DNA from: Ignavibacteria bacterium | Lineage (GTDB): Bacteria > Bacteroidota > Ignavibacteria > Tepidaquicellales > Tepidaquicellaceae | Length of the DNA stretch: 64,000 bases | Assembly: GCA_036262055.1 (NCBI GenBank) | Contig: DATAJP010000003.1 | Coordinates: 1 to 64,000, forward strand | Reading direction: 5' to 3' | In this document: positions 1-64,000 of the stretch, one piece after another | How positions within the stretch are numbered: position 1 is the stretch's first letter | Layout: each line of letters starts with the position of its first letter | Translations under genes and position numbers: made by a program | The notes under the pieces: model-generated | What the model saw: only the letters and a program-made list of their open reading frames with translations | What the model was told of the DNA's origin: nothing | Databases searched by the model: none

Positions 1-236
1 ATTTCTTTTATTCATACTTCGGCAGAAGATTTTCGGATTCTGAAAACCTTAATGCATTAAAACCTGCATCGGTTATCGACGGAAACATATTTTATGATTT
101 AATCCTTGAAAATGTTCATGGACAAATAAAATTTGAATTTAATAATCTTACAAATACGGATTACCAGCTTATATCAGGTTATCCTCTTCCACTCAGAAAT
201 TATCTATTAACTTTTAATCTTAAATATTCATTATGA
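1..236 (+). CDS. TonB-dependent receptor, C-terminal end only (partial)
   Basis: This is an open frame running in from the window edge and ending in TGA at 234-236. The readable tail alternates hydrophobic and polar residues, contains a 'YQLISGYPLP' block, and ends in a strand finishing in an aliphatic/aromatic position. That is the usual last-strand signature of TonB-dependent outer-membrane receptors ('Y.LiaGYPmPGR' in that family). The stop overlaps the ATG of the next gene (ATGA), so the two are translationally coupled. The substrate cannot be read from the tail. The BtuG-like propeller downstream suggests a corrinoid receptor (BtuB-like), which is inference. Confidence 0.75.
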   Translation, partial: FFYSYFGRRFSDSENLNALKPASVIDGNIFYDLILENVHGQIKFEFNNLTNTDYQLISGYPLPLRNYLLTFNLKYSL

Positions 237-1549
237 AAAAATATTTTCCATTAGTTCTGGGTTTTTTAATATTTGCATTTTTGTTTACCGATCATTCTTT
301 CGCTCAAATAAGAAAAGCATACATTCTTTCTGAGGGCGGTTTCTCGGCAGGTTCCTCAAGGTTGTCTATGTATTCAATTCCGGATAATAATTTTACTGCG
401 AGTGTTTTTTCACCCGGTAATCTTGGATTGTATTCCGATGGATTAGTCTATCATGAAAACTTTTTATATGTGCTTGAGCAGGGGAGCTTTGGCGGTCAGG
501 GAAAAATCTATAAGCTTGATACAAACGGAACGGTTATTAATTCGCGTACATTCGGAACTAATCCATATTCGCTTGCAATTTCAAATGGCAAAATTTATAC
601 AACTAATGGCTCTGCTCATCAGGTAATTGTCCTTGATATAAATAATTTCAATACTGTAAAAACAATAACCGTTGGTGCATATCCTCAGGAAATCATTGCG
701 TATAATAATAAAGTTTTTGTGTGCAACACAAGCGAGTTTGGCGGAGCAAGCGATTCAACGGTTTCGGTTATAAATACATTAACGGATTCCGTTATAGCGA
801 CTATTAATGTCACTAAAGACCCTTCATCCCTTGCTCTTACAAATGATAACAAACTTTTGATAGGGTGTCCGGGCGGTCAGGGGAAAATTTATAAAGTTGA
901 CCCTGTTACTCATCAGAAACTTGACTCATTTGCAGCTGAAAATGGTTTTGATAAAGACATAGCTGTAGATAGAAATTCGGATAACATTTATTACATTAAT
1001 TACATAAATGGAATAACAAGGTTAAATTTATCGTCGCGCACCGTTACGCATATCATCAATAATCCAAATCCGGCAGCGGTTTATTTTTACGGATACAATT
1101 TTGATTATACAAACGGCAAGCATTACGTAATGGATGCGAAGAATTTCACAATTAACGGAGCAGTGAATATATACGGTATTGCAGGTGGACTTGAGCAGAC
1201 ATTTGCAACCGGTATTGCTCCGAGAAGAATTACTTTTAAAACAGCAGGAACGACATCTATCACTTATGAACCGCAACAAGTGAAGAATTTTGATTTAAAG
1301 CAAAATTATCCAAATCCGTTTAATCCATCTACAACCATTGAATTCACTGTCAAAGGTCAAAGGTCAGATGTGAAATTATTTGTTTATGATATAAACGGAA
1401 AAATAGTTTCTGAATTAGTTAATGAAACTCTTCCCGAAGGGAAATACAAATTTAAATTTAATGCCAATAATCTGGCAAGCGGGATTTATTATTATAAACT
1501 AATCTCAGACAACTTTAGTGAAGTAAAAAAAATGATGCTTATAAAGTAA
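233..1549 (+). CDS. BtuG/YncE-like surface beta-propeller with T9SS sorting domain
   Basis: This 438-residue protein has a signal peptide (about residues 1-24, ending 'FAQ'). A repeated propeller pattern follows from about 26 to 330 ('GKIYKLDTNG', 'HQVIVLDINN', 'STVSVINTLT'). The C-terminal T9SS type A domain (about 355-438) has 'NYPNPFNPST' and a final 'KKMMLIK'. The start resembles DUF5074/BtuG proteins ('ilsEGg...' here). In Bacteroides, BtuG is a lipid-anchored vitamin B12-binding propeller that works with BtuB. Here no lipobox is seen, and surface attachment would come from T9SS. The ATGA overlap with a TonB receptor supports a receptor/surface-binding pair. The corrinoid ligand is inferred and another ligand is possible. 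Confidence 0.65.
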   Translation: MKKYFPLVLGFLIFAFLFTDHSFAQIRKAYILSEGGFSAGSSRLSMYSIPDNNFTASVFSPGNLGLYSDGLVYHENFLYVLEQGSFGGQGKIYKLDTNGTVINSRTFGTNPYSLAISNGKIYTTNGSAHQVIVLDINNFNTVKTITVGAYPQEIIAYNNKVFVCNTSEFGGASDSTVSVINTLTDSVIATINVTKDPSSLALTNDNKLLIGCPGGQGKIYKVDPVTHQKLDSFAAENGFDKDIAVDRNSDNIYYINYINGITRLNLSSRTVTHIINNPNPAAVYFYGYNFDYTNGKHYVMDAKNFTINGAVNIYGIAGGLEQTFATGIAPRRITFKTAGTTSITYEPQQVKNFDLKQNYPNPFNPSTTIEFTVKGQRSDVKLFVYDINGKIVSELVNETLPEGKYKFKFNANNLASGIYYYKLISDNFSEVKKMMLIK

Positions 1550-1580
1550 CCTCTTTTTTTTTATAAGATAGTTAATAAGA

Positions 1581-1603
1581 AAGCCCGTTAAACGGGCTTT
1601 TTT
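1581..1603 (+). terminator. Rho-independent terminator
   Basis: The stem AAGCCCGTT / AACGGGCTT is followed by a T-run, 32 bases after the propeller gene stop. It closes the receptor/propeller operon. Confidence 0.9.
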
Positions 1604-1810
1604 ATAGTTAAAATACAATAAAATTAAGAAAACATTAGTAATTAGACTATATTTTAGTTATAAAAACAATTGATATTAAATTATCAACTGCAAATAAAAG
1701 TTTTTTTAATGGAAATATTACTTTAAAGAATTGATATTTTAATAAATTATTTTTAGATTGAGCTACTAAAATTTAAAAAACTCACCCTGAAGTAACATAA
1801 ACATACTGCT

Positions 1811-3073
1811 ATGAAAAAAATTCTACTTATTGTATTCATATTCTTGCTGGGAGTTAGTTCTGCTCAATCTCAATGGACAGAATTTAATACAAACTTTCCT
1901 TACACTTTATATGATGTAAGCTTTTTTGGAAACTTCAATGGATTTGCTTGCGGTGAGCAGGGCTCTATCTTAAAGACAGGTGATGCAGCTGCAAATTGGG
2001 AAGTTGTTCACACCGTTCCGGGCAAATGGTTCAAATCAATTGACCAATATGGTTTTGGAAGTGCTTTTGCAGTTGGTTCTTATGGAGCAGCTTATCTTAC
2101 AATTGATAACGGAACTACCTGGACTGATATGAGTTTGGCAAATGATATTCATTTGAACTGTGTTAAACTTGTAGGCGGTTCTATATGGGCTGTCGGATAC
2201 AATGGAGCGTTTTACATTTCCCCTTCACCCGGGGTATGGAATCCTCCTGTAACACAGATTCCTTATACAATGAACAGCTTGGATCCATCTCCTGATTATT
2301 TCGTTGATGGAACTGCTATTATTACTTGTGTTGACGGAAGATTATACAGAACAACAAACTTTGGAACTAACTGGACACAGAGAAATTTACAAAATCAGGG
2401 AATATTTGATTACCTGAATTCTGTGAAATTCCTTACTCCCACAACTGCAATTATTGTTGGAAATAACGGAACAGTTCTTCGTTCAACAAATGCCGGGCAT
2501 AGCTGGACTCGAATTAACCATTTCGCAACTGCAGAACATTTAAGAAAAGTTGATGCAGCATTTAATGGCATTGATTTCACTGTTGTTGCTGTAGGTGATA
2601 ACGGAACTATCCTTACATCTCACGATGGTGGATTAACCTGGGCATTACAAACTACAATGCCTTTCACAACCCGTCATTTATATGGAGTATCAACTCCGAT
2701 AATTACAAACGGATTTATAGTAGGTGAAATCGGAACGTCTGCAACTGCTGCAGCTTTCATGTCGAATATGGCAAGTGTCGGAATTACAAATCATAATTCA
2801 GAAGTTCCTGAAAAATTCAATTTATCACAGAATTATCCTAATCCGTTCAATCCTTCAACAAAGATAAATTTTGCAATTCCTCAGTCACAAAATGTGAAAC
2901 TTGCAGTTTATGATATGACAGGAAAAGAAATTGCACTTCTGGTTAATGGAAACTTAAATGCAGGTACTTACGAATATACTTTCGATGGAAAGAATTTAAA
3001 CAGCGGTGTTTATTTCTACAGATTAACTGCCGGAAATTATACCGAAACCAAAAAGATGTCGTTAATCAAATAA
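1811..3073 (+). CDS. Secreted YCF48/BNR-type beta-propeller with T9SS sorting domain
   Basis: This 420-residue protein has a signal peptide (1-20, ending 'AQSQ'). Repeated blades of about 40-45 residues carry the BNR/YCF48 pattern 'G..G.i..T.d.G.tW' (for example 'VGNNGTVLRSTNAGHSW' and 'VGDNGTILTSHDGGLTW'). The C-terminal T9SS type A tail (about 335-420) contains 'NYPNPFNPST'. YCF48-like propellers are named after a photosystem II assembly factor, but in this phylum they are usually surface proteins of unknown role. It is a paralogue of the protein at 39248-40468. It stands alone, with terminators on both sides. The exported propeller architecture is clear; the ligand and function are not. 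Confidence 0.8.
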   Translation: MKKILLIVFIFLLGVSSAQSQWTEFNTNFPYTLYDVSFFGNFNGFACGEQGSILKTGDAAANWEVVHTVPGKWFKSIDQYGFGSAFAVGSYGAAYLTIDNGTTWTDMSLANDIHLNCVKLVGGSIWAVGYNGAFYISPSPGVWNPPVTQIPYTMNSLDPSPDYFVDGTAIITCVDGRLYRTTNFGTNWTQRNLQNQGIFDYLNSVKFLTPTTAIIVGNNGTVLRSTNAGHSWTRINHFATAEHLRKVDAAFNGIDFTVVAVGDNGTILTSHDGGLTWALQTTMPFTTRHLYGVSTPIITNGFIVGEIGTSATAAAFMSNMASVGITNHNSEVPEKFNLSQNYPNPFNPSTKINFAIPQSQNVKLAVYDMTGKEIALLVNGNLNAGTYEYTFDGKNLNSGVYFYRLTAGNYTETKKMSLIK

Positions 3074-3094
3074 ATTTGGTGGTTATTACAACCG

Positions 3095-3133
3095 AATGCC
3101 GTTCCTTCGAAAGAGGGAACGGCATTTTTTTTT
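3095..3133 (+). terminator. Rho-independent terminator
   Basis: A long stem AATGCCGTTCC / GGAACGGCATT with a purine-rich loop is followed by nine T. It lies just after the propeller gene ending at 3073. Confidence 0.95.
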
Positions 3134-3215
3134 GTAAAGGTAATTAATTGTTTATATAAAAGAAGCAAACCTTTTCTTAAATTATCTCATCATATAAACT
3201 CATTTACTATTACGG

Positions 3216-4055
3216 ATGAAATATTTTTCTAAATTTGGTTTCATTTTTGTTGCTGCTTTCATTGGCATATTCAATGCCAATTTAACTTTAGCCCAAAGCG
3301 GTTACATCTCGCCTTATTCGATTAACTTTTCATACTCAACAGATTCGCTTCTTTATGATATATTACATACCGAACGAGGCAATCCCGAAAAATCAGCAAG
3401 TATTCCTTATTCAAAATGGTATTCTTCAGGATGGAAAAACAGCACGTGGGGTCCGCAAGCGACTCATTATTCTTATCCTGAGATAATAAACGGCAAATCA
3501 ATTGATTGGATTCGCCAGCGTATTATTGCTGTAGCGGAAACATATATCGGATACGGTTACCAGCACCATCACGTTCCTTACTGGGACCCTCCTGCCGATT
3601 TTAAATGGAGTAAAACTTGCATGCATAAAAACGGAAAAGGTTTTGACTGCAGTAATTTCACTGCATTTGTTTATAACATCGGACTTGGTGTGAAGCTTGT
3701 AAGCAACACGGTGAAGCAATCGAAGGACTTTAATTTAAGCGCGGAGAGCAGGGGAATTATTCATTCCGCACAGAGAATAAGCCGTCCAGCAACATACGAG
3801 GACTTTGTAAGTACTTTCCAGCCTGGTGATTTGCTTTTCATAAGAACATGGAAAGGAGGAGTTTCGCATGTTGTAATCTGGGTTGGCTCAATAGGAAATT
3901 CACCCGATAATGTTCCTTTGATTATTGACAGTCACGGGAGTGAAGTTGTGGATGCCAACGGCAAGCATATTCCTTGCGGTGTTCATATCAGGCCGTTCAA
4001 AAACGGTTCATGGTATTTTGAAAGAATGAGCCACGGAATGAGAATAATACAATAA
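3216..4055 (+). CDS. Secreted NlpC/P60-like cysteine hydrolase
   Basis: This 279-residue protein has a signal peptide (about 1-26, 'LTLAQ'). The catalytic arrangement of an NlpC/P60 (CHAP-like) papain fold is visible. The nucleophile Cys145 is in 'GFDCSNFTAFVY'. After 'PGDLLFI' (203-209), His218 is in 'VSHVVIWVG', and His240 in 'IIDSHG' is a third polar candidate. The family cleaves peptide bonds in peptidoglycan stems or related amides. A region at 66-135 rich in Trp, Tyr and His is unusual and may be a substrate-specificity segment. The gene is monocistronic, closed by a terminator at 4084, and has no T9SS tail. Assignment to the superfamily is firm; the substrate is unknown. Confidence 0.78.
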   Translation: MKYFSKFGFIFVAAFIGIFNANLTLAQSGYISPYSINFSYSTDSLLYDILHTERGNPEKSASIPYSKWYSSGWKNSTWGPQATHYSYPEIINGKSIDWIRQRIIAVAETYIGYGYQHHHVPYWDPPADFKWSKTCMHKNGKGFDCSNFTAFVYNIGLGVKLVSNTVKQSKDFNLSAESRGIIHSAQRISRPATYEDFVSTFQPGDLLFIRTWKGGVSHVVIWVGSIGNSPDNVPLIIDSHGSEVVDANGKHIPCGVHIRPFKNGSWYFERMSHGMRIIQ

Positions 4056-4083
4056 ATTTTTCTATTCTTTATAGTTATAACAC

Positions 4084-4112
4084 AAAAGCCGATATTTAAA
4101 ATCGGCTTTTTG
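4084..4112 (+). terminator. Rho-independent terminator
   Basis: Stem AAAAGCCGAT / ATCGGCTTTT with further T residues, 28 bases after the stop at 4055. Confidence 0.9.
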
Positions 4113-4142
4113 GTTTAAAGGTATTTATTTGCAAAACCGCCT

Positions 4143-4316
4143 TTGAAAAATCACCGTTAAGAATTTTTAAATATTTGTGTTAAGCAAAATTCGCTGTTTG
4201 AGGAGCTTGCGACGAGTTTGAATTTTGCAGCAAATATTTAAAAAATTTAGGAGATTTTTCAAAAGCGAAAGATTTTTCTTTGGTTACTTTCTTTTCATCT
4301 TTGAAAAGAAAGTAAC
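4143..4316. repeat. Nested palindromic (MITE-like) repeat element between convergent genes
   Basis: Two nested inverted repeats are visible. The outer one pairs GAAAAATC (about 4146) with GATTTTTC (about 4253), the blocks around TTTTTAAATATTTG and CAAATATTTAAAAA, and AGCAAAATTC with GAATTTTGC; a GC-richer core reads TTTGAGGAGCTTGCGACGAG. Immediately downstream is a perfect 15-base stem, GTTACTTTCTTTTCA (4283-4297) with its complement at 4302-4316 and a 4-base loop. The layout resembles intergenic palindromic elements common in Bacteroidota genomes. No ORF is seen in it. The 15-base stem could also end transcription of the two flanking convergent genes. Confidence 0.7.
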
Positions 4317-4324
4317 ATTAGTGT

Positions 4325-4975
4325 TTATTGCTCGAAGTTGAGATTATAATCCATCCCATTATTTTCAAACTCAACAATGAATTCATGCGGATAAGCATCG
4401 TCATCGTTTGGAATCCATTTTTTCTCTTTTGAATCTATTACGATAAACATTCCTTCTTCATCGCCGACAGCGCAAAACCGCTCATAGTCGCAATCGAAAA
4501 CGGGTAAATCAAAATTAAGTTTAAGATATTCAATGGTTGCTTTTAGATGAAATACCGGCAAGCCGACTTCGCTGATGCTTAAAAAATTTTTCCCGTCAAA
4601 TTTATTATTGCTGACAATTCCCAGATTTTTTCTTGCAATCAGTTCAACGATGTTATTGTTCATGTCGTAAAAATAAATTGACTCTGCATTCCAATTTTTG
4701 AAATCTACAATTTCTTTATCGTGAAAAGGAAGTATTTTTGTTTTTGATTTAAGCCAGTCGTAAGCTTCACTCACTTGATTGAAAGGAATGTTAATTGCAA
4801 AATGATAATTCCTATGTTTGTTATCGGTGTGTGTGAAAATCAGTTCGGAGTCTCCGATTTTAAGTGAAATTTCTGTTTCAGATTCAAAGTTCAATGGAAT
4901 GCTGAGTGTATCGCAATAGAAATGTTTTTGGGATGTGAGATTATTGGTGAATAAATTCAGTTTTTTAACTTTCAT
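4325..4975 (-). CDS. VOC (glyoxalase/bleomycin-resistance) superfamily protein
   Basis: This 216-residue soluble protein has the beta-alpha-beta-beta-beta pattern of VOC modules: residues 1-115 ('LNLFTNNL...FYCDTLSIPL', 'YFYDMNNNIVELI') and a second half ('ISEVGLPVFHL...YLKLNFDLPVF'). Tandem modules form a metal-binding cup in dioxygenases, isomerases and resistance proteins. The specific reaction cannot be read. The stop of the upstream tsaD gene (at 4988) lies 12 bases away, so the two are probably cotranscribed. No signal peptide is present. Confidence 0.75.
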   Translation of the reverse strand: MKVKKLNLFTNNLTSQKHFYCDTLSIPLNFESETEISLKIGDSELIFTHTDNKHRNYHFAINIPFNQVSEAYDWLKSKTKILPFHDKEIVDFKNWNAESIYFYDMNNNIVELIARKNLGIVSNNKFDGKNFLSISEVGLPVFHLKATIEYLKLNFDLPVFDCDYERFCAVGDEEGMFIVIDSKEKKWIPNDDDAYPHEFIVEFENNGMDYNLNFEQ

Positions 4976-4987
4976 TTATTTTTTAAG

Positions 4988-6007
4988 TTAAAAATTAACA
5001 TAATCCAATCTTGCTTTTGCACTGTGATTTAAACTCTCTCTGTAAAAATAACTCTTATTTTTCGAATTTTCATACCTAAAATATGCGGTTATTCCAATCA
5101 TCGCGGCATTGTCCATCGTGAACTGAATGGAGGGTATTTGCACATTATAACCCGATTTGTTCAATTCATCAAATTTTTCTTTTAATCTTGAGTTCGCCGA
5201 TACGCCTCCGGCAATCGCTATATTTTTGATTTTATATTCCTTGGCTGCAGATAAAGTTTTATTGAACAACATTTTAACGATTGCTTCCTGATATGAAGCG
5301 CAGATGTCGTTTAAAAAAGTCTCATCTTTATCTTCATCGCGGAGCTTTTTAAGATAATACATAAGAGCAGTTTTAATTCCCGAGAAGGAAAAATCAAACT
5401 CATTATCTTTCGTAACCGAAATAGGGAATTTATGAAAATTCTTATCACCTGTTTTTGCAAGCTTGTCAATCATCGGTCCGCCGGGATATCCAAGACCGAG
5501 CATCTTTGCGCCTTTGTCGAATGCCTCGCCCGCCGCATCATCAAGCGTAGTGCCTAAAATCGTATGTTGAAAAAAATCATCGACTTTCACAAGTAATGTA
5601 TGCCCTCCTGAAACAATCAGGCACAGATAAGGAAATTCAATATTATGTTCGATAAACGGTGAATACAAATGCGCCTGAATATGATTCACCGGCACAAAAG
5701 GAATATTTTTGCTCACAGCAATTGCTTTTGCATAATTTAATCCCACAAGCAATGCTCCAATTAATCCCGGCTCTGAAGCAGCAGCAACAATCTCTATGTC
5801 ATTCATAGAAACCTGAGCTTTATTCAACGCTTTATTTGTAACTAAAACAATGTTTTTTAAATGCTCTCGGCTGGCAATTTCGGGAACAACTCCGCCCCAC
5901 TCGGAGTGAAATAACTGTGAAGATATTACATTTGAAAGTATCTTTTTATTTTCTAATATTGAAACAGATGTTTCATCGCAAGATGTCTCTATGGCTAATA
6001 TTCTCAT
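4988..6007 (-). CDS. tsaD: tRNA N6-adenosine threonylcarbamoyltransferase TsaD
   Basis: TsaD transfers the threonylcarbamoyl group to A37 of ANN-decoding tRNAs (t6A) in the cytoplasm, working with TsaB and TsaE. The 339-residue length is normal. The N-terminus 'MRILAIETSCDETS' is diagnostic. The metal-binding histidines H109 and H113 are in 'VNHIQAHLYSPF'. The ASKHA nucleotide-binding motifs 'VSGGHTLL' (133-140) and 'GGVSANSRL' near residue 267 are present. The gene leads a two-gene unit with the downstream VOC gene. The upstream spacer holds an inverted repeat shared with the divergent gene at 6107. Confidence 0.97.
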   Translation of the reverse strand: MRILAIETSCDETSVSILENKKILSNVISSQLFHSEWGGVVPEIASREHLKNIVLVTNKALNKAQVSMNDIEIVAAASEPGLIGALLVGLNYAKAIAVSKNIPFVPVNHIQAHLYSPFIEHNIEFPYLCLIVSGGHTLLVKVDDFFQHTILGTTLDDAAGEAFDKGAKMLGLGYPGGPMIDKLAKTGDKNFHKFPISVTKDNEFDFSFSGIKTALMYYLKKLRDEDKDETFLNDICASYQEAIVKMLFNKTLSAAKEYKIKNIAIAGGVSANSRLKEKFDELNKSGYNVQIPSIQFTMDNAAMIGITAYFRYENSKNKSYFYRESLNHSAKARLDYVNF

Positions 6008-6075
6008 AAAACGTAAAATGTAAAACGTAAAACAATTTAGACGTTTTTATTTTACGTTTGCCGTTTTACGTTTTT
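6008..6075. repeat. Inverted repeat of TTTTACGTTT motifs between divergent genes
   Basis: The left arm (about 6008-6033) repeats AAAACGTAAAA. The right arm (about 6043-6075) carries its complement TTTTACGTTT twice. The result is an imperfect hairpin or tandem operator-like array in the tsaD/6107 spacer. Whether it is regulatory or simply a dispersed repeat cannot be told. Confidence 0.6.
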
Positions 6076-6106
6076 AACTTTATAAACTTTAAGAACTTTA
6101 CAGACT

Positions 6107-7387
6107 TTGAAACTCAGTAGTAAAAATATATTTTTTCTCATCCAAATTATATTCCTATCCGCGTCTTCAAATCTGTTCGCGCAGAACAAATTGCTCATTC
6201 CCATGGAGATGGAGCAGACAAATCACCTCAAAGCATACGGCATCGCTTATCGGCATTTGCTGAATAACCGTGAGCTTGACTGGCTTCTGAACTATCGCGG
6301 AGGGTCGTTTCTTTTTGATTATTCTTCTGCGCTTGCAGATGAATGCAGTCAAAAGGGCGTTTACTTCGAGCCGCTTGATGGCACCGCAACCGCGCAGCTT
6401 TATGCCGACGTGAAAGATGAAACCAAAAATATGGACGTCGTGCGTCTCGAAAAAGTTGCGAAGATTGCCGTTTATGTTCCGCCGAATGCGCTTCCGTGGG
6501 ATGATGCCGTTCAGCTTGCGCTTGACTATGCCGAAATTCCTTATGAGAAGCTATGGGATGAGGAAGTTTTACAGGACAAGCTTAAAAATTACGACTGGCT
6601 TCATCTGCATCATGAAGATTTTACCGGGCAGTATGGAAAATTTTTCGGAACGTTCGGTTCATCGCCGTGGTATCTCGAGCAAAAGCAGATTAACGAAACG
6701 ATGGCGCGAAAACTTGGCTTTCAGAAAGTTTCTACTTTAAAGCGCGCAGTCGTGAAAAAGCTTAAAGAGTTTATTGCCAATGGCGGATTTTTGTTCACGA
6801 TGTGTTCTGCAACCGATACGTTTGATATTTCTCTTGCAACCGAGGGCACCGACATTGCCGATGCGATGTATGACGGTGATCCGTTCGATCCTGCGGCAAA
6901 TGACAAGCTTGATTTTTCTCAGGGCATTGCGTTCGAGAATTACAAAATCGAGCTTAACCCATATGTGTATGAATACTCCGATATCGACCCCACGAATGAA
7001 ATTCTGATGATGGGGCAGTACAGCGATTACATGAAGCTTGTTGATTTCTCCGCGAAGATCGACCCCGTTCCTTCGATGCTTACACAAGACCACACTTCGC
7101 TTGTGAGCGGATTTCTCGGTCAGACTTCCGGCTTCAGAAAAAGCATGCTCAAAAAAAATGTAACCGTTCTTGCAATGAACGAAGGCACCGACATTGTCCG
7201 TTACGTTCATGGAAACTACGGCAGGGGAACGTTCACGTTCTTTGCCGGACACGACCCTGAAGACTACCAGCACGCCGTCGGCGACCCCAAAACCGAACTC
7301 GAGCAATTCCGCAACTCTCCCGGCTACCGCCTTATACTCAATAACGTCCTCTTTCCCGCAGCGAAGAAGAAAAAGCTGAAGACTTAA
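6107..7387 (+). CDS. Secreted protein with a glutamine-amidotransferase/ThuA-like fold (often mislabelled asparagine synthetase B)
   Basis: This 426-residue protein starts at TTG, with a signal peptide of about 25 residues ('ASSNLFAQ'). The mature start 'LLIPMEMEQTNHLKAYGIAY' and 'LLNYRGGSF' recall a Bacteroidota family that databases tend to call 'asparagine synthetase B'. No AsnB catalytic N-terminal Cys or PP-loop is visible, so that name is probably wrong. The block 'NGGFLFTMCSATDTF' near residue 225 looks like a class I amidotransferase nucleophile elbow. 'GRGTFTFFAGHDPEDYQH' near 372 resembles the final strand and loop of ThuA-like domains. Its codons are richer in GC (GCG, GAC, GCC) than those of neighbours. 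A decayed copy of its 3' end lies at 7647-7714. The function is unknown. Confidence 0.6.
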   Translation: MKLSSKNIFFLIQIIFLSASSNLFAQNKLLIPMEMEQTNHLKAYGIAYRHLLNNRELDWLLNYRGGSFLFDYSSALADECSQKGVYFEPLDGTATAQLYADVKDETKNMDVVRLEKVAKIAVYVPPNALPWDDAVQLALDYAEIPYEKLWDEEVLQDKLKNYDWLHLHHEDFTGQYGKFFGTFGSSPWYLEQKQINETMARKLGFQKVSTLKRAVVKKLKEFIANGGFLFTMCSATDTFDISLATEGTDIADAMYDGDPFDPAANDKLDFSQGIAFENYKIELNPYVYEYSDIDPTNEILMMGQYSDYMKLVDFSAKIDPVPSMLTQDHTSLVSGFLGQTSGFRKSMLKKNVTVLAMNEGTDIVRYVHGNYGRGTFTFFAGHDPEDYQHAVGDPKTELEQFRNSPGYRLILNNVLFPAAKKKKLKT

Positions 7388-7395
7388 CTTGCCAT

Positions 7396-7440
7396 TTGTC
7401 TTTCCTACGAAAGCAGGAATCTAGGGATAAATATTCAAAA
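7396..7440 (+). repeat. Direct repeat copy 1, containing a dispersed CGAAAG palindrome
   Basis: A 45-base unit from TTGTCTTTCCTACG to TATTCAAAA recurs almost identically at 7486-7531. Its core TTTCCTRCGAAAGCAGGAA is a small palindrome related to the GTCATTCCCGCG elements elsewhere in the window. Confidence 0.85.
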
Positions 7441-7450
7441 AGTTTGAGTT

Positions 7451-7480
7451 TTGTCATTCCCGCGCAGGCGAGGATTTACT
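7451..7480 (+). repeat. Dispersed GTCATTCCCGCG-type palindromic repeat (degenerate)
   Basis: TTGTCATTCCCGCGCAGGCG followed by AGGATT is a degenerate copy of the element seen intact at 56722-56746 and 58954-58979. Confidence 0.75.
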
Positions 7481-7485
7481 TTCAG

Positions 7486-7531
7486 TTGTCTTTCCTGCGA
7501 AAGCAGGAATCTAGGGATAAATAATTCAAAA
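7486..7531 (+). repeat. Direct repeat copy 2
   Basis: A near-identical copy of 7396-7440, with one base change in the loop and a one-base insertion before TTCAAAA. It shows recent local duplication. Confidence 0.85.
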
Positions 7532-7607
7532 GGAATAATGTCAGAATCATAAAAACTTCCTATCGCAATATTTTTGAATATACAATATAATAATTCTAAC
7601 TAATTCT

Positions 7608-7637
7608 TGCCTGGATCCCAGCTTCCGCTGGGATGAC
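7608..7637 (-). repeat. Dispersed palindromic repeat, reverse orientation
   Basis: On the minus strand this reads GTCATCCCAGCGGAAGCTGG followed by GATCC. It is the same general palindrome family in inverted orientation, directly before the decayed gene copy at 7647. Confidence 0.7.
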
Positions 7638-7646
7638 ATGACAGGT

Positions 7647-7714
7647 GCAACTCTCCCGGCTACCGCCTAATCCTCAATAACGTCCTCTTCCCCGCAGCAA
7701 AAAAGAAAAGCTGA
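7647..7714 (+). pseudogene. 3' remnant of a tandem paralogue of the 6107-7387 gene
   Basis: The stretch matches 7311-7382 of the upstream gene and reads NSPGYRLILNNVLFPAAKKK before a stop. Nearly all differences fall at synonymous third positions (CTT/CTA, ATA/ATC, TTT/TTC, GCG/GCA), apart from an in-frame shortening of the lysine run. The copy therefore evolved as coding sequence before losing its 5' part. No start or signal peptide survives upstream, where repeats lie instead. The rest of 7388-7799 holds only these repeats and AT-rich spacer. Confidence 0.8.
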
Positions 7715-7799
7715 AAACGTTATATTTCAAACTTCACATTGTAATTTTAAAATAAATAAATTAAGTTTAAACATCTTAATAGCCCAAACTAATTTTTTT

Positions 7800-8495
7800 A
7801 TGGAAATTCTTCAAATTATTATCTGGCCATTATTGGTTTTAATATTATTTATTATTTTTATTTTTCTTTTTTATAAACCTATTAAAAGTTTAATAACTAG
7901 AGTTAAAACAATCAAAGGTGGAAATTATGGTATAGAAACTATAGACTCCGTTGAAGAAAAAATAAAACTTCAGGAAAAAAGTGAATTACCTAATAAAATG
8001 ACAGATATTAGTCTAAGTGTTGATAAAGATGGCCTAAGTAAAATTTCTAAAAGTGAAGAATTAGAAAAAGTTTTAAATTTATTTAGTGACGAAACGAGAA
8101 GTTTCTTTCAAACTTCAATTCAAAATGAAACTGAATTAAATAGTATTTCTGATGATAAGGAAAAAATTGATACGTTATTTAAATATAGTGAAGTTGTTTA
8201 TATAAAATATCTTTTTGGAAATATTTATCAGGCAATCTTTGGAAGTCAAATAAAACTTTTGCGTCATTTAAACTCAGCTACTAATGAAACAATAGATTCA
8301 GTAAAGACATTCTATGATGAAGCCGTTTCTAAAAATCCTAATTTGAAATCTTATCCCTATGAAAATTATATTGAATTTTTATCAAATGTAGAATTAGTTA
8401 ATGTACTTAATAAGAAAATTTCCATAACAACTCGTGGAAGGGATTTTTTGAAATATGTAGTCGAAATGGGATTACCTGAAGTGAAATTTAATTAA
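7800..8495 (+). CDS. Unrecognised membrane-anchored protein
   Basis: This 231-residue protein has one N-terminal transmembrane helix (about 5-28, very rich in Ile/Leu/Phe). A charged soluble region follows, with possible coiled coil at about 50-130. The C-terminal stretch 'VNVLNKKISITTRGRDFLKYV' (about 198-222) has the look of a winged-helix wing and final helix. The gene is very AT-rich compared with the gene at 6107 and follows a repeat-laden spacer, so it may be an accessory gene. It sits 10 bases upstream of the next ORF. I do not recognise the family. Confidence 0.7.
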   Translation: MEILQIIIWPLLVLILFIIFIFLFYKPIKSLITRVKTIKGGNYGIETIDSVEEKIKLQEKSELPNKMTDISLSVDKDGLSKISKSEELEKVLNLFSDETRSFFQTSIQNETELNSISDDKEKIDTLFKYSEVVYIKYLFGNIYQAIFGSQIKLLRHLNSATNETIDSVKTFYDEAVSKNPNLKSYPYENYIEFLSNVELVNVLNKKISITTRGRDFLKYVVEMGLPEVKFN

Positions 8496-8505
8496 AACCA
8501 TTTCC

Positions 8506-9180
8506 ATGCTTGAAAATCTACCATTTTACATAAACATTTTATTCTTCCTCACGGTATTAGCAACGTTGCTGTTGTTCTTTAAAGGAACAAATTTAAATAA
8601 TATGGTGCTGGCGGTTTGTTTAGTATGGGTTTTCTTCCTTGGGTTTTTATCGTTCAACGGATTTTTCCTGATTTTATTTACAACTCCTCCGAGAATCATA
8701 TTCGCGGTTGCTCCGCCGATGCTTGCAATTATTTTATTGTTCGCGCTTCCCAAAGGCAGGGTATTGCTCGATTCGTTCGATGGAAAATGGCTGACGTATC
8801 TGCATACAGTCAGAATTCCTGTTGAAATAATTTTACTGCTGTTGTTTCTCAACGGACTTGTCCCGCAAATCATGACATTCGAAGGTCGTAACTTCGACAT
8901 TCTCGCAGGTGTAACCGCACCGCTTGTTGCATATTTCGGTTACACAAAACAAAAGCTCGGAAAAAGCTTTTTGATTTTCTGGAATGCAATCTGTCTCGTG
9001 TTGCTATTCAACATCATCATCAACTCCGCGCTTTCGACTCCAACTGATTTTCAGATGTTCGCATTCAACCAGCCGAACATTGGCGTTCTATATTTTCCAT
9101 TCATCTGGCTCCCTGCGTTCATCGTTCCGGTAGTTCTGCTATCACATTTAGTTTGCTTAAGGCAGCTTTTAAAAAAATAA
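8506..9180 (+). CDS. Unrecognised polytopic membrane protein
   Basis: This 224-residue protein is almost entirely hydrophobic, with about six to seven predicted transmembrane segments (around 7-26, 32-52, 60-80, 100-118, 128-145, 155-173, 193-215). No catalytic or transport motif is visible. It follows the previous gene by 10 bases, so they are probably cotranscribed, although their base composition differs. The function is unknown. Confidence 0.7.
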   Translation: MLENLPFYINILFFLTVLATLLLFFKGTNLNNMVLAVCLVWVFFLGFLSFNGFFLILFTTPPRIIFAVAPPMLAIILLFALPKGRVLLDSFDGKWLTYLHTVRIPVEIILLLLFLNGLVPQIMTFEGRNFDILAGVTAPLVAYFGYTKQKLGKSFLIFWNAICLVLLFNIIINSALSTPTDFQMFAFNQPNIGVLYFPFIWLPAFIVPVVLLSHLVCLRQLLKK

Positions 9181-9359
9181 AGCTGTTAATTATCAGGAAT
9201 TCATAGATTTGTCAAAATTTAATCATAGTCATACTACTTTGATTACAATGAAATACCTATTGCTTCATATAATTATTTCAAGTAAATTAGTGTGGATTTG
9301 CTTGTAAATTAAAGTAAATTTGCTTTTTTAAGTAAATATCAAAGCAAAGCGAATGTGAA

Positions 9360-9980
9360 ATGAGACTGGGGTTAGTCATATTTAGCTTAACACTCATATT
9401 AGGTACAATTTCATATTTATTCTGGCAAAATGAATTGAAATATACCCTGCCTACACCCGTGCCTGAAGGATATCATGAAGTCAAACCCGGTGAATTCATA
9501 TCTCTCTCCCAGGTCAAAAATGTCTCATATAATTTAGAAGAACTTTCAAAGGAAGATAAACCTGTCTTCGTTCATTTTTTCAATCCCGATTGTCCCTGTT
9601 CAAAGTTTAACATTCCTGAATTCAGAACTCTTGCCAAACAATATAAGGATAAAATAAAATTCGTAGCAGTTGCTCTCACAGATGAAAACTATACTGTTGA
9701 AGATATTCAGGATGACCTTAATCTGAACATCCCTGTTTTCTTTGATGAACAACTTGCGGAAATGTGCGGCGTTTATTCAACTCCACAGGCAGTCATTATA
9801 GATAAAAATCATAAATTGTATTACAGAGGAAATTATAACAGAAGCCGTTATTGCACAGACAAAAACACGAACTTTGCTTTAATGGCAATTGACTCTGTCT
9901 TAAACAATACACCAAACCCTGTATTCAGTGAAGCAGCATTAAAGAGCTACGGCTGTGAAATTCCAACATCGGATAATTAA
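9360..9980 (+). CDS. Membrane-anchored thioredoxin-fold protein with CPC motif
   Basis: This 206-residue protein has an N-terminal signal anchor (1-20). The thioredoxin fold at about 55-175 carries 'FFNPDCPCSKFN', a C-P-C redox motif rather than CXXC. It also has the cis-Pro-type block 'YSTPQAVII' and 'YYRGNYNRSRYCTD', with a further Cys near the C-terminus ('YGCEIP'). This pattern recurs in redoxin/DUF6436-like proteins of Gram-negative bacteria. Activity in the periplasm is likely. Reductase, isomerase or copper-chaperone roles are all possible. It lies 11 bases before the histidine kinase and may be cotranscribed. Confidence 0.75.
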   Translation: MRLGLVIFSLTLILGTISYLFWQNELKYTLPTPVPEGYHEVKPGEFISLSQVKNVSYNLEELSKEDKPVFVHFFNPDCPCSKFNIPEFRTLAKQYKDKIKFVAVALTDENYTVEDIQDDLNLNIPVFFDEQLAEMCGVYSTPQAVIIDKNHKLYYRGNYNRSRYCTDKNTNFALMAIDSVLNNTPNPVFSEAALKSYGCEIPTSDN

Positions 9981-9991
9981 ACATACACTAA

Positions 9992-12130
9992 ATGGAAAAT
10001 ACCATACAAGCAAAGTACACGCAGGAGTTTTTACTCCAGATAAAGAAAAAAGCCGATATGCTGGTGAATTATTTTTTAATCAGTTATTTCGTTATCGGTT
10101 TAATACTTGCGTTTTATTATGATACGTGGCTCATAGCAATAGGGGTCGGAGGCTTGTCGCTTGTTGCGTATTATATAACTAAAATTGCATTGCCGAACTC
10201 CACTTTGTATCAGTATGTACTTAGCACGATACTGGGATTTTACATGGCGCAGTTTATTTATCAGATGCACGGATTGTTTGAAATGCATTTCTTTGCTTTT
10301 ATCGGAAGTGCGATTCTTATTTTATACCAAAACTGGAAGCTCCAGATTCCGCTTGCGCTTGTGGTTGTCATTCACCACGCAGTTTTCGGCTATCTGCAAT
10401 ATACCGGTTATGAACAGATTTATTTTACACAGCTTGAATATATGACTTTGCAGACGTTTGTAATTCACGGAATACTTGCTACAGCAGTATTTGTGTTGTG
10501 CGGGTACTGGGCTTATTATCTTAAAAACACAAGTCTTGAACATATAAGACAAAGCTTTGAAATCGGCAAGCTTCAGGAAGCTGAAAAACAAAAAGAAGCT
10601 TTGCTTGAAATGAGTGAAGATTTAAAAGCCAGCAATGAGAGATTAAAGGAAGCTCATCGTATTGCAACAATCGGAAATTGGGAATATTGCATGAACACCG
10701 ATAAGTTTTTATGGTCGGATGAAATGTCGAGGATATTCGGACGCAGAACAGATATGAATACAACAAGGTATGAGATATTTTACAACATGATTCATCCCGA
10801 TGATAAAGAAGAAGTTATGCAATTGATTCTTAAATGCATAATGAAGAGCGAGCCGTTTACTCACGAATGCAGAATTCATACAAACAGAGCTGCGTCAAAG
10901 ATTATAAATATTCAGGGCAAACCGGTTTTTGATAATGAGATTCCTAAAGTGATTGGAATTATTCAGGATATCACCGAACGAAAAATGCATGAAGAATCAC
11001 TGAAAAAATCTGAAGCGAACCTTAATACTATTTTTAACAATACCGATACCGCATATATATTACTTGACCCTGAGTTCAGGCTTGTTTCGTTCAATGAACC
11101 TGCACAGAAATTTGCTTATAAACAGCTTCACCGCGCGCTTACAGAAAGCGATTATTTCATTGAGTATTTTAACAAGAGCCAGCAAGCAACGTTAGTGGCA
11201 ACTCTTGAGAATGTATTGAATGGAAATACGGTTGATTATGATTTAAGCTATCATAAAGGCAACATCGAGATTTGGTATAATGCGCAATATTTTCCGATCA
11301 TTACAAAAGAAAAGATTTTTGGAATAGTTTTAAAACTTACAGACATAACAAAACGTAAACAAGATGAATTAGAACGAGCAAAGATTACTGAAGATTTGAT
11401 TCAGCATAACAAAGACCTTGAGCAGTTCGGATACATTGTTTCGCATAATCTTCGCGCTCCTGTTGCGAACATAAAAGGAACGGCAGATGTGCTAACTGAT
11501 TTAAACCTTGATGAAGAAGAACGCCAGATGATTATCGATGACCTTTCGACTTCAGTTAAAAAACTTGATGAAGTCATACTTGATTTGAATAACATATTAT
11601 TGATTAAAAAAGAATCTGCACAGGAAAACGAGCTTGTGAAATTCTCAAGCATAATCAAAGACGTAACAATGAGCATAGGTAACTTAATAAACCCGGATAG
11701 TGTTGAGATAAAATCAGATTTCAGAGAAATAGATGAAATGATGACTTTGAAGAGTTACATGTACAGCATATTTTACAATCTTATTTCAAACAGTATTAAA
11801 TATAAGAAACCGCACGTGCCTTGCCTGATAGAAATAAAAAGCTATAAAAAAGATGAAAAAATTCGTCTTATATTTAAGGACAACGGTTTGGGAATGGACT
11901 TAGATAAAAAGAGCTCAATGGTTTTTGGATTATATAAAAGATTCCATAATCATGTTGAAGGAAAAGGCATAGGATTATTTATGGTAAAAACTCAGGTTGA
12001 ATCTCTTAAGGGAACAATTTTTGTTAAAAGCGAAGTTAACGTTGGAACGGAATTTATTATTGATTTTAATAAGGACTCTCAAAAACAAGAAAAAACAGTT
12101 TTGATTAACGAACCAGTTAATAGTATATGA
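9992..12130 (+). CDS. PAS-domain sensor histidine kinase
   Basis: This 712-residue inner-membrane sensor has five to six N-terminal transmembrane helices (about 25-180). A coiled coil (190-222) and two PAS/PAC units (about 222-332, ending 'IIQDITERK', and 338-458, ending 'LKLTDITKRK') follow. The dimerisation/phosphoacceptor helix has His485 in 'YIVSHNLRAPVANI'. The HATPase domain has N-box 'IFYNLISNSIKY', 'DNGLGM' and 'GKGIGLFMV'. The 'SHNLRAP' form is typical of Bacteroidota kinases related to phytochrome-type sensors. The stop overlaps the start of the response regulator (ATGA), so they form a cognate pair. The signal is unknown. Confidence 0.92.
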   Translation: MENTIQAKYTQEFLLQIKKKADMLVNYFLISYFVIGLILAFYYDTWLIAIGVGGLSLVAYYITKIALPNSTLYQYVLSTILGFYMAQFIYQMHGLFEMHFFAFIGSAILILYQNWKLQIPLALVVVIHHAVFGYLQYTGYEQIYFTQLEYMTLQTFVIHGILATAVFVLCGYWAYYLKNTSLEHIRQSFEIGKLQEAEKQKEALLEMSEDLKASNERLKEAHRIATIGNWEYCMNTDKFLWSDEMSRIFGRRTDMNTTRYEIFYNMIHPDDKEEVMQLILKCIMKSEPFTHECRIHTNRAASKIINIQGKPVFDNEIPKVIGIIQDITERKMHEESLKKSEANLNTIFNNTDTAYILLDPEFRLVSFNEPAQKFAYKQLHRALTESDYFIEYFNKSQQATLVATLENVLNGNTVDYDLSYHKGNIEIWYNAQYFPIITKEKIFGIVLKLTDITKRKQDELERAKITEDLIQHNKDLEQFGYIVSHNLRAPVANIKGTADVLTDLNLDEEERQMIIDDLSTSVKKLDEVILDLNNILLIKKESAQENELVKFSSIIKDVTMSIGNLINPDSVEIKSDFREIDEMMTLKSYMYSIFYNLISNSIKYKKPHVPCLIEIKSYKKDEKIRLIFKDNGLGMDLDKKSSMVFGLYKRFHNHVEGKGIGLFMVKTQVESLKGTIFVKSEVNVGTEFIIDFNKDSQKQEKTVLINEPVNSI

Positions 12131-12549
12131 ATTCACAATATAGGTTTATGCCGCAAAGAACAGATTTCATAATAATAGATGATGACCCGATAAACAATAA
12201 GCTTTGTCATCTCAGCATAAAGAAAACTATTCCTGAGGCATACATACGCACGTTTACAAACCCGGAAGAAGGCTTAAAGTATCTGGAAGAAGTTTTTTCC
12301 GTTGCTGAAAAAAATAATACTATACTTTACTTGGATATTAACATGCCGGAAATGAACGGGTGGGAGTTTATGGAAGAATTTGAAAAATTTAATCCTGAAG
12401 TTAGAAATCTTGTTAAGGTTTATATACTTTCATCTTCGGTAAATCCTCACGATAAAGATAAAGCAAAAACTAATCAAAACATAACAGATTATATTATAAA
12501 ACCACTTACCACTGACGCTATTCGCGAAAACGTTAATTCATTGGATTAA
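12127..12549 (+). CDS. Single-domain response regulator
   Basis: This 140-residue receiver has no output domain. The acidic pocket is 'IIDDDP' (17-21), the phosphoacceptor is Asp70 in 'LYLDINMPEMNGWEF', the switch residues are in 'ILSSS', and the conserved Lys is in 'YIIKPLT'. Proteins of this kind relay phosphate to another protein or act by protein-protein contact. The start overlaps the stop of the histidine kinase gene, which identifies its partner. Confidence 0.92.
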   Translation: MNSQYRFMPQRTDFIIIDDDPINNKLCHLSIKKTIPEAYIRTFTNPEEGLKYLEEVFSVAEKNNTILYLDINMPEMNGWEFMEEFEKFNPEVRNLVKVYILSSSVNPHDKDKAKTNQNITDYIIKPLTTDAIRENVNSLD

Positions 12550-12608
12550 CTATCCTGAAATAAAATTTCATTTTAAATAAAATTTAGTGCAATTATATAC
12601 GACTATAA

Positions 12609-12624
12609 GTCAAATATACTTGAC
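12609..12624. promoter_or_regulatory. Candidate operator (GTCAA-N6-TTGAC dyad)
   Basis: A 16-base dyad GTCAAATATACTTGAC lies 44 bases upstream of the membrane protein gene. Its right half (TTGACA) could also serve as a -35 element. The small HTH protein encoded two genes downstream is the obvious candidate binder. Both assignments are inference. Confidence 0.4.
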
Positions 12625-12667
12625 ATTTAGCTATGTTCTATTTACTTTTAAATAAAAAATCAAAAGT

Positions 12668-13078
12668 ATGAACAACATCAACTTTGAAACACTAAATAGA
12701 ACAGCCATTAAAAAACGAATGCTGATACCGGTAATTACATGGGTTGTAATTTACATTATATGCCGAACTGTTTTAAAAGAATTTGCGGCAGGTAATCCAA
12801 CCGGTCTCATAATTGCCTTGCTGCCATCAGCTGCTTTTGTATGGGTAATTATTAGTTTTATTAAAAATGTAAGTCTTATGGATGAACTTCAACGCCGGAT
12901 TTATCTTGAGGCATCTGCAATTGCTTTTGCGCTCGGATTACTTTTAATTATGACTTTGGGAATGATAAGTCTTGTTATCACGCTTAATAAAGAGGATTGG
13001 GACTACCGGCACCTCATTCCATTTATGTTTGTGTTTTATTTTATAGGTCTTGCGATAACAAGAAAAAAATATTCCTGA
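12668..13078 (+). CDS. Small four-helix membrane protein paired with an HTH regulator
   Basis: This 136-residue protein has four predicted transmembrane segments (about 18-38, 47-68, 80-103, 115-130). The loop 'MDELQRRIYLEA' after the second helix is characteristic of a small membrane family found next to short XRE regulators in many bacteria. The role of the family is not known. The next gene starts 4 bases after this one stops, so they form an operon. Confidence 0.75.
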   Translation: MNNINFETLNRTAIKKRMLIPVITWVVIYIICRTVLKEFAAGNPTGLIIALLPSAAFVWVIISFIKNVSLMDELQRRIYLEASAIAFALGLLLIMTLGMISLVITLNKEDWDYRHLIPFMFVFYFIGLAITRKKYS

Positions 13079-13082
13079 CTAA

Positions 13083-13283
13083 ATGAAAAACACAATAAAA
13101 GTTGAACGCGCAAAAAAAAATTGGACTCAGGCAGAGCTTGCGGAAAAAATAAAAGTCTCACGTCAGGCAGTAAATTCAATTGAAACAGGGAAGTTTATTC
13201 CATCAACATTGCTTGCATTAAAAATGGCAAAGGTTTTCGAAACACCGGTTGAAGAAATTTTTATTCTTGAAGAAAGCGATTGA
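13083..13283 (+). CDS. XRE-family helix-turn-helix regulator (short)
   Basis: This 66-residue protein is a single HTH_3 domain. The helices are 'WTQAELAEKIKVSRQAVNSIE' (split, about 14-34) followed by 'PSTLLALKMAKVFETPVEEIF'. This is the compact form often encoded beside small membrane proteins. It probably regulates its own two-gene operon through the dyad at 12609-12624, which is inference from position. Confidence 0.9.
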   Translation: MKNTIKVERAKKNWTQAELAEKIKVSRQAVNSIETGKFIPSTLLALKMAKVFETPVEEIFILEESD

Positions 13284-13335
13284 AATAAACTATAAATGTA
13301 ACTGTTATGTTTTAAAAATAAATTTATGTTAATTA

Positions 13336-14544
13336 ATGGCTAAATTAAAGCGAACATTAGGGCTTGGTGAATGCATATTTTTTGGAGTCGGATCGATTTT
13401 AGGTGCGGGCATATATACTTTAATAGGAAAAGTTGCCGGCTGGTCAGGAAATTTAACCTGGCTTGCCTTTGGAATCGCTTCAGTCACTGCATTATTTACT
13501 GCATTCTCATATGCCGAGTTAAGTTCGATGCTTCCTAAAGCAGGTGGTGAATATGTTTATGCAAGAAAAGCTTTCGGGAAAAAGACGGGATTAATTCTTG
13601 GTTTCCTGATTTCAACAAACGGAATAATAAGCGGTGCAACAGTTTCAGTGGGTTTTGCCGGATACTTGCTTGCACTCATTGGAATTGATTTGCTTATGGG
13701 GTCTCTCTCTATAATAATTATAATTTTTTTAGTTAATGCTTCAGGCATAAGGGAATCTTCGTTCCTAAATATTATATTTACAGTGATTGAATTTAGCGGA
13801 CTGGTTTTTGTTATCTACTCCGCAATTCCTTCTATAGGGAGTGTGAATTATTTCGGATTTTCATCCAATGGTCTAAACGGGCTTTTTGCAGGCTCGGCTC
13901 TCGCTTTTTTTGCTTACTTAGGATTTGAAGAAATAGTAAAGCTATCGGAAGAAACTAAAAATCCCACCAAAAATATTCCAAAGGCATTATTTCTTGCAGG
14001 GGCAATTGTTTTTGCAATTTATACTTTAGTTGCAATTTCTGTTGTGAGTGTTCTTCCTTCAGAAGAACTTGGTGCATCGGAAAGTCCTCTTGCTGATGTA
14101 ATCTTCACATCATACGGACAAACAGGTGTCATAATCATCTCAATTGTAGCATTATTTTCTACTTCAAATACAATCTTATCTAATATGCTCGGGAGTTCGA
14201 GGGTTTTGCTTAATATGTCACAGGAAACTAAAGCTTTAAAACGTTTCGCTTATATCTCAAAAACCAGGAATACTCCTGTCAGCGCTCTTATTTTGGTTCT
14301 GATTGTAATGTGCGGGTTTGCATTGATAGGAAATATCGAGACAATTGCCCGCATTGCGAATATTTTTATTTATGCAACGTTTTTAATCGTTAATGTTTCG
14401 GTGATAGTATTAAGAATTAATCACCCGCGAATCGAACGTCCGAATAAAATCCCGTTCAGTGTTAAAAACATACCCGTAATCAGTGTTTTTGGAATTGTAT
14501 TAATTCTTGTTTTATTTTTCTACAACATTTCAAATTTGCTGTAA
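13336..14544 (+). CDS. APC-superfamily amino acid permease
   Basis: This 402-residue inner-membrane transporter has about twelve helices. The first helix holds the unwound substrate site 'GVGSILGAGIYTLIG' (about 18-32), the APC consensus. 'SYAELSSMLPKAGGEYVYARKAFG' follows helix 2, and 'AFFAYLGFEEIVKLSEETKNP' marks helix 6 and the following loop. The length is at the lower end for the family. The substrate is probably an amino acid, exchanged or taken up with protons. The gene stands alone. Confidence 0.9.
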   Translation: MAKLKRTLGLGECIFFGVGSILGAGIYTLIGKVAGWSGNLTWLAFGIASVTALFTAFSYAELSSMLPKAGGEYVYARKAFGKKTGLILGFLISTNGIISGATVSVGFAGYLLALIGIDLLMGSLSIIIIIFLVNASGIRESSFLNIIFTVIEFSGLVFVIYSAIPSIGSVNYFGFSSNGLNGLFAGSALAFFAYLGFEEIVKLSEETKNPTKNIPKALFLAGAIVFAIYTLVAISVVSVLPSEELGASESPLADVIFTSYGQTGVIIISIVALFSTSNTILSNMLGSSRVLLNMSQETKALKRFAYISKTRNTPVSALILVLIVMCGFALIGNIETIARIANIFIYATFLIVNVSVIVLRINHPRIERPNKIPFSVKNIPVISVFGIVLILVLFFYNISNLL

Positions 14545-14619
14545 TCTGAATCATCTGAGTTGTTGCATTCAAAAATTAATTTCTTTAACTTAATTCATCC
14601 CGCAAATTAAAATCCAAAT

Positions 14620-15162
14620 ATGAAATTAAAATTTCTTGCACTACTTTTGCTGTTTATTGCAAATATCTCTTTTGCACAGGATAATAACTCAGGAATTATT
14701 TATGGAGAAAACCACGCATATTCATTAACAGCACCCAAAGGATGGGTTCTTGATAATGAATCGGGAGTGGATCAAGGAATCCATGCGGTGTTTTATCCAG
14801 TTGGTTCAAGCTGGGCAAATGGAACGACTGTTATGTACGCAAATTTTGCAACTTATGTAAAAGGGCAAAATAATGTTGATGAGTTAATAAGTTATGATAC
14901 TTCCAAGTTCAGAGAACAATCACCCGATTTGAAAATTGTCTTACAAAAAGATATTGCTCTTAAAGATGGTAAAATTGCAAAAGTTCTTAGTTTCTCAAAT
15001 GATAAAGATGATAATACGGAAGCTGTTGCTTACATTCCGGGCGCAACTGGAACCGTTTTGATCATAATTACTTCACGTGATAAAGACGAATATGAAAAAT
15101 ATTATCCAAAGTTTGAAGAATTGATAAAGTCATACTTCTGGATTGCAGATAAATTTAAATGA
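14620..15162 (+). CDS. Secreted protein of unknown function
   Basis: This 180-residue protein has a clear signal peptide (1-19, 'NISFAQ'). The mature domain begins 'YGENHAYSLTAPKGWVLDNE', an arrangement seen in small periplasmic beta-rich domains (PsbP/DUF1795-like: a 'y.l..P.gW' opening and a later 'vvli...r' strand). No catalytic motif is visible. It could be a substrate-binding or chaperone-like domain. It is followed closely by a GNAT gene. Confidence 0.65.
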   Translation: MKLKFLALLLLFIANISFAQDNNSGIIYGENHAYSLTAPKGWVLDNESGVDQGIHAVFYPVGSSWANGTTVMYANFATYVKGQNNVDELISYDTSKFREQSPDLKIVLQKDIALKDGKIAKVLSFSNDKDDNTEAVAYIPGATGTVLIIITSRDKDEYEKYYPKFEELIKSYFWIADKFK

Positions 15163-15192
15163 AAAGAAAAAGAATAGTCGTATTATTATCTG

Positions 15193-15696
15193 ATGCCGCG
15201 AATATTAAATCTTGAAGACATTTTAATCCGAACCGAAGTGAAACCGGGCGACATTGGTTATATAATTCATCTTCATGGCGACATGTATAAGAAAGAATAT
15301 AATTACGGAATTGAATTTGAGGTATATGTTGCCGAAGGTCTGGTTGAATTTTATCGCAAATATAACAAAGAGTATGATAAAGTATGGATTTGTGAACATC
15401 AGAACAAAATAATCGGATTTCTTCTATCAGAGCATCGGGGTGATGCGGCGCAGTTCAGATATTTCATAATACTTCCCGAATATAGAGGTATTGGCTTGGG
15501 GAATAAACTGATGGAGTTATTTTTACAGCACATTAAAAATAAAAATTATAAATCCGCATATCTCTGGACAACCAAAGAACTTGTAACTGCTTCACATCTC
15601 TACAAAAAATATGGATTTGAGCTCTCCGAAGAAAAAAAATCAGACGCTTTCGGTAAATTTGTAATAGAGCAGCGTTATCATCTGCATCTAAGTTAA
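15193..15696 (+). CDS. GNAT-family N-acetyltransferase
   Basis: This 167-residue protein resembles the acetyltransferase half of MarR-GNAT fusions ('IRTEVKPGDIGYIIHLHGDMYKKEY'). The acetyl-CoA binding motif A is 'ILPEYRGIGLGNKLMELF' (about 97-114), followed by 'YLWTTKELVTASHLYKKYGF', the usual motif B. No clear Shine-Dalgarno precedes the chosen ATG, but the conserved start region makes it the best choice. The acceptor substrate is unknown. Confidence 0.85.
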   Translation: MPRILNLEDILIRTEVKPGDIGYIIHLHGDMYKKEYNYGIEFEVYVAEGLVEFYRKYNKEYDKVWICEHQNKIIGFLLSEHRGDAAQFRYFIILPEYRGIGLGNKLMELFLQHIKNKNYKSAYLWTTKELVTASHLYKKYGFELSEEKKSDAFGKFVIEQRYHLHLS

Positions 15697-15774
15697 TGTT
15701 AAATTTTAATTAACTCATTTAATCGCCTTAAATTAGCAAAATAATTGTCATATTTTTCTCTGATATATAAATAA

Positions 15775-16557
15775 ATGCTGAAAAAGAAAAAGCAAGAAAA
15801 ATATTTTAATAGACATTGGGAGGCGATGTTTACTCATTTATATAATTTTTGTGTTGCTGAAAATCCTGAGGAACTTCATAAACTCAGAGTTGAAATAAAA
15901 AAATTGGAAGCTCTATTTATGCTTTTAAAAGAATGCAGCTGGAATAATTATGATGATAAAAGATTCAGAAAAAAATTTATGTCTGTAAAAAAGATTTTTA
16001 AAAATGCAGGAAGGATAAGAAATGCACATATAAATCTTCAGTTGCTCGATAAATTTAAGACCGAAAATTCTGATTTCAAAGATAAACAAAAGACAATTTT
16101 ACAAGAACAATCGAGTAAATTTTGCAATGATATGATTTTTTATGCAGATAAAATTAGCAAAAATCATAAATCATTGATGAAATTACTATATGATGCTGAA
16201 AGCAAAAAGATTTTGGATTTATATAAAAAACAGTTGAAAAAAATAAATAAAATTTTCAAAAGCTATAAGAAACCGGCAGAGTTACATAAATCAAGGAAAA
16301 ACATAAAACAATTGCTTTATGTTTATTCGATTTTAAATAAACCGTTTATAAAAAAAATTAAACTGAATGCCAAATATTTTGATAATCTGCAGGAGATTAT
16401 TGGTAAATGGCACGATACTGAAATCACTATTGATTTATTAACTTCAACCGGGTTTTCAGATTCAGCTGTGATGAATGATTTAAAGAAACAGAGTAAGGAT
16501 TATATTAAAAAAATAGATTCAAACACTGTTAATTTTCTTAAGAAAGCTGTTTTATAG
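15775..16557 (+). CDS. CHAD domain protein
   Basis: This 260-residue, Lys-rich, all-helical protein has the two repeated CHAD signatures: 'EELHKLRVEIKKLEAL' (about 34-49) and 'ELHKSRKNIKQLLYVY' (about 169-184). The conserved 'IIGKWHDTEI' follows. CHAD domains bind inorganic polyphosphate through conserved basic residues and His. No CYTH triphosphatase domain is fused or adjacent, so it is the stand-alone form. A link to polyphosphate granules is plausible but cannot be shown here. Confidence 0.88.
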   Translation: MLKKKKQEKYFNRHWEAMFTHLYNFCVAENPEELHKLRVEIKKLEALFMLLKECSWNNYDDKRFRKKFMSVKKIFKNAGRIRNAHINLQLLDKFKTENSDFKDKQKTILQEQSSKFCNDMIFYADKISKNHKSLMKLLYDAESKKILDLYKKQLKKINKIFKSYKKPAELHKSRKNIKQLLYVYSILNKPFIKKIKLNAKYFDNLQEIIGKWHDTEITIDLLTSTGFSDSAVMNDLKKQSKDYIKKIDSNTVNFLKKAVL

Positions 16558-16636
16558 ATTTTTTTAAAATAATTTGAGTTGAGTTTATAAGTCCCTCTTA
16601 ATATATTTATTAAATTAAAATCAAAAACTAAATCTT

Positions 16637-17080
16637 ATGGCAGTAAAATATCAACCGGATATGTTTCACACAGTTACTCCTTTTCTCGTGGTAAAAGATG
16701 CCGCAGGAGTAATGGAATTTGCAAAAAAAGTTTTTAATGCAGAAGAAATTATGAGAATGGCTATGCCCGATGGCACGGTTGCTCATGGAGAAATAAAGAT
16801 AGGTGATTCGATAATTATGCTTGGTGAAGCAGGCGGACCATATCAGCCTTTGCCGGCAATGTTGTATGTATACGTTAAGGATGTAGATGCTGTTTATAAA
16901 AAAGCTTTGGAGGCAGGCGCAGAGTCAATGCAGGAACCAAAAGACCAGTTCTATGGAGACCGCAGTGGAGGAGTTAAAGACAAAGCAGGGATTCAATGGT
17001 ATATATCAACACATATCGAAGATGTTTCTCCCGAAGAATTGAAACGCCGTTCAGATGAAATGATGAAACAGGGAAACTAA
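16637..17080 (+). CDS. PhnB-like VOC family protein
   Basis: This 147-residue protein contains one VOC module with the PhnB/YdhR-type order: 'VTPFLVVKDAAGVMEFAKKVF' (about 13-33), 'GEIKIGDSIIMLGE', 'VYVKDVDAVYKKALEAGA' and 'FYGDRSGGVKDKAGIQWYIST'. Family members are often annotated as glyoxalases, but most have no proven activity. The next small membrane protein starts 13 bases downstream. Confidence 0.88.
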   Translation: MAVKYQPDMFHTVTPFLVVKDAAGVMEFAKKVFNAEEIMRMAMPDGTVAHGEIKIGDSIIMLGEAGGPYQPLPAMLYVYVKDVDAVYKKALEAGAESMQEPKDQFYGDRSGGVKDKAGIQWYISTHIEDVSPEELKRRSDEMMKQGN

Positions 17081-17093
17081 AATTTTCGTATAA

Positions 17094-17297
17094 ATGTATA
17101 TGAAAAAATTAAATTCATTTTACATCATTGGGACAACAGGAATTATAATCACGGCAATACTTCAAATGTTTCTTGCTTTGTTATTAAATGTTGAAGAAAC
17201 TTTTAATTCTTTTATGCCTTTATATTTGGTATGGTTAACCTTCCTGACTATTGGGACTGCACAGCTATTTAAAACTGCGAAAATTTCCAAAAAATAA
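17094..17297 (+). CDS. Small two-helix membrane protein
   Basis: This 67-residue protein has transmembrane segments at about 10-31 and 41-58. The second Met (17100) is an equally good start. The family is not recognised. It is probably cotranscribed with the PhnB-like gene. Its stop lies one base before the stop of the convergent small gene on the opposite strand. Confidence 0.6.
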   Translation: MYMKKLNSFYIIGTTGIIITAILQMFLALLLNVEETFNSFMPLYLVWLTFLTIGTAQLFKTAKISKK

Positions 17298-17446
17298 TTA
17301 GTGTCTTTTGAAATATTGAATCTCGCGTTCGTGCTTCTTTGCGGCTTCTAATGAATCAAACGTTCCGAGATTTCTTCTTTTATTTGTCTTCGGATTTTTT
17401 TTATAGAATAAATCCTGTACTTACCGGATTTTAATTTTCTAATCAT
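17298..17446 (-). pseudogene. Small conserved gene with a frameshift at an A8 run (pseudogene or -1 frameshifting)
   Basis: From the minus-strand ATG (17446-17444) one frame reads MIRKLKSGKYRIYS. The -1 frame then continues KKNPKTNKRRNLGTFDSLEA and ends AKKHEREIQYFKRH. Together they make one protein of about 49 residues that matches a widespread small family of unknown function (start 'MvRKLkSGeYrlYS', end 'HEReVQYFKRH'). The join falls in a run of eight A (T on the plus strand, 17395-17402). In the upstream frame this run gives A AAA AAA, a perfect -1 slippery heptamer. It is therefore either a one-base loss (mutation or sequencing error) or programmed frameshifting. No Shine-Dalgarno is seen; a hairpin abuts the start codon. 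Confidence 0.75.
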
Positions 17447-17484
17447 AAACGGGTGTTTAAAGATTTAAACACCCGTTTTTTTAT
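17447..17484 (+). terminator. Rho-independent terminator (plus strand)
   Basis: A stem AAACGGGTGTTTAAA / TTTAAACACCCGTTT with a 2-base loop is followed by a T-run. It would end plus-strand transcription from the PhnB-like operon. The same hairpin forms the immediate upstream region of the minus-strand small gene. Confidence 0.85.
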
Positions 17485-17570
17485 TAAAGTTTTTAACTTA
17501 ATTTCATAATTGGAATTAAAAAAGCTTATTATTAAGTTATATTTTAAAAATCCCCATAAATATTAACCTT

Positions 17571-18467
17571 GTGAAAAAAATACTGATATTTTTTTTATTT
17601 TTTTTCATATCGTGTAACAAATCTACGCAAGTTTCTGAAACACCGCGCATTAAAGTAAAGGATGATTTAGGAGAAGAAATTTCATTTGATACTCTGCCTA
17701 AAAAAATTATTTCACTTGCGCCAAATATTACCGAGTCAATTTATTTTATTGATGCAGACAGTCTGCTTGTTGGTGTCACGGACTTTTGTGATTATCCTCC
17801 GCAAGTTTCATCAAAAACAAAATTGGGCGGATACACAAATCCGAATTATGAAATGATTACAGCATTGAAGCCGGATTTAATTTTGTTGACAGTTGAAGAA
17901 ACCTCACGCCCGCTTTATAAAGCTTTATCAGATTTGGGTTTTAAACTTATGGTGCATAATCCAAGGACTTTTGATGACATAATCAGAATGATAGACGCTC
18001 ATGGTCAGGCAACGGGAAAAGATGAGTCAACAAAACATCTTACCGATTCGCTTATAAATCTGAAATCCCAAATTATTAATGACAACAATAAAAATCCGCT
18101 GCAGGATAAAAATGTTTTTATTGTTGTTGGTGTAAATCCTTTGATGACCGCAAATAAAAATACTTTTCTGAATGAGATTACCGGTCTTGCGGGATTAAAA
18201 AATATTTATGAGGAGGGAATTGTTCAGTACCCTCAGATTAATTATGAGGATGTAATATCAAAAAATCCCGATTACATTATCTTGCCCGGTGATACTTCTA
18301 ATGTATCAGCAAATGAAAAATATATTACTGAACTCAAATCAAAATTGGGCATAACAAATGCAATAAAAAACGATAGAATTATAATTATCGACGAAAATTT
18401 ATTCTTTCGTCCCGGACCACGCATTTTAGATGCTGTGCAATACATTAAATATAAGCTAAAACAATAA
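17571..18467 (+). CDS. BtuF/FhuD-like ABC transporter substrate-binding lipoprotein
   Basis: This 298-residue protein starts at GTG. The signal ends in 'FISC', giving a probable lipid-anchored Cys15. The class III binding-protein layout is clear: 'VKDDLGEEISFDTLPKKIISLAPNITE' in the first lobe, 'ITALKPDLILL' and 'KNPDYIILPG' in the paired strands, and a final 'RPGPRILDAVQYI'. BtuF-type proteins bind cobalamin, and related ones bind haem or iron chelates; the 'aPniTE' block is most typical of BtuF. No permease or ATPase gene is adjacent, and no cobalamin riboswitch is visible upstream. It could serve the putative BtuG-type surface system at 1-1549. Confidence 0.8.
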   Translation: MKKILIFFLFFFISCNKSTQVSETPRIKVKDDLGEEISFDTLPKKIISLAPNITESIYFIDADSLLVGVTDFCDYPPQVSSKTKLGGYTNPNYEMITALKPDLILLTVEETSRPLYKALSDLGFKLMVHNPRTFDDIIRMIDAHGQATGKDESTKHLTDSLINLKSQIINDNNKNPLQDKNVFIVVGVNPLMTANKNTFLNEITGLAGLKNIYEEGIVQYPQINYEDVISKNPDYIILPGDTSNVSANEKYITELKSKLGITNAIKNDRIIIIDENLFFRPGPRILDAVQYIKYKLKQ

Positions 18468-18563
18468 TATAGTATCCAAACTATTAGTAAATTTGTTAAG
18501 AATTGCTACCTATCTAAGTTCGTTAAAAATCAATATATTACATAACAGGGATTAAACATATTT

Positions 18564-18580
18564 TTGGCACGGTTTATGCA
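18564..18580 (+). promoter_or_regulatory. Sigma-54 (-24/-12) promoter for the nfrA-like operon
   Basis: TTGGCACGGTTTATGCA matches the sigma-54 consensus (YTGGCACGNNNNTTGCW) at every fixed position except one, with the required 10 bases between GG and GC. It lies 27 bases before the ATG at 18608, so transcription would start near 18591. It implies an enhancer-binding activator encoded outside the window. Confidence 0.85.
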
Positions 18581-18607
18581 TTAAATAACCCGAAAGTTTA
18601 AAAAATT

Positions 18608-20248
18608 ATGAAAACCCTGGAAAAAAACATAACTAAAAGCTTTAAAATCAAAACAAGCATCTTAATATTGCTTTTTACGGTAGCTTTCGCAAACATTGCA
18701 CTTTCACAAAGCGACCCTGACCTTGAAAGAGGTTATCAATTGCTGAATGAAGGTAACAATTCGGAAGCAGCAATAGTTTTTGAAGAATATGTGACAAGAA
18801 ATCCCGGAGAAATTAAAATCATTCTCCAGCTTGCTTACATACACAAGAATCTCGGAAACAATGGTGTTGCGAAAAAATATTTCGAGTATGTTGTGAACAA
18901 CTCACCTAATACTGATGACATTGCAGCAGCCAGAACGGAACTCGATATGATGAATTCAACCGGTTCCAATCCAACAATCAGCCGACTTGACGAAGCATAT
19001 AATCTTTTCAATGCAGGCAAGGTAAATGAAGCGGCTGTTATATTCGAAGAGCAGGTAAGAAATAATCCAAGCGATACAAAGACTATGCTTCAGCTGGGCT
19101 ATATTTACAAAAGCAAAGGTGATTATACTAAAGCTCTTGAGTATTTTAACAAAGTATACGGTGCATCATTAAAATCAGATGAATTGAAAATTGCAACAAC
19201 CGAAATAGCTGACATAAATACAATTTTAAATCCAAAGACACAGACTACTATTACGGGAACGACACCGGTTTATTCTTCAAGCATCGGAAATGATAATCTC
19301 AACAAAGCATATACATTATTAAACCAGGGCTTTAAAGATGCGGCAATTCCTTACTTTGAACAATATTTAATTTCTAATCCAAACGATACGAAAGTTCAGA
19401 TGCAGTTAGCATATTTATATTATGACGTTCAGCAGTATACACGAGCTAAAGAGAGATTCCAGTATGTTGCTAACAATTCTGCAAGTATGGAAGAAAAAAA
19501 CCAGGCAAACAGTTCTATAACAACAATAAACAATATGAGAAGCGGTTCAGGCATTCCGCAGACCGTTGATATATATTTTTATAATATTTACGATACATAT
19601 CAGAAGAATTATATATCAAACTTTCTTGGTAAATACGGATTCGGTGTAGCTAAAAATCTTAATATGGGTATTTATGTAGATGCGTTTTTGGACAGCCGTT
19701 CAACTGCGCAGAATATTCTGAATGACAGATATGTTGAGGCAGGCGGTTATGTGAGATATTCGATAACTTCTTATATGTCTTTCGAGGTCCGCGCAGGATA
19801 TGTAAGACAAATTGACCGTGAAAAGAACAGCTTTAACTTTAAACCGATTTTATCTTTTGGAAATACTTTCGGAAGTGCTCCAACATTCTTAAACCCCGGT
19901 ATAACGAAGAAAGAATATTTATACCTGCAGTTTTATGGTGCAATCTTGTATGATTACAAGTTCAGAAATATGTTTGGTCAGGGATATTTAAAAGAAGGAT
20001 TAAGGTTTATGATGGGTGGATATTCAAATTTTGAATTTTATTTAAGACAACAAGGTAATGTAGATTCACAGAATTTACCTTATAATAATTATATAGAATT
20101 TGCAGGCGGAGTTGGTTTCCAGCCTAACATAAAATATTTTCCTACTTTGTTCGCTGAGGCAACAAATAAAATTTATTTCTCACAGGAATCACAAAATACG
20201 TTCCAATTTAGAGTGGGATTTTTACTGGGATATTTCTCCCAGTTTTAA
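18608..20248 (+). CDS. nfrA: NfrA-like outer-membrane protein: TPR domain plus C-terminal barrel
   Basis: This 546-residue protein has a long signal sequence (about 1-33, 'NIALSQ'). Residues 37-310 hold three TPR blocks, each with 'A..lf.eG...eAa..FE..v..nP.d.k..lqLay' spacing and separated by low-complexity linkers. Residues 320-546 are rich in alternating aromatic strands ('EAGGYVRYSI', 'YLQFYGAILYDYKF', 'FQFRVGFLLGYFSQF'), ending in an aromatic residue as outer-membrane barrels do. This order matches NfrA, the outer-membrane channel that exports the N4-receptor polysaccharide in E. coli, although it is shorter. It lies 22 bases upstream of the NfrB-like gene and behind a sigma-54 promoter. 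The symbol rests mainly on architecture and neighbours. Confidence 0.7.
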   Translation: MKTLEKNITKSFKIKTSILILLFTVAFANIALSQSDPDLERGYQLLNEGNNSEAAIVFEEYVTRNPGEIKIILQLAYIHKNLGNNGVAKKYFEYVVNNSPNTDDIAAARTELDMMNSTGSNPTISRLDEAYNLFNAGKVNEAAVIFEEQVRNNPSDTKTMLQLGYIYKSKGDYTKALEYFNKVYGASLKSDELKIATTEIADINTILNPKTQTTITGTTPVYSSSIGNDNLNKAYTLLNQGFKDAAIPYFEQYLISNPNDTKVQMQLAYLYYDVQQYTRAKERFQYVANNSASMEEKNQANSSITTINNMRSGSGIPQTVDIYFYNIYDTYQKNYISNFLGKYGFGVAKNLNMGIYVDAFLDSRSTAQNILNDRYVEAGGYVRYSITSYMSFEVRAGYVRQIDREKNSFNFKPILSFGNTFGSAPTFLNPGITKKEYLYLQFYGAILYDYKFRNMFGQGYLKEGLRFMMGGYSNFEFYLRQQGNVDSQNLPYNNYIEFAGGVGFQPNIKYFPTLFAEATNKIYFSQESQNTFQFRVGFLLGYFSQF

Positions 20249-20270
20249 AAAAGTTTAATACTAAACTATC

Positions 20271-21719
20271 ATGGTTACAGAAATATTTCACGTAATTCTC
20301 TGGGTAACGGTAGTCCTTCTGGTCGTCAGCGGTATAGACGACCTTTTTATGGACATAATGTTCTGGTTCTACAGAAGAAAATACAAGAGAAACATACCGA
20401 GCTTTTCCGAAATGATTTCAAAGCCGGAAAAATCAATCGCCATTATGATTGGTGCATGGCACGAAGATAAGGTAATCGGACGAACTCTGACTATTGCTCT
20501 CAAGAAGATGCGTTATCAGAATTATAAGTTCTTTCTTGCGGTATATCCGAATGACCTTAAAACAGTAAAAGTTGTTAGAGAAATGGCAAGAAAAGACCAG
20601 CGGGTTGTTCTTTGTTTGAATCCGCAGGACGGTCCTACAACAAAAGCCGATAATCTTAACAACGCTTTTACTTGCGTGAAGGAATATGAAAAGCAATTCG
20701 GCGAGTTTGATATTATCTTAATCCATGATGCGGAAGATTTTATACATCCGCTATCACTAAAGCTTTTTAATTATCTTATTATGTATAAAGGTAATTATGC
20801 CGTTCAGGTGCCTGTTATCCCGATTAAATCGCGTTTAGGAAAGATGTTTCACAGAACCATGTGTGACGCGTTTGCGGAACTGCACACAAAAGATATGATT
20901 GTTCGCCAGACAATTGGTTCTTATATACCGTTTGCAGGAACGGGTATGGCTTTTAACAGAAAAGCATTCCATTATCTTGAGTCACAGTCTCTTGAAACAG
21001 AAAAGAAAATTGAAGCACGCAGAAAAGCTATGGGCATCAAAGGACCTGTTACCGGTTCAAACATTATGAAATATTATTCTGATGATGAACAGGAAGAAAT
21101 CAGCAAGCTAAATGAAAGTAAAGAGTTTCAGGAAGAAGACCCGTATCCGCAATATGAAGATATTCCGATTCCGGGATATGACGATCCTGAAAAAAGCAAA
21201 AACGATAAAAGCTCATCACCTGTCAGAATGATGAGTGTCCTTATCCTTGCAATGATATTCTTAGGTAGTATGTTTGTGCTGTTTGTAAATAATGCAACTA
21301 CAAGTCCTTCAAATGACAAAAATATAATTCCGGGTACTGCAGCGGTATTAAAAGGTCAGCAGGGTTCAAAACAAACCGGAAAGGTTATTAATAATCATCT
21401 TGTCAGTAATTCCAATGTTACGGCTTCATCGGGTGATATTATGAATTTCGATATTAATAATATTGCTAAAAGAAATCCTGATGTTAACTTAAACATTGTT
21501 ATTGACGAATATAAAGACGGAACGATTAGAATTCAAGAATCTGCTTTTGGAAGTATTGAGCAGGCGAACGCAAGACTTGGCGTAATAAAAAATTACGCAA
21601 AAAGTAATAAGGTACTGATTTCACAAGGAAATAATTCATATAGAATTATTATCGGTGACTTTAAAACCATTGATGAAGCTAAGACAATGGCACAGAAATT
21701 GCGAAAAACTATAAAGTGA
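20271..21719 (+). CDS. nfrB: NfrB-like glycosyltransferase, N-terminal half, fused to TM + SPOR domain
   Basis: Residues 1-235 follow E. coli NfrB closely: N-terminal membrane region with 'SGIDDLFMDIMFW', 'IMIGAWHEDKVIG' (58-70), 'VYPNDLKTVKVV' (91-102), 'GPTTKADNLN' (121-130), the catalytic DXD-type 'IHDAEDFIHP' (151-160) and 'AGTGMAFNRKAF' (222-233). The protein then leaves the family. An acidic linker (240-315), one transmembrane helix (319-341) and a SPOR domain (about 407-482, 'GDFKTIDEAKTMAQKL') follow. The missing acceptor-side motifs lie in the next gene, 16 bases downstream. Topology is consistent: catalytic half in the cytosol, SPOR in the periplasm, where such domains bind denuded septal peptidoglycan. 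It is part of a split enzyme, if functional. Confidence 0.85.
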   Translation: MVTEIFHVILWVTVVLLVVSGIDDLFMDIMFWFYRRKYKRNIPSFSEMISKPEKSIAIMIGAWHEDKVIGRTLTIALKKMRYQNYKFFLAVYPNDLKTVKVVREMARKDQRVVLCLNPQDGPTTKADNLNNAFTCVKEYEKQFGEFDIILIHDAEDFIHPLSLKLFNYLIMYKGNYAVQVPVIPIKSRLGKMFHRTMCDAFAELHTKDMIVRQTIGSYIPFAGTGMAFNRKAFHYLESQSLETEKKIEARRKAMGIKGPVTGSNIMKYYSDDEQEEISKLNESKEFQEEDPYPQYEDIPIPGYDDPEKSKNDKSSSPVRMMSVLILAMIFLGSMFVLFVNNATTSPSNDKNIIPGTAAVLKGQQGSKQTGKVINNHLVSNSNVTASSGDIMNFDINNIAKRNPDVNLNIVIDEYKDGTIRIQESAFGSIEQANARLGVIKNYAKSNKVLISQGNNSYRIIIGDFKTIDEAKTMAQKLRKTIK

Positions 21720-21735
21720 ATTTAAAAACAATAAA

Positions 21736-23628
21736 ATGAGCAGCTATCAAATTACGGACATAGAAATTGCACAGAGCAGCGTTGACTTGCTCAGGAAGCA
21801 CGTAAGGCAGCACAATGGTCATGTCCTCGCAAAGATTGACCAGGCAATAAACTGGAACGGTCTTATTGCTCCCATCGAAGATACTGTGAAAGATGCCGCG
21901 GAACTGGATAAGTCTTTTGACCTTAAGCTTTTGGTAAAGTCTCTTGTATTAAAAGAACTTTATGGATTGGGCGAGTTTCCTTTTGAGAATGAAGTTGCCG
22001 ACAGAAAAAGCTTTCAGAAGTTTTTGAATCTTGAGTATGGTGACGTTGTACCGTCAAACGAATTGCTTGATGAGTATCATGATTATTTAAAGATGGCAGG
22101 GAAGTATGATAATATGTTCGACAGGTTCTTTAAGCAATTGATAGATGCCGACATAATTCCTGAAAACGATTTATTCGTCGATGAGACAACAGTAGAAACA
22201 GAAACGGTTAAAGAAAACGTCAAAGAAAATGACTTTGATATTCCGCTTCTTTCTGAAGAAATTAACGAACCTAAGTCAAATCTTTCTGTTGAAGATATGA
22301 TTAAGGAAATTGAGGATAGAGTTAAAAACATATACGAAAAAAAATCTCCAGAAGAAAAGAAAATTTTTGAAAAAACCGGACTTGTTTTTGAAAAACAACA
22401 GGAAGAAATTGTAAAAGCACCTTCCGCTGAAAAGAAACAAAAAGTCGAAGTAAAACTAAAAGAACCGGTAAAACAAGAAGAAAAGAAACCGACTGTTGCA
22501 GGACGAGTAGAACAAACTAAAAAAGAAGCACAACAAAAATCAAAAAATATTTATGATAAACTTTCTTCCATAGATGATAAAATAAAATCTTTAAACTCAA
22601 CTGCTGAAGATACAACTTCGGATATTTCTGAAATTCAGCAGCAGCTTTCAGAACAAATTGAACAATTTGCCAAAACTGAAACAAAAGTTGAAGAGACAAC
22701 CCAACAGGTTAAACAAAGCCAGGATGACTTATACAAAAAATTATTTGAGTCATTTTATAATCAGTTAAAAGAAAATAAATTAATATCCGATACGACTGAA
22801 TTAGTAGTACCAGGACTGGAAAAAGAAAAAGTTACTGAAACCAAGATAACTGAAACTATAGAAAAGAAAGAGGAGAAAGTCGAAGAGAAGCCAATGATTT
22901 CTCCGGACTTCATTGAAGAGCAGAGAACCGTTGAATCTACAGGACAAACAGTTCCGGTTGTCATGCGTCCTAAAAAACGTGAAATTAACCTTAAGGAAAA
23001 GAAGAAATATCCGATATTTAACGATGCTAACTTAACGGAAGATTATGAGCTTGGTTTAAGATTCTATAAGCTTGGCTTTAAAACATCATTTGTAAACTTA
23101 AAGACAGACAGAGAGCACGGAAACACAAGAATTGCAACAGGTGAATACTTCCCTAATACATTCTGGGGTTCAGTAAAACAGCGTTCAAGATGGTTAGCCG
23201 GAATAGTTTTCCAGAATTGGAAAATTCACGGATGGGGCGGTTCAATGAAAACGAAATATTTCTTACTGAGAGACAGAAAATCGATTCTCAGCTTCGTCGG
23301 AACTGCGTTATCTTACTTATGTCTGATATACTTCATAGTTTACGCTGTAACACTTGCGCTGGGATACTCTAGCCCTATGCTGAAGCCGATAGTCGGAACA
23401 ACATCACCACTATGGTATCTGATGCTTGCAGCGACTTTCTTTATGGTAGTAAGGATATTCCACAGATTCGCTTTCACATATAACTGGTATGGATTCAGAT
23501 ATGCATTCTTCAGCATATTCAGAATGATAATCGATAACATAGTCAACTTATTCGCAATGATGAGAGCTGTGAAAGTTTACAGACAAACAAAAGATAAAGT
23601 AGTCTGGGATTCAACTGAGCATTACTAA
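21736..23628 (+). CDS. nfrB: NfrB-like glycosyltransferase, C-terminal half, preceded by IS5-transposase-like DUF772 domain and charged linker
   Basis: This 630-residue protein has three parts. Residues 14-150 resemble the DUF772 N-terminal region of IS5-type transposases ('HVLAKIDQAINW', 'LLVKSLVLKELYGLGEFPFENEV', 'FQKFLNLEYGDVVPSNELLDEY', 'NDLFVDETTVE'). The rest of the DDE catalytic domain is missing. Residues 155-420 are a Lys/Glu-rich linker with coiled-coil stretches. Residues 425-630 resume NfrB: 'NLTEDYELGLRF' (432-443), 'EYFPNTFWGSVKQRSRWLAGIVFQ' (from 470, with the QXXRW motif), 'RDRKSILSF' and three to four transmembrane helices, ending 'VVWDSTEHY'. In E. coli NfrB a c-di-GMP-binding MshEN domain follows this point; here it is absent. 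The protein needs the upstream half for catalysis. Confidence 0.8.
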   Translation: MSSYQITDIEIAQSSVDLLRKHVRQHNGHVLAKIDQAINWNGLIAPIEDTVKDAAELDKSFDLKLLVKSLVLKELYGLGEFPFENEVADRKSFQKFLNLEYGDVVPSNELLDEYHDYLKMAGKYDNMFDRFFKQLIDADIIPENDLFVDETTVETETVKENVKENDFDIPLLSEEINEPKSNLSVEDMIKEIEDRVKNIYEKKSPEEKKIFEKTGLVFEKQQEEIVKAPSAEKKQKVEVKLKEPVKQEEKKPTVAGRVEQTKKEAQQKSKNIYDKLSSIDDKIKSLNSTAEDTTSDISEIQQQLSEQIEQFAKTETKVEETTQQVKQSQDDLYKKLFESFYNQLKENKLISDTTELVVPGLEKEKVTETKITETIEKKEEKVEEKPMISPDFIEEQRTVESTGQTVPVVMRPKKREINLKEKKKYPIFNDANLTEDYELGLRFYKLGFKTSFVNLKTDREHGNTRIATGEYFPNTFWGSVKQRSRWLAGIVFQNWKIHGWGGSMKTKYFLLRDRKSILSFVGTALSYLCLIYFIVYAVTLALGYSSPMLKPIVGTTSPLWYLMLAATFFMVVRIFHRFAFTYNWYGFRYAFFSIFRMIIDNIVNLFAMMRAVKVYRQTKDKVVWDSTEHY

Positions 23629-23668
23629 AATTAATAAATTTTTTATCCTTCATACTTGCTTAAAAATA

Positions 23669-23708
23669 AATCCTGCTCTGATAAAAGTCAGAGCGGGATT
23701 TTCTTTTT
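23669..23708 (+). terminator. Rho-independent terminator after the split nfrB genes
   Basis: Stem AATCCTGCTCTGA / TCAGAGCGGGATT (one G-U pair), then TTCTTTTTTC. It separates the nfr operon from wecB, which has its own promoter. Confidence 0.9.
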
Positions 23709-23743
23709 TCATATCAGCTATCCCCTAAATATCTATAAAAACT

Positions 23744-23760
23744 TTGGCATATAAATTGTA
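23744..23760 (+). promoter_or_regulatory. Candidate sigma-54 promoter for wecB
   Basis: TTGGCATATAAATTGTA has the -24 TTGGCA and a -12 TTGTA (GT instead of GC) at the exact 10-base spacing, 32 bases before the wecB ATG. It is weaker than the element at 18564. The same factor acting on both transcripts would couple precursor supply to polymer synthesis. Confidence 0.6.
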
Positions 23761-23792
23761 ATTAGTATAATAACTGTTAATCAAATTAGTAA

Positions 23793-24941
23793 ATGAAAGA
23801 AAATAACTTAAACCCTGAATCCTTCAAAAACAAAAAGATAGTTCTTATTGTTTTTGGAACACGTCCTGAAATAATAAAACTTTTTGTATTATATAGAATA
23901 CTACAAAAGTCAGATGAATTTTTTCCTGTTCTCGTGAATACATCACAACAGCAAATTTCGGGCGATATATTAAAACATCTGGGAATTACTCCTGAAGTTG
24001 TTTTAAATGAAATTAAAAACAGGTCAACCGACCTTAACCAATTTATTTCACATACATTAAATGAACTTAACTTAGCTTTCACAGATAAGTCAGTAATAAA
24101 GAAAAACGAAGTTGCCGGTGTCATCGTTCAAGGTGATACTACTTCTGCATATTGCGGCGCAATCTGGGGATTTTATAACCAGATTCCGGTATTTCATGTT
24201 GAAGCCGGTTTGAGAACTTTTGACCATTTAAATCCATTCCCTGAAGAGTTCGTGAGAGAATCAATCGGAAGGGCTGCAACAATGAATTTCTGCCCGACTA
24301 ACATCAGCTACGATAACCTTATAAGAGAGGGAATCAAGAGCAACAAATGCTATGTTGTCGGCAACACAGTTAATGATGCAATTATAACATTGATGAATGA
24401 AGGTTTAATTAAAGACAGCGCTTATGAAGGAAACTTCATTTTGAGCACATTGCACAGAAGAGAAAACTGGGGTAATGTTTCTGATTATGCGAAAATTTTA
24501 AATAAAGTTGTTCACGATAACGAAAAGGAAAAATATGTATTACACTTAATACATCCTAATCCTTTGGTAAAAAATAATTTTAACAGTGTATTTGGCGGAA
24601 AGTATCCGGAGAATCTAATTGTTCGAGAGCCTATACATGACTATTTCGAAATGCTTGGTCTGGTAAGAAAAAGCCATACAATCTTAACAGATTCCGGCGG
24701 CTTGCAGGAGGAATCACTCTTTTTCAACGTTCCATGCGGTGTGTTGAGAAAAGTAACCGAAAGACCGGAAGTTCTCGGCAAGAATGCAAAGCTTCTGCCT
24801 TTTGAGGATAATAAAGTGACTGCATTCCTTGATGAGTCTGAAGATTATAGAAATAAAAACTTTGGCAAATTTAATTACACTTATGGCTACGGCAATACAA
24901 GTGAATTGATTTACGAAGCAATGAAAAATTTTTATTCATAG
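23793..24941 (+). CDS. wecB: UDP-N-acetylglucosamine 2-epimerase (non-hydrolysing)
   Basis: WecB interconverts UDP-GlcNAc and UDP-ManNAc in the cytoplasm. The 382-residue length is normal. The conserved residues are present: 'FGTRPEIIKL' (21-30), Asp115 in 'VQGDTTSA', Glu137 in 'HVEAGLRT', Glu151 in 'NPFPEEFVRE', His221 in 'LSTLHRRENWG' and 'TDSGGLQEE'. The normally strict 'RPE' contact is in 'KVTERPE'. In E. coli this enzyme (once named NfrC) is required, with NfrA and NfrB, for the N4-receptor exopolysaccharide, so its place beside the nfr genes is meaningful. It could equally feed other ManNAc-containing envelope glycans. Confidence 0.96.
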   Translation: MKENNLNPESFKNKKIVLIVFGTRPEIIKLFVLYRILQKSDEFFPVLVNTSQQQISGDILKHLGITPEVVLNEIKNRSTDLNQFISHTLNELNLAFTDKSVIKKNEVAGVIVQGDTTSAYCGAIWGFYNQIPVFHVEAGLRTFDHLNPFPEEFVRESIGRAATMNFCPTNISYDNLIREGIKSNKCYVVGNTVNDAIITLMNEGLIKDSAYEGNFILSTLHRRENWGNVSDYAKILNKVVHDNEKEKYVLHLIHPNPLVKNNFNSVFGGKYPENLIVREPIHDYFEMLGLVRKSHTILTDSGGLQEESLFFNVPCGVLRKVTERPEVLGKNAKLLPFEDNKVTAFLDESEDYRNKNFGKFNYTYGYGNTSELIYEAMKNFYS

Positions 24942-24954
24942 ATTTTCATAGCAA

Positions 24955-24990
24955 AAAGCCGGCTATCCCTTGAGAAAGGATACCGGCTTT
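24955..24990 (+). terminator. Hairpin terminator after wecB
   Basis: AAAGCCGGCTATCC pairs with GGATACCGGCTTT, with one bulged base. The following T-run is weak (GAATTTT). Confidence 0.75.
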
Positions 24991-25057
24991 GAATTTTGAA
25001 TAAAGAAGTAAATTCCTGAGGAGACAGGAATGAAAAGGTAGGCGATAAGGAGAAACG

Positions 25058-25156
25058 ATGTTAAAAAGAAAAGTTATTTTATTAATTAACCATAGGAAAC
25101 ATGAAAGAACTAATTATCAAATCTCTAACCATCCTTCTCGGTATGATGCTTCTTAG
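25058..25156 (+). other. Possible leader ORF overlapping the start of the hydrolase gene
   Basis: A 32-codon ORF starts at an ATG 5 bases after AAGGAGAAACG, a stronger Shine-Dalgarno than that of the hydrolase itself (AGGAAAC before 25101). It overlaps the first 56 bases of that gene in another frame. The peptide is basic (MLKRKVILLINHRKHERTN and on). It could be a translated leader or chance. Confidence 0.25.
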
Positions 25157-27188
25157 CGTCCAATCTTCTTTTTCACAAGAAGATTTGAGAGATGCAGATC
25201 TTCCCGGCAAAGAACAAATCGAACGTGAACTTCCGGTTATTCCATATCACGGTGAGAAAATTAAGATGAAAATTCCTCACGATTTGGATTCTTATCAATA
25301 CAATCTCGTTCCGAGTGTTGTTCCAAAAGATCCGAACAGAGATTACACAGTTTTAAAACAAGATTTTCTTATTACTTTAAGAGATGGTGTAAAGATGGAT
25401 TGCTCAAAATTCTATCCAAGCGAACCGAATATTTATCTTCCTAACGGTTATCCCGTTGTCATAATGGTCCACGGCTATGCGGACAGAAAAGAAGTGCATG
25501 AGCAAATGGCGCGTGCACAAGCTGAATATAATTATGTAGTTTATACCTACAGCGTGCGTGGACAGGGTAATTCTGAAGGACTATCAAATTTAATAAGTAA
25601 AGTTGAAGCGTTGGATTTGATGGAACTTGTAAATTATGTAAAACTCGATAACGTTGGTGGTGATTCAAATAGTGTATTGATAATGGGCGGTTCACAAGGA
25701 GGAACGCTTCCTTATATGGCTTCATGCATGGGAATGAAAGTTAAAGCAATTATTTCATCTGTGACTTCACCCCAATTTGCTTCAAGCTGGATTGACAATG
25801 GAAGCATTAAAATGACTTTCTTATGGACAATTGAGTATGAGCCAACTGAGGCAAGATATACTCCATTGGTTGACAGAATGTCAGACTGGGTCTATGCATC
25901 AGGTTATAAAACTAAATTGTGGGATTCTCTTAATATTAACGTTCCGAAAGACAGAGATTTTTCCGATATAGTTTATAAGAATACAACTCCGATAATGGTT
26001 GAAAATTCATGGCAGGATTATTTCTTTAATGCGCGTCAGGGAATTGAATCTTTTCCGAATATAACTGCTCCAAAGTATGTTTACTTAGGCGCGGTAATGG
26101 GACATGGCGGCGATACATATCCGCCTGAAACAAATTGGCATATGAGTTTCTTTAATGAATTCTTCTTCCATTACTTATGGGGATATAATCAGGGATTAGA
26201 CACTCGTCCTGATTTCCACTATGCATTGACAACATTCCCGCGTCAAGACAATATGTGGAGTTATATTCACGATAGTTCTGCAGTATGGCCTCCGGTTGGA
26301 TATACAAACACAAGATATTATTTCAACTCAAGAGACAAGTTGACTACAACAAAAAATACAAGCAATACTGCGAGCAAATCTTTTTCTACCGGTGCAAAGG
26401 TTAATAATTTAGCAATGACATATTGTGTAAATGAAGAATTTACAGGAACAGAGTTTGCTTCAAAATTCGCGAAACAGGAAGTAAGCTTCTATTCACCGGT
26501 GTTAACAAGTGCAAAAAGATGGGTCGGAGCTCCTGAAATTAAATTAACATATTCATCTTCTGCTGATATTTGTCAGTTTAACTTCCAGATATATGAGCAA
26601 AGATCGAATGGTGAGATACAATTTATTAACAGAGTAAATTATACAGACAGAAATTATACTGCTAATGCAAAGAAATCTATAACCATAAAAGGTATTGGGC
26701 ATGCGCATCAGTTCCAGTCAGGAAGCAAAATTTTAGTAAAGGTTACGAATCTTGATACAAGACCTGGTGAGTCATTCTTAGGAACAAACCCGCACGTTCT
26801 TCCTATTCTTAAAAAAGGAACAAACAAAATTTTCTTCAACGAGTCATATATAGACATTCCAATGAAGAATGCAATTGGAACAGACAACATGACAACTAAT
26901 ATTCAATCAAGAGAATCAGAAGAAACAACATTATTTGACAATTCGCCGAACCCATTCAATCCTTCAACAAAGATTAAATTCTCGTTGCCTGCAGATTATA
27001 ACGGAATGGTTACATTGAAAATTTATGACATCGTCGGTAGAGAAGTAGCAACACTTGTCAACCAAAGTTTGGCAGGGGGTTTGCATGAATATAACTGGAA
27101 TGCAACAACGTTTGCATCAGGAATGTACTTCTTCAGACTTTCGACTGATAACTTTGTAGGTGTAAAGAAAATGATGTTGATTAAATAA
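25101..27188 (+). CDS. Secreted S15/CocE-type alpha/beta hydrolase with T9SS sorting domain
   Basis: This 695-residue protein has a signal peptide (1-26, 'SSFSQ'). The X-Pro dipeptidyl-peptidase/CocE-NonD catalytic domain spans about 85-390: 'VIMVHGYADRK' (oxyanion region), 'YSVRGQGNSEG' and nucleophile Ser198 in 'MGGSQGG'. A likely catalytic His is in 'GAVMGHGGDT'. The jelly-roll C-terminal domain at about 440-600 ends near 'HVLPILKKGTN'. A T9SS type A tail (about 615-695, 'NSPNPFNPST') follows. The family hydrolyses proline peptides or esters; the substrate here is unknown. It is a paralogue of the convergent gene at 27454-29046, which has no T9SS tail. Confidence 0.85.
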   Translation: MKELIIKSLTILLGMMLLSVQSSFSQEDLRDADLPGKEQIERELPVIPYHGEKIKMKIPHDLDSYQYNLVPSVVPKDPNRDYTVLKQDFLITLRDGVKMDCSKFYPSEPNIYLPNGYPVVIMVHGYADRKEVHEQMARAQAEYNYVVYTYSVRGQGNSEGLSNLISKVEALDLMELVNYVKLDNVGGDSNSVLIMGGSQGGTLPYMASCMGMKVKAIISSVTSPQFASSWIDNGSIKMTFLWTIEYEPTEARYTPLVDRMSDWVYASGYKTKLWDSLNINVPKDRDFSDIVYKNTTPIMVENSWQDYFFNARQGIESFPNITAPKYVYLGAVMGHGGDTYPPETNWHMSFFNEFFFHYLWGYNQGLDTRPDFHYALTTFPRQDNMWSYIHDSSAVWPPVGYTNTRYYFNSRDKLTTTKNTSNTASKSFSTGAKVNNLAMTYCVNEEFTGTEFASKFAKQEVSFYSPVLTSAKRWVGAPEIKLTYSSSADICQFNFQIYEQRSNGEIQFINRVNYTDRNYTANAKKSITIKGIGHAHQFQSGSKILVKVTNLDTRPGESFLGTNPHVLPILKKGTNKIFFNESYIDIPMKNAIGTDNMTTNIQSRESEETTLFDNSPNPFNPSTKIKFSLPADYNGMVTLKIYDIVGREVATLVNQSLAGGLHEYNWNATTFASGMYFFRLSTDNFVGVKKMMLIK

Positions 27189-27267
27189 ATGAGTATGGTT
27201 CACCCTGTTAAAGATTAACGGTAAACCAAAAATGTGGAATAACTTTTCAGGGTGGTTATTCCAATCC

Positions 27268-27302
27268 AAGGGGGAGGGTTAGCAATAACCGCCCCTTTTT
27301 TT
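27268..27302 (+). terminator. Rho-independent terminator
   Basis: AAGGGGGAGGGTTA / TAACCGCCCCTT with loop GCAA, then a run of T. It closes the T9SS hydrolase gene. Confidence 0.9.
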
Positions 27303-27388
27303 ATTTCCGTAAACCAAGAATTACTCGTAAAGACGCAAAATCTTGCGTTTCTTTTACCCCTTTTTAAAAAAGATTTATAGTTTGGTTG

Positions 27389-27412
27389 GTTGTTGGTGAA
27401 AACACCAACAAC
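27389..27412. repeat. Perfect 10-base stem-loop (GTTGTTGGTG)
   Basis: GTTGTTGGTG and CACCAACAAC flank an AAAA loop. Another stem, ACGCAA / TTGCGT, lies nearby (about 27341-27356). Both are in the spacer between the convergent hydrolase genes and look like small dispersed palindromes. The stem could help end the minus-strand transcript. Confidence 0.65.
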
Positions 27413-27453
27413 GGCAGAAAATGAATTTTGTGTTTTTGTGTTACTAAAAAATT

Positions 27454-29046
27454 TTACTCTAGAATAGGTAACTCTATAAAGCTTCCGTTTTTGCCTCCGG
27501 TATAAATAATGCCGGCATTGCGGTTTAAGACCGGCAGAACGTAAGGGTTAGTGCGAAGTTCGGAATCATCATTCCTTGTATCTAAATTTGTTATCACAAG
27601 TCGTATCCTGCTGCCTTTGTGAAATGTATGCGCTACGGCATTGCCTTCAATTTCTTTGCGGATTTCTTTATCGGATTTGTTATTCCAGTTAGTATAGTTT
27701 ATACTTGAAACAAAATGAACATCGTTGAATTCATTAACTTCCCAAATCTGGATGTTTATCTGATAAACTTGAGATGTATATTTAAGGTTTAAAGTTATTT
27801 CCGGTATTCCAATTACATTGTAATTATAAGTTAACGGGGAAGAATCCATAATTATAACTTGCTTCCTGAACTTGGAATTAAAGTAATTTCCGGTAAATTC
27901 ACTGTTAATAGCTTCACGCATTGTCAAATTCTCATCTGCGTCATTTAACAGAAGAACTGAATCTTTATCATAGTTTTCATACTGCTCTAATTTGGTATTC
28001 CATAAAAAAAATTTTATTTTTTTATTATTTGTAAAAGGTGAATAATTACTGCTGAAGCGGTAGTATGTCCAGCTGTTTTCAAAAATCGGATACCCACCGA
28101 ATGAATAAGTATATTTTGGAGTATCGGCGACTCCATTGTTTTCACTGAATAACCAGTAACGGATCCATTTGCTTATCATTTCATTATGATACTCGGTCTC
28201 TGATAAATTTGTATCCGAACTGTGACCTTTTATTGCGCCGAAATAAAATTTATTGTATTTGTTGCTGCTGCTTAAAGTTTTTATTATACCATTGGAATTA
28301 AAATATACATCTTTCCATGAATTTGAAAACATTATCGGGTTCTGGTTATTAATAACTTCCTTCGAAAAATCCCTGTTTTCGAGAAATTCTTCGAGAAAAT
28401 CCCGAACATCATCAGGGTCATTATCTAAAATAATTTTTCTGAACTCCTGAACGTCATCATCATAACGCACAACATTATCACTGTAGCTTAATGACCATAG
28501 TAAGCTCATTCTAATGCTTCCGTTCTGAATCCAGCTTGATGCAAAAGTCGGAGAACCTAAATCTGAGATAATGCATCTAACTTTCATTCCATAACAACTC
28601 GCCATAAACGGGATTATTCCTCCCTGAGACGAACCGGTTATTGCAACATTATCATCGCTTGCGTCCTTTCGCTTTTTTATTGCGGCGACAAGTTCCTGAA
28701 GGTCCTCCATCTCGACACGGCTTATCAGATGTGATTCGCCTTTTGAACGACCCTGACCACGCATTGAATAAATAAAAGTTAAATACCCGAATGCTGCCTG
28801 CGATCTTGCAAGTTCTGCAACATCTCGTTTAGATTTTCCGAAACCGTGACAGTAAATTATTACAGGCCAGCCGTTTGCAGGAACATCAGCAACAGGTTTA
28901 TATATTGAGCAGTCAAGCTTAACTCCGTCACTTAATTCATAAAAAAATTCGGTTTCTTTGACTTCATATAAATCTCCAAATCCATATGCATTAGAAGTAG
29001 AAATTATGAAAGACATTGCAATCAAAAAAACCAGGCACAATTTCAT
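27454..29046 (-). CDS. S15/CocE-type alpha/beta hydrolase, no T9SS tail
   Basis: The longest frame opens at 29190, but the conserved signal peptide (MKLCLVFLIAMSF, cleavage near 'SNA') begins at 29046. That start also removes the overlap with the divergent ABC-F gene. The 530-residue product has 'VIIYCHGFGKSK', 'YSMRGQGRSKG', nucleophile Ser140 in 'ITGSSQGG', 'GAIKGHSSDT' for the catalytic His, and a C-terminal jelly-roll ending 'YVLPVLNRNAG'. It is closely parallel to the 25101 protein but stops where that protein's sorting tail begins. It is therefore probably periplasmic or released rather than T9SS-exported. The substrate is unknown. Confidence 0.85.
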   Translation of the reverse strand: MKLCLVFLIAMSFIISTSNAYGFGDLYEVKETEFFYELSDGVKLDCSIYKPVADVPANGWPVIIYCHGFGKSKRDVAELARSQAAFGYLTFIYSMRGQGRSKGESHLISRVEMEDLQELVAAIKKRKDASDDNVAITGSSQGGIIPFMASCYGMKVRCIISDLGSPTFASSWIQNGSIRMSLLWSLSYSDNVVRYDDDVQEFRKIILDNDPDDVRDFLEEFLENRDFSKEVINNQNPIMFSNSWKDVYFNSNGIIKTLSSSNKYNKFYFGAIKGHSSDTNLSETEYHNEMISKWIRYWLFSENNGVADTPKYTYSFGGYPIFENSWTYYRFSSNYSPFTNNKKIKFFLWNTKLEQYENYDKDSVLLLNDADENLTMREAINSEFTGNYFNSKFRKQVIIMDSSPLTYNYNVIGIPEITLNLKYTSQVYQINIQIWEVNEFNDVHFVSSINYTNWNNKSDKEIRKEIEGNAVAHTFHKGSRIRLVITNLDTRNDDSELRTNPYVLPVLNRNAGIIYTGGKNGSFIELPILE

Positions 29047-29150
29047 AATTATATCAGTTAAATAGAGATATAAAATATTTATATTATACATATAAATAAA
29101 CTTATTAATGCATCTTTTTGTTAAAAATTGAGTTTGAGAGCAAATAAATT

Positions 29151-31094
29151 TTGATTTCAGCAAATAACATAACGGTAAATTTCGGTGCAAGAAATCTTTT
29201 CAAAAATGTTTCATTTCAGATAAGCGGAAGAGACAGAATCGGACTTGTCGGTTCAAATGGTGCAGGCAAATCGACTTTGCTGAAAATTCTTATTAATGAA
29301 TTCCAGCCGGAGGAAGGTGTTGTAAGTTTTTCCAAGCATACAACATTCGGATATTTGCCCCAGGAAGGTCTGACTTATGAAGGAAAAACTTTATATGATG
29401 AAGTTTATTCTTCGGTTGATGATATAAATAATATTCAGAATGAAATTGCAGACATTGAAAGTGAAATGGAAACGTTCACCGACCATTCATCCGAACAATT
29501 TCTGGATTTAATCGAGAACTATACTGAACTTCAGCAAAAGTTTAATGACCTCGACGGATTTAAACTAAAATCAAAGATTGAAAAAATCCTCATAGGGCTT
29601 GGATTTAAAAATGATGATTTTAACAGATTAACCGACGAGTTCAGCGGCGGATGGCAAATGAGAATTGCGATTGCAAAGCTTCTTCTTAAAAATCCTTCTG
29701 TGATTTTACTTGACGAACCAACAAACCATCTTGATATCGAGTCACTAATCTGGTTTGAAAATTATTTAAAGAATTATAACGGCGCTATTTTGCTTATTTC
29801 GCATGATAAAAATTTTCTTGACAACATTACAGATAAGACAATTGAGATAAGCATGGGTAAAGTTACGTTATATTCAGGTAATTATTCTTTTTATGTAAAA
29901 GAAAAAGAAGAGAGAAAGACTCTTCTTGAAAATCAGAAGAAAAATCAGGATAAATATTTAAAACAGCAGGAAAAATTTATCGAGAGATTCAGATATAAGG
30001 CGACAAAGGCGAAAGCAGTGCAAAGCCGGATTAAACTTGTTGAAAAGCTTGACATAATCGAGCTTGAGGATGAAGAAAACAGCATCAAGATAAAATTTCC
30101 TCCGGCGACACATTCAGGAAAAATTTCTCTTGAAATAGAAAACTTATATAAAACATACGACGATAAAAAATATATTCTCGAAGATATAAACCTAATACTT
30201 GAACGCGGTGAAAAAATTGCGCTTGTTGGTGTGAACGGAGCAGGGAAGTCAACTCTTGCAAGAATGATTGCAGGATTTGAGAGCATATCAAAAGGTAAAA
30301 TAAAACTCGGACATCTTGTTGATATTAAATATTACTCACAGCATCAGTCAGATGAACTTGACCCCGACAAAACAGTCCTTGAAGTAATGGAAGAATGCGC
30401 AAACGGTGAAATTGCCAAAAATCTCCGGAACATTCTCGGGAGTTTTTTGTTTAGAGGGGATGATGTATTTAAGCTTGTGAAAGTCTTGTCAGGCGGAGAA
30501 AAATCACGACTTGCGCTTGCAAAAATGCTTATTGAGCCTTCAAATTTTTTGATTCTTGATGAGCCGACAAATCATTTGGATATGCGTTCAAAAGATGTTC
30601 TTATGGAAGCGCTCAATGCATATGAGGGAACAGTGCTTGTTGTTTCGCACGACAGATATTTTTTGGATGGAATTATTAATAAGGTAATCGAGGTTAAAGA
30701 TAAAAAGATTAAAATATATTATGGCAATTCTTCGGATTATTTAAAAGCAAAAGATAGAGAATCTTCTCCGGCTAAAAAAGAAATCGAAGAAAAATCTTCG
30801 CTGAAAAATTCATTGCCGGTAAAAAATACCTATTCGGCAAAGAAGGAAATTAAGAAAAAAATTACTCCTATAAGGAAAAAAATCTCCGAGCTTGAACTTG
30901 AAATGACCGCTCTTGAAAAACGTTTGAAAGAAATTGAATCAATTATGTCAGCGCAGGATTTTTTTAAAAAAACCGATGATATAAAAAGTATTACCGGAGA
31001 ATACAATTCACTTAAAGAAAGAATTTCTGTAAATTATTCTCAGTGGGAAAAAGAGACTGAAAAATTAACCGAATTAGAAACATTATTAACTTAA
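29151..31094 (+). CDS. ABC-F family ATP-binding protein
   Basis: This 647-residue soluble protein starts at TTG; no ATG fits. It has two ABC domains: Walker A 'GSNGAGKSTLLKIL', signature 'FSGGWQMRIAIAKLLL' and 'LLDEPTNHLD', then 'GVNGAGKSTLARMI', 'LSGGEKSRLALAKML' and 'ILDEPTNHLD'. The inter-domain linker (about 240-320) is highly basic ('ERFRYKATKAKAVQSR'). The C-terminal 110 residues form a Lys/Glu coiled coil, as in Uup/YheS/EttA-type proteins. ABC-F proteins act on ribosomes as translation or quality-control factors and lack membrane domains. The exact subfamily cannot be fixed by eye. Confidence 0.93.
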   Translation: MISANNITVNFGARNLFKNVSFQISGRDRIGLVGSNGAGKSTLLKILINEFQPEEGVVSFSKHTTFGYLPQEGLTYEGKTLYDEVYSSVDDINNIQNEIADIESEMETFTDHSSEQFLDLIENYTELQQKFNDLDGFKLKSKIEKILIGLGFKNDDFNRLTDEFSGGWQMRIAIAKLLLKNPSVILLDEPTNHLDIESLIWFENYLKNYNGAILLISHDKNFLDNITDKTIEISMGKVTLYSGNYSFYVKEKEERKTLLENQKKNQDKYLKQQEKFIERFRYKATKAKAVQSRIKLVEKLDIIELEDEENSIKIKFPPATHSGKISLEIENLYKTYDDKKYILEDINLILERGEKIALVGVNGAGKSTLARMIAGFESISKGKIKLGHLVDIKYYSQHQSDELDPDKTVLEVMEECANGEIAKNLRNILGSFLFRGDDVFKLVKVLSGGEKSRLALAKMLIEPSNFLILDEPTNHLDMRSKDVLMEALNAYEGTVLVVSHDRYFLDGIINKVIEVKDKKIKIYYGNSSDYLKAKDRESSPAKKEIEEKSSLKNSLPVKNTYSAKKEIKKKITPIRKKISELELEMTALEKRLKEIESIMSAQDFFKKTDDIKSITGEYNSLKERISVNYSQWEKETEKLTELETLLT

Positions 31095-31105
31095 AAAACA
31101 TACTA

Positions 31106-31864
31106 ATGAGAAAAAAAATACTTGTTGTTTCAATGGTCTTAGTTTTTTTCGCAGCAGGTTTTGCAAAAGCCGGCTGGAAAGACGACCCGATGTCTTTAAA
31201 AATTTTGGATAAAAGTGAAAGAATGAAAGTTGAGAAGGACTACAAGAGCGAGAAAAAAATGAACGATATAATGAGAGGTGAAATTTTTGATTTTTACATA
31301 GATTTTCAATTAGGATACGGAGGAACGAGCGCAACTGTTGACAAAACATCAAACCTGAATGGAAACCTGGAAACAAAATCACAAGGTGGAATTACCACGG
31401 GAGTTTTAACCTATTTCAGTTTGTTCAATGCTGTAAAATTTTCTACGGGACTTGCCTATGTAAAAAAGAAATTTACAGTTGATCCTAAATCATTAGTAGG
31501 GACAAACCCCGGTTTTGATAGTTCGTCTACGGATTTCAGCAATAATTACTTAAACATTCCTCTTAACATAAATTTCGGCGGAATGGTAACTGATAAAGTG
31601 GGAATAATGTTTAACGGAGGTCCTTATGTAGGAATATTATTGAATACCCCAAGCCAGGCAGGTTATGGTTATAAAAATTTTGACTTTGGTTTAACCGGAA
31701 CCTTGACTGCTAATTATATGCTTAATCCTGTAACAAGTATTATTTTAGGAACCAGAATGGATTACGGCGGTTTGAACAATCTTGGCAGCACTCAATATGT
31801 AGATAAAATTTCTACACTTAACTATGTTGTGTTTACCGGCTTACGTTTAGGTTGGGGAATATAA
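31106..31864 (+). CDS. Outer-membrane beta-barrel protein, unrecognised
   Basis: This 252-residue protein has a signal peptide (1-22, 'GFAKA'). A short charged region (25-55) is followed by an all-beta stretch with alternating strands and glycine turns ('YIDFQLGYGG', 'NNYLNIPLNINFGGMV', 'VGIMFNGGPYVGILL', 'VVFTGLRLGWGI'). It resembles the small porin/OmpW/PorT-type barrels of Bacteroidota. It follows the ABC-F gene by 11 bases and may be transcribed with it. The function is unknown. Confidence 0.7.
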   Translation: MRKKILVVSMVLVFFAAGFAKAGWKDDPMSLKILDKSERMKVEKDYKSEKKMNDIMRGEIFDFYIDFQLGYGGTSATVDKTSNLNGNLETKSQGGITTGVLTYFSLFNAVKFSTGLAYVKKKFTVDPKSLVGTNPGFDSSSTDFSNNYLNIPLNINFGGMVTDKVGIMFNGGPYVGILLNTPSQAGYGYKNFDFGLTGTLTANYMLNPVTSIILGTRMDYGGLNNLGSTQYVDKISTLNYVVFTGLRLGWGI

Positions 31865-31871
31865 TTAATTC

Positions 31872-31954
31872 GTGAAGTTGTGAAGTGCGAAATTGTGAAT
31901 ACTATATTAATTTCTTTAAGTATTAATTCACAACTTCACACTTCACGATTTCAC
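31872..31954. terminator. Long imperfect inverted repeat between convergent genes (bidirectional terminator or dispersed repeat)
   Basis: Arms of 29 bases (31872-31900 and 31926-31954) pair at 25 positions, built from the repeated motif GTGAAGTTGTGAAGTG. It separates the barrel gene from the convergent T9SS gene and is followed by TTTTTATTT on the plus strand. Confidence 0.7.
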
Positions 31955-31958
31955 ATTT

Positions 31959-33053
31959 TTATTTCTGCAAAACCATTTTCCTAGTTATTCTGAAATTATT
32001 TGCCTGTAATTCATAAAAATACGTTCCGCTTGCAAGTCCAACAGCATTGAAATCAACTTCATACTCACCACTGTTTAACCGCGCATTTACTAATTCACTT
32101 ACAAGTTTTCCTGAGACATCATAAACAACAAGTCTTACATTTGACAATTGACCATTCACATTTGCCGGAACAATAAATTTTATTTTAGTCATTGGATTAA
32201 ACGGGTTCGGATAATTTTGTTTAAGAACAAATGACGTTGCAATTGTACTGCCTATGTTTGAAATCCCGGATGGTTCGGTAGTAAGTTCCGTCATAGTTCC
32301 GGGAACGGAAAATGTAATTGGAAAACCAAGCTGGCTTAAATTAACATTTGCAGAGGCTCTCACGTTTTTTACCATCCATATATTGTTTGCAACATAAGTT
32401 GTTTCAGGAATCTGTACAAGAGTTATTGGTATGGGCGGAAGCGGTGGAATTAATATGAGATAACTTAAATTATAAGTGAATAAAAATTTCTTAGAAAGGA
32501 AAGTTCCTACAACCGTTGAAACATTTTCGTCATTTAATCTTCGCCCTGTCATTGTTATCCTTATGGGAAGAGTTAAGGTATCATAAGTAAATGTCGTATC
32601 CTTCGTAACAATTGTATAGTTGGTATTTACAGCATTATTAAACCTGTAGACGTTATACCAATTTTCCATTCCTTTCAGAAAGGCAATCAATCCGATTTGT
32701 TGAAGAATAGGAATGCTGTCAAGTCCGGGTAAAATTCTTAAATAATTATAAGCATCATTTGACTGAAAACTGTAATATGCTGTGTCGTTGTATGGCGCGG
32801 GTTGTGTTTGGGTTATCAATCCCGATTTAGAAACAACTTTCGCTGCATTGTAGCCGTGAAACATCACATTGTTAACAGCAAATGAATCTATTCTGTATGT
32901 TGATGCAGAAGTTATGGGGTTGTTCAGAGAATCCAGAGGAGTTTCTTTGTAATACCATTTATATCCTGTCGATGCGGGGAAATAATTCGATGCTTGTGAG
33001 TAAATTATTCCTGCATTCAGCAGGATGATTGCGACTAATAAAATTTTTTTCAT
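31959..33053 (-). CDS. T9SS-sorted secreted protein of unknown function
   Basis: This 364-residue protein has a signal peptide (1-21, 'GIIYSQ'). The central region (25-270) is beta-rich without recognised motifs ('YFPASTGYKWYYKETP' is typical of a Bacteroidota surface-protein opening domain). The T9SS type A sorting domain (about 280-364) has 'NYPNPFNPMT' and final 'KMVLQK'. It is single-gene and flanked by the inverted repeat at 31872. The T9SS export assignment is firm; the ligand is unknown. Confidence 0.8.
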   Translation of the reverse strand: MKKILLVAIILLNAGIIYSQASNYFPASTGYKWYYKETPLDSLNNPITSASTYRIDSFAVNNVMFHGYNAAKVVSKSGLITQTQPAPYNDTAYYSFQSNDAYNYLRILPGLDSIPILQQIGLIAFLKGMENWYNVYRFNNAVNTNYTIVTKDTTFTYDTLTLPIRITMTGRRLNDENVSTVVGTFLSKKFLFTYNLSYLILIPPLPPIPITLVQIPETTYVANNIWMVKNVRASANVNLSQLGFPITFSVPGTMTELTTEPSGISNIGSTIATSFVLKQNYPNPFNPMTKIKFIVPANVNGQLSNVRLVVYDVSGKLVSELVNARLNSGEYEVDFNAVGLASGTYFYELQANNFRITRKMVLQK

Positions 33054-33169
33054 GGCAAGGTTTTTTATTGCGAGGTTTTAACGCTAAAAGCGAAAGTCCC
33101 TAACTTATTTAATAGTTTCTAAACTTATTAATTTTTAATTTGAAATTTCACTTAAAAATATGGTAGCTG

Positions 33170-34042
33170 ATGATTGCTAAGATTGGAAATTACAAGGTTT
33201 TTGCTGTCCAGACGGGGCTTTTTAAGCTTGATGGCGGGGCGATGTTCGGCGTAGTGCCAAAGCCGTTATGGACAAAAACAAATCCTTCGGATGATTTGAA
33301 CAGGATTGAAATGTGCACCCGTGCGATGCTGCTTGTAAGTGATAAGAAAAAAATTCTTATAGATACCGGAATCGGCTATAAACTTTCCGATAAACTAAAT
33401 AAAATTTATGTTGTGAATTTTTCAAAATATACCTTGGAAAAATCTCTCGAAGAACTTAGTTATAAACGCGAAGACATAACTGATGTTATCTTAACTCATC
33501 TGCATTTTGACCATGCAGGCGGAAATACTTATTATGATGAAGAACATCAGTTAAAAATTTCTTATCCCAATGCGACATATCATGTTCAGAAAGAACATTA
33601 TGAATGGGCATTGAATCCTACTGAGCGTGACAAAGCAAGTTTTTTCCCTGAAAATTATGTAATACTCGATGAGAAAAAAGTTTTGAGAAAAATTTCAGGC
33701 GAGCATAAGTTTGATGATTATATTTCTCTTCATCCTGTTTATGGGCACACAAAGGCAATGCAGTTAATAAAAATTGCTGATGAGAAAAAATCTATGCTGT
33801 ATCTTGCAGACTTAATCCCAACAGCAGGGCATATTCCGCTTCCATTCATAATGGGTTATGATTTGTTTCCTTTAACAACACTCGAAGAAAAAAGAAAATT
33901 CTTAACCGACATAGCTGATAATAAACGTTCGGTTTTTTTTGAACACGACCCGCATCATGTAACCGGAAAAATTTCTCAAACAGAAAAAGGGCATTTATTC
34001 GAAAAACATAACGAAATAGATAATGAACTTCTCTTCAGTTGA
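33170..34042 (+). CDS. Metallo-beta-lactamase fold hydrolase
   Basis: This 290-residue cytosolic protein carries the zinc-binding motif 'LTHLHFDHAGG' (His110, His112, Asp114, His115). Further ligands are probably His in 'HPVYGHTKAMQ', Asp in 'LYLADLIPT' and His near 'FFEHDPHH'. The layout is that of lactonase/quorum-quencher or alkylsulfatase-like MBL enzymes. The end overlaps the symporter gene by 20 bases, which in turn overlaps priA, so the three form an operon. The substrate is unknown. Confidence 0.88.
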   Translation: MIAKIGNYKVFAVQTGLFKLDGGAMFGVVPKPLWTKTNPSDDLNRIEMCTRAMLLVSDKKKILIDTGIGYKLSDKLNKIYVVNFSKYTLEKSLEELSYKREDITDVILTHLHFDHAGGNTYYDEEHQLKISYPNATYHVQKEHYEWALNPTERDKASFFPENYVILDEKKVLRKISGEHKFDDYISLHPVYGHTKAMQLIKIADEKKSMLYLADLIPTAGHIPLPFIMGYDLFPLTTLEEKRKFLTDIADNKRSVFFEHDPHHVTGKISQTEKGHLFEKHNEIDNELLFS

Positions 34043-35528
34043 TTACATTATTATAGTCGTTTATTTAATCGGTGTTGCATTATTCGGGATTTTATCTTCC
34101 GGTAAGCAAAAATCCGCTAAAGATTATTTCCTCGGCTCAAAGCAAATTCCATGGTGGGCAGTGTGTTTTTCGATTGTTGCTACCGAAACGAGTACTCTTA
34201 CTTTTGTCAGCATTCCCGGACTCGCATATTTAACAAATATGTCGTTTCTTCAGCTTGCAGTCGGATATATGATTGGACGTATTGTTGTTGCGATTGTTTT
34301 CATTCCAAGATATTATAGAGGAGAAATGGAAACAGCTTATCAATATCTCGGCAATCGTTTCGGCGACCCTATGAGAAAATATTCATCCATCACTTTTATC
34401 TTTTTAAGAATATTTGCTGATGGTGTGAGATTATTTGTTACAGCTATCCCAATTAAGTTCATTACAGGTTTTGGTTATCTTGAATGTATTATCATTGTAG
34501 GTGCTATTACTCTTGTTTATTCTTACATCGGTGGCATTAAAGCAGTAATATGGACTGATGTTATTCAGATGTTCATTTATATAGGCGGTGCTATCGCCTC
34601 TTTTTGGGTCATTCTCGAATTGCTTCCCGGCGGATGGCAGGATGTTGTGAACTTTGCTACTCCTGGTAACAAGTTTCAGATTTTTAATTTTAATTTTGCT
34701 GATTCGCTTCAAAGTTTTTTCACAGGACCATATAATGTAATAGGAGGGTTAGTAGGCGGCGCATTTCTTTCAATGGCATCACACGGAACAGACCAGCTTA
34801 TTGTTCAGCGGTTGCTTACCTGCGAAGACAAACGTTCATCGCAAAAAGCAGTCATCTGGAGCGGCGTTATCGTATTTTTCCAGTTTGCGATATTTCTATT
34901 GATAGGCATTATGCTTTATGCTCTCTATCAAGGAGCTGATTTCAAAACAATGGTCATAGATGGATACGCTTTGACTAAGTCCGATGAGATTTTTCCGAGG
35001 TTCATAATTCAAAATCTTCCGATTGGTATTGCAGGTCTTGTTGTTGCAGGATTGCTGTCTGCATCAATGTCAACGTTGTCTTCAGCATTTAACTCACTTG
35101 CATCAACAACCGTATTTGATTTATTTAAAGTAAAAGATGACCCGAATAATCCCGGAAAGGAACTGCGTTTCTCACGTTATGCAACTTTGTTCTGGGGATT
35201 TGTAATTATCTGCACGGGACTTTTATTTCAGGATGAAAAAAATCCCGCGGTTGACTATGCCCTTAAGATTCAATCTATGATTTACGGCGGATTGCTTGGC
35301 GTGTTTTTGCTTGGGATGATAAGCAAGAAAGCAAACTTGTCAGATGCAATAATTTCTTATTCCGTCGCAATTGTTTCTTTATTCTTATTATTTATATTGC
35401 CGCAATTTAAAATAATCCCTGCATTGAATTTAACATGGTTCACATTCTTTGGTGTAATAATTACGTTCGTTGTTGCAACAATCACAGGAATGTTTCACAA
35501 GAAAACCAATTTAACTGTTAATGGATAA
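34023..35528 (+). CDS. Sodium:solute symporter (SSS family)
   Basis: This 501-residue inner-membrane protein has about thirteen helices. The SSS landmarks are 'DYFLGSKQIPWWAVCFSIVATETST' (about 35-60), 'GLAYLTNMSFLQLAVGYMIGR', 'YSYIGGIKAVIWTDVIQM' and 'ASHGTDQLIVQRLL'. The Ser/Thr-rich 'ASMSTLSSAFNSLAS' forms the Na+ site. It belongs to the group with sugar, sialic-acid and solute transporters, and the substrate cannot be assigned. Its gene overlaps both neighbours. Confidence 0.9.
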   Translation: MNFSSVDYIIIVVYLIGVALFGILSSGKQKSAKDYFLGSKQIPWWAVCFSIVATETSTLTFVSIPGLAYLTNMSFLQLAVGYMIGRIVVAIVFIPRYYRGEMETAYQYLGNRFGDPMRKYSSITFIFLRIFADGVRLFVTAIPIKFITGFGYLECIIIVGAITLVYSYIGGIKAVIWTDVIQMFIYIGGAIASFWVILELLPGGWQDVVNFATPGNKFQIFNFNFADSLQSFFTGPYNVIGGLVGGAFLSMASHGTDQLIVQRLLTCEDKRSSQKAVIWSGVIVFFQFAIFLLIGIMLYALYQGADFKTMVIDGYALTKSDEIFPRFIIQNLPIGIAGLVVAGLLSASMSTLSSAFNSLASTTVFDLFKVKDDPNNPGKELRFSRYATLFWGFVIICTGLLFQDEKNPAVDYALKIQSMIYGGLLGVFLLGMISKKANLSDAIISYSVAIVSLFLLFILPQFKIIPALNLTWFTFFGVIITFVVATITGMFHKKTNLTVNG

Positions 35529-38053
35529 TGTCACGGTATGCCGATATCGTATTTAATCTTCCGCTTTACAGCGCGTTCACTTATGAAATTCCTTCGCATT
35601 TAATCGGGACTGCTGAAGCGGGCAAGCGCGCGCTTGTCCGCTTTGGCAAGAAAGATCTTACCGGGATTATAATCAATCTCAAAGATACTACTGACGTTGT
35701 AAATACACGTTACATAAAAGATATTCTTGATGATGAACCGATTATCACAAAAGAGCTTTTTGATTTTTCAAACTGGGTAGCTCATTATTATCTTGCTCCA
35801 TTGGGCGAAGTTCTTTTCGCATCTATTCCACGCAATATTAATCTCAAATCAATTGTAACCTATAATCTCTCCGATAACTACAAGCTTGCTCTCGATAATA
35901 TTAAAAAAGGCAATGAGATTTTAATTAAAATCGTGAATGCGTTTGAAGAATCCGATGATATTGAACTTACACTCAATCAGCTTGAGAAAAGATTAAACAC
36001 TAACGAGCTTTCCTCTTACATAAAAACTCTTATCGATGCATTTGTTCTTGAGAAAAATTTTAGATTTAACCGGATTACAAAGGAAAAAATTGTCCGTTAT
36101 TATAAGATATGTATAGATAAAAAAGATATTGAAGAAACCATAAGAGATTTTAAAATTCGCTCCGAAAAACAAATAGCGGTTTTGAATGCTCTTGCAAAGA
36201 ATAATGAAATTGCGCAGAAAGATTTGATGTTATTGACGGGAATTTCTTCAGCTTCATTAAAATCTTTAATCCAAAAAGAATTAATTGGCTTCACTGATAA
36301 AAGAGTTTTCAGAAAAGCATCATCGAATTTATATAATAACCCTGCGGAGATTACTCTTAGCGATGAGCAAGAAATTTGCATGAATGAAATAAAATCGATG
36401 CAGTCTGAAAATAAGTTCAGTCCGATTTTGCTCTTTGGGGTTACGGGAAGCGGAAAGACAGAAATTTATATAAGAGCAATTCAGGATGCTCTAAATCAAA
36501 ATAAAAACGCAATCGTTCTTGTTCCTGAAATTTCACTTACACCTCAGCTTATCGCAAGATTTAAAGAAAGATTCGGTGATATAATCGGGGTTATACACAG
36601 CAAAGTTTCGGAAGGGGAGCGTCTTGATACATTTGACAGGATTTTAAATAATGAAATCAGAATAGTCATCGGCGCGCGCTCGGCAATTTTTTCTCCGGTG
36701 CAAAATATCGGAATAATAATCATTGATGAGGAACACGACAGCTCTTACAAACAGGAAAATTCACCGCGATATAATGGTCGTGATGTTGCATTGATGAGAG
36801 GAAAATTAAATGAATCTCTTGTCATTCTCGGCTCTGCAACACCTTCAATTGAAAGTTTTTATAATGCGGAAAAGGGAAAGTACAAACTTTGCACATTGAG
36901 GCACCGCGCAACAAAGATAAAGCCACCCGAAATAAAAATTGTAAATACTCAGAAAACTGATAAAGAGCAGCTTGGAAAAACTCTTGAACGAGAGCCGGAA
37001 AAAGTTAAGCAGGATTTTTTTGATTTCATAAATAAAGTTCGTTTGAGATTTATCAGCAAAGAACTTTTGCTTGAAATAGACAATCGTCTTAACAAAAAGG
37101 AACAAATAATTCTTTTGCAGAACCGCCGCGGATTTCATTCATACATTGAATGCATGAATTGCTTCAATGTTGAGTTCTGCCCGAGATGCAACATTGCTTT
37201 GACATACCACAAATCAACCGGAACTCTTAAGTGCCATTATTGCGGCTATTCAAAATCGATGATTAGCAAATGCAATAAATGCGGCTCGACCTTGCTTGTA
37301 TATAAAGGTGCGGGAACGGAGAAAGTCGAAGAAGAACTTATGAAGATTTTTCCGAAGGCAAATCTTGCGCGGTTGGATTCTGATTCAGCTTCATCAAAAA
37401 AATATTATGAATCAGTGCTGAATGATTTTTATAATGGTAAAATTGATATACTTGTCGGCACACAGCTGATTTCAAAAGGTTTGGACTTTCCTAATGTAAC
37501 GCTTGTTGGTGTAGTAAATGCCGATATTGGTTTGCTCAATCCTGATTTCAGGGCTACCGAACACACATTCCAGATTTTAACGCAGGTCTCAGGCAGGGCA
37601 GGGAGAAAAGACAAAGAAGGAGAGGTGATTATTCAGACGAAGCATCCTGAATATTTTGTTTTTGAGGACATAAAAAATCATGATTACCTGTCATTTTACA
37701 ATAAAGAATTGATGCAGAGAGAATCATGTGATTATCCACCGTTCAGCAGATTGGTTTTAATCGAAACAAAATCAGAAAATCAATTACTTGCAGAAAGCAA
37801 AATCAAAGAACTGTTTAATTTTGTGAACTCAATAGATATCGAGAAAAAATTAAAAATGCTTCCTCCAAGCCAGCCGTTGTTTTCTAAACTTCGCGACCAG
37901 TACCGTTATCACTTGCTCATCAAATCTCCAAAAAACACAGACTCAAGCGGAGCATACCTCAATAAAAAGCTAAAAGAAGTAAAAGCATATTCCGATACAA
38001 TTAAAGGAAGTATCCAGATTTTAATTGACGTCGACCCTGTAAATTTATTGTAA
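35528..38053 (+). CDS. priA: Primosomal replication restart helicase PriA
   Basis: PriA recognises stalled forks and reloads the replisome with its 3'-5' helicase. The 841-residue length is slightly above the E. coli form. The order is a 3'-DNA-binding N-terminal domain ('PLYSAFTYEIP'), winged helix, Walker A 'FGVTGSGKTEIY' (about 301-312), 'IIIDEEHDSSYKQENSPRY', a zinc module with paired Cys ('CMNCFNVEFCPRC', 'CHYCGYS...CNKCGS'), 'GTQLISKGLDFPNV' and 'SGRAGRKDKEG'. An extra helical stretch at about 120-290 is longer than usual. The ATG overlaps the symporter stop (TAATG). Confidence 0.97.
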   Translation: MSRYADIVFNLPLYSAFTYEIPSHLIGTAEAGKRALVRFGKKDLTGIIINLKDTTDVVNTRYIKDILDDEPIITKELFDFSNWVAHYYLAPLGEVLFASIPRNINLKSIVTYNLSDNYKLALDNIKKGNEILIKIVNAFEESDDIELTLNQLEKRLNTNELSSYIKTLIDAFVLEKNFRFNRITKEKIVRYYKICIDKKDIEETIRDFKIRSEKQIAVLNALAKNNEIAQKDLMLLTGISSASLKSLIQKELIGFTDKRVFRKASSNLYNNPAEITLSDEQEICMNEIKSMQSENKFSPILLFGVTGSGKTEIYIRAIQDALNQNKNAIVLVPEISLTPQLIARFKERFGDIIGVIHSKVSEGERLDTFDRILNNEIRIVIGARSAIFSPVQNIGIIIIDEEHDSSYKQENSPRYNGRDVALMRGKLNESLVILGSATPSIESFYNAEKGKYKLCTLRHRATKIKPPEIKIVNTQKTDKEQLGKTLEREPEKVKQDFFDFINKVRLRFISKELLLEIDNRLNKKEQIILLQNRRGFHSYIECMNCFNVEFCPRCNIALTYHKSTGTLKCHYCGYSKSMISKCNKCGSTLLVYKGAGTEKVEEELMKIFPKANLARLDSDSASSKKYYESVLNDFYNGKIDILVGTQLISKGLDFPNVTLVGVVNADIGLLNPDFRATEHTFQILTQVSGRAGRKDKEGEVIIQTKHPEYFVFEDIKNHDYLSFYNKELMQRESCDYPPFSRLVLIETKSENQLLAESKIKELFNFVNSIDIEKKLKMLPPSQPLFSKLRDQYRYHLLIKSPKNTDSSGAYLNKKLKEVKAYSDTIKGSIQILIDVDPVNLL

Positions 38054-38130
38054 TAAAAAGAATTTTAGTGCTCATTTGTATTATTTTAATATAAACATTA
38101 TTTTAAACGTTCATTTGGAGAATAATTAAA

Positions 38131-39039
38131 ATGCTTAAAAAAACTATTATAATATTTTTTATTTCATTATTTCCTTTTAAAATATTATTCGGCCAGTTGC
38201 AATTAGAAATGACAATCTCAGAGCAGATTGCTAATTCAACTATATATTTGGAATTTTCAAATGAGACAGTTAGTAAAGAAAGTATTATAAAAGGATTTTG
38301 CACTGGAATTGTTTTTATGTTTAATATTAATAATGAATTTTATCATTATATATTAACTAACAAACATAATATAGAGGGTTTTAATAAAGTATCTTTTTAT
38401 TTAACAAAAGTAAAAGATAAAAAACCAGATTATGGAAATATGCAAAAATTCACATACGATTTTGATGAAACAGATTGGATTAAACATCCCGATGGGGATG
38501 TTGATCTTGCAATCTATCCGATCAATAATCTTGTTGAACTAAATTTTGGACCGCAGAAATATGTTATTATTTCTTTTGCTGAAAATTCAATTCCTAATGA
38601 CTCAATAATAAATTCATTGTCTTTTATAGAAAATGTTTACGTTGTTGGATATCCCAAACAACAATGGGATTATGTTAATAATATTCCAGTCATTAGAAAA
38701 GGGGTTACTTCATCTCCCTATAAATTAAATTACAGAGGACGTGAAGAATTTTTAGTAGATGCTCCTAATTTTAAAGGAAATAGTGGATCTCCTATTATTA
38801 TTTATGACAATGAACATGTTGATAACAAAGGAAATTATATAATAGGACGAAGGACCTATCTCCTGGGAATAAATTATTATACCTATTTATATGAAGAATT
38901 GGGAATGGTAAAGATTGAAAATATAGATTCTATAAAATCTAAAATACCTTCAAACCTTCACGTTGTAATTAAATCCCAAAAAATATTGGATTTTATTGAA
39001 GTAATTAAAGAAAAAAATAAAGATTTGAAAAGAAATTAA
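38131..39039 (+). CDS. Secreted trypsin-fold serine protease-like protein
   Basis: This 302-residue protein has a signal peptide (1-21, 'ILFGQ'). A chymotrypsin-type triad can be placed: His79 in 'YILTNKHNI', Asp125 in 'GDVDLAIYP' and Ser218 in 'FKGNSGSPIII'. The 'GNSGSP' nucleophile loop is canonical. It lacks a PDZ domain, so it is not DegP-like. The gene is noticeably more AT-rich than priA upstream and sits directly before a tRNA gene, which would fit horizontal gain. The substrate is unknown. Confidence 0.78.
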   Translation: MLKKTIIIFFISLFPFKILFGQLQLEMTISEQIANSTIYLEFSNETVSKESIIKGFCTGIVFMFNINNEFYHYILTNKHNIEGFNKVSFYLTKVKDKKPDYGNMQKFTYDFDETDWIKHPDGDVDLAIYPINNLVELNFGPQKYVIISFAENSIPNDSIINSLSFIENVYVVGYPKQQWDYVNNIPVIRKGVTSSPYKLNYRGREEFLVDAPNFKGNSGSPIIIYDNEHVDNKGNYIIGRRTYLLGINYYTYLYEELGMVKIENIDSIKSKIPSNLHVVIKSQKILDFIEVIKEKNKDLKRN

Positions 39040-39049
39040 AACAGCTTAG

Positions 39050-39121
39050 TACTCCTGCAAGGATTCGAACCCTGACAAATAGAGCCGAAATCTATTGTGC
39101 TATCCATTACACCACAGGAGC
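39050..39121 (-). tRNA. tRNA-Arg (anticodon TCG)
   Basis: On the minus strand the cloverleaf is complete. The acceptor arm is GCTCCTG/CAGGAGT with discriminator A, and the D-arm contains TGTAATGGATAGCA. The anticodon stem ATAGA/TCTAT encloses TTTCGGC (anticodon TCG), and the T-arm has GGTTCGAATCC. CCA is not encoded. The product reads CGA and probably other CGN codons. Confidence 0.96.
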
Positions 39122-39205
39122 ATATACAAAAATAACTTATATAAGCTTTTAATTCACTCCTAAAAATTTTAATTAAAATTATCTTAGAGGGGATGAAAGG
39201 TAAGT

Positions 39206-39237
39206 AATCTGCGGGACTACTTACAATCCCGCAGATT
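39206..39237 (-). terminator. Hairpin downstream of the T9SS propeller gene
   Basis: A perfect 11-base stem AATCTGCGGGA / TCCCGCAGATT lies 10 bases beyond the stop of the minus-strand gene at 39248. The T-run is poor, so it may be an attenuated or stabilising hairpin. Confidence 0.65.
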
Positions 39238-39247
39238 AAATTTTGAA

Positions 39248-40468
39248 TTATTTTATCAAATTCATTTTCTTTGTTTCTGCGAAACTGTTAGTCACAAGCC
39301 GGTAATAATAAATTCCGCTTGATAAATCACCTGCATCAAACTCAACTTCATATTCGCCGGTATTCAGATTTTGGTTTACCAAACTCTTCACAGCCTTTCC
39401 GGTAATATCGTAAACAGTTAACAAAACATTTTCATTTTTTGCTAAAGCAAATTTTATTTTTGTACTTGGATTAAAAGGATTTGGATAATTTTGCGACAAA
39501 CTGAATTTATCGGGAACATTTGAGTTAAGAGGAGTGATTCCTACTAAATCAGTTCCCTTTAATATGGTCCCGTTTTTACCTGAAATATAAGCTGTTGAAA
39601 CTGATGGAATAGATATATCATAAAGAGTAACCGTCCCACCCCAGACATCATTCCAGGTAAATCCTCCATTTGTAGTTTTAAGTAAAGCTCCGAAATCACC
39701 TACAGCATAAGCAATATTTTCATTAGCATATTCAACATCGAAAAGCCAGTTGCTATATGGGGTAGAAATATTATTCCATGTTCCGTTTGATATTTTGTAA
39801 ACTGCCGCATTATATCCTACAGCAAGTCCATTATCGTTATTTATAAAATCAATCTCTTCCAATGTATGCAAAACCGGTATGCTTACCAAGTTCCAATTAT
39901 TGCCTGTATTGGAAGTTTTAAAAACACTTCCTGAAAGACCTACAACAAAACCGTTTTCGCTATTAGAAAAATCCAAACCTTTTAAACCGCCGTTAAACTC
40001 AGCAGTTATCATAGTCCAATTAGTTCCTCTGTCATTAGATTTATATACAATACCGGGATCACCAACAGCGAAAATTAAATTCTCTGAAACAAAGTGGACT
40101 CTGCGAATTTTATCTCCTGAACCCAAATTCACTGCAATCCAGTTATCACCTCCGTTAACTGTTCTTAAGATTGTTCTGTTTTCTCCGACAGCAATCCCAA
40201 AATTAGCATTAATAAAATCCACGCTATATAATACTTGCGACGTACCGCTTGTTTGGGCAGACCAGTTAACTCCTCCGTTTGTAGTTTTTCTTATCACACC
40301 ATTATTGCCAACAACCCATCCGGTATTATTATCAATAAAATCAACTCCCCACAAATCTGATGAGGTTCCTGTGCCAAATGATTGCCAATTATCTGCAATG
40401 GATAATTGAACTGAAGCCAAAATAAATATTAAATTTAAAATGGCGGTTTTAAAGTTTAATTTTTTCAT
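39248..40468 (-). CDS. Secreted YCF48/BNR-type beta-propeller with T9SS sorting domain
   Basis: This 406-residue protein has a signal peptide (1-25, 'QLSIA'). Seven or so repeats of about 42 residues have the form 'GWVVGNNGVIRKTTNGGVNW', the YCF48/BNR blade signature. The T9SS type A sorting tail (about 320-406) has 'NYPNPFNPST' and 'KKMNLIK'. It is a paralogue of the 1811-3073 protein, with more regular blades. No catalytic residues can be proposed. A binding or structural surface role is likely. Confidence 0.85.
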   Translation of the reverse strand: MKKLNFKTAILNLIFILASVQLSIADNWQSFGTGTSSDLWGVDFIDNNTGWVVGNNGVIRKTTNGGVNWSAQTSGTSQVLYSVDFINANFGIAVGENRTILRTVNGGDNWIAVNLGSGDKIRRVHFVSENLIFAVGDPGIVYKSNDRGTNWTMITAEFNGGLKGLDFSNSENGFVVGLSGSVFKTSNTGNNWNLVSIPVLHTLEEIDFINNDNGLAVGYNAAVYKISNGTWNNISTPYSNWLFDVEYANENIAYAVGDFGALLKTTNGGFTWNDVWGGTVTLYDISIPSVSTAYISGKNGTILKGTDLVGITPLNSNVPDKFSLSQNYPNPFNPSTKIKFALAKNENVLLTVYDITGKAVKSLVNQNLNTGEYEVEFDAGDLSSGIYYYRLVTNSFAETKKMNLIK

Positions 40469-40657
40469 ATTTGTTTAATTTTTGAATTAAATGCTATAGG
40501 AAATGTATTATAAAATGATATAAAAAACACTATAAAAATGTAAATATACTCTTTTATATTCATTGTAAATTCTTATTCTAATAAGTATCTTAATGGCTTA
40601 TATTTCTCACGAAATTATATTTAAATTACTATTTTCCCGCAATTTATATTTTAACTA

Positions 40658-41950
40658 TTGGAAACAAATTTTAAAGACATTGACAGCGTCAAAAAAGAAC
40701 TTGAGTTTATTCTATCATATGACGAATTAAAGCCTCATTTCGAAAAAGCGCTTGTAAAATACAGAAATAAAGCATCAATTCCCGGCTTCAGAAAAGGAAA
40801 AGCACCCCTTGCAATTGTGAAGAAGATGGTAGGCGAAAGTCTTGAGTATTCAGCTCTAGAAGAAATTGCAAATGACGTTTTCAGAAATCATATTACTGAA
40901 AATGACATCGACATCCTCGATGTCGGCGCAATAACTGATTTTAATTACGAGCCGCAAAGAAGATTCCAGTTCAAAATAGAGTTCGAAGTCAAGCCTGAAA
41001 TAATTCTTGAAAACTATAAAGGCATTGAACTTAAGAAAAAGAAATACGTAATCGATGATTCGCTTATCGATGAGGAGATTAATTATCATAAGCTTCAAAA
41101 TTCACAGCTTGAAATGGACAGCGAAGCGTTTGATAATGAATATGTGGTCACACTTGATTTGCAGGATTTGGATAAGGACGGAAACATCATTATCGGTCAA
41201 ACTCAGAAAGACGTTAAAGTTTATCTTGCCAATAAATCTCTTGCAAAAGAATTTGCAAAAGGTTTAAAGGGAATCAAAGAAGGTGAAACAAGAACAATCA
41301 GCACAAAAGATGCTGACGGCAGCAAGAAAAAAGTTCAGGCAACTGCAACTAAAGTTGAAAAACTGGTTGCCCCTGAAATGAATGAAGAGTTTTTCAAGAA
41401 AATTACCGCGAAAGAAGATATTAAGACTCTTGATGAGTTCAGGAATACGATTAAAGACGAACTGCACAAAATTTATGACAATGCCTCTGAACAAAATCTT
41501 AAAAATGAGTTAATTAATGAACTGCTTAAGCAGAACGATGTAACTGTTCCAAATGCGTTTGTTGAAAACATCTTAAAAAACGCTGCCGAAGATTATCAGA
41601 AGCGCCAGGGTAAAAATGCGAAACTAACTTCCGAGCAAATCGAAGAATATAAAAAAGCAAATAAAGCGGATGCAACAAAGCAGGCAAAATGGTTTTTAAT
41701 AAAAGAAAAGATTGCTGAGCTTGAAAACATAAAAGTTGAAGAAGAGGATATAAAAAAGTTTGCAGAGGACATTGCTGCAAAGTATAATATGCCTGCTGAT
41801 AAATTGGCTGAGCTTTACGGAAAAAACCCTGATGTTATGAATAACATCCTAAATGAGAAAACAATGAAATTCCTTATTGATAATGCAAAAATAACCGAAA
41901 TAGAAGAAGTTAAGAAACCTGAAGAACAGGAAGAAGTAGAAGAGGTATAA
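40658..41950 (+). CDS. tig: Trigger factor
   Basis: This ribosome-bound chaperone and peptidyl-prolyl isomerase meets nascent chains at the tunnel exit. The 430-residue product starts at TTG (METNFKDI). The ribosome-binding signature is 'SIPGFRKGKAPLAIVKKMVG' (about 38-57, G-F-R-K-G/X-P). The middle PPIase-like region is divergent. The C-terminal helical arms (about 250-430) end in a Glu-rich tail. clpP follows 30 bases downstream, the usual tig-clpP order. Confidence 0.96.
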   Translation: METNFKDIDSVKKELEFILSYDELKPHFEKALVKYRNKASIPGFRKGKAPLAIVKKMVGESLEYSALEEIANDVFRNHITENDIDILDVGAITDFNYEPQRRFQFKIEFEVKPEIILENYKGIELKKKKYVIDDSLIDEEINYHKLQNSQLEMDSEAFDNEYVVTLDLQDLDKDGNIIIGQTQKDVKVYLANKSLAKEFAKGLKGIKEGETRTISTKDADGSKKKVQATATKVEKLVAPEMNEEFFKKITAKEDIKTLDEFRNTIKDELHKIYDNASEQNLKNELINELLKQNDVTVPNAFVENILKNAAEDYQKRQGKNAKLTSEQIEEYKKANKADATKQAKWFLIKEKIAELENIKVEEEDIKKFAEDIAAKYNMPADKLAELYGKNPDVMNNILNEKTMKFLIDNAKITEIEEVKKPEEQEEVEEV

Positions 41951-41980
41951 ACGATTTAATTCAAACTAAAATTTTAACAC

Positions 41981-42658
41981 ATGCACAATATAGATTTAAT
42001 AAAAAAACACAGTGATTATATAAATAGTGGTTTAAATACCGTTGCAGGTATTAATAACCAGCTTGTTCCTATTGTAGTCGAACAGACATCAAGAGGAGAA
42101 AGAAGCTATGATATTTATTCAAGGTTATTAAAAGAAAGAATAATTTTTCTGGGCTCTGCAATTTATGATGAGCTTGCGGCATTAATTGTTGCACAGTTAA
42201 TTTTCCTTGAGTCAGAAGACCCTGATAAAGACATAATGATGTATATAAACTCACCCGGCGGCAGCGTTACTGCAGGATTGGGAATTTACGATACAATGCA
42301 GTATATAAGTCCGGCAGTTTCCACAATTTGTGTGGGAATGGCAGCATCTATGGGACAACTTTTGCTCACAGGCGGCGCTGCAGGAAAAAGAATTGCACTA
42401 CCGCATTCAAAGATTCTTATGCATCAGCCGTGGACAGGTGGTTTGCAGGGACAAACAAGTGATATTATAATCCACGCAAGAGAAATGGAAAAAACACGAA
42501 GAACTTTATTTGAAATCATTTCAAAACATTCAGGCCAGCCGGTTGATAAGATTGAAAAAGATGCCGACAGGGATAATTACATGACGCCTGAAGAAGCAAA
42601 GAAATACGGATTGATTGATAATATTTTATCAAAAAGAGAACGTTCGGAAAAAAAATAA
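41981..42658 (+). CDS. clpP: ATP-dependent Clp protease proteolytic subunit
   Basis: ClpP forms the tetradecameric serine protease chamber used by ClpX/ClpA. The 225-residue protein has the catalytic triad Ser123 ('GMAASMGQ'), His148 ('ILMHQP') and Asp198 ('DADRDNYM'). The handle region is '[12 protein letters not shown]'. About 25 residues precede the mature-like start and may be a propeptide. Unusually, clpX does not follow; a polytopic membrane protein gene does. Confidence 0.97.
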
Positions 42659-42680
42659 ACTCAAACCCTAAACAACATAA

Positions 42681-45332
42681 ATGGATTTTAAATTAGCTAA
42701 TCGTATTACTGCAGCAATAGTTCTTATAGTTGCTTCAGTAGTTTACGTGATGACTGTTCAGCCGACACTTTCATTCTGGGATTGCGGTGAGTTCATTGCC
42801 TGTGCATATACTCTCGGAGTTCCGCATCCTCCCGGAGCACCGTTTTTTATTCTGGTTGGTAAAATGTTTACGCTGCTTCCGATTGCCGGCGACATTGGAT
42901 TGAGAATGAATTACCTCTCAGTGTTCTCAAGCTCAGCATGTGTGTTTCTTGTATATTTGGTTATGGTAAAGATTATAATGAACTGGAGAGGATACCCAAA
43001 AACAACAGCTGACATTCTTTTAATCTGCGGTTCAGCTTTGATAGGTGCATTGGCTTATGCATTCAGCGAATCGTTCTGGTTCAATGCCTTAGAAGCGGAA
43101 GTTTACGGTTTCGGAACATTTCTTATTGGACTATGCCTTTATCTGATGATGTTGTGGTGGGAGAAAGCTGATGAAGCGGGAAGCGATAAGTATCTGCTTA
43201 TGATGGCTTTTGTTGTTGGCTTATCGATAGGTATCCATCTGATTGTTGTTCAATGTATTGCCATAGCAGGAATTTTATTTTATTTCAGAAGATATCAATA
43301 TACTCCGAAGGGGTTATTTATAGCATTTGTTGTATCAAGTATAGCGTTTTTTATTGTCTATCCGGGTATTGTTAAAAAATTTCCGGCAATCATGGAAACC
43401 AGCGGAATACTTGCGGTACTTCTTGTCGGGCTTGTTATTTTTGGAATTTATTATTCCGTTAAAACAAAAAATTCGATTCTAAATATTGCCTGCATGTCTA
43501 TTTTTCTTATTATTCTGGGATATTCGACATATGCAGGAGTCTTGTTAAGGTCTAATGTTGATAATTTACCGATTAATGAGAACACACCTAATAACATAGA
43601 ACGTCTTTTATCATATTTGAATCGTGAACAATATGGCGACCAGCCGTTGTTTTTACCGAGAAGATATTCACAAGAGCCTCAGCATCAAAGAACTTGGCAG
43701 AATTATTCAAGTGATATGGATTTTTTGATGAGTTATCAGATTGGTGAGATGTTTAACAGATACCTCTTCTGGCAGTTTATAGGAAGAGCAAGTCATGACC
43801 AGGGAGCCGATTGGGATATTAAAAAATTATGGGGAATTCCATTTTTCATCGGATTGTTTGGAGTATTTTTCCACTTCCGGCGAGACTGGAAGCTTGCGCT
43901 TGTCTTTTTCTTTGCTTTCCTGCTTTTTGGAATTATAACTGCACTTTATCAGAACCAGCAGGATCCGCAACCCCGGGAACGGGACTATTTCTATGTGGGG
44001 GCATATATGATATTTTGTATGTGGATTGCAGTGGGAGTTGCAGGGATTATTGAATGGTTTATCAAAGTCATAAAGGATTCTATACCTCTTGTCCCTATTG
44101 TTAGCGGCGTTCTCATCATATCTCTTTTCATTGTTCCGCTGAACATGCTCAATGCAAATTACAAATATCTCGACAGACACAATAATTACTTTCCGTATGA
44201 TTATGCTTATAATCTTCTTCAGAGTGTGGAAAAGGATGCGATCCTTATTACAAACGGTGATAATGATACGTTCCCTCTCTGGTGCCTTCAGGCAGTATAT
44301 GGTGTAAGACAGGATGTAAGAATTGTGAATTTATCTCTTGCGCAGACCGATTGGTATAATCTGCAGTTAAAAAACAGCAGACCATACGGAGCATTGCCTG
44401 TACCGATGACATATACTGATGAACAGTTAAGAAAATTATCTCCTGTAGAGTGGGACGAGAATAAAGTGTTTTCGCTTGACGTTCCTAAAACTGCATACCC
44501 TGATTCAATGCAGAACCGTCCTGACTTACCGAATAAAATTAATTTTAAAATTCCCGCTACGATTAAACAACAATATCAGGGAAGAATGATAACTGCCGTT
44601 AAGGCAAATGACCTTTTAGTATTTGACATTATCCGAGCAAATAAATGGCAGAGACCTATTTATTTCTCAGTGACAGTAACAGACGATAATTTTATCGGAT
44701 TAGGAGACTATCTTGTACTGGGTGGTATGGCTCAGAGGCTTGTTCCTTATAAAGCTGCGGATGCTTCAGGACTTGCTATGGATGTGAATATTATGAGTCA
44801 GAGCTTATTGCAACCCGTGCAGACACCTACTAATACACAACACTATGGATTTATTTACAGAGGGCTGAATGACAAAAATATTTTCTTTGATGAAAATCAC
44901 AATAGAAATATACAAACATATAGAACTTTATATCTTAGATTGGCAGAAGTATATTCAATGGATTCATCTACTTATCCGTTAGCAATTGAAACGCTGGATA
45001 AAATGATGCAATATATTCCTCCTGATGTGGTTCCGATGGATTACAGAATAAAATATCATGCTGCAATGCTTTATCTGAAGCTTGGAGAAAGATCTAAGTT
45101 CGATGCATTAAGCACTGACATTGAAAATTCTGCTTTGAAGGACATTGAACAGAATCCTACGAATATTCAGAACTATTACAATCCTTACAGAATCTTGATG
45201 GATGTTTATGAAACGAAAAAGGAATATGCAAAGGCAATTGAAATTCTTCAGCGCCTTCAGTCAATGAATCCTAACGACCAGACAATAAAGACCAAGATAG
45301 ATGAAATAAGGAAAAAAATGTCAGGTAATTAA
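42681..45332 (+). CDS. DUF2723 (TMEM260-like) polytopic membrane protein, putative GT-C glycosyltransferase
   Basis: This 883-residue protein has the DUF2723 signature in its N-terminus ('TLSFWDCGEFIACAYTLGVPHPPGAPFF', here in part, about residues 30-57). That signature includes the D-C-G-E acidic site of GT-C enzymes. About twelve transmembrane helices (to about residue 500) precede a periplasmic domain with TPR-like helices near the end ('AKAIEILQRLQSMNPNDQ'). The human relative TMEM260 is a protein O-mannosyltransferase. In this phylum DUF2723 proteins probably glycosylate exported proteins or glycans. It lies 22 bases after clpP. Confidence 0.85.
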   Translation: MDFKLANRITAAIVLIVASVVYVMTVQPTLSFWDCGEFIACAYTLGVPHPPGAPFFILVGKMFTLLPIAGDIGLRMNYLSVFSSSACVFLVYLVMVKIIMNWRGYPKTTADILLICGSALIGALAYAFSESFWFNALEAEVYGFGTFLIGLCLYLMMLWWEKADEAGSDKYLLMMAFVVGLSIGIHLIVVQCIAIAGILFYFRRYQYTPKGLFIAFVVSSIAFFIVYPGIVKKFPAIMETSGILAVLLVGLVIFGIYYSVKTKNSILNIACMSIFLIILGYSTYAGVLLRSNVDNLPINENTPNNIERLLSYLNREQYGDQPLFLPRRYSQEPQHQRTWQNYSSDMDFLMSYQIGEMFNRYLFWQFIGRASHDQGADWDIKKLWGIPFFIGLFGVFFHFRRDWKLALVFFFAFLLFGIITALYQNQQDPQPRERDYFYVGAYMIFCMWIAVGVAGIIEWFIKVIKDSIPLVPIVSGVLIISLFIVPLNMLNANYKYLDRHNNYFPYDYAYNLLQSVEKDAILITNGDNDTFPLWCLQAVYGVRQDVRIVNLSLAQTDWYNLQLKNSRPYGALPVPMTYTDEQLRKLSPVEWDENKVFSLDVPKTAYPDSMQNRPDLPNKINFKIPATIKQQYQGRMITAVKANDLLVFDIIRANKWQRPIYFSVTVTDDNFIGLGDYLVLGGMAQRLVPYKAADASGLAMDVNIMSQSLLQPVQTPTNTQHYGFIYRGLNDKNIFFDENHNRNIQTYRTLYLRLAEVYSMDSSTYPLAIETLDKMMQYIPPDVVPMDYRIKYHAAMLYLKLGERSKFDALSTDIENSALKDIEQNPTNIQNYYNPYRILMDVYETKKEYAKAIEILQRLQSMNPNDQTIKTKIDEIRKKMSGN

Positions 45333-45337
45333 GCTGT

Positions 45338-47689
45338 TTGAAAAAAAAATCTACTAATACTAAAAACCAATCCGTTAGCTTTCAATTAAGCAATATATTC
45401 CAGACTGATTGGTTTTTTCTTTTAATACTTACCGTCTTCTGGGTTGTTATTTTTCGTGAATTACTGACCGGCAGCAGGTGGCTTCACGATGACTTCCCAT
45501 ATGTTTATTATCCCGGCAAATATTTAATGGCGGTATCTCTTGCTAAAGGAATTTTCCCAATGTGGAATCCTTTTGCGTTTTCAGGAACACCGTTTTTTGC
45601 AGACCCGCAAATTGGAATACTTTATCCTCTTAATTATATAATGAAGTTTTTTGTATCGAATGATGCACTGAGTCCGCTTGTTGTCCAGAATATCATAGTC
45701 CTGCATTTTTTAATAGCTTCTGTTATATGTTTTTATCTTGCGAAAGAATTTAAGCTCAACCGTCTGGCATCATTTGTGTTCGCAATGATTTTTACTTATT
45801 CAAGCTTTATGATTATTCACATGATTCATATGAATCTTTTGGAATCATTGATATGGATGCCGCTTGCACTTTTGCTAATTTTGAAATTCATTAATACCGG
45901 AAAATATTTTTATATTATCCTTGCCGGACTTTCGATGGCTTTTAGTGTTCTTGGTGGTTATCCTCAGACATTTTTCTTTAATTTTATTTTTCTCGGCTGT
46001 TTTGTTTTATATCTCTGTTATAAAAATTATAAGAGCAAAGCTATAAGTAATATATATAAGCTTATTGTTTCATATATTGCAATTGTTATTATTGCTGCTG
46101 GGATTTCTTCAGTACAGTTAATTTCGACAAGTGAATTTTCCGACAATTCTGAAAGGCAAAGTATTTCTTATGATTTTGGAAAGCAGGGTTCCGTTCATCC
46201 TCTTGATATTTTCACTTTATTTACTCCTAAAATATTCGGAACATTTAACTGGAATGAAAGTTCGGGAGATATGCAATACTGGAGTGTTGCAAAAGCAGGA
46301 GGGCATCAGGAAGGCGCGTGGATGTTCACTATTTCGACCCTTTATCTTTCGCTTTTAGTTATATTTATTTTTATACCCGCAATCCGGTATTATTGGAATA
46401 ACAAAAGTAATTCAAACTTCCCATTAATGTTTTTTCTCTTGTTTGGTGTTATGGCATTATTGTTTTCGTTCGGTGGAAATTTCTTTGTACATAAACTATT
46501 TTTTGATATAATTCCGTTTTTTAATAAATTCAGAAATCCCGGTCACGTAACCTTCTTGTTTACATTTTGTCTTGGCTTAATCGCAGCGTTCGGTATTGAC
46601 AGATTAACTTCTGATAGCAAAAACTTCTTTAAATATTTCGATAAAAAATATTTATTGTATTGCGGAGGTTTTGTTTTGCTGTTTGTTTTATGTTCATACA
46701 TAGGAATTTTTAAATCATTCTTTCCGCTATCCGAGAAAGCCGAAATAGGTTCATGGATAACAAAACAAGTTAACGTCTTTTTGATGTTCTCAATTTTGTA
46801 TTTAGGAGTTTTCTTTTTATTTATAAGCAGTAAAATTAATATTAATACTTTCTTTGTTTTAACAATTTTAGTCTTATCAATAGATTTGTATTCGTTTGGT
46901 TTTGATCAAAATAACGGAACTCAAAGTCCGCAGTCTTTATATTCACAAAATGCTTCTCAGATGGCGCAATTTAAGCCGTCAAATCCTAATGACCAATTCA
47001 GAGTGAACATGCGTGAGGGCGGCAATATGTTAATGCAGCGTCAACAAGGTCTTATTGATGGTATTCAATTAATCGAGGGAGTAAATGTGCTGACACTTGA
47101 CAGAAAAATACCTCCGTCAAAAACAGATACCAGCAACAAACAAAGTCTGGATTTACTTAACGTAAAATATAAGATTTCAGTTGCAGGGAATCGTGCCGGT
47201 TTAGTTGAAAACTCAGGATATATGCCGCGAGCAAAAATGTTTTATGATTATAAAGTCATCTCCGATAAAGATGGAATAATTAATTATATGAAAACTCCAG
47301 AATTTAATTATAATAAAACGGTTGTTCTTGAAAAAAATCCGGGTGTTGAGATTCAGCCGGCAGATTCTTTGACAAATAACAGCGTTACTATTAATGAATA
47401 TAATCTTAACAGCATAAAACTGAATGTCCAAACGGATAAAAACGGTGTGTTATTGTTAAGCGAAATATATTATCCAGCATGGAAAGCTTTTGTTGACGGA
47501 AAAGAAACTGAAATCATCAGAGCTGATTATTGTTTGCGTGCGATTACGATTCCGCAGGGAAATCATACCGTTGAATTTGTTTTCGATTCGGATAACTTTA
47601 ACAAAGGTAAAACAATTTCTTTGAGTGTGCTTATCGCAAGTTTAATTGGTCTCGTTGTGTTTGGATTTATTGCTTTTAAGAAGAAATAA
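45338..47689 (+). CDS. YfhO-like polytopic membrane protein (putative GT-C)
   Basis: This 783-residue protein starts at TTG, 5 bases after the previous stop. It has a GT-C-like N-terminus with 'SRWLHDDFPYVYYPGKYLM' and 'WNPFAFSGTPFFADPQIGILYPLNY', both typical of YfhO/DUF6541-type proteins. About thirteen helices follow, then a C-terminal periplasmic beta domain ('LLSEIYYPAWKAFVDGKETEIIRAD'), also a YfhO hallmark. YfhO in Bacillus is linked to lipoteichoic-acid glycosylation. The role here is probably glycosyl transfer from a polyprenyl carrier. Confidence 0.85.
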   Translation: MKKKSTNTKNQSVSFQLSNIFQTDWFFLLILTVFWVVIFRELLTGSRWLHDDFPYVYYPGKYLMAVSLAKGIFPMWNPFAFSGTPFFADPQIGILYPLNYIMKFFVSNDALSPLVVQNIIVLHFLIASVICFYLAKEFKLNRLASFVFAMIFTYSSFMIIHMIHMNLLESLIWMPLALLLILKFINTGKYFYIILAGLSMAFSVLGGYPQTFFFNFIFLGCFVLYLCYKNYKSKAISNIYKLIVSYIAIVIIAAGISSVQLISTSEFSDNSERQSISYDFGKQGSVHPLDIFTLFTPKIFGTFNWNESSGDMQYWSVAKAGGHQEGAWMFTISTLYLSLLVIFIFIPAIRYYWNNKSNSNFPLMFFLLFGVMALLFSFGGNFFVHKLFFDIIPFFNKFRNPGHVTFLFTFCLGLIAAFGIDRLTSDSKNFFKYFDKKYLLYCGGFVLLFVLCSYIGIFKSFFPLSEKAEIGSWITKQVNVFLMFSILYLGVFFLFISSKININTFFVLTILVLSIDLYSFGFDQNNGTQSPQSLYSQNASQMAQFKPSNPNDQFRVNMREGGNMLMQRQQGLIDGIQLIEGVNVLTLDRKIPPSKTDTSNKQSLDLLNVKYKISVAGNRAGLVENSGYMPRAKMFYDYKVISDKDGIINYMKTPEFNYNKTVVLEKNPGVEIQPADSLTNNSVTINEYNLNSIKLNVQTDKNGVLLLSEIYYPAWKAFVDGKETEIIRADYCLRAITIPQGNHTVEFVFDSDNFNKGKTISLSVLIASLIGLVVFGFIAFKKK

Positions 47690-47700
47690 TTTTTGATTGT

Positions 47701-48396
47701 ATGTCACAGAAAATAAAAGCTGTTGTTTTTGATGTCGATGGAACTCTTTATAATGAAACTAAACTGAGAAGATATGTCCTTTGGATGATTTTTGTAAATT
47801 TTCTTAAATCACCTATAAGGACTTATAAATATTTAAAGATTGTTTTGTCATACCGAAAATTTCATGAGCATCTCAGGTTTGACGCGAAAACTAAAAATAA
47901 GTTTAAGGCACAGGTTCAGATTACCGCGGATAAGTTCGGAATGAATTATGATGATGTTTATAAGATTATTAATGAATGGATTCATATAAAGCCATTACCA
48001 TTTATTTCAAAGAGCAAGTATAAAGATTTAGATTCTGTCATTGCTTGGCTTAAAAAAAATAATTTTAGAATCGGTTTACTTTCAGATTACCCGTGTATGA
48101 GAAAAGCTGAAGCATTGGGAATAAAAGATGACATGGATTTGATTAAATGTTCGACCGATGAAGACATAGACTTCTTAAAACCAAGTTCTCTTGGCTTCAC
48201 AAGAGTAGCCCAAATTTTGAATTTGCAGCCGCAAGAGATAGCTTATGTTGGTGATAGGAGTCATATCGATATGGTAGGAGCAATTGACGCAAATTTTGTA
48301 CCCGTGCTGCTGCACAAGAAAGAGTCATCCGATAAATTCTATACTATAAATACTTTAAGTGAGTTGATTCCCTTAATAGAAAAACTTAATTCTTAA
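47701..48396 (+). CDS. HAD-family phosphatase
   Basis: This 231-residue protein has all HAD motifs: I 'VVFDVDGTLYNE' (7-18), II 'GLLSDYPC', III Lys in 'DFLKPSS' and IV 'VGDRSHIDMVGA'. It is a phosphatase with a helical cap (about 25-100). Its place in an operon with a UbiA-type phosphoribosyltransferase homologue suggests that it removes the 5-phosphate from a polyprenyl-phospho-ribose, as proposed for actinobacterial arabinan synthesis. That is inference; other sugar phosphates are possible. Confidence 0.85.
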   Translation: MSQKIKAVVFDVDGTLYNETKLRRYVLWMIFVNFLKSPIRTYKYLKIVLSYRKFHEHLRFDAKTKNKFKAQVQITADKFGMNYDDVYKIINEWIHIKPLPFISKSKYKDLDSVIAWLKKNNFRIGLLSDYPCMRKAEALGIKDDMDLIKCSTDEDIDFLKPSSLGFTRVAQILNLQPQEIAYVGDRSHIDMVGAIDANFVPVLLHKKESSDKFYTINTLSELIPLIEKLNS

Positions 48397-48403
48397 TTTT
48401 TCA

Positions 48404-49294
48404 ATGACTGATACTAAATTGAAATGCTGGTTATGCGATGGTTCAAATGTTTCCGTGTTTATGAATCAGGAAATTGATAAGAATTTAAAATCGACAGATG
48501 TGAGAATTACTGATGACAGATATGGGAAAACTCTGCCATTATACAAATGCAATGACTGTTCTTTTGTATTTGCATACCCGCTTCCTGAGAACATAATTGA
48601 GCTGTATGAAAATCTCGAAGATGAATCTTATATTGATAGTTTGAAGCCAAGAATAAAAGAAATGCAGCATCTTTTGAAAGCAGCATTAAAGCAAAAACCG
48701 GATGCAAAAACAGTTTTGGATGTCGGAGCAGGTGTGGGTTTAATGGTTAACGAAGCTCAGAAAAGAGGACTTGATGCAACCGGAGTCGAACCAAGTAAAT
48801 GGCTCGTTCAAAAAGCAAAAGATTTATTCAGTATAAATATTATTGAAGGGATTGTTCCGAATGATGAACTTAAGAATAAAAAATTCGATATAATTTTTGC
48901 TGTTGATGTAATAGAGCATTTGTCTAACCCGCTTGAATTTTTAGAAACTCTTAAGAATTATTTAAACGATTCAGGCTTGCTTATAATTGCCACACCAGAT
49001 TGCAATAGTGTTCTTGCCAAGAAACTCAAAGAAAAATGGTGGCATTTCCGTTTAGCTCATATCGGATATTTTAATCAGAAGTCTTTGGCGTATGCAATAA
49101 AGAAATCGGGTTTGAAGCTAATAAGATTTACGCGTCAGGTTTGGTATCTTCCCTTCGGATATCTATATAAACGTTTATCTAATTATCTGCCAATTGGATT
49201 TTTAAATAAGCAGATAGGCAAAATTGATTCATTGAATAATTTTCCTGTTCGTTTAAACTTACGCGATAGCATGGTTGCGTTTATTCAAAAATAA
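48404..49294 (+). CDS. Class I SAM-dependent methyltransferase with N-terminal zinc ribbon
   Basis: In this 296-residue protein, Cys8, Cys11, Cys49 and Cys52 ('CWLC...CNDC') form an N-terminal zinc-binding motif like those of sugar C-methyltransferases. The Rossmann motif is 'VLDVGAGVGLMVNEA' (104-118), followed by 'GVEPS' and 'DVIEHLSNPLEFL'. The C-terminal part ('HIGYFNQKSLAYAIKKSGL') is that of UbiG-like enzymes acting on small or lipid-linked substrates. It sits inside the HAD/UbiA/GT9 cluster and probably modifies a glycan or carrier lipid. Confidence 0.85.
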   Translation: MTDTKLKCWLCDGSNVSVFMNQEIDKNLKSTDVRITDDRYGKTLPLYKCNDCSFVFAYPLPENIIELYENLEDESYIDSLKPRIKEMQHLLKAALKQKPDAKTVLDVGAGVGLMVNEAQKRGLDATGVEPSKWLVQKAKDLFSINIIEGIVPNDELKNKKFDIIFAVDVIEHLSNPLEFLETLKNYLNDSGLLIIATPDCNSVLAKKLKEKWWHFRLAHIGYFNQKSLAYAIKKSGLKLIRFTRQVWYLPFGYLYKRLSNYLPIGFLNKQIGKIDSLNNFPVRLNLRDSMVAFIQK

Positions 49295-49299
49295 TTAAA

Positions 49300-50232
49300 G
49301 TGAAAGCATTAATTCCATATATACAGATTGCGCGTCCCGACCACTGGTTCAAAAATGTTTTTATGATACCGGGAATACTCGTGGCATTTCTTTTTGCAGG
49401 AGTAACCTTTGATGCTCATTTCGTTCTGAATCTTGTATTAGGGGTTATGGCTGTTTGTTTTATCGCATCTGCTAACTATACAATCAATGAGCTTCTCGAT
49501 GCGCCTTATGACATGGAGCATCCCGTCAAAAAATTTCGTCCGGTTCCTTCAGGTAAAATAAAAACAGGTTATGCTTATCTTCAATATTTTATTTTAATAG
49601 CTTTAGGGTTAGGAATATCATACTTTGTCAATGTTCCTTTCCTTTTGGTAAATCTTTTTCTTCTGATAATGGGTGTATTTTATAATGTGAAGCCCTTCAG
49701 AACAAAAGATTTGGTCTATGTCGATGTGCTTTCGGAATCTGTTAATAATTCGATAAGATTTTTGCTGGGCTGGTTTATCGTAACAACTGCTTTCATTCCG
49801 CCGCTTTCAATAATTATCGCTTATTGGATGATTGGTGCATTCTTTATGGCTTCCAAGCGCTTAGGTGAAATCAGATTTATTGACAATCAGGACACGGTGA
49901 AAAATTATAGGAAATCTTTGAGCAGATATACTGAAGCAAAGCTTATCACGAGCATAATTTTTTATGCATCGTTATTTTCTTTTAGCTCGGCAGTATTTCT
50001 GATAAGATATAAATTCGAGTTGATACTTATAAGCCCCATACTTTCATTGCTTGTTGCCGAGTATATAAGAATAAGTTTCATTCATAACAGCCCTGTTCAA
50101 TATCCTGAAAAACTTTACAGACAAAAAGGACTGATGTTCATCTGCATCCTTTTGGTTGTATGCTTCGTAATTTTATTGTTCGTAAAAATTCCGGTTTTAT
50201 CGGAAATATTTGAACCTAAAATCACGTTTTAG
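49300..50232 (+). CDS. UbiA-family prenyltransferase resembling decaprenyl-phosphate phosphoribosyltransferase
   Basis: This 310-residue inner-membrane protein starts at GTG and has about eight helices. The opening 'IQIARPDHWFKNVF' and the first Asp-rich motif 'NELLDAPYDMEHPVKKFRPVPSG' (about 68-90) match DPPR synthases ('NDilD...D..HP.K..RPiasG'). These transfer ribose-5-phosphate from PRPP to decaprenyl phosphate. The usual second motif is replaced by 'DVLSESVNNSIRFLLG'. With the HAD gene two positions upstream it suggests a polyprenyl-phospho-pentose donor. Ubiquinone/menaquinone or haem-O synthesis is less likely on motif grounds. Confidence 0.82.
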   Translation: MKALIPYIQIARPDHWFKNVFMIPGILVAFLFAGVTFDAHFVLNLVLGVMAVCFIASANYTINELLDAPYDMEHPVKKFRPVPSGKIKTGYAYLQYFILIALGLGISYFVNVPFLLVNLFLLIMGVFYNVKPFRTKDLVYVDVLSESVNNSIRFLLGWFIVTTAFIPPLSIIIAYWMIGAFFMASKRLGEIRFIDNQDTVKNYRKSLSRYTEAKLITSIIFYASLFSFSSAVFLIRYKFELILISPILSLLVAEYIRISFIHNSPVQYPEKLYRQKGLMFICILLVVCFVILLFVKIPVLSEIFEPKITF

Positions 50233-50234
50233 CT

Positions 50235-51311
50235 TTGAAAATCTTAATAAATGCTCTTTCCGGCAATGGAGATGCGCTTATGTTTTCACCGCTGCTTCCT
50301 CTCATAAAGAAACATCTTCCTGATTCGCAAATCGACATGCTTGTTATGTTCAAGTCCGTGAAAGAAATGTATGAACATAATCCTTACCTAGCCAACGTTT
50401 ATCACATTGAATTTCTTAAACAGACTAAATCGGTTTCTCTCAGACAAGTTTCTAATTTAAAAAGAAACAAATATGATGTTTCCATAAATGTTTATCCGTC
50501 TAACAGATTTGAATATAATTTTTTGAATTATTTGCTTGGAGCAAAGAAAAGAATGTCGCATTCATATATCCATTCTAATTTTATCAGAGCTGAATATTTA
50601 AATAATATCAGGGTTCCTGAAATCAAAGACCGGCATAATGTCCTTCAGAATTTTGATTTGGTGAATAAAATAATTTCGGCAAGTGAAGATGAAATCGGTT
50701 CAATGGAGATTTTTTTGAGTAATGAGGATGATGAAAGAGCACGGGAATGGATTAAACAGGCTAACCCTCAAAATAAAAAAATAATTGGCATTCATGCAGG
50801 TTCATCAACATTGAAAAACCATATTCACAAGCGCTGGGATAAAAATAAATATGCTGAGCTCTGTAACAGCTTAATTAATAAACACAACTCTATTATTCTA
50901 TTATTTGGAAATGAATTTGATTTGAACAATGAAATAAGCCGTATGCTGAACGGGCAGGGAATTATCGCTTCAACTGATAATTATATGGACTCAATGGCTC
51001 GATTGAAATATTGTAATTATTTTATTTCAAACGATACTGCATTTCTGCATTCTGCAGCAGCTTTTAAAATTCCGACAGTAGCAATATTTGCTTATACCAA
51101 CTGGAAGGAATTATACCCTTGGAAATGTCATCATGAAATTGTGAGATTGGATTTGAATTGCAGTCCTTGTTTCTACAACTCTCCTAAGCCTGTTGAGTGT
51201 ATCTGGCAGGGAAGCGACGAATTTAAGTGCATTAATAATATTTCGGTGAAAAAAGTTTACGAAGCTTTTCTTAGATTGGAAAGCTCTAATTCAGAAAATC
51301 CCACACAATAG
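50235..51311 (+). CDS. GT9-family glycosyltransferase (heptosyltransferase-like)
   Basis: This 358-residue protein starts at TTG, 2 bases after the previous stop. It has the GT-B fold of the ADP-heptose:LPS heptosyltransferase family: N-terminal 'LINALSGNGDALMFSPLLPLIKKHLP', C-terminal donor-site 'IGIHAGSSTLKNHIHKRW' (about 184-201) and 'SNDTAFLHSAAAFKIPTVAIF' (about 255-275). The 'NLNCSPCFYN' Cys pair is common in the family. It adds a sugar to LPS core or a similar glycan at the inner face of the membrane. Its 3' end overlaps the convergent gene by 26 bases. Confidence 0.88.
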   Translation: MKILINALSGNGDALMFSPLLPLIKKHLPDSQIDMLVMFKSVKEMYEHNPYLANVYHIEFLKQTKSVSLRQVSNLKRNKYDVSINVYPSNRFEYNFLNYLLGAKKRMSHSYIHSNFIRAEYLNNIRVPEIKDRHNVLQNFDLVNKIISASEDEIGSMEIFLSNEDDERAREWIKQANPQNKKIIGIHAGSSTLKNHIHKRWDKNKYAELCNSLINKHNSIILLFGNEFDLNNEISRMLNGQGIIASTDNYMDSMARLKYCNYFISNDTAFLHSAAAFKIPTVAIFAYTNWKELYPWKCHHEIVRLDLNCSPCFYNSPKPVECIWQGSDEFKCINNISVKKVYEAFLRLESSNSENPTQ

Positions 51312-53172
51312 TAAACCTCGAAACCACATTAGCAAATCCGCCCCTGTCATCATAAGGAAATAAGTAAGTATCATAATTAAACCTGTTAAATAAATTTGCA
51401 AGTGTGAAATTCACATTTGCACTTCCGATGCGCGCACCGATATAAAAATCAACATTGGTAATAACTGGTTCATATAATTTTGTTGGGGAAACAGAATAAT
51501 CATAAAGTTTAAATCCGGTATAATATTTTACAATAAAGCCGGTTTTTAAGTCCAAATTATTATTAAAAAACTTATTTTCATAAAATATATTTCCTCTAAA
51601 TAAATTCTTATCACCGTCAGTGTAAGTATAATTATCATTTACCAAGTCAAGAACTATATCCCAAATTTTAAATTTTATATTTCCTTTAAATGACTGATAA
51701 TAATAATCGCTATAAAATGATTCCACAGTTATGTTTCCGGGTGTAAATATTAATCTTATGAAATCTATATCATTGGTGACGATTAACCTTGTGTACCGGA
51801 ACTTCAAAAATAATGATTTAAAAGTAAAATCGAATCCTGCTTCATTATTGTTGAAATTAATTGATTTTGCTGATAAATTACTTGATCTACCGGAATAATT
51901 TACACCACCATATAGTTTAAGTTTTAAATTTTCTTTGTTAATTAGTTTGTAATAAGCTTCTATTCCGGGTGAGTTTAGATTTACTATCAATTCGGAATTG
52001 TCGGTATTGTCTTGCATGGTTGCTTTAGTGTGCTTAAAAAATAAAGAAACATCTAAATCATTATAATTAATATCATATTTTAGAAAACCTGAATACGTCT
52101 GTATATTAATTCCATCATCATATTTAACATTATCATAATTTGCATTTAAAATTAAATTCGAAGGAACATTTTTAAAGATATTAATTTTAAAATTTTGATT
52201 TAAGTTGACTTCATTTGAGATAGAATGTCCGCCATTATTTGGCAACAAAATGGAATCAGCATAACCTTTTTCAAGATTGTAAAGTGAATTTATGTAACTA
52301 TATGTGACTTTCGTTAAGTGGCTCTTATCACTGAATAATTTAAAATAAATTCCGGTGTTAAAATAAATATTTTTATACTTTATCCTGGAGGAATCGTTCC
52401 GTACTGCAGCACTGCTGTCATTTTGTAACCCGCCGAATAATCCGCGGTCAATAGTATTGTAGTAAAAATTTGTTAGTATATTAAAATTAGGATTTAAGAA
52501 AAAATTTAATCTTGTCCTTGTCTGCCATTTGTCATAATCCGAATTTGTGTATCTTCCTGCATTAGAACCTTTAGTCAATCCTAATTGCAAATTAAATTTT
52601 CTGGAAAATGATTGAGAAAAATAAACATCGGCAAACAATGCATCATACCTATCCTGAGAATATCTTAATTGCGAAAATGGCTGTGGTTGTACAACGTTTT
52701 TTGAAATTACATTAATTGAAGATGTCGAAAATGTATTACTGTATAAATATGAACTTATCGAAGATATTAACTCAATACTGTCAATTTCATTAATCGAAAG
52801 ATTTTCAGTATCAAATTGTGAATCAAGTATATTCATTTTAAAACCATCCCTGTAAACAGGAACATTGAGATATGGGTAAGTAAGGTCTATAAATTCATTT
52901 CTCTGCCCAAACCCTTCATTAAATACTCTAAACCCATTTCTCATTTCTAAAATTTCTGAAAGCGAGCGTTTGTCGCTCCATATATATTCATTATAACTAA
53001 AAACTTCGGAAGTATTTGACAAACGATTTGTTCCTTTGATTACATTTGTATCGAATGCGGCATATCTGATTGAATCGGGAATTTGATAACGAAGCGAGTC
53101 CTGCGCTAATAGGGAAGTGGGTGATAAAAAGGCGGTTATTAATAATGCAATTAGCAGCGCAATATATTTCAT
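51286..53172 (-). CDS. TonB-receptor-like outer-membrane barrel with plug domain
   Basis: This 628-residue protein has a signal peptide (1-23, 'SLLAQ'). A plug-like domain (about 65-155) has 'SLSEILEMRNGFRVFNEG', 'IDLTYPYLNVPVYRDGFKMN' and 'NEIDSIELI', typical of TonB plugs. The rest is a barrel of long alternating strands ('RYSQDRYDALFADVYFSQSF', 'LNFFLNPNFNILTNFYYNTID'). No TonB box or carboxypeptidase-like domain is clear, so it may be a non-transporting relative. The ligand is unknown. Confidence 0.75.
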   Translation of the reverse strand: MKYIALLIALLITAFLSPTSLLAQDSLRYQIPDSIRYAAFDTNVIKGTNRLSNTSEVFSYNEYIWSDKRSLSEILEMRNGFRVFNEGFGQRNEFIDLTYPYLNVPVYRDGFKMNILDSQFDTENLSINEIDSIELISSISSYLYSNTFSTSSINVISKNVVQPQPFSQLRYSQDRYDALFADVYFSQSFSRKFNLQLGLTKGSNAGRYTNSDYDKWQTRTRLNFFLNPNFNILTNFYYNTIDRGLFGGLQNDSSAAVRNDSSRIKYKNIYFNTGIYFKLFSDKSHLTKVTYSYINSLYNLEKGYADSILLPNNGGHSISNEVNLNQNFKINIFKNVPSNLILNANYDNVKYDDGINIQTYSGFLKYDINYNDLDVSLFFKHTKATMQDNTDNSELIVNLNSPGIEAYYKLINKENLKLKLYGGVNYSGRSSNLSAKSINFNNNEAGFDFTFKSLFLKFRYTRLIVTNDIDFIRLIFTPGNITVESFYSDYYYQSFKGNIKFKIWDIVLDLVNDNYTYTDGDKNLFRGNIFYENKFFNNNLDLKTGFIVKYYTGFKLYDYSVSPTKLYEPVITNVDFYIGARIGSANVNFTLANLFNRFNYDTYLFPYDDRGGFANVVSRFTIVWDFLN

Positions 53173-53224
53173 ATCATGATATAATGCTCATCATTTTTCA
53201 AGTATTCAATATAAATAATAATTC

Positions 53225-53914
53225 TTATTCGGTTGTTTTCGGCTTATCAAGCTCATCAATATCTTTGCGGTGCTTAATAATTTTTGCATCTGTAAGGAAA
53301 TAAACATCTTCGGCAATGTTTGTGGCATGGTCTGATAATCTTTCAACATTCCTCAATAAAGTAATAGCATGAGAACAAGCTCTTATGCGTGACTTATCAT
53401 TTTCCATTATGCTTATAAGCTCATTAAAAATCTTTATGTCCATTTCGTCAACATTGTTATCAAGCTTAATGATTTCAAGCGCAAGCTCTCTATCGTTATT
53501 GACAAATGAATCGATACTGCTTCTTACAATTTTCTGAACAAGCACAGCCATCTCGTCGATTTTAACTTGTTTAAGAAGAGCTATATCGTTCATTAGGGGT
53601 TCGGTTCTTTCGGCAATGTTAACAGCAATGTCGCCCATTCTCTCAAGGTCATTATTGATTTTCAAAGCTGACATTATGAGGCGCAAATCAACAGCAACGG
53701 GTTGTGTAAGCGCGAATATTCTCTGACAATGCTTATCGATTTTTACATCGAATTTATCGACTTTATCATCACGTTCTTTTACAAGATTTGCCAAATCAAG
53801 ATTTGCTTCAAAAAGTCCTTTGAATGCAAATTCAATCTGCTCTTCTACAAGACTTCCCATCTTAATAATTCTTGTCCGGAGCTGGTCGAGTTCTTCTTCT
53901 AGATAATTATACAT
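53225..53914 (-). CDS. phoU: Phosphate transport system regulator PhoU
   Basis: This 229-residue all-helical protein is made of two PhoU three-helix repeats. The metal-binding consensus appears as 'ALKINNDLERMGDIAVNIAE' (about 83-102) and 'LRNVERLSDHATNIAEDV' (about 188-205). PhoU links the Pst transporter to the PhoR kinase and represses the Pho response when phosphate is ample. It is 22 bases downstream of pstB, the usual order. The other pst genes are not in the window. Confidence 0.95.
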   Translation of the reverse strand: MYNYLEEELDQLRTRIIKMGSLVEEQIEFAFKGLFEANLDLANLVKERDDKVDKFDVKIDKHCQRIFALTQPVAVDLRLIMSALKINNDLERMGDIAVNIAERTEPLMNDIALLKQVKIDEMAVLVQKIVRSSIDSFVNNDRELALEIIKLDNNVDEMDIKIFNELISIMENDKSRIRACSHAITLLRNVERLSDHATNIAEDVYFLTDAKIIKHRKDIDELDKPKTTE

Positions 53915-53936
53915 AAGTTAAAATTAAAATTTTATA

Positions 53937-54701
53937 TTAACCGAATTTACCGGTAATGTAATTTTGAGTTCGTTCATCTTTGGGTTCAGTAAACATTTTT
54001 CGCGTCAAGTCGAATTCTATCAATTCGCCATTTAAAAAGAAAGCACAAAAGTCACTCACTCTCGCTGCCTGCTGCATGTTGTGAGTTACAATGACGATGC
54101 AAAGATTTTTTTTAAGTTCAAATATGAGCTCTTCAATTTTAGAAGTTGAAATCGGGTCAAGTGCGCTTGCCGGTTCATCCATCAATAAAATTTCCGGTTC
54201 AACTGCCAACGCGCGAGCAATGCAAACTCTTTGTTGCTGTCCGCCTGAAAGTCCCATTGCAGATTCATCGAGACGGTCTTTCACTTCCTCCCATATTGCC
54301 GCTTTCTTTAAGCTTGATTCGACAATTTCATCGAGTTCTTTTTTCTTTCTGACTCCGTTAATGCGGGGACCATATGCAACATTTTCATAAATCGATTTAG
54401 GAAATGGATTTGACTTCTGAAAAACCATTCCGACTCTTTTTCTGAGATTTACAACGTCAACCTTGCCTTCATAAATATCGATGCTGTCAATAATAATTTT
54501 TCCTTTAATAATCACTCCGTCAATCAAATCGTTCATTCTGTTGAGCGTCCTTAGATAAGTCGTTTTACCGCATCCTGACGGACCTATTAGAGCAGTAATG
54601 GAGTTTTCCTTAATCTCAGTATTTACGTTATAAAGCGCTTGAACTTTTCCATAAAATAAGTTAAGGTCTGAGGTCTTTATTTTCGTTTCTTTATCCGCCA
54701 A
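53937..54701 (-). CDS. pstB: Phosphate ABC transporter ATP-binding protein PstB
   Basis: This 254-residue ATPase drives high-affinity phosphate uptake with PstC and PstA. The diagnostic PstB sequences are '[21 protein letters not shown]' in part, '[22 protein letters not shown]' in part, '[16 protein letters not shown]' and '[13 protein letters not shown]'. The C-terminus '[10 protein letters not shown]' is standard. pstSCA are not adjacent on the upstream side, where lolD is found, so they must lie elsewhere if present. Confidence 0.97.
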
Positions 54702-54779
54702 AAGTTTTAATTCAATATATAAATTTATTATAACTAATCTTGTGCTAAATGTAAATTAAATGTTACCATTTGGTAAATG

Positions 54780-55445
54780 TTAGATAATAAGTCCGTCCTG
54801 CATTTTAATAATCCGGTCACATTTATTTGCAAATTCTTCATTGTGAGTTACTATTACGAAAGTCTGGTTTAACTTTTTACGCAGTTCGAAAATTAAATTT
54901 ATAATTGCATTTGCATTTTCAGTATCAAGATTTCCTGTTGGTTCGTCTGCCAATACAATTTTAGGTGAGTTAATCAATGCGCGTGCAATGGCAACTCTTT
55001 GAGCTTCACCGCCGGAAATTTCAGAAGGTTTATGGTCTTCTCTGTTGTTTACACCGGTTGTTTTCAGGAGTTCTTTTGCTCTTTCTTTTGCATCTTTGCC
55101 CTCAATAAGTGCCGGCATTAAAACATTTTCAAGTGCTGTGAACTCAGGGAGAAGATGATGAAACTGAAATATAAATCCCACGCTTGTGTTACGGAAATCA
55201 GCAAGCTCCTTGTCGTTAAATGAAGAAATATTTTTGTCCTCTATTTCAATCTTTCCCGAATCTGCTTTGTCAAGCGTTCCAAGTATATGCAACAATGTGC
55301 TTTTCCCGGCTCCTGACTTACCCACAATTGCAATTATTTCACCTTTAAAAATTTCTAAATTAATCCCCTTCAAAACCTGAAGACGGTTTTTCTTGTCAAT
55401 CTTATACGACTTTTTTATGTCAGATGCTTTTAGTAATAATTCCAT
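54780..55445 (-). CDS. lolD: Lipoprotein-releasing system ATP-binding protein LolD
   Basis: This 221-residue ATPase of the LolCDE/MacB class energises release of lipoproteins from the inner membrane. Walker A is 'VGKSGAGKSTLLHILGTLD', then 'FIFQFHHLLPEFTALENVLMP' (the LolD-type 'FQ.HhLLPeFtAlENV'), 'SGGEAQRVAIARAL' and 'LADEPTGNLD'. The permease gene follows its expected pattern, 36 bases upstream in transcription order. The Q-loop wording separates it from FtsE. Confidence 0.93.
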   Translation of the reverse strand: MELLLKASDIKKSYKIDKKNRLQVLKGINLEIFKGEIIAIVGKSGAGKSTLLHILGTLDKADSGKIEIEDKNISSFNDKELADFRNTSVGFIFQFHHLLPEFTALENVLMPALIEGKDAKERAKELLKTTGVNNREDHKPSEISGGEAQRVAIARALINSPKIVLADEPTGNLDTENANAIINLIFELRKKLNQTFVIVTHNEEFANKCDRIIKMQDGLII

Positions 55446-55481
55446 TAATTGTTCATTGTTAATTGCAAATTGTTAATTGTT

Positions 55482-56708
55482 TTACTCCCATCTTATTGCG
55501 CTCACAGGATTTTCTTTTGCTGCTTTTGAAGCAGGATATAACGAAGCCAGATAGCAAAGTAGTAACGCTGCAAGCGGTATAATCATTAAGTCCGAATATC
55601 TCAACTCGACAGGCAGAGCATCTACGCTGTACATTTTTGTATCGAGCTTATATATGCCGTAAGTTTTTTGGAGTATGGTTATTCCGACACCCATAATAAA
55701 CCCTGCGGCAATACCTATTACACCAACAGATAATCCTTCAAATAAAAAAATTCTTCTGATGCTTCCATCAGTTGCACCCATTGCTTTAAGTATTCCTATG
55801 TCCCGTTTCTTTTCAATTACTGTCATTGTAAGTGATGCAAGAATATTAAAGCATGCAACGATGATTATTAAGCTCAGAATAATAAACGCTACCCAGCGTT
55901 CAATTGTCATGATTGAATAATAATCCGCGTTTAAATCAAACCATGTATTAACTTTATATTTATCACCAAGCAAATTTTGAATTACCGATTTTTCCTTCTC
56001 CGAATCTTTAATGTCATCAAAGCGAACCTCGACACCATTATATTTATCTTCAATTTCAAAAAGCTCCTGTGATGCAGGAATTGAAATAAAAGCAAACTTT
56101 GAATCAAATTCAATGTTGTCGGCTTCATAGATTCCCGTTACAACAAATTTCATGGTCTTCGGTTCAACAAACTGTGTCAGAGATTTTTCCATTCCCGCAG
56201 GACTTATGATGGTTACAGTATCGCCTTCAAGACTGCGCATTTCACCGGCTAATATTCTGCCAATTACAATCCCACCGGTTACACCATCGTTTTTTAAATC
56301 CATTGAGCCGAGCTTGAGTACTTCTTTCAATCCTGATACGTCACCGATTTTATTTTCGTCAACCCCTTTAACTACGATTGCTTTGTTCAGGTTCTCAGTA
56401 GAAATTAATCCTTTGTTCAATGTATAGGGTGAAAATTTTTTCACGCCTGCATCTTTAAGCTTCGTCTCGACTTCCGAAACATCATCCAGAGTCTTTCCAT
56501 CTGCAGATTCTACTCTTATATGAGGATTGAATCCGATTAAAATCGACGAAACTCGTGTGTTAAATCCATTAAATACCGATAATACAATTATCAGCGCCGC
56601 TACACCTGTTGCAACACCTATAATGGAGATAATAGAAATTATCGTAATGAAATTTACATTCTTTTTTGAAAATAAGTATCTTCTTGCTATGAAAAATTCT
56701 GCCGACAT
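55482..56708 (-). CDS. LolC/LolE-type lipoprotein-releasing permease
   Basis: The open frame extends to 56753, but its first 15 codons ('NEVPAFAGMT') are a translated dispersed repeat. The true start is the Met at 56708, preceded by AAGGA. The 408-residue product has an N-terminal helix after 'EFFIARRYLFSKKNVNFI', a large periplasmic MacB-like domain (about 50-260), and three C-terminal helices ending 'LASLYPASKAAKENPVSAIRWE', the FtsX/LolCE signature. A single LolC/E-type gene with LolD suggests a homodimeric (LolF-like) transporter, which is inference. Confidence 0.9.
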   Translation of the reverse strand: MSAEFFIARRYLFSKKNVNFITIISIISIIGVATGVAALIIVLSVFNGFNTRVSSILIGFNPHIRVESADGKTLDDVSEVETKLKDAGVKKFSPYTLNKGLISTENLNKAIVVKGVDENKIGDVSGLKEVLKLGSMDLKNDGVTGGIVIGRILAGEMRSLEGDTVTIISPAGMEKSLTQFVEPKTMKFVVTGIYEADNIEFDSKFAFISIPASQELFEIEDKYNGVEVRFDDIKDSEKEKSVIQNLLGDKYKVNTWFDLNADYYSIMTIERWVAFIILSLIIIVACFNILASLTMTVIEKKRDIGILKAMGATDGSIRRIFLFEGLSVGVIGIAAGFIMGVGITILQKTYGIYKLDTKMYSVDALPVELRYSDLMIIPLAALLLCYLASLYPASKAAKENPVSAIRWE

Positions 56709-56721
56709 ATTTCCTTGTGAA

Positions 56722-56746
56722 GTCATTCCCGCGAAAGCGGGAACCT
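56722..56746 (+). repeat. Dispersed palindromic repeat GTCATTCCCGCGAAAGCGGG
   Basis: An intact palindrome (CCCGCGAAAGCGGG) directly upstream of the LolC/E gene, read in frame by the longest ORF. It is the same element as at 58954-58979. Confidence 0.9.
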
Positions 56747-56765
56747 CATTCATTTTCTAAAATTA

Positions 56766-57602
56766 TTATTCGTCAAAAATGATTACAGATTCTTTATACT
56801 GCCTAACTTTGTTATCATCAATCTTTTTGTATAAATGTTTTTCAAGCTCTTTGGATTTCTTATCTAAATTATTTTCATCGAGTAAATTCTTAATCGGATA
56901 TTTAACATGCAAAACCCTGTTTTTCAAAATATGCCTGCTGATTCCTGTTGGGATTTTTAAATTATTTCTTGCAATTTTTACGATATCCTCTTTTTTGAAA
57001 TCAGGGAAATCAATCAATACGCCTTTCTTGCGTGAAAACTTTTGAAGCTCCTTAATCTTAATATCTGATTCTGTTCTGTCAAAAATATATTTGTGCGCAT
57101 AAAGTGAAGTGATTTTCAGAAGCGCTTCTAAAGATTGTTCGAAATTATTTTTGAAAGTAATCAAAATATGTTTATTGTTTTCAATATCTGAAGCTAAAAC
57201 TTTGTTTATTCCTTTTGAGGCATCTTTTTGTCCGTTTCTTATATCAGTATATTCATATTTATATCCTTCTTTTTCGCAAAGTTCAATCAACCTTGAAAGT
57301 TCAAAATCATATACAAAATGATTCCAGCTTAAAAGCTTAATTGCTTTATCTTTATAGTCGATTATTTGGGCAAGAATTAATTTACATCCGATTTCTTGAA
57401 GAGAGCTTAGCCTGTTTGCGCCGTCGATAAGTATATAATCATTATCATATTTTGCTACTATGACAGGGTTCATCAAAAACTTATCGTGAGAAATTCTCTG
57501 GAAAATATTTCTTAACCTCTTGTTTTCGGTGTTTTCGTGTAACTTAATATCGGAAATTTTTAAAAGTTTAAGATCGAAATAACTCTCGGTATAATTTATC
57601 AT
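56766..57602 (-). CDS. ParB/sulfiredoxin-fold protein resembling SerK/SbnI serine kinases
   Basis: This 278-residue protein begins with a ParB/Srx-like fold: 'LLKISDIKLHENTE' (13-26, with Glu23 in the place of the catalytic Glu of SerK) and 'YILIDGANRLSSLQEIGCKL' (56-75, DGXXR loop). The C-terminal region ends 'IPTGISRHILKNRVLHVKYPI', like the C-terminus of SbnI and archaeal free-serine kinase SerK. Those enzymes make O-phosphoserine from serine using ATP or ADP. The ATG overlaps the stop of the ClpB fragment gene, giving translational coupling. A DNA-binding role as in true ParB is unlikely because no HTH is evident. Confidence 0.65.
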   Translation of the reverse strand: MINYTESYFDLKLLKISDIKLHENTENKRLRNIFQRISHDKFLMNPVIVAKYDNDYILIDGANRLSSLQEIGCKLILAQIIDYKDKAIKLLSWNHFVYDFELSRLIELCEKEGYKYEYTDIRNGQKDASKGINKVLASDIENNKHILITFKNNFEQSLEALLKITSLYAHKYIFDRTESDIKIKELQKFSRKKGVLIDFPDFKKEDIVKIARNNLKIPTGISRHILKNRVLHVKYPIKNLLDENNLDKKSKELEKHLYKKIDDNKVRQYKESVIIFDE

Positions 57603-58936
57603 TATTTATTTTCTTTTACGAATTCAATGGCTCCGTCGTTGCTCAATTCACACCGAATAGTATCCCCCGGAAGGAATTCTGCTGAAAGTATTTTTTCGGA
57701 AAGTTTATTTGTAATATACTTTTGAATAACTCTCTTTAAAGGTCGGGCTCCAAATTGAATGTCATATCCCAGCTTGCCAAGCCAATCTTTAACATCATCA
57801 GGAACAATAAGCTTAATATTATTATGCTCAAGTCGTCTCATGGTTTGTGTCATCTGCAAATCGACTATTAATCTGATTTCGGATTGTGTAAGAGGTTTGA
57901 ATAGAATAATCTCGTCTATTCTGTTCAGGAACTCGGGACGAATTGTCGCTTTAAGTAAATCTAACAATTTAACACGCAGACTGTTCATAATATCATCACG
58001 ATTTTTTTCTGTTATTTTTTGCAGCTGCTCCTGAATTAAATGAGAACCAAGATTCGAAGTCATTATAATAATTGTGTTTTTGAAATTAACGGTCTTGCCT
58101 TTTGAATCAGTCAATCTTCCTTCATCCAAAACTTGAAGCAGAATATTAAACACATCAGGATGCGCTTTTTCGATTTCATCGAGAAGTACCACGCAATAGG
58201 GGCGTCTGCGAACGGCTTCGGTAAGCTGACCGCCTTCTTCATAACCCACATATCCCGGAGGCGCACCGATTAAACGCGAAACGGAAAATTTTTCCATATA
58301 CTCGCTCATGTCAATTCGGACAATGGCTTTTTCATCATCAAACAAGAACTCAGCAAGTGCTCTTGCAAGCTCTGTTTTTCCGACACCGGTAGTTCCGAGA
58401 AATATAAACGAACCAATCGGTCTATTTTCATCCTGCAAGCCCGCACGTGAACGTCTTATAGCATTTGATACTGCAATTACTGCGTCTTCCTGTCCGATTA
58501 ATCTCTGAGCAAGGTTTTCTTCCATCTTAAGAAGCTTCATGCGTTCGCTTTCCATCATTCGGGTAACGGGAATGCCTGTCCATCTTGAAACAATCTCTGC
58601 AATATCCTCTGCGTCGACTTCTTCCTTCAGCATTTTTTTATTTTCCTGAACTTTTGCAAGTTCCTCGGTTTTTGCGTTAATCGTTTTTTCAAGCTCAGGA
58701 ATTTTTCCATAACGCAGCTCAGCAACATTTGCCAGATTTCCCTCGCGTTCATACCTGTCCGCTTCTGCTTTCAGATTTTCAATTTCCTCTTTTGAGCTTC
58801 TAATTGTTTTTATAAGATCTTTCTCTAAATTCCAATGCGCAATCAATTCATCTTTTTGCGAACGAAGATTAGCTAAGTCTTTTTCGATTTCGTCTAATCT
58901 TATTTTTGTCGGATTAACTTCTTTTGCCTTTGCCAT
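57602..58936 (-). CDS. clpB: N-terminally truncated ClpB (middle domain + second AAA+ domain only)
   Basis: The 444 residues correspond to the C-terminal half of ClpB. They comprise the coiled-coil middle-domain end ('DRYEREGNLANVAELRYGKIPELEK'-type), 'VSRWTGIPVTRMMESE', Walker A 'LGTTGVGKTELARALAEFLF', 'GAPPGYVGYEEGGQLTEAVRRRPY', Walker B 'VVLLDEIEKAHPDVFNILLQ', sensor 1 'IIIMTSNLG' and the C-terminal 'FGARPLKRVIQ'. The N-domain and the whole first ATPase domain are missing. An in-frame TGA lies in the repeat just upstream, so 58936 is the only start. A disaggregase normally needs both rings. This may be a decayed gene or a reduced chaperone. It is coupled to the SerK-like gene. Confidence 0.9.
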   Translation of the reverse strand: MAKAKEVNPTKIRLDEIEKDLANLRSQKDELIAHWNLEKDLIKTIRSSKEEIENLKAEADRYEREGNLANVAELRYGKIPELEKTINAKTEELAKVQENKKMLKEEVDAEDIAEIVSRWTGIPVTRMMESERMKLLKMEENLAQRLIGQEDAVIAVSNAIRRSRAGLQDENRPIGSFIFLGTTGVGKTELARALAEFLFDDEKAIVRIDMSEYMEKFSVSRLIGAPPGYVGYEEGGQLTEAVRRRPYCVVLLDEIEKAHPDVFNILLQVLDEGRLTDSKGKTVNFKNTIIIMTSNLGSHLIQEQLQKITEKNRDDIMNSLRVKLLDLLKATIRPEFLNRIDEIILFKPLTQSEIRLIVDLQMTQTMRRLEHNNIKLIVPDDVKDWLGKLGYDIQFGARPLKRVIQKYITNKLSEKILSAEFLPGDTIRCELSNDGAIEFVKENK

Positions 58937-58953
58937 AGCGTTATAATTTTGAA

Positions 58954-58979
58954 GTCATTCCCGCGAAGGCGGGAATCCC
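58954..58979 (+). repeat. Dispersed palindromic repeat GTCATTCCCGCGAAGGCGGG
   Basis: It lies between fmt and the truncated clpB, in the same orientation as the copy at 56722. It supplies the stop codon in front of the shortened clpB frame. Confidence 0.9.
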
Positions 58980-58983
58980 ATTC

Positions 58984-59910
58984 TTATTCAAACTTTATTA
59001 AATTTTCTTTTTTGTAACCTCTTAAAAATTCTTCGGAACTCATTCTTTTCTTCCCCTCTAATTGCAATTCAAGAATTTCTAATTTTTTATCAGAAGTATT
59101 TACTAAAATTTTATTATCCGTTACATCAATATATCCGGGTTTCTCATTGCTTGTGATTTCTGTCAGTTTCGATTTAAATATTTTCAGATTCTTATATTTC
59201 AAAAGCGTCCATGCTGTCGGATAAGGTGACAGTCCTCTAATTTTATTATGAATATCAATTGCAAATCCTGTCCAATCAATTCTGCAGCCATCTTTGAAAA
59301 TCTTAGGAGCTTTACTTGCTCTGCTATTATCCTGTGCTATTAACTCAACGTTTCCTGATTCAATCTTTTTAACCGTCGATAAAACCGTTTCAGCTCCTAA
59401 AACTTTTAACTTATCATGTAAAGTTCCTGCGGTGTCATCATTTGAAATCTCAATTTCTCTTTGTTCAATTATTTTCCCTGTATCAACCGATTTATCGAGA
59501 AAGAACGTTGTTACTCCGGTTGTTTTATCGCCGTTCATTATTGCCCAGTTAATCGGTGCTGCGCCGCGATACTTAGGAAGAAGCGATGCATGCAGATTAA
59601 ACGTTCCTAATCTCGGTATAGTATAAACTTTTTCAGGTAGAATTCTGAATGCGACAACAACGAACAAATCCGCATTTAACTCTCGCAACTTGTTAATGAA
59701 CTCATCATCATTTAACTTCGCAGGTTGTAAAATCTTGTAATTTTTCCCCTTGGCAAATTTTTTTACATCAGATTCCTGAACATTCAATCCGCGTCCCTTA
59801 GGTTTATCGGGAACTGTAACAACAGCTTTTATATTATAACCACTGTCATCAAGTATTTTCAAAGACGGAACTGCAAACTCGGGTGTACCCATAAACACGA
59901 TATCCATCAT
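58984..59910 (-). CDS. fmt: Methionyl-tRNA formyltransferase
   Basis: Fmt formylates initiator Met-tRNA using 10-formyl-THF. The 308-residue length is normal. The N-terminus is 'MDIVFMGTPEFAVPSL'. The catalytic loop is 'GTFNLHASLLPKYRGAAPINWAIMNGD' in two parts (Asn, His and a later Asp in 'SVDTGKI'). The C-terminal domain has 'RGLSPYPTAWTLL'. Two adjacent Met codons make 59907 an equally good start. def lies 7 bases upstream, forming the classic def-fmt pair. Confidence 0.97.
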   Translation of the reverse strand: MMDIVFMGTPEFAVPSLKILDDSGYNIKAVVTVPDKPKGRGLNVQESDVKKFAKGKNYKILQPAKLNDDEFINKLRELNADLFVVVAFRILPEKVYTIPRLGTFNLHASLLPKYRGAAPINWAIMNGDKTTGVTTFFLDKSVDTGKIIEQREIEISNDDTAGTLHDKLKVLGAETVLSTVKKIESGNVELIAQDNSRASKAPKIFKDGCRIDWTGFAIDIHNKIRGLSPYPTAWTLLKYKNLKIFKSKLTEITSNEKPGYIDVTDNKILVNTSDKKLEILELQLEGKKRMSSEEFLRGYKKENLIKFE

Positions 59911-59917
59911 TTGTGTA

Positions 59918-60481
59918 TTAATAAATAAATTTATCTTTATTTATTATCAGCGGATACGGAGCTTCGACTTTTCCTTTCTTAATTTTATCCAGCTCTTTTT
60001 TTATTTCTTTTTTCTGTTCTGCATTTAAATAATCTATGAAAAGTTTTCCGTTGAGGTGGTCAACTTCATGCTGAATCACTCTTCCTAAAAGTTTATCCGC
60101 CTCGAGTTCAACTTCTTTCATATTGGCATCAGTATATTTCACAAAAATTTTTTCTGCTCTCGGTACTTCAACGCGGATTCCCGGAATACTCAGACATCCC
60201 TCTTCACTGAACCACTCTCCATGTGAATCCACAATTTTCGGATTAATCATTGTTAATGGTTTCACATCGCTGTATTCTTTCAGAAAAGAAACGTCTATAA
60301 CAAGAAAAGACGAATTTATCCCTATTTGAGGCGCAGCAAGCCCGATTCCATCGGCTTCGTGCATTGTAAAAAACATATTTTCTATGGTTTTTATTAGCTC
60401 AAGTGTAATTTCTTTCACAGGTACGGTTTTCTTTGTAAGGACATCCATACCATAAGTCGCTATAGGTAATTGTTTATTCAT
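59918..60481 (-). CDS. def: Peptide deformylase
   Basis: Def removes the formyl group from nascent N-termini. This 187-residue protein has the three motifs: 'GIGLAAPQIG' (45-54), 'EEGCLSIPG' (93-101, metal ligand Cys96) and 'IQHEVDHLNG' (136-145, ligands His138 and His142, catalytic Glu139). It heads the minus-strand def-fmt-clpB' gene string. A short repeat lies in the spacer upstream. Confidence 0.98.
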   Translation of the reverse strand: MNKQLPIATYGMDVLTKKTVPVKEITLELIKTIENMFFTMHEADGIGLAAPQIGINSSFLVIDVSFLKEYSDVKPLTMINPKIVDSHGEWFSEEGCLSIPGIRVEVPRAEKIFVKYTDANMKEVELEADKLLGRVIQHEVDHLNGKLFIDYLNAEQKKEIKKELDKIKKGKVEAPYPLIINKDKFIY

Positions 60482-60573
60482 AACTTACAAATTTAACAAT
60501 TTTAAATTTTAACTGTTAGCCCATTTAAAAGTGTCATTTATAAACAAAACAAAAGATTCCATTCTTTAAATGG

Positions 60574-60606
60574 GTGAGATTTTTCACTTCGTTCACAATG
60601 ACAAAC
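60574..60606 (-). repeat. Dispersed repeat of the GTCATTGTGAACGAAGTGAA type
   Basis: On the minus strand this reads GTCATTGTGAACGAAGTGAA followed by AAATCTC, a dispersed sequence family common in Ignavibacteria-like and Bacteroidota genomes. It differs from the GTCATTCCCGCG palindrome. It lies in the divergent def/queF spacer. Confidence 0.7.
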
Positions 60607-60656
60607 CCGTAAAATATTAACTTTAAATTTGAAAACATTACTAATAAATTGTTTTT

Positions 60657-61040
60657 ATGGCGAAAATAAATCCTATCGAACAAAATCCCGATAAAATTAA
60701 GCTTCTTGAAACATTCGATAATTCATTTCCAAAAAGAGATTATGTGATTATTCACGAAGCAACCGAGTTCACTTCCGTATGTCCAAAAACTGGTCAGCCG
60801 GATTTTGGCAATATCATATTAAGTTATATACCCGATAAAAAATGCGTGGAGCTTAAATCATATAAATTTTATTTGCAATCATTCCGTCACGAAGGAATTT
60901 TTTATGAGAATGTTACAAACAGGATTCTTGAAGACCTTGTTTCCGTTTTGAAGCCGAGATGGATGGAAGTCCAGGGAAACTTTTCATTACGCGGCGGCAT
61001 TAAATCTAAAATTATTGCAGCTCACGGAAAAAGAAAGTAA
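60657..61040 (+). CDS. queF: NADPH-dependent 7-cyano-7-deazaguanine reductase QueF
   Basis: QueF reduces preQ0 to preQ1 in queuosine synthesis. The 127-residue single-domain (type I) form has the nucleophile Cys42 and Asp49 in 'TSVCPKTGQPDFG', the QueF motif 'ELKSYKFY' (65-72, Glu65 binds substrate) and 'RHEG' (77-80). No preQ1 riboswitch was seen upstream. It is followed 3 bases later by a periplasmic propeller gene, an unrelated neighbour. Confidence 0.96.
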   Translation: MAKINPIEQNPDKIKLLETFDNSFPKRDYVIIHEATEFTSVCPKTGQPDFGNIILSYIPDKKCVELKSYKFYLQSFRHEGIFYENVTNRILEDLVSVLKPRWMEVQGNFSLRGGIKSKIIAAHGKRK

Positions 61041-61043
61041 AAA

Positions 61044-62003
61044 ATGATTAAAAAAATTATATTAAGCATTTGCGCATTTGTTTTGATTTGTAATATTGCA
61101 TTTGCTCAGAAAAAAATGGCATTTGAAAGAACGGGCACGATTTATCTATATGATTTTGCCTTTAAATCGGAAGCAAAACTTTTCGACGGCTATCAGCACT
61201 CCATTTCACCTGAGGGTAATGCAATTGCATTCACTGAAACCGATTCAATGGGAAATCGTTATATTGCTATCTATAAAATTCAGCCTAATGGAATCTTACC
61301 ATTAACTCCTGAGTTTATCAGATTCACTTCTGTTCCCGGAAGCAACAGCTATGAACCGAAATATTCTCCCGATGGAAAGTATCTTGTTTTCAATTACTGG
61401 AACGGCAATGACTGGGATATTGCAATTGTCAATTCTGATAATTCAAACTATGTTAATTTAACCGAACCGTATAGAGTGACTACAGGATTCACAGCAGGTT
61501 TTTATTCGCCAAGCTGGGCTCCGGATTCAAAGAGCATTCTCACACATGATATGAAAGACGTTTATGAATTTGATTTGCAGGGAAATATTATAAATAAGTA
61601 TTCTTTGATGAAAGCTCTGACCGATGCAAAAGTTTATCCAAGCAGTGCTTCTGTTTTTACATATAATAAAAATAAAACACATTTGATTTTCGATGGAGAG
61701 AATGAAACATTTTTCGAAAATCTTGAAGAACCCGTGAATGGAATTTACAGCTATGATATAAAAAATAATTCTATTAAAATGATTTCACCTGCGGATTATT
61801 CAAGCATTCATCCTGTGATTTCTTTCGATGGTAACAATATTTACTACTCTGCCTTTGGCAAAAAAGATATTGCCGTAAGAAAGAGCCAGGAACTTGACTC
61901 GGATTATTATGAAATAAGATATTCAATTTATACTATGGATATGAATGGAGATAACGTTACAAGAATCATTGGAGACGCGTATTCACCAAGTATAACAAGA
62001 TAA
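61044..62003 (+). CDS. Secreted TolB/WD40-like beta-propeller protein
   Basis: This 319-residue protein has a signal peptide (1-21, 'NIAFAQ'). Propeller repeats of the TolB/PD40 type follow: 'YQHSISPEGNAIAFTETD', 'YEPKYSPDGKYLVFNYWNGNDWDI', 'SWAPDSKSILTHD' and 'HPVISFDGNNIYYSAFG'. The D-G-X-X-I/L-X-F wording is the PD40 consensus. It has no T9SS tail or lipobox, so it is probably periplasmic. It is not TolB proper because the N-terminal TolB domain is missing. The function is unknown. Confidence 0.8.
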   Translation: MIKKIILSICAFVLICNIAFAQKKMAFERTGTIYLYDFAFKSEAKLFDGYQHSISPEGNAIAFTETDSMGNRYIAIYKIQPNGILPLTPEFIRFTSVPGSNSYEPKYSPDGKYLVFNYWNGNDWDIAIVNSDNSNYVNLTEPYRVTTGFTAGFYSPSWAPDSKSILTHDMKDVYEFDLQGNIINKYSLMKALTDAKVYPSSASVFTYNKNKTHLIFDGENETFFENLEEPVNGIYSYDIKNNSIKMISPADYSSIHPVISFDGNNIYYSAFGKKDIAVRKSQELDSDYYEIRYSIYTMDMNGDNVTRIIGDAYSPSITR

Positions 62004-62021
62004 AAAAATTAATCAAACATA

Positions 62022-63422
62022 ATGCAATACCGGATAGAACATGATATAATGGGCGAAGTTCAGGTGCCCGAAGATAAATATTGGGGAGCACAAACCCAGC
62101 GCTCTATAGAAAATTTTAAAATCGGCGGTAACAAAATGCCTCTTGAAGTCATTGATGCTTTTGCAATTCTGAAAAAATCTGCAGCAATGGCAAACTTTGA
62201 TTGCGGGGTTCTGCCGAAAGAAAAAATGGAATTGATTGTAAAAGTCTGCGATGAAATTTTGGAAGGCAAGCTTGATGACCAGTTTCCGTTGGTTGTCTGG
62301 CAGACCGGCTCGGGAACACAAAGCAACATGAACGTGAACGAAGTAATTGCAAACCGTGCGCATGTATTAAGCGGCGGAAAGTTAACCGATGATAAAAAAG
62401 TTTTGCATCCGAATGATGACGTGAATAAATCGCAATCTTCAAACGATACTTTTCCGACCGCGATGAATATCGCGGCTTATAAAATTCTTGTCGAACATTT
62501 AATTCCTAATGTTGAAACATTAAGAGCAACATTTCATAAAAAATCAACTGAGTTCATGCAGGTTGTGAAAATCGGCAGAACTCATTTGATGGATGCAACA
62601 CCGTTGACGCTTGGACAGGAATTTTCCGGATATGTTTCACAGCTTGACCATGGTGTTCGAGCAATTAAAAATACATTGCATCATTTATCCGAGCTTGCAA
62701 TAGGCGGTTCTGCAGTCGGAACGGGAATTAATGTTCCCAAAGGTTATGCAGAGCTTGTTGCAAAATACGTTTCGCAGTTTACAGGCTTGCCATTTAGGTC
62801 AGCAGAAAATAAATTTGAAGCGCTAGCATCTAACGATGCAATTGTAGAAGCATCAGGTGCATTGAAAACTCTTGCAGCAGCACTAATGAAAATTGCAAAC
62901 GACATTCGCCTGCTTGGTTCAGGTCCTCGAAGCGGAATAGGGGAGATATTGCTTCCTGAAAACGAGCCAGGCTCATCTATTATGCCGGGAAAAGTAAATC
63001 CTACTCAATGCGAGGCAATGACAATGGTTTGTGCACAGGTGTTCGGCAATGATGTTGCGATTAACATTGGTGGAATGACAGGACATTTCGAACTTAACGT
63101 TTTCAAACCGATGATGATTTTTAATTTTCTTAACTCGGCTCGTTTGCTTGGTGATGCTTCTGCATCATTCAATAAAAACTGTGTCGAAGGCATCGAGCCG
63201 AATTACAGCATCATTAACCGTCATCTTGAAAATTCTTTAATGCTTGTAACCGCTCTTAACCCTCATATTGGATATGAAAACGCTGCAAAGATTGCAAAGA
63301 AAGCTCATAAAGAAAACAAAACCTTGCGTGAAGTTGCGTTGGAGCTTGGGTTACTTACTCACGAAAAATTTACCGAAGTAGTTGACCCTAAAAAAATGGT
63401 TGGTGACGTGAATTTCGATTAA
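62022..63422 (+). CDS. fumC: Class II fumarate hydratase
   Basis: FumC interconverts fumarate and malate in the TCA cycle. The 466-residue protein is full length, with '[15 protein letters not shown]', '[13 protein letters not shown]', '[21 protein letters not shown]' and the superfamily signature '[16 protein letters not shown]' containing the mobile catalytic loop. The C-terminal domain ends '[10 protein letters not shown]'. 'LMDATP' (D for the usual Q-D pattern) marks the fumarase rather than the aspartase side of the superfamily. The gene is 18 bases after the propeller gene. Confidence 0.96.
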
Positions 63423-63424
63423 GT

Positions 63425-64000
63425 ATGAAATATTTTTTAACCGTAATTTTATTTTTATATTCAGGAATGTGTTTATCACAAGATTCCGGTTATAAAGATA
63501 AAGGCTATGAAGCAGATGCGATGAATTATGTAATGAGCGAAGTTAAAAGAACAAGCTCTACTTTTGACGACTGCCTGAACTACACCAAGCCCTTTTCAAA
63601 ATGGGATCTTCAATCATTAAATTCTCCCAAAATCTGGTTATTTGGTAATCTTCAGAATTCAGGTACCTTTCCTAATTTATTATTCGGGGCACTTGCTAAG
63701 CGGTTTAACGTTTCCCTTGATGACGTAAGCGATATGCCTGATAAATTCCTGCGGAATGCTGTCAATAATTTTGGCATTTATGAAAAAGACGCCATCAATA
63801 ATGCGGCAGGATATTTTGACTTAATTGAATTGTTGAAGAAATCTCAATCTAAAATTTTTTTAAATCAGGATAACTTGCAAAGAGTCGATAATATGTTTTA
63901 TGAAAACGGCATCTATTGGAAATATATAATTCCGGAAGATTCTCCTTTTCCCGTTTCCGATTCAATATCAACTAACATAACAGAAAGTTTTTCACAGGGA
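63425..64000 (+). CDS. Secreted protein of unknown function (partial, runs off the window)
   Basis: An ATG 2 bases after the fumC stop opens a frame that stays open to the window end (192 codons). The product has a signal peptide (MKYFLTVILFLYSGMCLSQ, 1-19), then a mostly helical region beginning 'DSGYKDKGYEADAMNYVMSE' with several Asn-rich stretches. No family is recognised. The close spacing suggests cotranscription with fumC. Confidence 0.7.
   Translation, partial: MKYFLTVILFLYSGMCLSQDSGYKDKGYEADAMNYVMSEVKRTSSTFDDCLNYTKPFSKWDLQSLNSPKIWLFGNLQNSGTFPNLLFGALAKRFNVSLDDVSDMPDKFLRNAVNNFGIYEKDAINNAAGYFDLIELLKKSQSKIFLNQDNLQRVDNMFYENGIYWKYIIPEDSPFPVSDSISTNITESFSQG

Follow-up and report, generated by a model that had tools for sequence, protein, structure and literature searches.

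In the window, which is the whole stretch of 64,000 nucleotides of Ignavibacteria DNA analysed here, the catalytic domain of an NfrB-type glycosyltransferase is carried by two adjacent genes, A and B. We show that this pair is a conserved, co-evolving split variant of the NfrB type. It is likely that the two proteins are the subunits of one NfrB-type membrane polysaccharide synthase, and their physical assembly and joint activity are inferred.

Both genes are clean open reading frames, and the reading frame changes between them (Table 1). Neither protein carries the features of an NfrB-type GT2 enzyme (profile coverage, DxD, TED, QxxRW) alone; these are present only jointly. A and B each cover their own part of the NCBIfam NfrB profile NF008411 (723 positions), and in NF011305 the two parts are contiguous, so that together they span the NfrB-type catalytic domain with no residues lost. 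The NCBIfam whole-protein cut-offs are reached by neither protein alone, nor by the summed scores. A holds the DxD-type motif HDAEDF, with D153, E155 and D156, and GTGMAFNRKAF; B holds NLTEDYELG, with the TED residues T434-E435-D436, and QRSRW, with Q482, R485 and W486. The DxD-type, TED and Q..RW residues are invariant across all aligned family members. Between the catalytic halves lie about 245 codons of A tail, the 16 intergenic bases and about 425 codons of B head. The first-pass annotation, which was made from the letters and open reading frames only, had the NfrB part of the first gene reaching HDAED and GTGMAFNRKAF and that of the second resuming at NLTEDYELG before QRSRW, with large inserts and undamaged frames between them, and all of this held. 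The rule that NfrB-type synthases have their catalytic domain on a single polypeptide is thus not met, the two-frame arrangement being conserved in 14 genomes. There is no second match to A or B elsewhere in the source genome; the only two NF011305 matches are the split halves themselves, and therefore no intact backup copy exists.

Table 1. Features of the split synthase locus, in positions of the window
Feature	Positions	Strand	Basis or remark
NfrA-like outer-membrane exporter, 546 aa: TPR repeats and probable C-terminal beta-barrel	18608..20248	+	TPR Pfam matches; barrel inferred from length and context
Gene A, 482 aa	20271..21719	+	
Gene A residues 1-240: N-terminal membrane helix and N-terminal (donor-side) GT2 half, KADNLN and HDAEDF	20271..20990	+	PF13641 E=5.8e-28; NF008411 9-247; NF011305 4-235
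Gene A tail, residues 241-482: cytosolic linker of ~80 residues, TM helix (21231-21287), predicted periplasmic SPOR domain (21519-21704)	20991..21716	+	Hydropathy, positive-inside rule, PF05036
Intergenic gap between A and B	21720..21735	+	16 bases; frame changes between A and B
Gene B, 630 aa	21736..23628	+	
Gene B residues 1-156: homologue of IS5-family transposase N-terminus	21736..22203	+	DUF772, NF033581
Gene B residues 157-424: charged, helical/coiled, poorly conserved cytosolic linker	22204..23007	+	Alignment; low pLDDT in model
Gene B residues 425-630: C-terminal (acceptor-side) GT2 half, TED and QRSRW, channel helices	23008..23625	+	PF13632 E=2.5e-12; NF008411 252-470; NF011305 235-453
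WecB-like non-hydrolysing UDP-GlcNAc 2-epimerase	23793..24941	+	TIGR00236 wecB 245 bits, cut-off 210

The split is widely conserved. Among 29 genomes of the Ignavibacteriales family, A and B are present without an intact copy in 14, belonging to 8 genera; in two more, both of genus g16, the gene is intact and about 45 residues longer at the split point, and the other 13 have neither form. All 15 genomes searched in the related family f2 carry a one-frame gene of about 444 aa. A separate collection scan covered 80 loci of NfrB relatives, of which 21 are split (the 20 best matches and L129). At 58 of the other 59 loci, a single open reading frame contains both halves and has 3-17 residues at the site; the last locus is undecidable, as its contig ends too early. 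Named carriers of the split include the Ignavibacteria MAGs UBA6667, UTCHB1, BS750m-G4 and STA_27. The split position is identical in all 23 pairs, and A and B are adjacent and in order wherever both lie on one contig. In a tree of the joined cores, the 23 split pairs from the 14 genomes and 8 genera form one clade, consistent with one change; the support for monophyly is moderate, at 83/88 for the joined cores and 59 in the tree of A only. The insertion in the intact g16 synthases (L087 and L088, in G023 and G025) lies exactly at the split point, and it may represent an intermediate stage, or this loop may have been used independently. Further splits at similar places in B copies of G004 (L110:2874 and L103:10582) were rejected as artefacts, each break being an NN scaffold gap.

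Several genomes contain two or three split pairs, in which the A copies and the B copies fall into the same groups; the pair has therefore been duplicated as a unit. A-core and B-core distances are correlated at r = 0.92, a value reached in none of 2000 label shuffles, and paralogous pairs stay paired. One genome, G026, carries three split pairs (L070, L071/L072 and L068/L069). The b-type pairs, found in G026 and also in G007, G008, G019 and G027, sit apart from the nfrA-like and wecB-like genes, and that of G019 adjoins a GT1-type glycosyltransferase gene.

Purifying selection acts strongly on both core halves. Among the pairs that allowed an estimate, dN/dS is 0.008-0.035 for the A core, 0.014-0.034 for the B core and 0.06-0.23 for the added parts of A and B; between the window and G003, it is 0.035, 0.034 and, for the whole N-terminal extension of B, 0.12. 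The dS values are high and near saturation, which makes the ratios rough, but decay is ruled out despite this.

The fold of the two halves was examined by structure prediction. No sequence of a solved structure matches the family at E 0.01. The AlphaFold input was the G011 read-through of A, stop and B, whose reading frames are in one frame; this fused single chain is a stand-in for the complex and not the two chains of the window. Alignments mixing full B rows with A were excluded, as they misplaced the B N-terminus onto A. With intact relatives in the alignment, pLDDT was about 90 in both cores and low in the B linker. In VIA alignments to this model, 335 of 346 residues of PcManGT (6yv7; Z 27.5, rmsd 3.9) were matched, as were 340-410 residues of hyaluronan synthases (Z ~24), BcsA (Z ~24) and plant CesA, in each case across both halves. 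A control without the intact rows had low confidence (mean pLDDT 54), and the synthases still aligned to it across both halves, loosely (Z 9-10, rmsd ~6). The model thus predicts that the present-day A and B halves fit one synthase fold; this is not independent of homology and gives no proof that the halves meet.

Each half has gained its own added parts. In A, one added hydrophobic helix (residues 321-339), positive on its N side, is followed by a SPOR domain at residues 417-478 (PF05036 34.8 bits, cut-off 21), whose structure in the control model matches the SPOR domain of RlpA (6i05; Z 8.1, rmsd 1.5, 67 residues). The helix lies about 60-85 residues past the GT half in all A proteins except that of G002 and one copy cut by a scaffold gap. 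With 2-6 Lys/Arg before it and 0-1 after it, the tail of A is predicted to be periplasmic; the profile match, the topology and the RlpA likeness thus agree with a layout of a periplasmic SPOR domain after a membrane helix. Our own profile recognises SPOR in 15 of 22 A proteins, and the domain is missing in the b-paralogues and in G002, where the A partner has neither helix nor SPOR. A lone helix in the middle of a single chain would flip the second GT half to the wrong side of the membrane; we infer that the split itself permits this architecture of A.

The head of B is homologous to the N-terminal region of IS5-family transposases over about 155 residues. DUF772, a transposase N-terminal domain, is found at residues 59-130, just above cut-off; the N-terminus matches NF033581 (IS5 transposase) at E=1.5e-8 and the transposase frame L175:1402-1899 of G005 with 26% identity over 133 aa (E=1e-14). 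The aligned region contains the DR-SF-KFL-L-GD-VP signature and stops near the first catalytic Asp. No DDE catalytic domain was found in B; unlike in the transposases, a coiled linker and the glycosyltransferase half follow instead, and B is not an active transposase. The linker can be greatly expanded, as in the 924-aa B homologue of G002 (L065:8117-10891), where it is acidic and contains repeats like EIDxRLKxLYEKP. By profile, the transposase-like domain is recognised in 10 split pairs, which represent both deep branches of the split clade: it is present in G002, in the group of G000, G003, G017 and G011, and in genera g9 and g5, and it is absent from genera g6 and g8 and from the b-paralogues. 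Its place on the deepest branches means that the first split pair probably already had it, with at least two later losses. As SPOR and the transposase-like domain are each missing in some split members, neither is needed for the split enzyme and their roles are not general.

We consider two possibilities for the origin of the split. First, an IS5-type element inserted into the loop, and the start of its transposase now starts the C-terminal half; the evidence tips modestly towards this. Second, the gene underwent an ordinary fission, and B acquired the transposase-like domain at its N-terminus only afterwards, which we hold to be slightly the less probable course. In favour of later recruitment, g6, g8 and the b-paralogues lack the domain, the tail of A contains no IS remnant, and the seemingly unrelated insertion of about 45 residues in g16 indicates that the loop took insertions in another lineage. 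Against it, the domain sits on the deepest branches of the split clade (G002, G000/G003/G017/G011 and g9/g5) and begins at the start codon of B.

The neighbouring genes resemble those of a known pathway. In E. coli, NfrB, NfrA and WecB are proposed to make a ManNAc-containing exopolysaccharide, the NGR receptor of phage N4 (PMC8669469, PMC8669472). Here, the protein encoded upstream of A gives weak matches, at the level of TPR repeats, to BcsC, PgaA and the NfrA phage-receptor model. In most split loci an nfrA-like gene immediately precedes A, and one also lies upstream of the intact gene in f2 and g16. Most of these loci also have a wecB-like gene after B or after the intact gene, with an order conserved in many split and intact relatives; the linkage of a WecB-type epimerase to the synthase thus rests on a TIGR00236 score above cut-off and on conserved order. 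The epimerase is expected to supply UDP-ManNAc, and from it and the gene order we infer that the probable product of the nfrA-like, split nfrB and wecB-like locus is a ManNAc-containing exopolysaccharide. Beside the locus, at 25101-29190 of the window, are two related, convergent genes for S15/CocE-like alpha/beta hydrolases, one with a T9SS sorting tail; a relative follows the split locus in several genomes.

E. coli NfrB is activated by c-di-GMP via a C-terminal MshEN domain (PMC8669469, PMC8669472), which is present in 1,705 of 1,841 homologues (PMC8669469). A profile search found no MshEN in A, in B or in the whole source genome (assembly ~95% complete), and GGDEF is likewise absent from this ~95% complete assembly. 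Hidden MshEN or c-di-GMP signalling was ruled out on these grounds, and control must therefore differ from that of E. coli NfrB. The added domains of A and B are possible candidates for a replacement control; no evidence shows such a role.

We propose the following mechanism. In an ancestor, an IS5-family element would have inserted into the loop between the donor-side (DxD) and acceptor-side (TED, QxxRW) segments, cutting the GT-A domain there, and the 5' end of the transposase would have given the C-terminal half its new start. The split would free two chain ends at a loop which in all relatives lies within the chain. The freed end of A would carry the single membrane helix and the periplasmic SPOR domain, probably tying the synthase to the cell wall or division site; this targeting and any glycan binding are inferred. 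The freed end of B would carry the transposase-derived cytosolic domain and the helical linker, possibly as an arm for regulation or tethering that stands in for the absent c-di-GMP (MshEN) control. The two halves probably associate non-covalently in the inner membrane, rebuilding one active site, which would polymerise UDP-ManNAc from the adjacent WecB-like epimerase; the polymer would exit via the adjacent NfrA-like porin. In its boldest form, this reading holds that an IS5-type insertion cut the GT-A domain of a processive synthase into an obligate two-subunit enzyme, whose donor half has a wall-targeting SPOR domain and whose acceptor half has a domesticated transposase fragment replacing c-di-GMP control, and that this arrangement became fixed in many genera, with the two genes duplicated together; we would neither favour nor discount it as a whole.

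The first-pass annotation had suggested a possible two-subunit processive GT2 synthase, which conservation, dN/dS and the model now support, with assembly and activity remaining inferred. It named three results that would refute this, and none was obtained: a split confined to this assembly while relatives are intact (14 genomes in 8 genera have the split), dN/dS near 1 in either half (it is far below 1 in both), and halves that do not form one GT-A domain (one fold was modelled, confidently only with intact relatives). Its topology, with SPOR in the periplasm and the added domain of B in the cytosol, agrees with hydropathy and the positive-inside rule. As to its question of whether both extra domains are conserved, each is absent in some split members. 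It overlooked the IS5-family homology of the B head, the NfrA-like and WecB-like neighbours, the absence of GGDEF and MshEN, and the dispensability of both added domains.

Three other explanations were weighed against the two-subunit synthase. First, the halves may no longer be one enzyme, A being, for example, a SPOR-bearing sugar-nucleotide sensor and B a separate membrane protein. Physical assembly has not been demonstrated, the model is confident only with intact relatives in the alignment, and each half gained its own extra domains. However, complementary catalytic residues are kept in both halves, which evolve at an equal rate, the pairs were duplicated and retained together, and the exporter and epimerase gene order is that of the intact synthase; this explanation is very unlikely. 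Second, the genes may be pseudogene fragments of an nfrB decayed after an insertion, or an assembly error, as an IS-like domain sits at the break and two G004 copies do have breaks, though at scaffold gaps. This is practically excluded by the occurrence of the split at one identical point in 14 genomes from 8 genera, each assembled separately, the strong purifying selection on both cores, the invariant catalytic residues and the duplication as pairs. Third, that programmed frameshifting, stop read-through or protein trans-splicing joins the halves into one chain can be all but dismissed: both reading frames are in one frame in G011, G008, G020 and G007b, but the A/B spacing (6-60 bases) and frame relation vary among relatives, so there is no programmed frameshift, domain profile searches found no intein or other splicing domain in A or B, and a single membrane helix and SPOR in mid-chain would place the second GT half on the wrong side.

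The two-subunit reading, if correct, offers an enzyme naturally in two pieces, with which donor binding, acceptor handling and translocation can be studied apart, and a means to test synthase localisation through SPOR or switching without c-di-GMP. A mobile element also seems to have broken a catalytic fold here, the break then becoming a stable, duplicated innovation. In the literature searched, which left out most subscription journals, no split GT2/GT-A synthase is described, and no description was found of a split NfrB-type system in Ignavibacteria.

Compared with known systems, A and B are closest in kind to E. coli NfrB (NF008411; with NfrA and WecB/NfrC; PMC8669469, PMC8669472), sharing the GT2 domain over its full length with DxD, TED and QxxRW, a WecB-type epimerase and, probably, a TPR partner in the outer membrane. 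They differ in that the catalytic domain is on two polypeptides, MshEN is missing, the genome has no GGDEF, and a membrane helix with SPOR and a transposase-derived domain have been gained. The intact relatives in f2 (444 aa) and g16 (485 aa) share about 55-63% core identity, the same neighbours and probably the same product, but are single chains, in which the split point is occupied by 3-17 residues (f2 and others) or by about 45 (g16). The eukaryotic heterodimeric UDP-GlcNAc transferase ALG13/ALG14 (PMC9527342) is likewise a glycosyltransferase made of two polypeptides. That enzyme is a non-processive GT-B cut between two natural domains, with one soluble subunit; here, the cut runs through the fold of a GT-A, and each half is a membrane protein. 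PgaC/PgaD and BcsA/BcsB are processive GT2 synthases with a second subunit, and in these the catalytic domain is complete in one chain, whereas that of A and B is divided between chains. To our knowledge, no earlier processive GT-A synthase has an active site shared by two polypeptides cut inside the fold; if our reading is true, A and B would be the first.
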